NCBI GenBank assembly: GCA_002686675.1
Contig: NYYF01000013.1
Span: 22,160 to 45,173, forward strand
From: Fidelibacterota bacterium
Lineage (GTDB): Bacteria; Marinisomatota; Marinisomatia; Marinisomatales; UBA8229
DNA length: 23,014 bases
Direction: 5' to 3'
In this document: piece by piece, positions 1-23,014 of the stretch
How the letters are laid out: each line of letters starts with the position of its first letter
Numbering within the stretch: the stretch's first letter is position 1
Position numbers and translations under genes: made by a program
Notes under the pieces: model-generated
Told to the model about the DNA's origin: nothing
Databases searched by the model: none
What the model saw: only the letters and a program-made list of their open reading frames with translations

Positions 1-2
1 CA

Positions 3-1721
3 TCTGACAGTTCCATCGCCTTTATTGCGACCAAAGACGGAACCCAGAATCTTCATCAGTTTGATTTAAAGAGAGACATCATCCGGCAACTCACCGATTT
101 TAAAAATCATAAGATTATTCATTCGCTCTTTTATGATTCCGTCAAGGAGCGGCTGATTTTTGACCATACGGATCATCATTTTCGTAATATTGGTTACCTG
201 TCTTTGAAAGATTCAACTTATGGTGATTTTTTAAACAATGCACTTTGGGATGAACGGGATATGACGGTATCAGCATCAGGTAAAATCGTTTATTCAGATG
301 ATAGAAGCGGGATTTTTAATCTATACCAGATCGATGAAGAAAGCGGCGGACAGGGATATATAACCAATGTGACTGGCGGTGCTTTTATGCCTGACGTTAA
401 TGCAAATGGAGAAATTTTATATTCGCTGTATGAGAATGGTGGATATAAAATAGCTTTTTTGGATTCCGTCAATTGGATTAGTGAAGAGAATGTTGGATAT
501 TCATCTACCTATTTTCTGAGGAATAAAAATATTCAGCCACCTTTATTGAAGCAGGATACTTCCATTGCATCAACTTATGAGGATAATTTTCCGTCTATGT
601 TTATTCTTCCGAAAATTATGGCAGATTACGGGACGGTAAAGCCGGGATTTTACTTTTATTCCAGCGAGATTCTTGAACGGCTTACATTATTTGGGGCAGC
701 ATCCATGAATCAGCTCAAGGATTTGGATGTGTTTTTTCTTTTTGAGTTTAAGAGGTTTTTCCCGACACTATTTATAGAGACTTATTATTTAACCAGAAAC
801 ATCAATGAAAAAAATCAATATTCAGTTATTCCTGTTGATGATAACCTAAAATTTCGTCTCGTCCAGTTTCGGGGTGGTTTAAGGTTTCCTGTGAGAGGTT
901 ATATTAATTTGGAATTGTATTCAATATGGCAGAGATATAGAGCCTCAATAAAAGAAACGGTAGAACAAACAAATACAAACCCTAGAATTGAGGCTGGAGT
1001 TGCATATGATTATTACAGAGGGTGGACATCAGGTTTTCGATTGAATACAATAGCAAAAAAGCCAAGATCGGATGGAATTATTAATCCATCGAATGGATTT
1101 GAATACAGTCTGGATATGGCTTATGAGGATAATGACTTTATTGATGGGTTAAACCTATCTGAAGCAGGAACCTTGACTGAAGATTTCAATTCTCATGATT
1201 TGGTACGTGTTACAATGGATGGTAAAATACATTGGGAAATTCCCCAGACCAACCGCTGGACAATTTCTGCTGAAACGAACCTTGGGTGGTTATCAAATAC
1301 AGAAGCTGATTCTTTCTTTAATTTTTTTGGGGGTGGACTAGTGGGAATTCAAGGGTATCCCTTCTACAGCATCGAAGGCAATCGTATGGCACTCGGCAAA
1401 TTAGCACTACGGGCTCCAATTTTTCGTGAAAAACATTATCCGTTAGGATGGTTTATTCTACAGAACAGTGTTGTTGGATTAATAATACAAGCAGGAGATG
1501 CCTGGAACCCGGGAGAGGGAAACTTTTTTTATCAATTTAAATTAAAACGGTCAATTGGATTTCAATGGAGGTTTCAAGGGTTTTCTTTTTATAACTTCCC
1601 TACTGCAATTGGATTGGAAATCCATCGAGGGCTTGATAAATTTGAAAAAATGGTAGGGACAGAAGGATTTCGTTATGGGAATAAAAATCGGTGGTACTTT
1701 ACTCTACTGTTCGGATTTTAA
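3..1721 (+). CDS. PD40 beta-propeller / Omp85-like outer-membrane barrel protein (5' partial)
   Basis: The reading frame is open from the first complete codon of the window, so the gene starts upstream; the TTG at 204 is only an internal Leu codon. At least 572 residues are present. The N-terminal ~220 residues resemble TolB/PD40 propeller blades (for example DDRSGIFNLYQID, followed by a TNVTGGAFMPDV-type blade and a GYKIAFLD strand). The rest looks like an outer-membrane barrel: alternating aromatic/polar strands, a bacterial surface antigen (D15/Omp85) signature GIQGYPFYSIEGNRMALGK near the C-terminus, and a terminal Phe as expected for BAM substrates. Known families of this shape are periplasmic propellers fused to a 16-strand barrel. 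The role is inferred as outer-membrane assembly or a surface channel; the substrate is unknown. The next gene starts 15 bases downstream, suggesting co-transcription. Confidence 0.75.
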   Translation, partial: SDSSIAFIATKDGTQNLHQFDLKRDIIRQLTDFKNHKIIHSLFYDSVKERLIFDHTDHHFRNIGYLSLKDSTYGDFLNNALWDERDMTVSASGKIVYSDDRSGIFNLYQIDEESGGQGYITNVTGGAFMPDVNANGEILYSLYENGGYKIAFLDSVNWISEENVGYSSTYFLRNKNIQPPLLKQDTSIASTYEDNFPSMFILPKIMADYGTVKPGFYFYSSEILERLTLFGAASMNQLKDLDVFFLFEFKRFFPTLFIETYYLTRNINEKNQYSVIPVDDNLKFRLVQFRGGLRFPVRGYINLELYSIWQRYRASIKETVEQTNTNPRIEAGVAYDYYRGWTSGFRLNTIAKKPRSDGIINPSNGFEYSLDMAYEDNDFIDGLNLSEAGTLTEDFNSHDLVRVTMDGKIHWEIPQTNRWTISAETNLGWLSNTEADSFFNFFGGGLVGIQGYPFYSIEGNRMALGKLALRAPIFREKHYPLGWFILQNSVVGLIIQAGDAWNPGEGNFFYQFKLKRSIGFQWRFQGFSFYNFPTAIGLEIHRGLDKFEKMVGTEGFRYGNKNRWYFTLLFGF

Positions 1722-1736
1722 AAGAAGGATAAAGAC

Positions 1737-3194
1737 ATGAAATGTTTTTCATTCATTTTATTTTTCACAACAACATTGTTTGGAAATGAGATTTTGTCTA
1801 ATTATGATAATAGGTTTATCGCAAAGTTTAGTTATTTAAATTTGATTTATGGTAATAATATATTTGACAAAGAAAAGATTAATAACACTAAGGATGAACT
1901 AAAAACTATAGCAATATTAAATTTTCAATCAAAAGGAGTATCTGAAGAAGAAGCTGCTACATTAACACATCGTTTTTCTACTGAAGTATTTCGTACTAAT
2001 GCTGTGAGGTTAGTTGAAAGAGAATTAATGGTTGAGATTCTAAAAGAACAGGGATTTCAACAATCGGGTTGTGTGTCAAATGAATGTGTTGTTGAGATAG
2101 GTGCCCTGCTTGGTGTGCAACAAATGATTAGTGGTTCTATTGGAAGAGTTGGTGATACTTATACAATTGATATAGAATTAATTTCTGTCCAAACTGGTGA
2201 AATTATAAATTCACATAATTTAAAGTATAAAGGTCAAATTGATGGCTTAATTATAGAAATTGAAATTCTTGTATGGGAGTTTTTTAATTTAAAAACACCT
2301 GAAAAACTTATAAAGGAAAGAAATAAACAATCAAAAATATCTAAAGAGATTGATACAATAATTATTAAAGATAGAGTTGAATTTCAATCTTTTAATGGTA
2401 AACCCCTACTTCGTTCTTTGGTATTGCCTGGATGGGGGCAGATGTATAATAAATCTCCTAGGTGGAAGACTGCACTTTTTGCCGGCATCGAGGTAGTGGG
2501 AATTGTTGGGATAGTGCAATTAAATAAAAAAGCTGAAAATTTGCGCATAGAATTTGAGTCTTTTGCCGATGAACATTGGGACTTTACCAGATGGGTCAGT
2601 AACACTCCATTAACAAAGTCGCAATGGCTTAATAATTTGAATATTCCGGATATTTGGAACTATAATGAAGGTGACACAACCATGTATGATGTGATCATTG
2701 ATGGAACACATCAGCTGGATATTTTATATAATGGACAAATTAAATCTTCAGATTGTTTTAATGATGATAACACAGATAATAATTGTATTGAGCTTGATCA
2801 AATGCAAGTAATCAGAGACCTTCATTTTTATGAAAACATTGGGAAATACGATCAGTTCGTGGGAGGATGGGATGACTTGGTTGATGCTACAAATGATAGT
2901 TCAATCTGGTGGATAAAAGAAAAACATACTGAAGATGGTACTGAAATCCTCCTCATGACAAAAAACAAGGAAAAATATTTGGATATGCGCTATAAAAGCA
3001 ATACATACCTTAAAATGGCAACCTACGCTGTTAGCGCAGTTATGTTTAATCATGTCATAAGTGCTCTGGAAGCCGTATGGACGTCTCATTCAGATGCTAG
3101 AAAGAAGAAAATATATGAGACCTCAATTGGATTGTTTTATAATAAAAACACTCAATATGGTATTGGTGGATTATCTCTTGGAATCAGTTGGTAG
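1737..3194 (+). CDS. Secreted CsgG/FlgO-like domain protein with C-terminal DUF5683-like region
   Basis: A 485-residue protein with a hydrophobic signal peptide (residues 1-17, MKCFSFILFFTTTLFGN). Residues ~55-185 match the FlgO/CsgG-like pattern seen in many FCB-type proteins: TIAILNFQSKGVSEEEA, a VERELMVEILKEQGFQQSGC motif, a second Cys (SNECVVEIG), then GSIGRVGDTYTIDIELI. From residue ~222 the LRSLVLPGWGQMYNKSPRWK motif followed by a hydrophobic helix is the start of a DUF5683-like domain, and a second hydrophobic stretch lies near residues 425-445. A GAAGGA-like ribosome site precedes the ATG. Function is unknown; the FlgO-like fold is linked to outer-membrane or periplasmic assembly. Its place between a barrel gene and bamD suggests an envelope role. 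The first ~650 bases look even more AT-rich than neighbouring genes. Confidence 0.7.
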   Translation: MKCFSFILFFTTTLFGNEILSNYDNRFIAKFSYLNLIYGNNIFDKEKINNTKDELKTIAILNFQSKGVSEEEAATLTHRFSTEVFRTNAVRLVERELMVEILKEQGFQQSGCVSNECVVEIGALLGVQQMISGSIGRVGDTYTIDIELISVQTGEIINSHNLKYKGQIDGLIIEIEILVWEFFNLKTPEKLIKERNKQSKISKEIDTIIIKDRVEFQSFNGKPLLRSLVLPGWGQMYNKSPRWKTALFAGIEVVGIVGIVQLNKKAENLRIEFESFADEHWDFTRWVSNTPLTKSQWLNNLNIPDIWNYNEGDTTMYDVIIDGTHQLDILYNGQIKSSDCFNDDNTDNNCIELDQMQVIRDLHFYENIGKYDQFVGGWDDLVDATNDSSIWWIKEKHTEDGTEILLMTKNKEKYLDMRYKSNTYLKMATYAVSAVMFNHVISALEAVWTSHSDARKKKIYETSIGLFYNKNTQYGIGGLSLGISW

Positions 3195-3197
3195 ACA

Positions 3198-3977
3198 ATG
3201 GTACGATTTCGCCTGATTAAATTATTCTGTCACGTATTTACACTATTTGTTTTGGCCTGGATTATTGGCTGTGCCGGGAGCAGTCCTAAAGATGATCGGG
3301 ATTTTGAGTCCCAGTTCAAAAAGGCAAAAACTCTTCTAGAAAAAAAGAAGTATATTCGTGCACAGGAAGAGTTTCATTTGCTGGTATTAAAAGCCTCTCA
3401 CACAGATATTGGTGATGATGCTCTGTTCTACCTGGGTGAATCTTATTTTTTGAATAAGGAATATCCGTTAGCAATTTCGCAGTATGATCGTCTCATCCGT
3501 AAGTTTGAATTTAGTCTCTATGTTGAACAAGCCCGATGGCGGATTTGTGAGAGTTATGTTTCAGAATCACCGGATTATTATCATGATCAGAAAAATACAA
3601 ATAAGGCATTAGAGAAAATACAGGAATTCCTGGATGATTATCCCAGTACCAAATACAGGGATGAAGCTCAAAACACAATTCTTGGCCTCAGAGCGAAACT
3701 CGGAATGAAAATGTATGAAGTTGGTGTGCTATACATAAAACTCAGGGCATTTGATTCGGCCCTTATAGCATTTGATAATATGTTGGATAATTATTATGAT
3801 ACCCCTTATGCAGAATTAGCTCATGTTGGGATTATTCGATGCCATAGCGAAATGCTAGAGGTGGAAAAAGCTCAGGAATACCTTGAATTGAAAAAGGATA
3901 TTTTGAATGTTGAACTTCAAACAGAAGCAGAACGATATATAGCCAAAGCACATAAACGGATTGAGAAAGCAAAGTAA
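3198..3977 (+). CDS. bamD: Outer membrane assembly lipoprotein BamD (TPR)
   Basis: A 259-residue lipoprotein. Residues 1-24 form a signal peptide ending in a lipobox (IIGC, Cys25), so the mature protein is lipidated. The body is helical TPR: repeats run from FKKAKTLLEKKKYIRAQEEF through LFYLGESYFLNKEYPLAISQ and the DYPSTKY segment to FDSALIAFDNMLDNYYDTPY, the spacing and motifs of BamD/YfiO (E. coli protein 245 residues). In the BAM complex BamD recruits unfolded barrel proteins to BamA in the inner leaflet of the outer membrane. The start lies 3 bases after the previous stop; the ribosome site is weak, so translational coupling is likely. The stop TAA shares its last A with the nadD ATG. A generic TPR lipoprotein is the only real alternative. 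Confidence 0.85.
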   Translation: MVRFRLIKLFCHVFTLFVLAWIIGCAGSSPKDDRDFESQFKKAKTLLEKKKYIRAQEEFHLLVLKASHTDIGDDALFYLGESYFLNKEYPLAISQYDRLIRKFEFSLYVEQARWRICESYVSESPDYYHDQKNTNKALEKIQEFLDDYPSTKYRDEAQNTILGLRAKLGMKMYEVGVLYIKLRAFDSALIAFDNMLDNYYDTPYAELAHVGIIRCHSEMLEVEKAQEYLELKKDILNVELQTEAERYIAKAHKRIEKAK

Positions 3978-4561
3978 TGAAGACTTGTCTTTTCGGCGGG
4001 ACATTTGATCCTCCCCATATCGGGCATTTGTTAATTGCTCAGACCATTTGTGAAGCGGAAAAATTCAAAAAAGTAATATTTATCCCCTCCTTGAAACCTC
4101 CTCACAAAAGAAAAAATGGAATGAGTCCTGTTGATTTGAGAGTTAAAATGTTGGAATCTGCTACCGAAAGTAATCCTCATTTTGAGATATCAGATATCGA
4201 AATAAAAAGAGGAGGAACATCTTACACCATTGATACGGTTCTAACCTACAAAAGGGAAGATAAGAGTGATCGTGATGAATTATATTTTCTAATGGGAAGC
4301 GATTCTTTGATAGAATTTCATACTTGGAAAGAACCTGAGCGGATTGTAAAGGAATGTCACGTGATAGTAGCATTACGTCCAGGCTTCCAGCCCAGCTCTG
4401 TCCCCAATTGGATTCTCCAGAATGTTCAATTCGCAAATATCCCACAATTTGAGGTTTCCTCAACAACAATTCGAAAAAGATGGAAGAATAATAAGACCAT
4501 TCGATACATGGTGACCCAGCCCGTTTGGGAATTCATTAACGCTCACAATCTTTACCTTTGA
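3977..4561 (+). CDS. nadD: Nicotinate-nucleotide adenylyltransferase NadD
   Basis: A 194-residue cytoplasmic enzyme that adenylates nicotinate mononucleotide with ATP to deamido-NAD in NAD synthesis. The nucleotidyltransferase signature FGGTFDPPHIGH lies at residues 6-17 with the HIGH motif at 14-17. Further family marks are IPSLKPPHK (substrate loop), a YTIDTVL segment, FLMGSDSLIEFHTWKEP, and the C-terminal SSTTIRKR ATP-binding motif. Length fits the family (about 190-215). Its ATG overlaps the bamD stop by one base, and the downstream transporter start overlaps its stop, so it sits inside an operon. It is distinct from the CoaD paralogue at 13261. Confidence 0.95.
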   Translation: MKTCLFGGTFDPPHIGHLLIAQTICEAEKFKKVIFIPSLKPPHKRKNGMSPVDLRVKMLESATESNPHFEISDIEIKRGGTSYTIDTVLTYKREDKSDRDELYFLMGSDSLIEFHTWKEPERIVKECHVIVALRPGFQPSSVPNWILQNVQFANIPQFEVSSTTIRKRWKNNKTIRYMVTQPVWEFINAHNLYL

Positions 4562-5490
4562 TTTACGAACTATTAACGAGTTCTGTATTTTTATTGATTG
4601 GAATTGTGCTCCTCTATTATGGAGCTGATTGGATTATAAAAAGTGGAGTACATATCGCTTCACAATTTCAAATCCCACATTTTGTAATCGGATTAACATT
4701 GGTTGCTTTTGGTACATCGTTACCCGAACTGGTAGTGAGTCTTAAAGCTGCCTTAGATGGATATTCGGGGATTGCTATTGGAAATATTGTAGGATCAAAT
4801 ATCGCTAATGTCGGGTTAGTTTTGGGTATCAGTTCTACCATTTTTCCGATTTTCATCCAGTTTAAGCTCATAAAAAGAGAAATCGGAATTTATTTTATAG
4901 TCTGCTGTATCTTAGTTTTTTTCATGCTTGATTATCGGATAAATCAGTGGGAAGGATTGGTACTCTTTCTTGGAATTATTGTGTACACTTTTTGGTGTAT
5001 AAAATCGCCGGTGGAAGAGCCTAAAGAGGTCAGTGATCAATTGCATTCAACTTTTGGAACATGGATTCTCCTTGTCCTGGGGATTATTGTATTATATCTT
5101 GGATCAAAATCTTTTGTGAAAGGTGCTATTGACATAGCTCATATTTTTAAGGTTGATGAGATTGTAATCGGCATGTCAATTGTTGCATTTGGGACTTCGT
5201 TGCCGGAACTTGCAACATCTGTGGTAGCAGCATTTCGTCGGGAGAGCGCTATTTCAATGGGCAATATTATCGGATCGAACTTATTTAATATTTTATCGGT
5301 TTTAGGTCTGGTTTCAATTATTAAACCAATAGACATTTCCTCAGGAATCCTAACATTTGAAATTCCTGTTATGATATTATTCGGATTGGTATTGATTCCA
5401 CTCAGCTTTATGAGACAGCCCGTTTCCAGGACTAGTTCAGTTTTATTATTTATCGGATATATTATTTTTCTATTCAATCTCAATTGGTAA
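4558..5490 (+). CDS. Sodium/calcium exchanger (CaCA/YrbG) family membrane transporter
   Basis: A 310-residue integral inner-membrane protein with about ten hydrophobic helices. It shows the internal duplication typical of the CaCA family: alpha-1 repeat VAFGTSLPELVVS followed by GNIVGSNIANVGLVLG, and alpha-2 repeat VAFGTSLPELATS followed by GNIIGSNLFNILSVLG. The two GTSLPEL motifs carry the ion-coordinating Glu residues. Bacterial members exchange Na+ or H+ for Ca2+; the exact ion cannot be read from sequence. The start is a TTG at 4558 that overlaps the nadD stop by 4 bases; no ATG lies near the first helix, so TTG is the best choice. Confidence 0.9.
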   Translation: MIYELLTSSVFLLIGIVLLYYGADWIIKSGVHIASQFQIPHFVIGLTLVAFGTSLPELVVSLKAALDGYSGIAIGNIVGSNIANVGLVLGISSTIFPIFIQFKLIKREIGIYFIVCCILVFFMLDYRINQWEGLVLFLGIIVYTFWCIKSPVEEPKEVSDQLHSTFGTWILLVLGIIVLYLGSKSFVKGAIDIAHIFKVDEIVIGMSIVAFGTSLPELATSVVAAFRRESAISMGNIIGSNLFNILSVLGLVSIIKPIDISSGILTFEIPVMILFGLVLIPLSFMRQPVSRTSSVLLFIGYIIFLFNLNW

Positions 5491-5519
5491 TCTTGAAAAA
5501 AGTCAGGTAGGTTTTTACA

Positions 5520-6173
5520 GTGATAGCATTTAATGGTGTTTCTTATTTTTTTTCAAAGGAAATTGGTGTAAAAGATGTCAATTTTGAAATTAGCCAGGAT
5601 GAATTTGCTTTTTTAATTGGTCCAACCGGATCAGGGAAAACGACTATTATGCGTCTCATTTATATGGATCTAATGCCTAACGAGGGGTTTGTCACCATTG
5701 GTGGAATAAGTTCGAACAAAATAAAAAAACGAAAGATACCAATGGTGCGCCGAAAAATAGGGATGGTCTTTCAGGATTACCATCTTTTATCTGACCGAAA
5801 TATTTTTGAAAATGTTGCTCTTCCTTTGCATATGGTAGGAATAAGAAGAGATGAGGTGCGAGAAAAGGTCATGAATATGTTGAATGAATTAGATCTTGAG
5901 GAGAAAGAAAAAAAGAAACCATTTGAATTATCTGGAGGAGAACAGCAGAGAGTTTGTATTGCCCGTGCGTTAGTAAAAGAACCGGAAGTCATTCTTGCCG
6001 ATGAACCAACTGGAAATTTAGATCCCGTCGCTGCTCATGATTTGATAAAATTATTGGAAAATGTTAATAATGAAGGAACAGCTGTGTTTATGGTTTCTCA
6101 TAACTACAATTTAATTAAGAACAGAGGTCATAGAATTCTGGAAATCCAGATGGGGGAAATTCAGAACCAATGA
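5520..6173 (+). CDS. ftsE: Cell division ABC transporter ATP-binding protein FtsE
   Basis: A 217-residue ABC ATPase. Walker A is GPTGSGKTT (residues 34-42), the Q-loop is GMVFQDYHLL, the signature is LSGGEQQR (~139-146), Walker B is VILADEPTG with the D-loop GNLD, and the H-loop is MVSHN. Size and the membrane partner encoded next make it FtsE rather than LolD. FtsEX is a mechanotransmitter that activates periplasmic murein hydrolases at the septum. The start is GTG at 5520, preceded by AGGTAGG at suitable spacing. The stop overlaps ftsX in an ATGA. Confidence 0.93.
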   Translation: MIAFNGVSYFFSKEIGVKDVNFEISQDEFAFLIGPTGSGKTTIMRLIYMDLMPNEGFVTIGGISSNKIKKRKIPMVRRKIGMVFQDYHLLSDRNIFENVALPLHMVGIRRDEVREKVMNMLNELDLEEKEKKKPFELSGGEQQRVCIARALVKEPEVILADEPTGNLDPVAAHDLIKLLENVNNEGTAVFMVSHNYNLIKNRGHRILEIQMGEIQNQ

Positions 6174-7036
6174 TCGATAAAATTTCATTTCTATTAATTG
6201 AAGGTTTTAGGAATTTATGGCGGCATAAATTAACTGCTTCTACATCCATTTTTTCGGTTTTTCTGACGTTATTTCTAATTGGAATACTCATTATAGTGGG
6301 TCAGAACTCTCACTATCCTATTGAATATTTTCGATCTAAGTATAAAATTGAGGTTTTTTTCAATAACGATACTTCAGATGCACAAGAAAAAATTATTATT
6401 GAGAAAATTCGTGAACTTCCTGAAGTCCGTTCGGTAACACCAATTACAAAAAAGGATGCTGTGAGAATTTTTAAAGATCAGTTTGGAGAAGATGTGGTAA
6501 AAATGCTTGGATATAATCCTCTTCCTGGCAGTGCGGTTGTGAACATTAATAAAGATGGTTTTGAGCAGGTAAACCTTGAGCCCCTTATAGAAGAGATTCA
6601 ATCACTAAATGGTGTGGATATTGTTCGATACCAGGGGAGATTAATCAGCCGTTTAGAAAGATTTTATCAAATGATGATCAACCTATTAAAAATATCTACC
6701 GGGATAATTCTCCTGGTTAGTGTCGTGGTTATTTCAAATACAATCAAATTGACCATTTATACATGCCGGGAACTGATCAAAACATTGCAATTACTTGGTG
6801 CGACAAAAATGTTTATAAAAGTTCCCTTTATTCTGGAGGGAATATTTCAAAGTATCATTGGAGCTTCTTTGGCATTTTTTACTATCTTTGGGCTTATGAA
6901 AGTGGGTAATTACTATCTTCCTCAATCAGTTACATTGAGGATTCAATTGGACCTTTATTTTGGAATTGGATTACTCATTATTTCTGTCATCATTGGTTTT
7001 ATAGGTAGTTATCGTGCAGTCTCGAAATTTTTATAA
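6170..7036 (+). CDS. ftsX: Cell division protein FtsX
   Basis: A 288-residue membrane protein with the four-helix FtsX layout: helix 1 at ~22-42, then a periplasmic domain (~45-160) containing the family pattern KIEVFFNNDTSD, KIRELPEVRSVTPITKKDA and NPLPGSAVVNI, then three helices in the last ~120 residues including the TCRELIKTLQLLGATKMFIK cytoplasmic loop that contacts the ATPase. It partners FtsE, encoded immediately upstream with a 4-base overlap. No periplasmic amidase or EnvC-like activator gene follows here; the next gene is hrcA after 51 bases. Confidence 0.92.
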   Translation: MIDKISFLLIEGFRNLWRHKLTASTSIFSVFLTLFLIGILIIVGQNSHYPIEYFRSKYKIEVFFNNDTSDAQEKIIIEKIRELPEVRSVTPITKKDAVRIFKDQFGEDVVKMLGYNPLPGSAVVNINKDGFEQVNLEPLIEEIQSLNGVDIVRYQGRLISRLERFYQMMINLLKISTGIILLVSVVVISNTIKLTIYTCRELIKTLQLLGATKMFIKVPFILEGIFQSIIGASLAFFTIFGLMKVGNYYLPQSVTLRIQLDLYFGIGLLIISVIIGFIGSYRAVSKFL

Positions 7037-7051
7037 ATATTTATTCACCAC

Positions 7052-7079
7052 TTGACTAAAAAAAATAATAAGGTCTAAT
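7052..7079 (+). promoter_or_regulatory. Possible sigma70-type promoter for the hrcA operon
   Basis: TTGACT at 7052-7057 and TCTAAT at 7074-7079 are separated by 16 bases in the 51-base ftsX-hrcA gap, the only sizeable gap between nadD and hrcA. The predicted transcript start would fall almost at the ATG (7088), implying a very short leader. No CIRCE inverted repeat (TTAGCACTC / GAGTGCTAA) is visible here. Weak, pattern-only evidence. Confidence 0.3.
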
Positions 7080-7087
7080 TTAATATC

Positions 7088-8119
7088 ATGAAAGAACAAG
7101 ATTCAAAAGGGCTAAGTGAAAGGGAACACCTTGTTCTCATGACAACAATTGAAGATTATATTGAAGTAAATCACCCCGTTGGTTCCAATTTCCTAAAAAA
7201 ACGTCATTTATTTTCTTTCAGTCCAGCAACAATCCGGAACACTTTAGCATGTCTAGAATCAAAAGGAATGCTTACTCATACGCATACCTCTTCTGGGCGA
7301 ATACCAACAGATGAAGGTTACAGATATTATGTTGATAAATTGTCAGACAGCGAAAAAATGGAAGGTAAATTGGATGAGGATACTTTTAAGAACCTTATTC
7401 AGATGACCTCAAATATTGATGATTTGATGCAGGCAACTGCAATTTTGTTATCTAAAGTAAGCCGATTGTTTGGTTTCGTTATGATTTCTGAGGTGAATAA
7501 AAGTATTTTAACAGATATTGAACTTATTTCTCTTTCTTCTGACCGTGTTATGGTGGTTCTTGCCATGAAGACAGGATTAATTCGTTCAATTGTACTTGAA
7601 CTGAAAATGGTTGTTAATCAGAATGAATTAGATAGTATCACTGCAATTTTGAAAGAATGTTTACTTGGTCTTTCGTTAGATGAAATTCAGAAGACAATCC
7701 ATTTTCGTGTGTGTGGATCAGATGTATTTGATCATGAAATTATTCAGGTGTTGATTAATGAACCAGCCTCACATTTCAGTCTCGCAAGTAATACATTGAT
7801 TTATACCTCATCCTTCAGTGAACTTTTAAATTATCCTGAATTTCAGGAAGTCACGATACTCCAGAAGACGATTAAAGCTCTAGAGAAAAGGAACATTAAA
7901 CAGTTTATTAAATCTAATGTGGGTTCGAAAAAAAAATATACATTTATTGGACACGAGACAAATAACGATCTCATGGATCACTTTTCAATTTTGACTTCCC
8001 GATTTAGTAGTGATTTAGTGACAGGTCAATTAGCTGTTTTAGGTCCTACTCGTTTACGGTATCAATTTGTGAAACGTATACTTGAAGATTTTTCGAAGGT
8101 GTTACCGAATGTCTGTTAA
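7088..8119 (+). CDS. hrcA: Heat-inducible transcription repressor HrcA
   Basis: A 343-residue protein, the usual HrcA length. The N-terminal winged helix (~residues 1-80) shows the family signature: GSNFLKKRHLFSFSPATIRN, a LESKGMLTHTHTSSGRIPT wing and DEGYRYYVD. The C-terminal half carries the GAF-like/insertion region ending in GHETNNDLMDHFSILTSRFS and GQLAVLGPTRLRY, also typical. HrcA represses chaperone operons by binding CIRCE and is tuned by GroEL availability. It leads an hrcA-grpE-dnaJ operon; grpE starts inside its last codons. Confidence 0.95.
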   Translation: MKEQDSKGLSEREHLVLMTTIEDYIEVNHPVGSNFLKKRHLFSFSPATIRNTLACLESKGMLTHTHTSSGRIPTDEGYRYYVDKLSDSEKMEGKLDEDTFKNLIQMTSNIDDLMQATAILLSKVSRLFGFVMISEVNKSILTDIELISLSSDRVMVVLAMKTGLIRSIVLELKMVVNQNELDSITAILKECLLGLSLDEIQKTIHFRVCGSDVFDHEIIQVLINEPASHFSLASNTLIYTSSFSELLNYPEFQEVTILQKTIKALEKRNIKQFIKSNVGSKKKYTFIGHETNNDLMDHFSILTSRFSSDLVTGQLAVLGPTRLRYQFVKRILEDFSKVLPNVC

Positions 8120-8663
8120 AAAACAGGAAACAGTTGATTCGTCTGGAAAGAAGATCGAACAAAAGAAAAAAAAGACTTCCCCCCCAAAGGGTTCTAAAGA
8201 AAAACAAAAAATCAAGGATTTAAACCAACAGTTGGTTCAAAATGAGGATCGACATCTTCGTCTTATTGCAGAATTTGATAATTACCGACGCCGAAAAAAG
8301 AAAGAGATAACCCAAATGCTGCAGTATGAAGGAAAGGCAATATTTGAAGATTTATTACCCATCATTGATGATTTGGATCGATTAGCTGAGGCATTCAATA
8401 ATCATAAGAAATCTGATGATAGATCGTCTATTAAGGAAGGAGTTCGATTAATTCAAGCAAAAATGGGAAAGTTTTTAGAAGATTGGAAGATAGAGCCCTA
8501 TGGTACACCAGGTGAAATATTGGATTTAGATGTTCATGATGCGATTATGACTCAGAAAGAAAAGGGGAAGAAGGAAGATGAAATCTTGCAAGTTTTTCAA
8601 AAGGGTTATACTTACAAAGATAAGGTAGTCCGCCATGCAAAAGTGATTGTCAACAAAAAATGA
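8109..8663 (+). CDS. grpE: Nucleotide exchange factor GrpE
   Basis: A 184-residue co-chaperone that releases ADP from DnaK. I chose ATG 8109 over an in-frame TTG at 8082 because AAGGTG sits at proper distance before 8109 and the first residues ([15 protein letters not shown]) give the usual charged, low-complexity GrpE tail. Family motifs: a helical stalk with [15 protein letters not shown], then [13 protein letters not shown], and the beta-wing segments near DLDVHDAIM and [19 protein letters not shown]. It overlaps hrcA by 11 bases and dnaJ by 4 (ATGA), so translation is coupled. No dnaK lies in the window. Confidence 0.95.
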
Positions 8664-9781
8664 AAGATTTGTATGAGATATTAGGTGTGGATAACACTGC
8701 ATCAGCTGAGGAAATAAAGCGGGCTTATCGAAAAATTGCTATGAAATACCATCCGGACAAAAACCCCGGGAATAAAGAGGCAGAACAGCAATTTAAAGAA
8801 TCAGCTGAAGCTTACTCTGTATTGAGTGATAAAGAGAAACGAGGGCAGTATGATCAGTTTGGTCATGCCGGCGTAGGCATGGGCCAGCAGGGCGGCGGGT
8901 TCGGAGGTGGTGTACATATGTCCATGGATGATATTTTTAGTCAATTCAGTGATATTTTTGGGGGACATAATCCTTTTCAGGATATTTTTGGAGGTTCAAC
9001 AAGACAAAGCAGTCATGTGCGAAAAGCAAAGGACCTGCGTGTTTCAATTGAGGTAGATTTTTCTGATATATTGCATGGAACTGAAAAAAAAATCCGAATC
9101 AAACGGTTTGAAATTTGCACGACTTGTGACGGCAATGGGGCTAAGCCAGGTACGACACCTTCACAGTGTAGGCATTGTGGAGGGAGTGGTCAAGTACAAA
9201 GAATGTCACAATCCTTTTTCGGGCAATCTGTTGTTGTAAGTGATTGCCCCGTTTGTCGTGGAGAGGGGGTTTTAAATGAACATCCGTGTCGTGATTGCAG
9301 TGGTCGGGGAATTATCCGTAAAACAGCAACTATTAAAATTTCAGTTCCTAAAGGAGTTTCCACCGGGAATTATATGACCTTGAGCAAAGAAGGGAATAAA
9401 GGCGGAAAAGGTATTGAACCGGGGGACCTCGTTGTTTATTTTGAAGAGAAAGAACATCCCTTTTTTATTCGGCATGGGCTTGATATTTTTTTAGAAGCGC
9501 AGGTGCCAATTTTTTGGGCTGTATTAGGAGGAACTATTGACGTACCTACAATTGATGGTAAAGCCAGCCTAAAAATACCAGCTGGTATTCAATCTGGACA
9601 GATTCTTCGAATGCGCGGAAAAGGATTTCCAAAATTAAGAGGAGGCCAGAAAGGAGATCAGCTTGTGAGGATACAGGTTTCAACACCAAAATCCCTAAGT
9701 AAAAAAGAAAAGGATTTGTTTTCAGAATTAGCTAGTTTAAACGGGAAGTTGAAACCTAAGTTTAATAAAGTTGATTTTTAG
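8660..9781 (+). CDS. dnaJ: Chaperone protein DnaJ
   Basis: A 373-residue type I Hsp40. The J domain (~1-70) has HPD at residues 31-33; a Gly/Phe-rich linker follows ([14 protein letters not shown], then [15 protein letters not shown]). The zinc-binding region (~150-220) has four CxxCxGxG-type repeats: [24 protein letters not shown] and CRDCSGRG. The C-terminal substrate-binding domain includes [20 protein letters not shown] and [19 protein letters not shown]. It delivers clients to DnaK and stimulates its ATPase. All key residues are intact. The gene overlaps grpE by 4 bases, and its TAG stop shares a base with the next GTG start. Confidence 0.97.
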
Positions 9782-10230
9782 TGAAACTCTTTACTTCTCA
9801 GGAAAAAACTGTTTTTCGTTTTTTGATTGGAACTATGCTTGCCGGACTCATTGTTGGGGCTATTAGACATAATTATTTTGATAACAAACGAGACAATATT
9901 GTCACTCATGAAAGAAAAGCATCCTTTTTAAGGGACAGTCAATTACCTCTTGATACGGATGCAGTAAGCGTGCTTCAAGAAATTGTTGCAGATGGTCAAG
10001 AAGAAGCATTGAGAGAAGGCAGTATTAAGAAAAAAATTGAAATCATTAATGTAAATACTGCAAAGAAAGATGAATTAATTATTTTACCAAATGTTGGTCC
10101 AGTTACAGCAGAACGTATTATTCGATTTCGAGAAGATTTTGGAGTGTTTAAATCAATTGACGATTTAACAAGAGTAAAAGGAATAGGTCCAAAAACGTTG
10201 GATAAATTGAGGAAATATGTAACAATTTAA
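9781..10230 (+). CDS. ComEA-like membrane-anchored helix-hairpin-helix DNA-binding protein
   Basis: A 149-residue protein with one N-terminal membrane helix (~residues 12-30, RFLIGTMLAGLIVGA), a charged linker, and a C-terminal tandem helix-hairpin-helix domain (~85-149): INVNTAKKDELIILPNVGP, then the RIIRFREDFGVFKSIDDL segment and VKGIGPKTLDKL. This is the ComEA layout, in which the outside-facing HhH pair binds double-stranded DNA during natural transformation. The start is GTG, overlapping the dnaJ stop by one base. Generic HhH anchored proteins look alike, so I give no symbol. DprA and a pilus-assembly-like gene in the same window support a DNA-uptake role. Confidence 0.8.
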   Translation: MKLFTSQEKTVFRFLIGTMLAGLIVGAIRHNYFDNKRDNIVTHERKASFLRDSQLPLDTDAVSVLQEIVADGQEEALREGSIKKKIEIINVNTAKKDELIILPNVGPVTAERIIRFREDFGVFKSIDDLTRVKGIGPKTLDKLRKYVTI

Positions 10231-10243
10231 TTGAGTTATTTCT

Positions 10244-10987
10244 ATGGATTTCAAAAATAGTCAAAAGCGAAATGATTTTATTGAGCTGTTAATTGTATTG
10301 GCGTTTATTGTCATGATATTCACAATTTATGTTCCGGTAGGCATATGGGAGGAAGAAGATAATTTCCGCGGAAAAAGTCGTTTTCGAATGAAGACTATTT
10401 ATGGAGTTGAATCTTTTTTTGAACAATTAACAGATATCTATGAGTCTGATGGTCTATGGGCAATGAATGTCGTTAATGCTGTGAGGGATTCATTAACTGC
10501 AGATTCAACCTATATTGGATTACAAACTATGATTTTGAACAATAGGGACATTCAGGTAGACATACCAAATGGTTTTGAAACAGAGTATGATACCACTTTT
10601 GGATTTATGAAAATGAGAAGGGATACAATTATTGATACTACCGTTACTGTTGTTGTTTTTTCTGAGGAATTATCCCGGAATGATACAGTTTTTATCCAGC
10701 GAAAAGCTCTTGGTAAAATAAAAATGGACCCTTCCTTTCGAAAGATATTAAGTGAAGAACCTTTACAAAGAATAGAAGCTGTGGAATACTATGATACTTA
10801 TATGCCTGATTCTTCAATGTTTTATTGTCCTGTTACGGATGATCCATATAAAATTACACTTGAAGAATCGAGCCTTAAAATAGCAAGCCCAATTACAGAA
10901 ATATATAAAGAATCCAGGTACATATTTTTTTCATTTAAAGCATTTAATCATGGATATATTGATGACGGATCTCGAAGTTGGGATTGA
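10244..10987 (+). CDS. Uncharacterised single-pass membrane protein
   Basis: A 247-residue protein I do not recognise. It has a short charged N-terminus, one strong membrane helix (~residues 12-30, FIELLIVLAFIVMIFTIYV), and a ~215-residue domain predicted outside the cytoplasm. The latter includes an acidic/aromatic stretch (VESFFEQLTDIYESDGLWAM), strands rich in Asp/Thr (DTIIDTTVTVVVF), and MFYCPVTDDPYKI, which looks like a Cys-Pro/Tyr turn. It sits 13 bases after the comEA-like gene and 6 bases before the PilM/GspL-like gene, so it probably belongs with a pilus- or competence-type envelope machine. That link rests on position only. Confidence 0.6.
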   Translation: MDFKNSQKRNDFIELLIVLAFIVMIFTIYVPVGIWEEEDNFRGKSRFRMKTIYGVESFFEQLTDIYESDGLWAMNVVNAVRDSLTADSTYIGLQTMILNNRDIQVDIPNGFETEYDTTFGFMKMRRDTIIDTTVTVVVFSEELSRNDTVFIQRKALGKIKMDPSFRKILSEEPLQRIEAVEYYDTYMPDSSMFYCPVTDDPYKITLEESSLKIASPITEIYKESRYIFFSFKAFNHGYIDDGSRSWD

Positions 10988-10993
10988 TGAACA

Positions 10994-12724
10994 ATGCTTA
11001 ACTTAATCTTAAACAATACACATCTTCTTTGTGCTCAATCGACAAAGACACCCCAGGGATTAATTGTTACTAGCTTAGGTTTTCGTAAGTTTTCCCGGAC
11101 ATTAAAAGATGTTATTCATGATGATCGGAAGCTGAGTTCCCTCCTTCAACCAGCTTTTCGGAGTATTGCAAAATCTTGTCCTTTTTCTGGAGATAAAGTA
11201 TATGTGGCTTTGGATGATGATCTCCTGTACCAGGATGTTCTTGTTTCAGAAGAGGATTTTTCAACGGATGATGCCTGGGAATATATCCTATGGTCTGCAA
11301 AGCAACGATGGGGAGATCAGCATAAACAGTATTCAACTTTTTCTCAGTCATATTTTGAAAAACAAAATGAATACCAGGTTATTTCATGTCCGATAAATCT
11401 GATAAACCAAATAAATAAAATTATTAAGGAAATGAATGCTGAACCTGTTTGGATGGGGTTATTTAGTGAAATTCTTCTGGAAGGCGATAAAAACAGTAAT
11501 AACATTTTCATATTTGATCAAGGGAAATCCTATCGCGTTTTTCATAGAGATAGACATGGTTATGTAAGTGGAATAGTCAGATTCACCTCTGGTAAATTTA
11601 AGATTCAATCATCAATTGGCAGGGAACAAACCTTGAAAAGTATTTTTCAGGAATTAGATAAAACCGTACAGGTCCGATGTGTAGACCAGTTAACAAAAGG
11701 TAAGATGGCTCATTGGAAAAAAATGAGATTTACTGTTTTACAGCCACTTCAAGAGATAAACACAAAAGGAATAAAAATGCCTGTTGACGTTTCTCAGCGT
11801 GGATTAAATATTCTAACTGAATTAATAGGGGGTAATGCTGCTGAGGTATCGATCAATTTATTTAATATTCCTTATATACATGATATTTTACCCAAACCAG
11901 TAATAATTGTTAAAGAGAAAGAGCTTAAAACTAAACCTGTTGAACCAAGCAAAAAGTCTGTACGAAAAGAGGCAAAAACGATTAAAAGATCATTTCAATT
12001 TCAAGAGGCATTTATTGGGCTTCTTATTATTGGGATACTTTCTGGATCGATTTATTTAAAATTAAATAAAAAGGAGATTAATTTCTCCTTTCTTACACAA
12101 CTTGTTTCTAAAGTAATGACCTCTGAAGAAACTGCTATAGGAGTGCGTCCCGGATTTCAGCATAAAGAAGAGGGAATCAATTCAAAGACAGCTCCTTTTC
12201 AAGCTCAGTATAATACTTCCCAATCTCTCCTTAATACAGTCACTTATATTCTGAATACTATTTCTATTTCCGAAATGTTTTCACTATCAATTCAGGATCT
12301 TAAAATGGAGTTAGCCTGGACAGGTGACCAGGATACAGGATTTTTGAATAGTTTGGAAGGAGTTTCAATGCAACTTGAAAAAGATGAAGATAACAAACAC
12401 CGTCTGGTTGTTATGCTCAGTGAGAAAGTTGTAGCAGTGCCAGGGAGCCGGATTGAAAGAGATGAGCTCATTACAATAATTTCGGATAAATTCAATCAAT
12501 CTAAGTTCCGTCTACTTGAAACTATTGAAAATGGGGAGGAGGGCTTTGATCCTTTGATATTGCAAATTGATTCTATTGAAAAAGCCCACAAGTTCACAAA
12601 ATGGGTTTCGGGATTAGCTGGCAATATTATTGTTCGAAAAGTTGAAGTGATTAATCAATTAAATATTCAGGACTCCAACGCTGTTTTTCATATTGCAGTT
12701 TTTAAAGACAATTTCCATAGTTAA
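10994..12724 (+). CDS. PilM/GspL-like membrane protein (putative)
   Basis: A 576-residue protein. Residues ~1-300 form a soluble domain reminiscent of actin-fold PilM/GspL proteins: VYVALDDDLLYQDVLVSEED resembles the phase-1 strand with the VAL/P-type turn, and WEYILWSAKQRW sits where these proteins carry the helix before the second subdomain. The FIFDQGKSYRVFHRD strand pair also fits. A Lys-rich linker, a single membrane helix (~337-354, FIGLLIIGILSGSIYL), and a ~220-residue periplasmic tail with a late ferredoxin-like pattern (HRLVVMLSEKVV, then FTKWVSGLAGNIIVRKVEVI) suggest a PilM-PilN/PilO or GspL arrangement in one chain. Similarity is structural impression, not motif-level proof. It follows the previous membrane gene by 6 bases. 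Confidence 0.45.
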   Translation: MLNLILNNTHLLCAQSTKTPQGLIVTSLGFRKFSRTLKDVIHDDRKLSSLLQPAFRSIAKSCPFSGDKVYVALDDDLLYQDVLVSEEDFSTDDAWEYILWSAKQRWGDQHKQYSTFSQSYFEKQNEYQVISCPINLINQINKIIKEMNAEPVWMGLFSEILLEGDKNSNNIFIFDQGKSYRVFHRDRHGYVSGIVRFTSGKFKIQSSIGREQTLKSIFQELDKTVQVRCVDQLTKGKMAHWKKMRFTVLQPLQEINTKGIKMPVDVSQRGLNILTELIGGNAAEVSINLFNIPYIHDILPKPVIIVKEKELKTKPVEPSKKSVRKEAKTIKRSFQFQEAFIGLLIIGILSGSIYLKLNKKEINFSFLTQLVSKVMTSEETAIGVRPGFQHKEEGINSKTAPFQAQYNTSQSLLNTVTYILNTISISEMFSLSIQDLKMELAWTGDQDTGFLNSLEGVSMQLEKDEDNKHRLVVMLSEKVVAVPGSRIERDELITIISDKFNQSKFRLLETIENGEEGFDPLILQIDSIEKAHKFTKWVSGLAGNIIVRKVEVINQLNIQDSNAVFHIAVFKDNFHS

Positions 12725-12739
12725 TATTGGAAAATTTGG

Positions 12740-13264
12740 ATGCATATCCTTGCTGGACAATACAAAGGCCGCAGGATTGTAACACTTCCTAGACTTTCGT
12801 ACCGACCCACACAAACACGAATCCGTAAAAGTCTTTTCGATATAGTGGGAGGATTGGATGGAAAAGCCGTGCTCGATCTTTATGCAGGATCAGGAATACT
12901 GGGTTTTGAAGCAGCTAGTCGTGGTGCGGAGGAGATTACCTTTGTAGAGAATAACCCGGATATGGTCAGACTTCTTTATAAGAACCGTAACCTATTCAAA
13001 AATACCAATTTCTCTATTAAAAAAATAGACGCTGTAACATTTCTACATTCTTGTGGAACCTATGATTTAATACTTGCAGATCCTCCCTATGAGAATTTTG
13101 CACAAAACAATAAAATTGATGGAAAAAGTCTCGTTGATTTATGCTTAACAAAGGTTAAACTTCATGGGCAGTTTATACTTGAAATGCCTTCGAAAATTGA
13201 TTTAACAGGTACCCGTGAAAAAATATATGGTGGTACTAAATTAGTATTTTGGAATCGAACATGA
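12740..13264 (+). CDS. rsmD: 16S rRNA (guanine966-N2)-methyltransferase RsmD
   Basis: A 174-residue SAM-dependent methyltransferase. Family marks: an N-terminal ILAGQYKGRRIVTLP, the RPTQTRIRKSLFDIV segment, SAM motif VLDLYAGSGILGFEAASRGA, acidic motif FVENNPDM, and catalytic DPPY in DLILADPPYENF. RsmD modifies G966 of 16S rRNA in the small subunit. Length is slightly under the E. coli protein (198). The gene overlaps coaD in ATGA; rsmD-coaD is a common bacterial pair, which supports both calls. Confidence 0.93.
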   Translation: MHILAGQYKGRRIVTLPRLSYRPTQTRIRKSLFDIVGGLDGKAVLDLYAGSGILGFEAASRGAEEITFVENNPDMVRLLYKNRNLFKNTNFSIKKIDAVTFLHSCGTYDLILADPPYENFAQNNKIDGKSLVDLCLTKVKLHGQFILEMPSKIDLTGTREKIYGGTKLVFWNRT

Positions 13265-13737
13265 AAAAAGTTATTTACCCAGGCACATTTGATCCAATTC
13301 ACAACGGGCATATTGATATTGCCAAAAGGGGGTCAAAATTATTTGATGAGTTTGTTTTTGCAGTGGCAGTTAATCCATCAAAAAAACCATTATTTACTGA
13401 AGATGAACGAATCGAACTGATTAAAGATGCAACCAGTGATATCCAAAATGTTTCTGTCTTATCAACCAAAAAACTGATTGTTGATCTGGCGAAGGAAGAA
13501 CATGCAATTGCCCTTATCCGGGGTCTTCGTCATGTGAGTGATTTTGAGCTTGAATTTCAGATGGCGATGATGAATTCCCATCTCAATCCGGAATTATCAA
13601 CTATTCTTTTGATGCCGGATGAAAAACATATTCACCTTAATTCCAATCTTGTGAAGGAAATTGCCAGATTGCATGGAGATATTGCGGCCTATGTTCCGCT
13701 GGCTGTACACAAACATTTGAAGGCTAAATTCAATTAA
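13261..13737 (+). CDS. coaD: Pantetheine-phosphate adenylyltransferase CoaD
   Basis: A 158-residue enzyme adenylating 4'-phosphopantetheine to dephospho-CoA, the penultimate step of CoA synthesis. I chose ATG 13261 over an in-frame upstream TTG (13249) because it forms the ATGA overlap with rsmD and gives the canonical start MKKVIYPGTFDPIHNGH, with the HxGH-type motif HNGH at 14-17. Other marks are IALIRGLRHVSDFELEFQMA and NSNLVKEIARLHGD, the latter in place of the more usual SSSLVKE. Length matches the family (about 160). Confidence 0.95.
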   Translation: MKKVIYPGTFDPIHNGHIDIAKRGSKLFDEFVFAVAVNPSKKPLFTEDERIELIKDATSDIQNVSVLSTKKLIVDLAKEEHAIALIRGLRHVSDFELEFQMAMMNSHLNPELSTILLMPDEKHIHLNSNLVKEIARLHGDIAAYVPLAVHKHLKAKFN

Positions 13738-13791
13738 CATATTTTTGTAACTTTCCCAAAAATTTTATCATAAAAAACCGGAACTTTATCA

Positions 13792-14061
13792 ATGCCCACA
13801 TATGATTACTTGTGTACATCCTGCGCTCATCAATTTGAGCATTTTCAATCCATGTCAGATGATCTCCTTACGGAATGTCCCATTTGCGGATCTAAAGTAC
13901 GGCGATTAGTAAGCGGAGGCTCCGGATTGATTTTTAAAGGTTCAGGTTTTTATCTTACAGATTATAAGAATAAACCGGAGAATAAAAAATCTCAGGATAA
14001 GAAAGAAAAAAAAGAAACAAAACCAAAAAAAATAAAAGAAACATCTGATAAAAAAGATTAA
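13792..14061 (+). CDS. FmdB-family zinc ribbon protein
   Basis: An 89-residue protein. The N-terminal ~60 residues are the FmdB/CxxC_CXXC regulatory-type zinc ribbon: MPTYDYLCTSC, with metal ligands Cys8, Cys11, Cys29 and Cys32 (CPICGS), followed by GSGFYLTDYKNK. The last ~30 residues are a Lys/Glu-rich tail, common in this family. Function of the family is poorly defined; it was named for a putative regulator in the formamidase operon. It sits 54 bases after coaD and 45 before the dehydrogenase gene. Confidence 0.9.
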   Translation: MPTYDYLCTSCAHQFEHFQSMSDDLLTECPICGSKVRRLVSGGSGLIFKGSGFYLTDYKNKPENKKSQDKKEKKETKPKKIKETSDKKD

Positions 14062-14106
14062 AATTGTTTGAATGGGTTTTTATTTAAATAACAAAATGCG
14101 GTAACA

Positions 14107-15300
14107 ATGAGAAATAAAATAATTGATAGAGCGAAAAAGCATGTAGGTAGATTATTGGAGCAACAGCTTGACCGGATAGAACGGATAAAAACCGGGGAGA
14201 AAGTAACAGATTATTCACAAATCCAACCTATTATAATCGGTATCATTGGTGGAGATGGAATTGGTCCTTATATTGCAAATGAAGCGCAAAGAGTTCTTGA
14301 AGTCCTTTTAGCTAATGAACTGAACTCAGGAAAAGTAGAATTCAGGATCATCGAAGGATTGACAATAGAAAAACGAGCGGAAGTGAATAAGCCAATTCCA
14401 GAGGATATTCTCGAAGAAATAAAGCAATGCCATGTTACTTTAAAAGGTCCAACTACAACACCGCGAAAAGGGGACCCCTGGCCAAATATCGAAAGTGCTA
14501 ATATAACGCTGAGAAAAGAGCTTGATCTTTATGCAAATGTACGGCCTGTACGTGTGCCAAAAGATGGAATAGACTGGACATTTTTTCGGGAAAATACTGA
14601 AGGAGCATATGCTCTTGGCAGCAACGGAATAGATGTAACAGATGATCTTGCGGTTGATTTTACAGTGACCTCAACACAAGGTTCAGAACGAATAATCCGG
14701 TTAGCGTTTGAATATGCCAGGAGAAATAATATCAATAAGCTGACCATAGTTACAAAAGCAAATGTGGTTAAGACAACGGATGGGAAGTTTCTGAAGATCG
14801 GACAGGAAATTGCAAAGGATTATCCAGAAGTGGAAGTGGATGACTGGTATATTGACATTATGAGTGCAAAATTGGTTGATCCGAAACGAAGAAAACAGTT
14901 CAAAGTATTAGTCCTGCCAAATTTGTATGGGGATATCTTAACCGATGAAGCTGCTGAACTTCAAGGTGGCGTAGGAACAGCAGGCTCTGCAAATATTGGA
15001 GATAAATATTCCATGTTTGAAGCAATTCATGGATCAGCGCCAAGAATGGTGGAGGAGGGGCGTGCGAAATATGCAGATCCATGCAGTATGATTCGTGCAG
15101 GAGCAATGTTGATGAATCATATTGGTTTTGAAGATCGTGCTAGGAAACTGGAAATGGCATTGGATATCACAGGTCAATTCGAAAAAAAATTAGTTAACAC
15201 TGGTCGGGACACAGGTGCAACCGGACGTGAATTTTGTGATTATCTTCTCGATACAATTAATGATAGAAATCTGAAAGAAAAGTGGGAATTATATCAATAA
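14107..15300 (+). CDS. Isocitrate/isopropylmalate dehydrogenase family protein, probably isocitrate dehydrogenase
   Basis: A 397-residue beta-decarboxylating dehydrogenase. Family marks: IGIIGGDGIGPYIANEA near residues 47-65, the substrate loop SANITLRKELDLYANVRPVR, catalytic-Tyr motif FFRENTEGAYALG, Lys motif TKANVVKTTDGKF, metal/Asp cluster LPNLYGDILTDEAAELQGG, and cofactor loop HGSAPRMVEEGRAKYADP. The S-x-N-x-x-L-R loop and DLYANVRPV favour isocitrate over isopropylmalate as substrate, pointing to the TCA cycle. The cofactor loop has Arg-Met where NADP enzymes often have Lys-Tyr and NAD-type relatives Asp-Ile, so NAD/NADP preference is unclear. A basic ~45-residue N-terminal extension precedes the Rossmann core. 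A strong terminator follows 55 bases downstream. Confidence 0.88.
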   Translation: MRNKIIDRAKKHVGRLLEQQLDRIERIKTGEKVTDYSQIQPIIIGIIGGDGIGPYIANEAQRVLEVLLANELNSGKVEFRIIEGLTIEKRAEVNKPIPEDILEEIKQCHVTLKGPTTTPRKGDPWPNIESANITLRKELDLYANVRPVRVPKDGIDWTFFRENTEGAYALGSNGIDVTDDLAVDFTVTSTQGSERIIRLAFEYARRNNINKLTIVTKANVVKTTDGKFLKIGQEIAKDYPEVEVDDWYIDIMSAKLVDPKRRKQFKVLVLPNLYGDILTDEAAELQGGVGTAGSANIGDKYSMFEAIHGSAPRMVEEGRAKYADPCSMIRAGAMLMNHIGFEDRARKLEMALDITGQFEKKLVNTGRDTGATGREFCDYLLDTINDRNLKEKWELYQ

Positions 15301-15354
15301 ATAGAGGAGAAAACCAGAAGATAAAATAAGTTCGGTACAAATTTTAACAAGCAT

Positions 15355-15386
15355 AAAAGGGTGTGTACATTTATACACCTTTTTTT
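15355..15386 (+). terminator. Rho-independent terminator after the dehydrogenase gene
   Basis: An 8-bp stem, GGTGTGTA (15360-15367) with TATACACC (15372-15379) including one G-U pair, closes a 4-base CATT loop and is followed by seven T (15380-15386). An A-run before the stem can extend pairing into the T-run, so it might act on both strands. It separates the dehydrogenase unit from obg. Confidence 0.85.
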
Positions 15387-15394
15387 AATAACCT

Positions 15395-16375
15395 ATGTTT
15401 ATTGATTACACAAAAGTAGAACTTCATTCAGGAAAGGGCGGAGCAGGTGCTGTATCTTTTCGGAGGGAAAAATATGTACCCAAAGGAGGTCCCGATGGTG
15501 GTGATGGTGGCAGAGGGGGGAGTATCATTTTCCGGGTAGACCATAATCTGCACACTCTTCAAGATATTAAATACCGAAGATTTTATAAGGCGGAAAACGG
15601 TCAACAGGGCGGTTCAAGCCGGAAAACAGGAAAAGATGGTGCTGACATCTATATACCAGTTCCACCTGGAACAATTATCAAGAATACAGAGAGTCAAGAA
15701 GTCCTTGCCGATTTGATTGAGGATAGGGATTCTTTTATTGCGTCCCATGGCGGTCGGGGAGGTAAGGGTAATGAGAATTACAAATCATCTACCCGCCAGG
15801 CCCCGCGGTATGCCCAGCCTGGGTTGCCTGGTGAAAAGGGTGTTTTTACATTGGAATTAAAGGTCCTTGCCGATGTGGGTTTAGTAGGATTACCTAATGC
15901 AGGTAAATCAACACTGCTCTCACGAGTTTCAGCAGCGACCCCGAAAATAGCCGACTATCCCTTTACCACGCTTCAACCAAATCTTGGAATTGTGAAATAC
16001 GGTGAATTTCAATCCTTTGTTATGGCGGATATCCCTGGATTGATCGAAGGTGCAAGTGAAGGAAAGGGACTTGGGCATCAATTTCTCCGTCATATCGAAA
16101 GAACAAATGTATTGCTGTTTTTGATTGATGTGCTGGAAGAAAATCCGAGAGAAGTATATGACACTTTGAGAAACGAAATTTACAATTATAACAAAGATTT
16201 AAAACAAAAACACTTTTTTGTGATCCGAACAAAAATTGACCTTTTGCAATCATCAAAAAGAGAACTGGAAAGCTGGTCTGATTTTGCTGAACCATATATC
16301 GATATTTCTTCGGTAAGTGGTTCTGGAATTCCTAAATTAGTTAAAGCGATAGTTGAAACAATCAATGAATCTTAA
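15395..16375 (+). CDS. obg: GTPase Obg (ribosome assembly / stress)
   Basis: A 326-residue Obg GTPase. The N-terminal Obg fold (~1-157) is glycine-rich: VELHSGKGGAGAVSFRREK, then GGPDGGDGGRGGSI and ASHGGRGGKGNENYKSSTRQ. The G domain has G1 GLPNAGKST (~165-173), G2 in DYPFTTLQPN, G3 DIPGLIEGASEGKGLG, a G4 that reads RTKID rather than the common NKxD, and G5 near DISSVSGSG. It lacks the C-terminal extension of longer homologues (E. coli 390), a common short form. Obg acts in 50S maturation and the stringent response. It starts a new unit after the terminator and overlaps dprA by 11 bases. Confidence 0.95.
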   Translation: MFIDYTKVELHSGKGGAGAVSFRREKYVPKGGPDGGDGGRGGSIIFRVDHNLHTLQDIKYRRFYKAENGQQGGSSRKTGKDGADIYIPVPPGTIIKNTESQEVLADLIEDRDSFIASHGGRGGKGNENYKSSTRQAPRYAQPGLPGEKGVFTLELKVLADVGLVGLPNAGKSTLLSRVSAATPKIADYPFTTLQPNLGIVKYGEFQSFVMADIPGLIEGASEGKGLGHQFLRHIERTNVLLFLIDVLEENPREVYDTLRNEIYNYNKDLKQKHFFVIRTKIDLLQSSKRELESWSDFAEPYIDISSVSGSGIPKLVKAIVETINES

Positions 16376-17462
16376 CAGTATAGCTTCACTTATAAACTTA
16401 TTAAATATCAAAAGAGTTGGCCCACAAAAAGTTCGCAGCCTTATTTCTGCTCATAAAAATCCTGCCGAAGTATTTTCTCTATCAACCCATGAGATATGCG
16501 CTGTAAATGGAGTAGACTTAAAAACTGCGCGGGCAATTAGAAAGGCAGTCCACTATGATTTTGGACTAGCGGAAGTCGAAAAAGCTGAGAAACTGGGTGT
16601 TGAACTAATAACATTCTGGGATGATGAATATCCTTTTCTTCTACGAAAAATGTTCGATCCGCCTGTAATACTGTATCGAAAAGGTCAACCTTTGAAAAAA
16701 AAAGAAGACTGTATTGCTATGGTGGGAAGCCGAATTACAACTCCCTACGGCAGAAAAGTAGCTCAAAACCTTGCAGGTGACCTTGTAAAATATGGAATAA
16801 CCATTGTGAGCGGTTTAGCTCGAGGCATTGATTCTATATCCCATAAGCAAACAGTTGATTCAAGAGGGAGAACAATTGCGGTACTGGGAAGCGGGGTTGA
16901 TGTTTTATATCCACCTGAAAACAAGGTTTTAGCGGAAAAAATAGAAGAAAATGGAACGATTATTTCTGAATTTTTCCTGGGTACGAAACCGAATGCTGGA
17001 AACTTTCCAAAGAGGAACAGGATAATCAGTGGTCTGGCTCATGGGACTGTAGTGATTGAAGCGGGAGATAAAAGCGGAGCTATTCTTACTGCACTGAATG
17101 CTGTTGATCAAAACAGGGAAGTATTTTCCGTTCCAGGAAGGATTTTTGACAAACAGAGTTTAGGATGTCTGAGATTGATTCGGAATGGTGCAATTCCCGT
17201 CCAGAACGCCGGGCAGATTTTGAGCCATGTTGAAAATCGTTTATTCAAAACCCTGAAGCCCCGGCAGAAAAACATATCGTTTGATCTTTCTAGGGAAGAA
17301 AAAATCGTTGTATCAAAATTGCATCATGAACCCATCCATATTGATGATCTTGTATCAATCACTGGAATGGAACTTACCCATATGTTAACCATCCTGCTTA
17401 AGTTGGAATTGAAGGGGATTGTTCAGCAATTAAGCGGAAAACAATTTGTGCTGGGGGTTTGA
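16365..17462 (+). CDS. dprA: DNA-processing protein DprA
   Basis: A 365-residue protein that loads RecA on incoming single-stranded DNA in transformation. I chose ATG 16365 over a TTG at 16353, both inside the obg end. The N-terminal helix-hairpin-helix-like part (~1-70) includes IKRVGPQKVRSLISAHKNPA. The Rossmann core carries IAMVGSRITTPYGRKVAQNL, IVSGLARGIDSISHKQTVDS, IAVLGSGVDVLYPPEN, NFPKRNRIISGLAHGTVVIE and GDKSGAILTALNAVDQNREV, all diagnostic of DprA/Smf. The C-terminal ~75 residues form a winged-helix domain (EPIHIDDLVSITGMELTHML). Length matches E. coli Smf (374). Confidence 0.95.
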   Translation: MNLNSIASLINLLNIKRVGPQKVRSLISAHKNPAEVFSLSTHEICAVNGVDLKTARAIRKAVHYDFGLAEVEKAEKLGVELITFWDDEYPFLLRKMFDPPVILYRKGQPLKKKEDCIAMVGSRITTPYGRKVAQNLAGDLVKYGITIVSGLARGIDSISHKQTVDSRGRTIAVLGSGVDVLYPPENKVLAEKIEENGTIISEFFLGTKPNAGNFPKRNRIISGLAHGTVVIEAGDKSGAILTALNAVDQNREVFSVPGRIFDKQSLGCLRLIRNGAIPVQNAGQILSHVENRLFKTLKPRQKNISFDLSREEKIVVSKLHHEPIHIDDLVSITGMELTHMLTILLKLELKGIVQQLSGKQFVLGV

Positions 17463-17531
17463 TTCTAATTGTTTGCTGATGGGGTGAATGCAGGGTAATT
17501 TAATTCCTGTTATATTACAGAATTCAACAAT

Positions 17532-17622
17532 GGAGAGGTGGCCGAGCTGGCTGAAGGCGCTCGCCTGCTAAGTGAGTGTGGGGCTCTAAACTCCACCGAG
17601 GGTTCGAATCCCTCCCTCTCCG
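17532..17622 (+). tRNA. tRNA-Ser (anticodon GCU)
   Basis: Acceptor arm GGAGAGG (17532-17538) pairs with CCTCTCC (17615-17621), discriminator G at 17622 as usual for serine. The anticodon stem-loop CTCGC-CTGCTAA-GTGAG gives anticodon GCT, reading AGC/AGU. A long class II variable arm lies before the T arm GAGGG-TTCGAAT-CCCTC. CCA is not encoded. The gene stands alone between dprA and the cyclase remnant, and could serve as an integration site. Confidence 0.97.
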
Positions 17623-18023
17623 CATAATATTTGGATAAAAAGGACCACAATAGACAGGAAAAATTTTGTTTTTTTTAGCAGGGTGATTTTATCTAATACT
17701 GTCACCTGATACACCCACCCGCAAGTTTGAAGCAATCATGTTTACAGATATTATCGGTCATCCCGGATTGTCGGCAAAAGATGCAAACAAAGTTCTTAAG
17801 CTGCTTGATAAACAAAAGTAGCTTTTAATACCAATCTTAGAAGAGTGAAAGAAGGAGAGTTATTATCACCTTTTTCCACGTTCTTCATTCCCTATACGTT
17901 TACACCCTTTTTATTGATTTGCTTAAAGACCGGATAGTAATATCTGCCACTTCATGAAAGAATTAATTTTCCTTTTAAATTCACTATTCCTTTTTGATAC
18001 GTATAATACGTAGAAGCAAAAAT
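17623..18023 (+). other. Intergenic region: T-rich tract, cyclase remnant, possible promoter
   Basis: No intact gene is visible on either strand. A run GTTTTTTTT at about 17669-17676 follows the tRNA, but I see no solid stem before it. The middle holds a decayed cyclase start, listed separately. Just before the giant gene is a perfect TATAAT (18002-18007); no good -35 lies 16-18 bases upstream. AGAAG at 18012-18016 is a weak ribosome site 7 bases before ATG 18024. Confidence 0.5.
17699..17890 (+). pseudogene. Decayed N-terminal fragment of a class III adenylate/guanylate cyclase
   Basis: From 17702 the frame reads SPDTPTRKFEAIMFTDIIGH and then a GLSAKDANKVLKLLDKQK segment before TAG at 17819. 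This matches the usual start of bacterial class III cyclases, where RKLAAIMFTDIVGYT-like sequence carries the first metal-binding Asp, followed by a KDE...ALxLLDKxR helix. After the stop the same frame continues LLIPILEE, the next expected piece, then hits TGA at 17846. Another frame then gives VKEGELLSPFS, resembling the KEIGDGLLLSF motif with a deletion. The codon before SPDT is CTG, perhaps a lost ATG. The rest of the catalytic domain is absent. The match is from memory of the family, so confidence is moderate. Confidence 0.55.
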
Positions 18024-21000
18024 ATGACTACTATGCTGCAACGGATCCCCATCCAATTCACTGTGCTTTTGATGGGCACTCTTTTCTTTTATAATCCTCT
18101 TTATGGACAATGTGGCGCAGGGTATGTGGAGATTGATGAAGAATGTTACTGGAAAAAAGATATATTTTTTCTTCAAGGTTTTATTGATGGCAGCAATGAT
18201 TTTTTGGATATAGATATGGATGATAATGAAGACGGAATAATTTCGCCATTGGAATTGGGAGTTCAAACCTGGAGCGGAGAAGGAAGATTAACATCTTTAT
18301 TTTGTTCTAACAGGGGGCTAACCGGTGATATTCCGGAAGCAATCATCAACCTTGATAAACTATACTGGTTGTTATTATCAGATAATCAGATAACAGGTGC
18401 AATACCGGAGAACATCGGGAATCTGGTAAATTTAATTAAGTTGGATTTGCAGTGGAACGAGATTGAAGGGAATATTCCCAAGAGTATTGAAAAATTAAGT
18501 ATGCTTCAGCACTTAGATTTGTCTTTCAATCAATTGACAGGCTCAATACCAGATGGTATTGGGAATCTTACAAATTTAAAAAAATTATTATTAAGTGATA
18601 ATCAATTGACAGGTTCTATACCGGATGGTATTGGAAATTTTACCAATGTAGAAAAATTATTATTAAATACCAATCAGTTAGAAGGCATAATTCCTAATAG
18701 TCTTTGTGAATTAAATCTGAATTGGGGTGCAAGGTCCAGTGTGAACTTGGCAAATAACAATTTTTGTCCTCAGTATCCAGTTTGTGTGGAATTCGTCATG
18801 GGAGATCAGGATACTTCAGCATGTAAAGATTGGAGAGATATGCAGGCCGCTCTTCTCATAGCCGAAGCGGAAACAATAGCCGAAGCGGAAACAATAGCCG
18901 AAGCGGAAGCAAAAGAAACCGGGACGAAACAGACTATGGCATCAGCGTTGGATGTAGCAGAAAAAGCAGAACAATTGACGAAGTTTAATGAGATGAGAAG
19001 AGAAGAAGCAGAACAAGTGGCAGATGAAGCAAGAATTGTCAAAGAAGTAGCAGAGCAAGCAGCAGCAGTAGCAGAGCAAGCAGCAGCAGAAACAAAGGCG
19101 GCAGGAGGAAGAGCTAGAGAAGAAGCAGAAGAAAAAGCATTTGCAGCAGAGGCGGTAGCAGAAGAAGCAGAACAAGCAGCAGCAGATAAGATGGCAGCAG
19201 CAGAAGAAGCAAAACAAGCTGCAGCAGAAGTAGTAGCAAAACAAGCTGCAGCAGAAAAGACAGCAGAAGAAGTAGAAGAAGAGGGGGATGATGCAAAGGA
19301 TGCAAAAGAAGCGGCAGAGCGAGCAATAGCAGCAGCAAAAGCGGTAGCGGAAAGTGTAAGAGAAGAAGCAGAACAAGCAGCATCAGAAGCGGCAGAATCA
19401 AAAGAAGCAGCAGAAGAAGCAGAACAAGCAGCAATAGAAGCAGCAGAATCAAAAGAAGCAGCAGCAGTATCAAAAGCAGCAGCAGAAAAGGCAGAGTTGG
19501 CAGCAGAAGCAGTGGCAGATAAAACAGAACAAGCAGCAGTAGCAGCAGAACAAACAGCAGCAGAAGCGAAAGAAGTAGCGGATGATGCGGAAAAAGTAAG
19601 AGAAGCAGCAGAAGAAGAAGAATTACTAACGGCAGCGGCAGCAGAAAAAGCAAGAGCAAAAGCAGCAAAAGCAGTAGCAGAAGCGGTTACAGAAGAAGAA
19701 AAACAAGCAGCAGCAGAAGAAGCACAAGAAGCAGCTAAAGCGAAAGAAGTAGCGGATGATGCGGAAAAAGCAAGAGAAGCAGCAGAAGAAAAAGCATTGG
19801 AAGCAGTAGCAGTAGCGGAAGAAACAGAACAAGTAGCAGTAGAAGCAGAACAAACAGCTTCAGAAGCGAAAGAACTGGCGGATAATGCAGAGAAAGCAAG
19901 AGTAGAAGCAGAACAAGCAGAATTGGTAGCAGAAGAAGAAGCAGAACAAACAGCTGCAGAAGCAAAAGAACTGGCGGATGATGCAGAGAAAGAGAGAGAA
20001 GAAGCAGAACAAATGGCAGTAGAAGCGAAAAAAGCGGCGGATGATGCAGAAGAAGCAATAGAAGCAGCAGAAGCAGTAGCATGGGCAGCATCAGGAGCAG
20101 TTTGGGCACCAGAAGAAGCGATAACAGAAGACGAAACAGAAGTAGAAGAAGTAGGGGATGATGCAGAAAAATTAAGAGATGCACCGAAAAGAAAAGCTAC
20201 AAAAGCAGCGGATGATACAGAAAAAACAAGAGCAGCAACGCCGCCGCATCAGGAAAAAATTAGTGCATTAGAATCAAATACTTCCAGACTCTCAGATGCA
20301 GAAATAGATGAATTAGTCGAAGACGGATTATTAACTGAAGAGCAAGGTAAAGATGCCAAAGCATTTCGCAATTCAAGAGGAACGGAAGTAGCAGAAGTTA
20401 TAAAACAAAATCAGGCAGATCAACAAGCTGCAGTAGAAAAAGCTGCAGTTGAAGAAGTTAAACAAGCAGAATCGGCAGCGGCAAAAGCGGAAGAAGTGGC
20501 AGATGGTGCAGAAAAAGTAAGAAAAGAAGCAAAGCAGACAGCAACAGAAGCAGAAACGGTAGCGGATGAAGCAAGAGAAACAGCAGAGCAGAAAGCATTG
20601 GTAGCAGAATCGGAAGCAAAGAATGCAAGGGAGGTAGCAAAAGCAGCAGATGCAGAAGCAGAAGCAGTTGCAGCAGACGCGAGAAAACAAGCAGAATTAG
20701 TGGCAGCACCATCAGCAGCGATAGCAGAACAAGCAGAAGAAGCATCATCATCATCAGCATTGGCAGCATTAGCGGCAGAAGAATTGGCGGATGATGCAGA
20801 GAAAGCAAGAAAAGAAGCAGACCTAGAAGCCTTGAAAGCAGCAGCAGCAGCAGAAAATACAAGAGAAGAAGCAGAAGGAGCAGAGCAAGCAGAAAAAGAA
20901 AGAGAGGTAGTAGCAGAAGCAGAATTGACAGCAGCAAAAGCGGAAGAAGTAGCGGATGATGCAGAGAAGGCAAGAAAAGAAGCAAAACAAGCAGAATTAG

Positions 21001-23014
21001 CAGCAGAAGCAGCAGCAGAAGCGGCAAGAAAAGAAGCAGAAGAAAAAGCATTGGCAGCAGAAGCGGTCGCAAAAAAAGCAAGGAAACAAGCAAAAGAAGC
21101 AGACCTAGCGGCAGAAGCGGTCGCAAAAAAAGCAAGGGAAAAAGCAAAACAAGTAGCAGCACCTCCAGCAGCGATAGCGGAAGAAGCAAAACAAGCAGCA
21201 GCATTAGCAGAATTGGCAGCATTAGCAGCGGAAAAAATTGCGGAAAATGCAAAGAAAGAAATGAAAGAAGTCGAACAAAAAGCATTGGAAGCAACAGCCG
21301 TAGCAAAAAAAGCAAGAAAAGAAGCAGAAGAAAAAGCATTGGCAGTAGCGGTTGCAAAAAAAGAAAGGGAAGAAGCCAAACAAAAAGCATTGGCAGCAGC
21401 GGCAGAAAAATTGACCATGCCGCAAACTATTTCTATCTTACCCGACGTTGACAATATTCCTATTAAATATGAAACATTTAGGGAAGATGATATTCGGTTC
21501 CTCCAGGACTTGATTGACAACAACCTTGACACGCTCATTGTAGAAATGGATAAAAATGGTGATGGAATACTTGGACCACTCGAATTAGGGATTCAAAATT
21601 GGAAGAATGGAAGATTAACTTCATTTGATCTTGCGAATGTGGGATTAACCGGAGATATTCCTGAAAGCATTGGCGGATTATCCCAACTAAAAAGGCTGGC
21701 ATTATACTCAAATCAACTGACTGGAGAAATCCCGGAAAGTATAGGGAATTTGGTTCATCTGGAGAAATTATATTTAAACGATAATCAATTAACCGGAAGA
21801 ATTCCTGAAAGCATTGGAAATCTATCTTCATTGAAAAGATTATATTTGAATTCAAACCAATTGTCCGAAGATATTCCCGAAAGTATTGGAGAATTGGCAA
21901 GCCTTGAGAGATTAATTATTTTTGATAATAAATTAGTCGGTCCAATTCCCAAAAGTATTGGAAACTTAATTGATCTTGAAAAGTTATTACTGTATTCAAA
22001 CCAACTGACTGATAGCATCCCGGCGGATATTGGTAACTTATTCAATCTGGAATATTTACAATTAAATAATAATAATTTTTTGGGAACAATTCCAGATGCC
22101 ATTTGTGACCTAACTATTGATTGGTCTTCCCCAGCCCGCTTTAATTTTTCCAATAATCAATTGTGTCCGTCATATCCAACCTGTATAGAAACTGTAGTAG
22201 GCTTTCAGGATACAACCAATTGTACGAGATGTGACAGTGGATTTGTGTATGTAAATAGCGATTGTCACTGGGGACAAGATATTGAATTTCTTCAGGAATT
22301 GATTGATAACGCCCAAACAGGCTTGAAACCACCACCAAAATATTTATCTCCGGTTAAATTAGGAGAACAGACTTGGAAAGATGGTCGCCTTACAAGTTTA
22401 TGCAGTTCTAGTTCTATCTCGCCGAAAGACGGGTGTGTTGTAGACTACGAATTGAGCGGCCATATTCCGGAAAGTATTGGTGAAGTTTCAGAACTAACCA
22501 GCCTTGTTTTACCGTTAAACGATTTGAATGGTAGAATCCCTCGAGCGATTGGGAATCTTAAAAAACTCAAAGTTTTATCATTGGAATGGAACGAACTTTC
22601 GGGAAAAATACCAAAGAGAATTGGTGATTTAGTAAGCCTTGAAAGATTGGAATTACAGTCAAATCAATTTACTGGAGTTATTCCAGAGAGTATTGGAAAT
22701 CTTGTAGATCTTACTTTATTAAATTTACGTGATAATCAACTCATCGGAGAGATTCCTGAAACTATTTGTAATTTGGAAAAACTGACGTTTACACTGGAAG
22801 CGGCAGCTGAAGATGCGGTGGCATCAGAAGCATCAGAAGCAGTTGCAACGGCAGCAGTGGAAGAAGTGGTGGAGGAGTCAAAAAGAGCAAAAGTAGAAGC
22901 AGAAAAAGCAAGTTCAGGAGCACCAGGACCGCACCAGGAAAAAATTGCTGCATTAGAATCAAATACGTCCAGACTTTCAAATGCAGAAATTGATGAATTA
23001 GTCGAAGACGGATT
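18024..23014 (+). CDS. Giant secreted EF-hand / leucine-rich-repeat / coiled-coil modular protein (3' partial)
   Basis: The frame is open from ATG 18024 to the window end, at least 1663 codons with no stop. Residues 1-28 are a Sec signal peptide (hydrophobic FTVLLMGTLFFYNPLYG). Module 1: Cys-bracketed cap (C30, C41), EF-hand loop D66-E77, six 24-residue plant-type LRRs (88-228), and a Cys-rich C-cap (C228, CPQYPVC, C267). Then an Ala/Glu-rich predicted coiled coil (~273-1129), interrupted at 742-786 by a short conserved module. Module 2: EF-hand D1176-E1187, seven LRRs (1197-1361), C-cap CPSYPTC. Module 3: Cys cap C1403/C1414, degenerate EF-hand, five LRRs (1455-1582). A short coiled coil and a second copy of the conserved module end the window. 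It probably acts outside the cell or on the surface as a calcium-dependent adhesin or scaffold; that is inference. No C-terminal anchor is visible because the end is missing. Confidence 0.9.
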   Translation, partial: MTTMLQRIPIQFTVLLMGTLFFYNPLYGQCGAGYVEIDEECYWKKDIFFLQGFIDGSNDFLDIDMDDNEDGIISPLELGVQTWSGEGRLTSLFCSNRGLTGDIPEAIINLDKLYWLLLSDNQITGAIPENIGNLVNLIKLDLQWNEIEGNIPKSIEKLSMLQHLDLSFNQLTGSIPDGIGNLTNLKKLLLSDNQLTGSIPDGIGNFTNVEKLLLNTNQLEGIIPNSLCELNLNWGARSSVNLANNNFCPQYPVCVEFVMGDQDTSACKDWRDMQAALLIAEAETIAEAETIAEAEAKETGTKQTMASALDVAEKAEQLTKFNEMRREEAEQVADEARIVKEVAEQAAAVAEQAAAETKAAGGRAREEAEEKAFAAEAVAEEAEQAAADKMAAAEEAKQAAAEVVAKQAAAEKTAEEVEEEGDDAKDAKEAAERAIAAAKAVAESVREEAEQAASEAAESKEAAEEAEQAAIEAAESKEAAAVSKAAAEKAELAAEAVADKTEQAAVAAEQTAAEAKEVADDAEKVREAAEEEELLTAAAAEKARAKAAKAVAEAVTEEEKQAAAEEAQEAAKAKEVADDAEKAREAAEEKALEAVAVAEETEQVAVEAEQTASEAKELADNAEKARVEAEQAELVAEEEAEQTAAEAKELADDAEKEREEAEQMAVEAKKAADDAEEAIEAAEAVAWAASGAVWAPEEAITEDETEVEEVGDDAEKLRDAPKRKATKAADDTEKTRAATPPHQEKISALESNTSRLSDAEIDELVEDGLLTEEQGKDAKAFRNSRGTEVAEVIKQNQADQQAAVEKAAVEEVKQAESAAAKAEEVADGAEKVRKEAKQTATEAETVADEARETAEQKALVAESEAKNAREVAKAADAEAEAVAADARKQAELVAAPSAAIAEQAEEASSSSALAALAAEELADDAEKARKEADLEALKAAAAAENTREEAEGAEQAEKEREVVAEAELTAAKAEEVADDAEKARKEAKQAELAAEAAAEAARKEAEEKALAAEAVAKKARKQAKEADLAAEAVAKKAREKAKQVAAPPAAIAEEAKQAAALAELAALAAEKIAENAKKEMKEVEQKALEATAVAKKARKEAEEKALAVAVAKKEREEAKQKALAAAAEKLTMPQTISILPDVDNIPIKYETFREDDIRFLQDLIDNNLDTLIVEMDKNGDGILGPLELGIQNWKNGRLTSFDLANVGLTGDIPESIGGLSQLKRLALYSNQLTGEIPESIGNLVHLEKLYLNDNQLTGRIPESIGNLSSLKRLYLNSNQLSEDIPESIGELASLERLIIFDNKLVGPIPKSIGNLIDLEKLLLYSNQLTDSIPADIGNLFNLEYLQLNNNNFLGTIPDAICDLTIDWSSPARFNFSNNQLCPSYPTCIETVVGFQDTTNCTRCDSGFVYVNSDCHWGQDIEFLQELIDNAQTGLKPPPKYLSPVKLGEQTWKDGRLTSLCSSSSISPKDGCVVDYELSGHIPESIGEVSELTSLVLPLNDLNGRIPRAIGNLKKLKVLSLEWNELSGKIPKRIGDLVSLERLELQSNQFTGVIPESIGNLVDLTLLNLRDNQLIGEIPETICNLEKLTFTLEAAAEDAVASEASEAVATAAVEEVVEESKRAKVEAEKASSGAPGPHQEKIAALESNTSRLSNAEIDELVEDG
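18285..18707 (+). repeat. LRR block 1: six plant-type 24-residue leucine-rich repeats
   Basis: Protein residues 88-228. The IP motif recurs with exact 24-residue (72-base) spacing at residues 103, 127, 151, 175, 199 and 223, following the pattern NQLTGxIPxxIGNLxxL. The block ends in a Cys cap at C228. DNA copies are diverged, so the unit is conserved as protein rather than recently amplified. Confidence 0.93.
18858..18911 (+). repeat. Three tandem copies of an 18-base unit
   Basis: The unit ATAGCCGAAGCGGAAACA (Ile-Ala-Glu-Ala-Glu-Thr) occurs at 18858, 18876 and 18894; the third copy differs by one base. It lies at the start of the coiled-coil region and looks like a recent in-frame slippage product. 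Confidence 0.95.
20247..20329 (+). repeat. Conserved 'HQEKI...LVEDG' module, copy 1
   Basis: Residues 742-769 start HQEKISALESNTSR and continue LSDAEIDELVEDGL; the following LTEEQGKDAKAF (770-781) is specific to what can be seen of this copy. About 92% identical at DNA level (76 of 83 bases by eye) to 22932-23014. The DELVEDGLLTEEQ core resembles SHOCT-type short helical domains (LxxGxLTxEEF); that resemblance is tentative. Confidence 0.85.
21057..21137 (+). repeat. 27-base direct repeat, two copies 54 bases apart
   Basis: Identical 27-base segments at 21057-21083 and 21111-21137 encode AEAVAKKAR within a longer near-duplication around ADLAAEAVAKKAR. They sit in the coiled-coil region and indicate recent in-frame duplication. 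Confidence 0.9.
21612..22106 (+). repeat. LRR block 2: seven plant-type 24-residue leucine-rich repeats
   Basis: Protein residues 1197-1361. The residue before xIP recurs at exact 24-residue spacing (1210, 1234, 1258, 1282, 1306, 1330, 1354), with consensus IPESIGNLxxLexLxLxxNQL. It ends with C1361 and a C-cap containing CPSYPTC, closely paralleling the end of block 1. Confidence 0.93.
22386..22769 (+). repeat. LRR block 3: five plant-type leucine-rich repeats
   Basis: Protein residues 1455-1582, with the G-x-IP motif at 1479, 1503, 1527, 1551 and 1575. The first strand carries an extra Cys-flanked loop (C1460 to C1471). The block ends at C1582 and runs straight into a coiled-coil stretch (~1592) without the C-cap seen after blocks 1 and 2. 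Confidence 0.9.
22932..23014 (+). repeat. Conserved 'HQEKI...LVEDG' module, copy 2 (cut by window end)
   Basis: Begins HQEKIAALESNTSR and continues LSNAEIDELVEDG; two residue changes from copy 1 over 27 residues. As with copy 1, it follows a coiled-coil stretch and a Pro-containing hinge (GAPGP here, TPP before copy 1). The window stops within it. Confidence 0.9.

What the first reader, a model, noticed from the sequence alone, without database searches (positions are those of the whole stretch)
18024..23014. Giant secreted protein alternating EF-hand/LRR modules with long alanine-rich coiled coils
The sequence shows a single open frame of over 1660 codons with signal peptide, three LRR modules, about 900 residues of predicted coiled coil and a duplicated short module. 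I know of no named family with this order. Alternating binding solenoids and long stalks would suit an extended surface adhesin or scaffold. The true size is unknown because both the last module and the stop lie beyond the window.
Basis: partly seen in the sequence, partly recalled or inferred. Interest (0 to 1): 0.85.

Follow-up and report, generated by a model that had tools for sequence, protein, structure and literature searches.

The report
LRR-stalk protein with phage-related tail
A large, probably exported protein of uncultured marine Neomarinimicrobiota bacteria alternates plant-type leucine-rich-repeat blocks with long alanine-rich helical stalks, and its close relatives carry near the end a piece related to a phage protein encoded among head-assembly genes, which suggests capture from a phage.

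Summary
In detail: one frame, 18024-23014 (1663 codons, still open), with a signal peptide, three leucine-rich-repeat (LRR) blocks, two Ala/Glu-rich stalks (472 and 333 residues), a third stalk begun, and a ~58-residue module seen twice. Two of three LRR blocks carry an EF-hand-type loop. The gene is real: a complete syntenic orthologue (1400 aa) lies on one contig of a sister species, and dN/dS of LRR segments is 0.16-0.26. The window stops inside a repeat; a near-identical metagenome protein (556 of 583 aligned residues) continues 307 residues to its end, so about 1,970 aa are inferred. That tail holds another module copy, then an 80-90 aa domain 55-56% identical to phage-like proteins whose relatives lie beside portal and prohead-protease genes of T4-like phages, then the LRR cap. 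In a tree the bacterial copies form one clade among phage sequences. No type IX sorting domain was found, although the genus has T9SS genes. Among 245 phylum genomes the module was found in 3 and the phage-related domain in 2, one genus. Most likely an exported multivalent binding scaffold with a captured phage domain; location and ligand are unknown.

The parts
18024..23014 (+). Open reading frame of the modular protein, 1663 codons in the window, 3' end beyond the window
   Evidence: complete orthologue L042 1858-6060
18024..18110 (+). Signal peptide (Sec type, judged by eye: hydrophobic core, LYG|QC; no lipobox)
   Evidence: sequence; like N termini in L042, L044, L045. No signal-peptide predictor was run
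18111..18824 (+). EF-LRR block 1: two-Cys N-cap, EF-type loop, plant-specific-type LRRs, Cys C-cap (7 Cys)
18219..18254 (+). EF-hand-type 12-residue loop DDNEDGIISPLE
   Evidence: motif; no Pfam EF-hand match
18825..20240 (+). Stalk 1: Ala/Glu-rich helical region, 472 residues, no Cys
20241..20414 (+). Short module, copy 1 (58 residues; helical in a low-confidence model of a relative)
   Evidence: in orthologues
20415..21413 (+). Stalk 2: Ala/Glu/Lys-rich helical region, 333 residues, no Cys
21414..22223 (+). EF-LRR block 2 with C-cap (4 Cys)
21549..21584 (+). EF-hand-type 12-residue loop DKNGDGILGPLE
22224..22799 (+). LRR block 3 without EF loop, interrupted before its C-cap (5 Cys)
   Evidence: the cap is continuous in L042
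22800..22922 (+). Start of the stalk 3 that interrupts the cap of LRR block 3
   Evidence: junction against L042
22923..23014 (+). Short module, copy 2, cut by the window end; P0132 and L014 show what follows in close relatives (stalk, another module copy, phage-related domain, LRR C-cap, end)
17532..17623 (+). tRNA-Ser (gct) upstream; with obgE and dprA it marks the conserved left flank of the locus

Best explanation
An exported multivalent binding scaffold. Shown or strongly supported: one continuous gene whose LRR blocks and short module are under purifying selection; Cys-capped plant-type LRR solenoids (two with a calcium-type loop in the N-cap) separated by long Ala/Glu-rich helices of variable length; near the end, in close relatives, a domain related to phage proteins of the T4-like head gene cluster, sitting with a third stalk inside the cap of the last LRR block. 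Inferred: the protein leaves the cytoplasm by Sec; the cap cysteines form disulfides; each LRR block binds a ligand (protein, peptide or glycan) as plant LRR ectodomains do; calcium stabilises two N-caps; the stalks hold the blocks tens of nanometres apart; the short modules and the phage-related domain are helical spacers or oligomerisation pieces recruited for structure, not for phage assembly.
For: Architecture and periodicity; 7, 4 and 5 Cys in LRR blocks 1, 2 and 3 and none in the two long stalks; signal-peptide-like N terminus in the orthologue and in two other EF-LRR proteins (by eye); complete syntenic orthologue on one contig; dN/dS 0.157, 0.26, 0.192 for LRR segments and 0.133 for the module; among solved structures the LRR block is nearest to plant receptor ectodomains (GSO1 E 1.1e-139, FLS2), and an LRR fold is predicted at mean pLDDT 83.6 in the best model; phage-related domain 55-56% identical to P0129/P0130 and found in 35 viral loci; portal, head maturation protease, scaffold and major head protein as neighbours in the nearest phage group; bacterial copies one clade (100/100) within a clade that also holds phage rows (96/90).
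Against: No anchor or T9SS sorting domain found, so surface display is not shown. The phage-related domain is not in the window; it is inferred from relatives. Its dN/dS between L014 and L043 is 0.64 on very few changes (dN 0.024, dS 0.037, 89 codons), so selection on it is unproven. No ligand, expression or localisation data. The other four LRR models had mean pLDDT 64-73, and Foldseek TM-scores (query) among the 50 listed matches are at most 0.46. The C-terminal model has low overall confidence (pLDDT 59.7, pTM 0.35). Periodicity in the 68-residue stalk piece before the last module is not significant (181 of 500 shuffles as strong).
Confidence: 0.55

Rival explanations
1. A periplasmic, wall-spanning protein: the stalks work like a TolA-type spacer and the LRR blocks bind peptidoglycan or envelope proteins; it never reaches the cell surface.
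For: Sec-like signal peptide but no T9SS sorting domain found in a genus with SprA in 4 of 4 genomes and 38, 60, 56 and 48 Por_Secre_tail matches; Ala/Glu/Lys-rich stalks.
Against: Two other EF-LRR proteins of the genus, in L044 and L045, also end, by eye, without such a domain, so its absence may only mean another route; no TolA, OmpA or peptidoglycan-binding domain in the scans.
Confidence: 0.3
2. The stalks and modules are slippage-driven low-complexity expansions that are tolerated rather than used; only the LRR blocks matter.
For: Stalk length and module number differ strongly between species: 472 and 333 residues here against stretches of 120 and 106 in G002, which has 3 tandem modules; the DNA is highly repetitive.
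Against: The short module has dN/dS 0.133, the frame is kept, and both long stalks keep helical periodicity, 0 of 500 shuffles as strong.
Confidence: 0.1
3. The captured domain is an anti-phage decoy or a mark of phage interplay.
For: Its closest relatives are phage or phage-like proteins, the nearest phage group coding them in the head cluster.
Against: The protein has an export signal, whereas phage heads assemble in the cytoplasm; the domain was not found in G002, whose orthologue is complete.
Confidence: 0.04
4. Assembly chimera joining LRR gene, repeat and phage fragment.
For: Assemblies break here: the window end, the end of G001:C59 and the start of G001:C97.
Against: G002:C30 runs through the whole locus; the phage-related domain is fused to module and LRR cap in L043, P0122-P0127 and P0132 and to module tail and cap in L014; P0132 spans from stalk 2 to the C-terminal end.
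Confidence: 0.01

Closest known systems
Plant-specific-type LRR ectodomains (GSO1, FLS2, MIK2, PEPR1) and bacterial LRR proteins, among them named ones of Bacteroidota and KSB1
   Same: LRR repeat class; PDB matches from E 1.1e-139; 5658 proteins at E 0.001 or better among 7955 scored candidates for the LRR part, best 120 listed
   Different: No kinase, Ig or sorting domain found; long Ala-rich stalks, short modules and, in relatives, a phage-related domain in between
T4-type prohead core protein gp68 (by gene position only) and the proteins P0129, P0130 and L060-L071
   Same: The 80-90 residue domain near the C terminus: 55-56% identity to P0129/P0130, 38% to the Melnitz phage protein
   Different: There a protein of about 172-187 residues of its own, coded in the head gene cluster in L060-L071; here a domain in an LRR protein with a signal peptide. 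Homology to gp68 of T4 itself was not tested; P0129 and P0130 lie on contigs of at most 3.3 kb and are phage-like by similarity, not shown to be phage
Other EF-LRR proteins of the same genus (L012, L013, L044, L045, L046)
   Same: The same kind of block: two-Cys N-cap, EF loop (degenerate in places), LRRs, NNxLCPxYPxC..GxQDTxxC-type cap (by eye for L012, L013, L046)
   Different: No Ala-rich stalks or short modules seen; the L046 protein ends in a Por_Secre_tail match (G004:C215:3276-3515)
TolA, M-protein and similar bacterial stalk proteins (recalled)
   Same: Long Ala/Glu/Lys-rich helical stalks
   Different: No shared domain found in the scans; the resemblance is recalled, not tested

Membership tests
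Plant-specific-type LRR | 24-residue repeat LxxLxLxxNxLtGxIPxxIGNL in tandem | tested here: met
   Pfam LRR_1, LRR_8, LRR_14 over cut-off; alignment A2; PDB matches
EF-hand | 12-residue loop D-x-[DNS]-x-[DNSG]-G-x-[ILVM]-x-x-x-E | tested here: met
   2 of 3 LRR blocks; absent in block 3
EF-hand | Pfam EF-hand profile over its cut-off (helix-loop-helix) | tested here: not met
   No EF-hand match for the five window pieces (limit E 1); 12.1 bits against 25.9 in L042
T9SS cargo | C-terminal sorting domain | tested here: not met
   No match in the L042 orthologue and L014 (Pfam; NCBIfam) or P0132 (NCBIfam). The window itself lacks the C terminus
T9SS cargo | T9SS machinery in the organism | tested here: met
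   SprA over cut-off in 4 of 4 genus genomes; the window's own genome is not held
T4-like gp68-position phage protein | Sequence homology of the domain to phage proteins coded beside the prohead protease | tested here: met
   for relatives of the window gene, since the domain lies beyond the window
T4-like gp68-position phage protein | Homology to gp68 of phage T4 itself | not tested
   The name rests on gene order (recalled) and on passages of PMC9958956; the PHROG match, phrog_4187, has no named function
DUF2680 hairpin (short module) | Profile match over cut-off | tested here: inconclusive
   19.6 bits against 25 for the window module, but the database lists PF10925 for P0132
gp68-position phage protein, N-terminal half (short module) | Profile homology of the whole module | tested here: not met
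   hhalign probability 1.3%, 10 columns only, 8 phage rows with Melnitz left out
Coiled coil | Heptad period 3.5 in hydrophobic residues | tested here: inconclusive
   3.54 and 3.58 in the window stalks (0 of 500 shuffles each), 3.54 and 3.5 in G002 (2 and 0 of 500), not significant in P0132 (181 of 500); single helix not excluded

The most novel reading that the evidence does not exclude
A marine bacterial lineage captured a domain from the T4-like phage head gene cluster and put it to work outside the cytoplasm as a structural piece (oligomeriser or spacer) of an exported LRR scaffold, inserted together with a stalk into the cap of an LRR solenoid: phage capsid-assembly material reused in a cell-envelope binding protein.
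Probability: 0.35. Interest if true: 0.72.

Novelty: new variant of a known kind. Interest (0 to 1): 0.55.

Why it matters
It gives a traceable case of how a large, probably exported bacterial protein is built: shared LRR blocks, fast-changing helical stalks, and an insertion at an exact junction that brought in a phage-related domain. It also shows why such genes are badly represented: the window and two held genomes break inside or beside it. If the domain is functional, it is an unusual route by which phage head-cluster genes feed the evolution of bacterial envelope proteins in an uncultured marine phylum.

Tried and rejected
Module as the N-terminal half of the phage protein: the tails look alike, but hhalign gave 1.3% probability over 10 columns; rejected as unproven. 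Module against phage records by tblastn: no match. Viral contigs with the whole window protein or with the single bacterial domain as query: no relative confirmed; P0130 and the alignment A1 were needed. PDB by sequence and by fold for the C-terminal part: nothing credible (best E 0.097, and 0.15). NCBIfam matches to LRR effector models (XopAE and others) lie far below their cut-offs and reflect the LRR only; not a membership. The genome-contig search with the window's last 20 bases found nothing. A protein search with the three modules of the G002 orthologue gave 1 protein, P0132, at E 0.001 or better among 7991 scored candidates of its length range, so no other long protein with the module was found there.

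Paper searches: the phylum with LRR or T9SS gave 0 papers; with adhesin 4, seen as listing only, off topic; architecture words 8, listing only, off topic; capture words 0; gp68/gp67/prohead core 47, of which 10 listed, and of these only passages of PMC9958956 were seen. The library holds open-licence PMC papers only.

Of the 39 viral loci L060-L098 tested for head genes with L064 queries, 12 loci (10 distinct contigs) had them and 27 had none; around the Melnitz match the annotation names no head gene. So the head-cluster position is shown for one phage group only. Within those 10 contigs the protease follows directly in 9; in L071 it lies about 0.9 kb further on.

Full report
Check of the observation. 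The frame from ATG 18024 to the window end is open for 1663 codons. It reads: signal peptide (by eye); EF-LRR block 1 (18111-18824); stalk 1 (18825-20240); short module (20241-20414); stalk 2 (20415-21413); EF-LRR block 2 (21414-22223); LRR block 3 (22224-22799); start of a third stalk; second module copy cut by the window end. Pfam finds only LRR families above cut-off. The EF-hand part is a single 12-residue loop in blocks 1 and 2, none in block 3. A T-poor stalk could stay open by chance, but in stalk 1 the two other forward frames contain 35 and 15 stops in 463 and 462 codons (in stalk 2, 5 and 0 in 323), and LRR blocks continue in frame after both stalks.

The locus and its complete orthologue. 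The window's own genome is not held; the nearest held genome, G001, shares 33% of sampled words. Named records that carry the C-terminal part are 'uncultured Candidatus Marinimicrobia bacterium isolate ERR599051_bin.43' and 'Candidatus Neomarinimicrobiota bacterium isolate UBA8229'. The left flank obgE-dprA-tRNA-Ser is 97% identical in G001, whose contig C59 ends at the place of window position 17888. In G002 one contig (C30, L042) runs from obgE-dprA-tRNA-Ser through a complete 1400-residue orthologue to the downstream genes (a protein without a Pfam match over cut-off, a DUF456 protein, and further on a short-chain dehydrogenase-like protein, this last name recalled); G001:C97, G003:C26 and G004:C23 carry the same downstream DNA. 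Window against G002 gives dN/dS 0.157, 0.26 and 0.192 for the LRR segments and 0.133 for the module. G002 has shorter stalks, three tandem module copies and more repeats in LRR block 3.

Beyond the window. The last 10 bases of the window, inside the repeated module, are the first 10 of G001:C97, which points to assembly breaks in a repeat. A metagenome protein, P0132 (898 aa), matches the window from the end of stalk 2 on (556 identical of 583 aligned residues) and continues 307 residues past the window end, which would make about 1,970 aa. The continuation reads: rest of module, stalk with a GIFLRTLRS... stretch, another module, an 80-90 residue domain, and the LRR cap NNKLCPPYPECIEDFIGEQDTSKCE. 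In G002 the cap of block 3 is continuous; in the window it breaks after TLE (22799), and in L014 it resumes at DDHK, so stalk 3, modules and domain were inserted into the cap (or, less simply, lost in G002).

The phage-related domain. The domain is 55-56% identical to P0129/P0130 and 38% to a protein of the Methylophilales phage Melnitz. P0130 led to 6 viral loci and the alignment A1 to 35. In the nearest group the gene lies directly before the head maturation protease in 9 of 10 contigs, with a portal gene upstream in 8 of 10 (the other two contigs begin too late), and scaffold and major head protein following where the locus reaches that far (PHROGs on L064; tblastn). In the other 27 of 39 loci the L064 queries found no head genes, and around the Melnitz match none is named. 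In T4 the place before the protease is that of gp68 (order recalled), an inner-core protein that is not essential and that gp21 degrades (passages of PMC9958956). In a tree of 40 rows (9 bacterial, 31 phage or phage-like) the bacterial rows are one clade (100/100) within a clade (96/90) that holds P0129, P0130 and the head-cluster group, with other phages outside (midpoint root). Phage to bacterium is the natural direction, because the domain is found in many phage loci but in 2 of 245 genomes of the phylum, both of this genus. Foldseek against viral models gives six matches at E 0.001 or better; the four that bear a name are Caudovirales or Synechococcus phage proteins, but several of the six superpose badly (rmsd up to 25.8). 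The predicted domain is a helix, a beta hairpin and three helices, at pLDDT about 73-87 in residues 171-250, in a model of low overall confidence.

Distribution. The short module is in 3 of 245 genomes of the phylum, all in this genus (3 of 101). G004, also of the genus, shows neither module nor domain, but a contig there begins within about 20 bases of the gene's end, so its copy may be unassembled. The genome-contig scan gave 2 loci and the protein searches. The EF-LRR cap is wider: the C-terminal query found matches in 24 of 101 relatives, outside G001 and G003 nearly always through the cap. So the blocks look like an old stock of the order, and stalks, modules and phage-related domain like the addition of this genus.

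How it works. Shown: modular anatomy, selection on LRR blocks and module, helical periodicity of the two long stalks (0 of 500 shuffles as strong). Inferred: export by Sec, disulfides in the caps, calcium in two N-caps, ligand binding by the LRR blocks, spacing by the stalks. The genus has SprA in 4 of 4 genomes and 38 to 60 Por_Secre_tail matches each, yet no such tail was found in the three C-termini scanned, so the protein may stay in the periplasm or leave by another route. Results against a strong reading: selection on the phage-related domain is undecided (dN/dS 0.64 on few changes), the 68-residue stalk before the last module has no significant periodicity (181 of 500 shuffles), the module is not demonstrably phage-derived, and four of five LRR models had mean pLDDT of only 64-73.

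Novelty. LRR proteins with sorting domains, Ig domains and the like are common. The order LRR-stalk-module-stalk-LRR-LRR with a phage head-cluster-related domain in the last cap was matched by no library scanned, and the paper searches found nothing on it (limited to open-licence PMC papers). I rate it a new variant of a known kind, with the phage capture as its unusual part.

Noticed in passing
window 17687-17818 (+): A 44-residue open stretch between tRNA-Ser and the gene reads like the start of a class III adenylate cyclase (recalled); Pfam gives no match, but DNA like part of it occurs at G003:C100 and G004:C64. Possibly a gene remnant.
   Followed up: partly
P0131 and P0132, stretch GIFLRTLRSVIS...RMGV: A ~30-residue basic stretch lies in the third stalk after the module; its nature is unexplained.
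   Followed up: no
L012 (G001:C231), L046 (G004:C215): The same kind of EF-LRR block is shuffled into a different large protein with beta-helix-like parts (by eye); in L046 it ends in a Por_Secre_tail match.
   Followed up: no
L044 and L045: Proteins with repeated W-and-NG motifs (MORN-like, recalled) lie near three-block EF-LRR proteins in two genomes.
   Followed up: no
L042 368-1465; L016 3127-4220: The dprA region is interrupted in G002 (two pieces of one frame with a stop between) and in G001 (two frames), whereas the window's dprA is continuous; assembly error or broken gene.
   Followed up: no
window 1737-3194: A protein with CsgG, LpoB and DUF5683 matches over cut-off stands before a BamD-like (YfiO) gene.
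   Followed up: no
window 7088-10230: hrcA, grpE-like and dnaJ heat-shock cluster followed by a comEA-like gene; ordinary.
   Followed up: no
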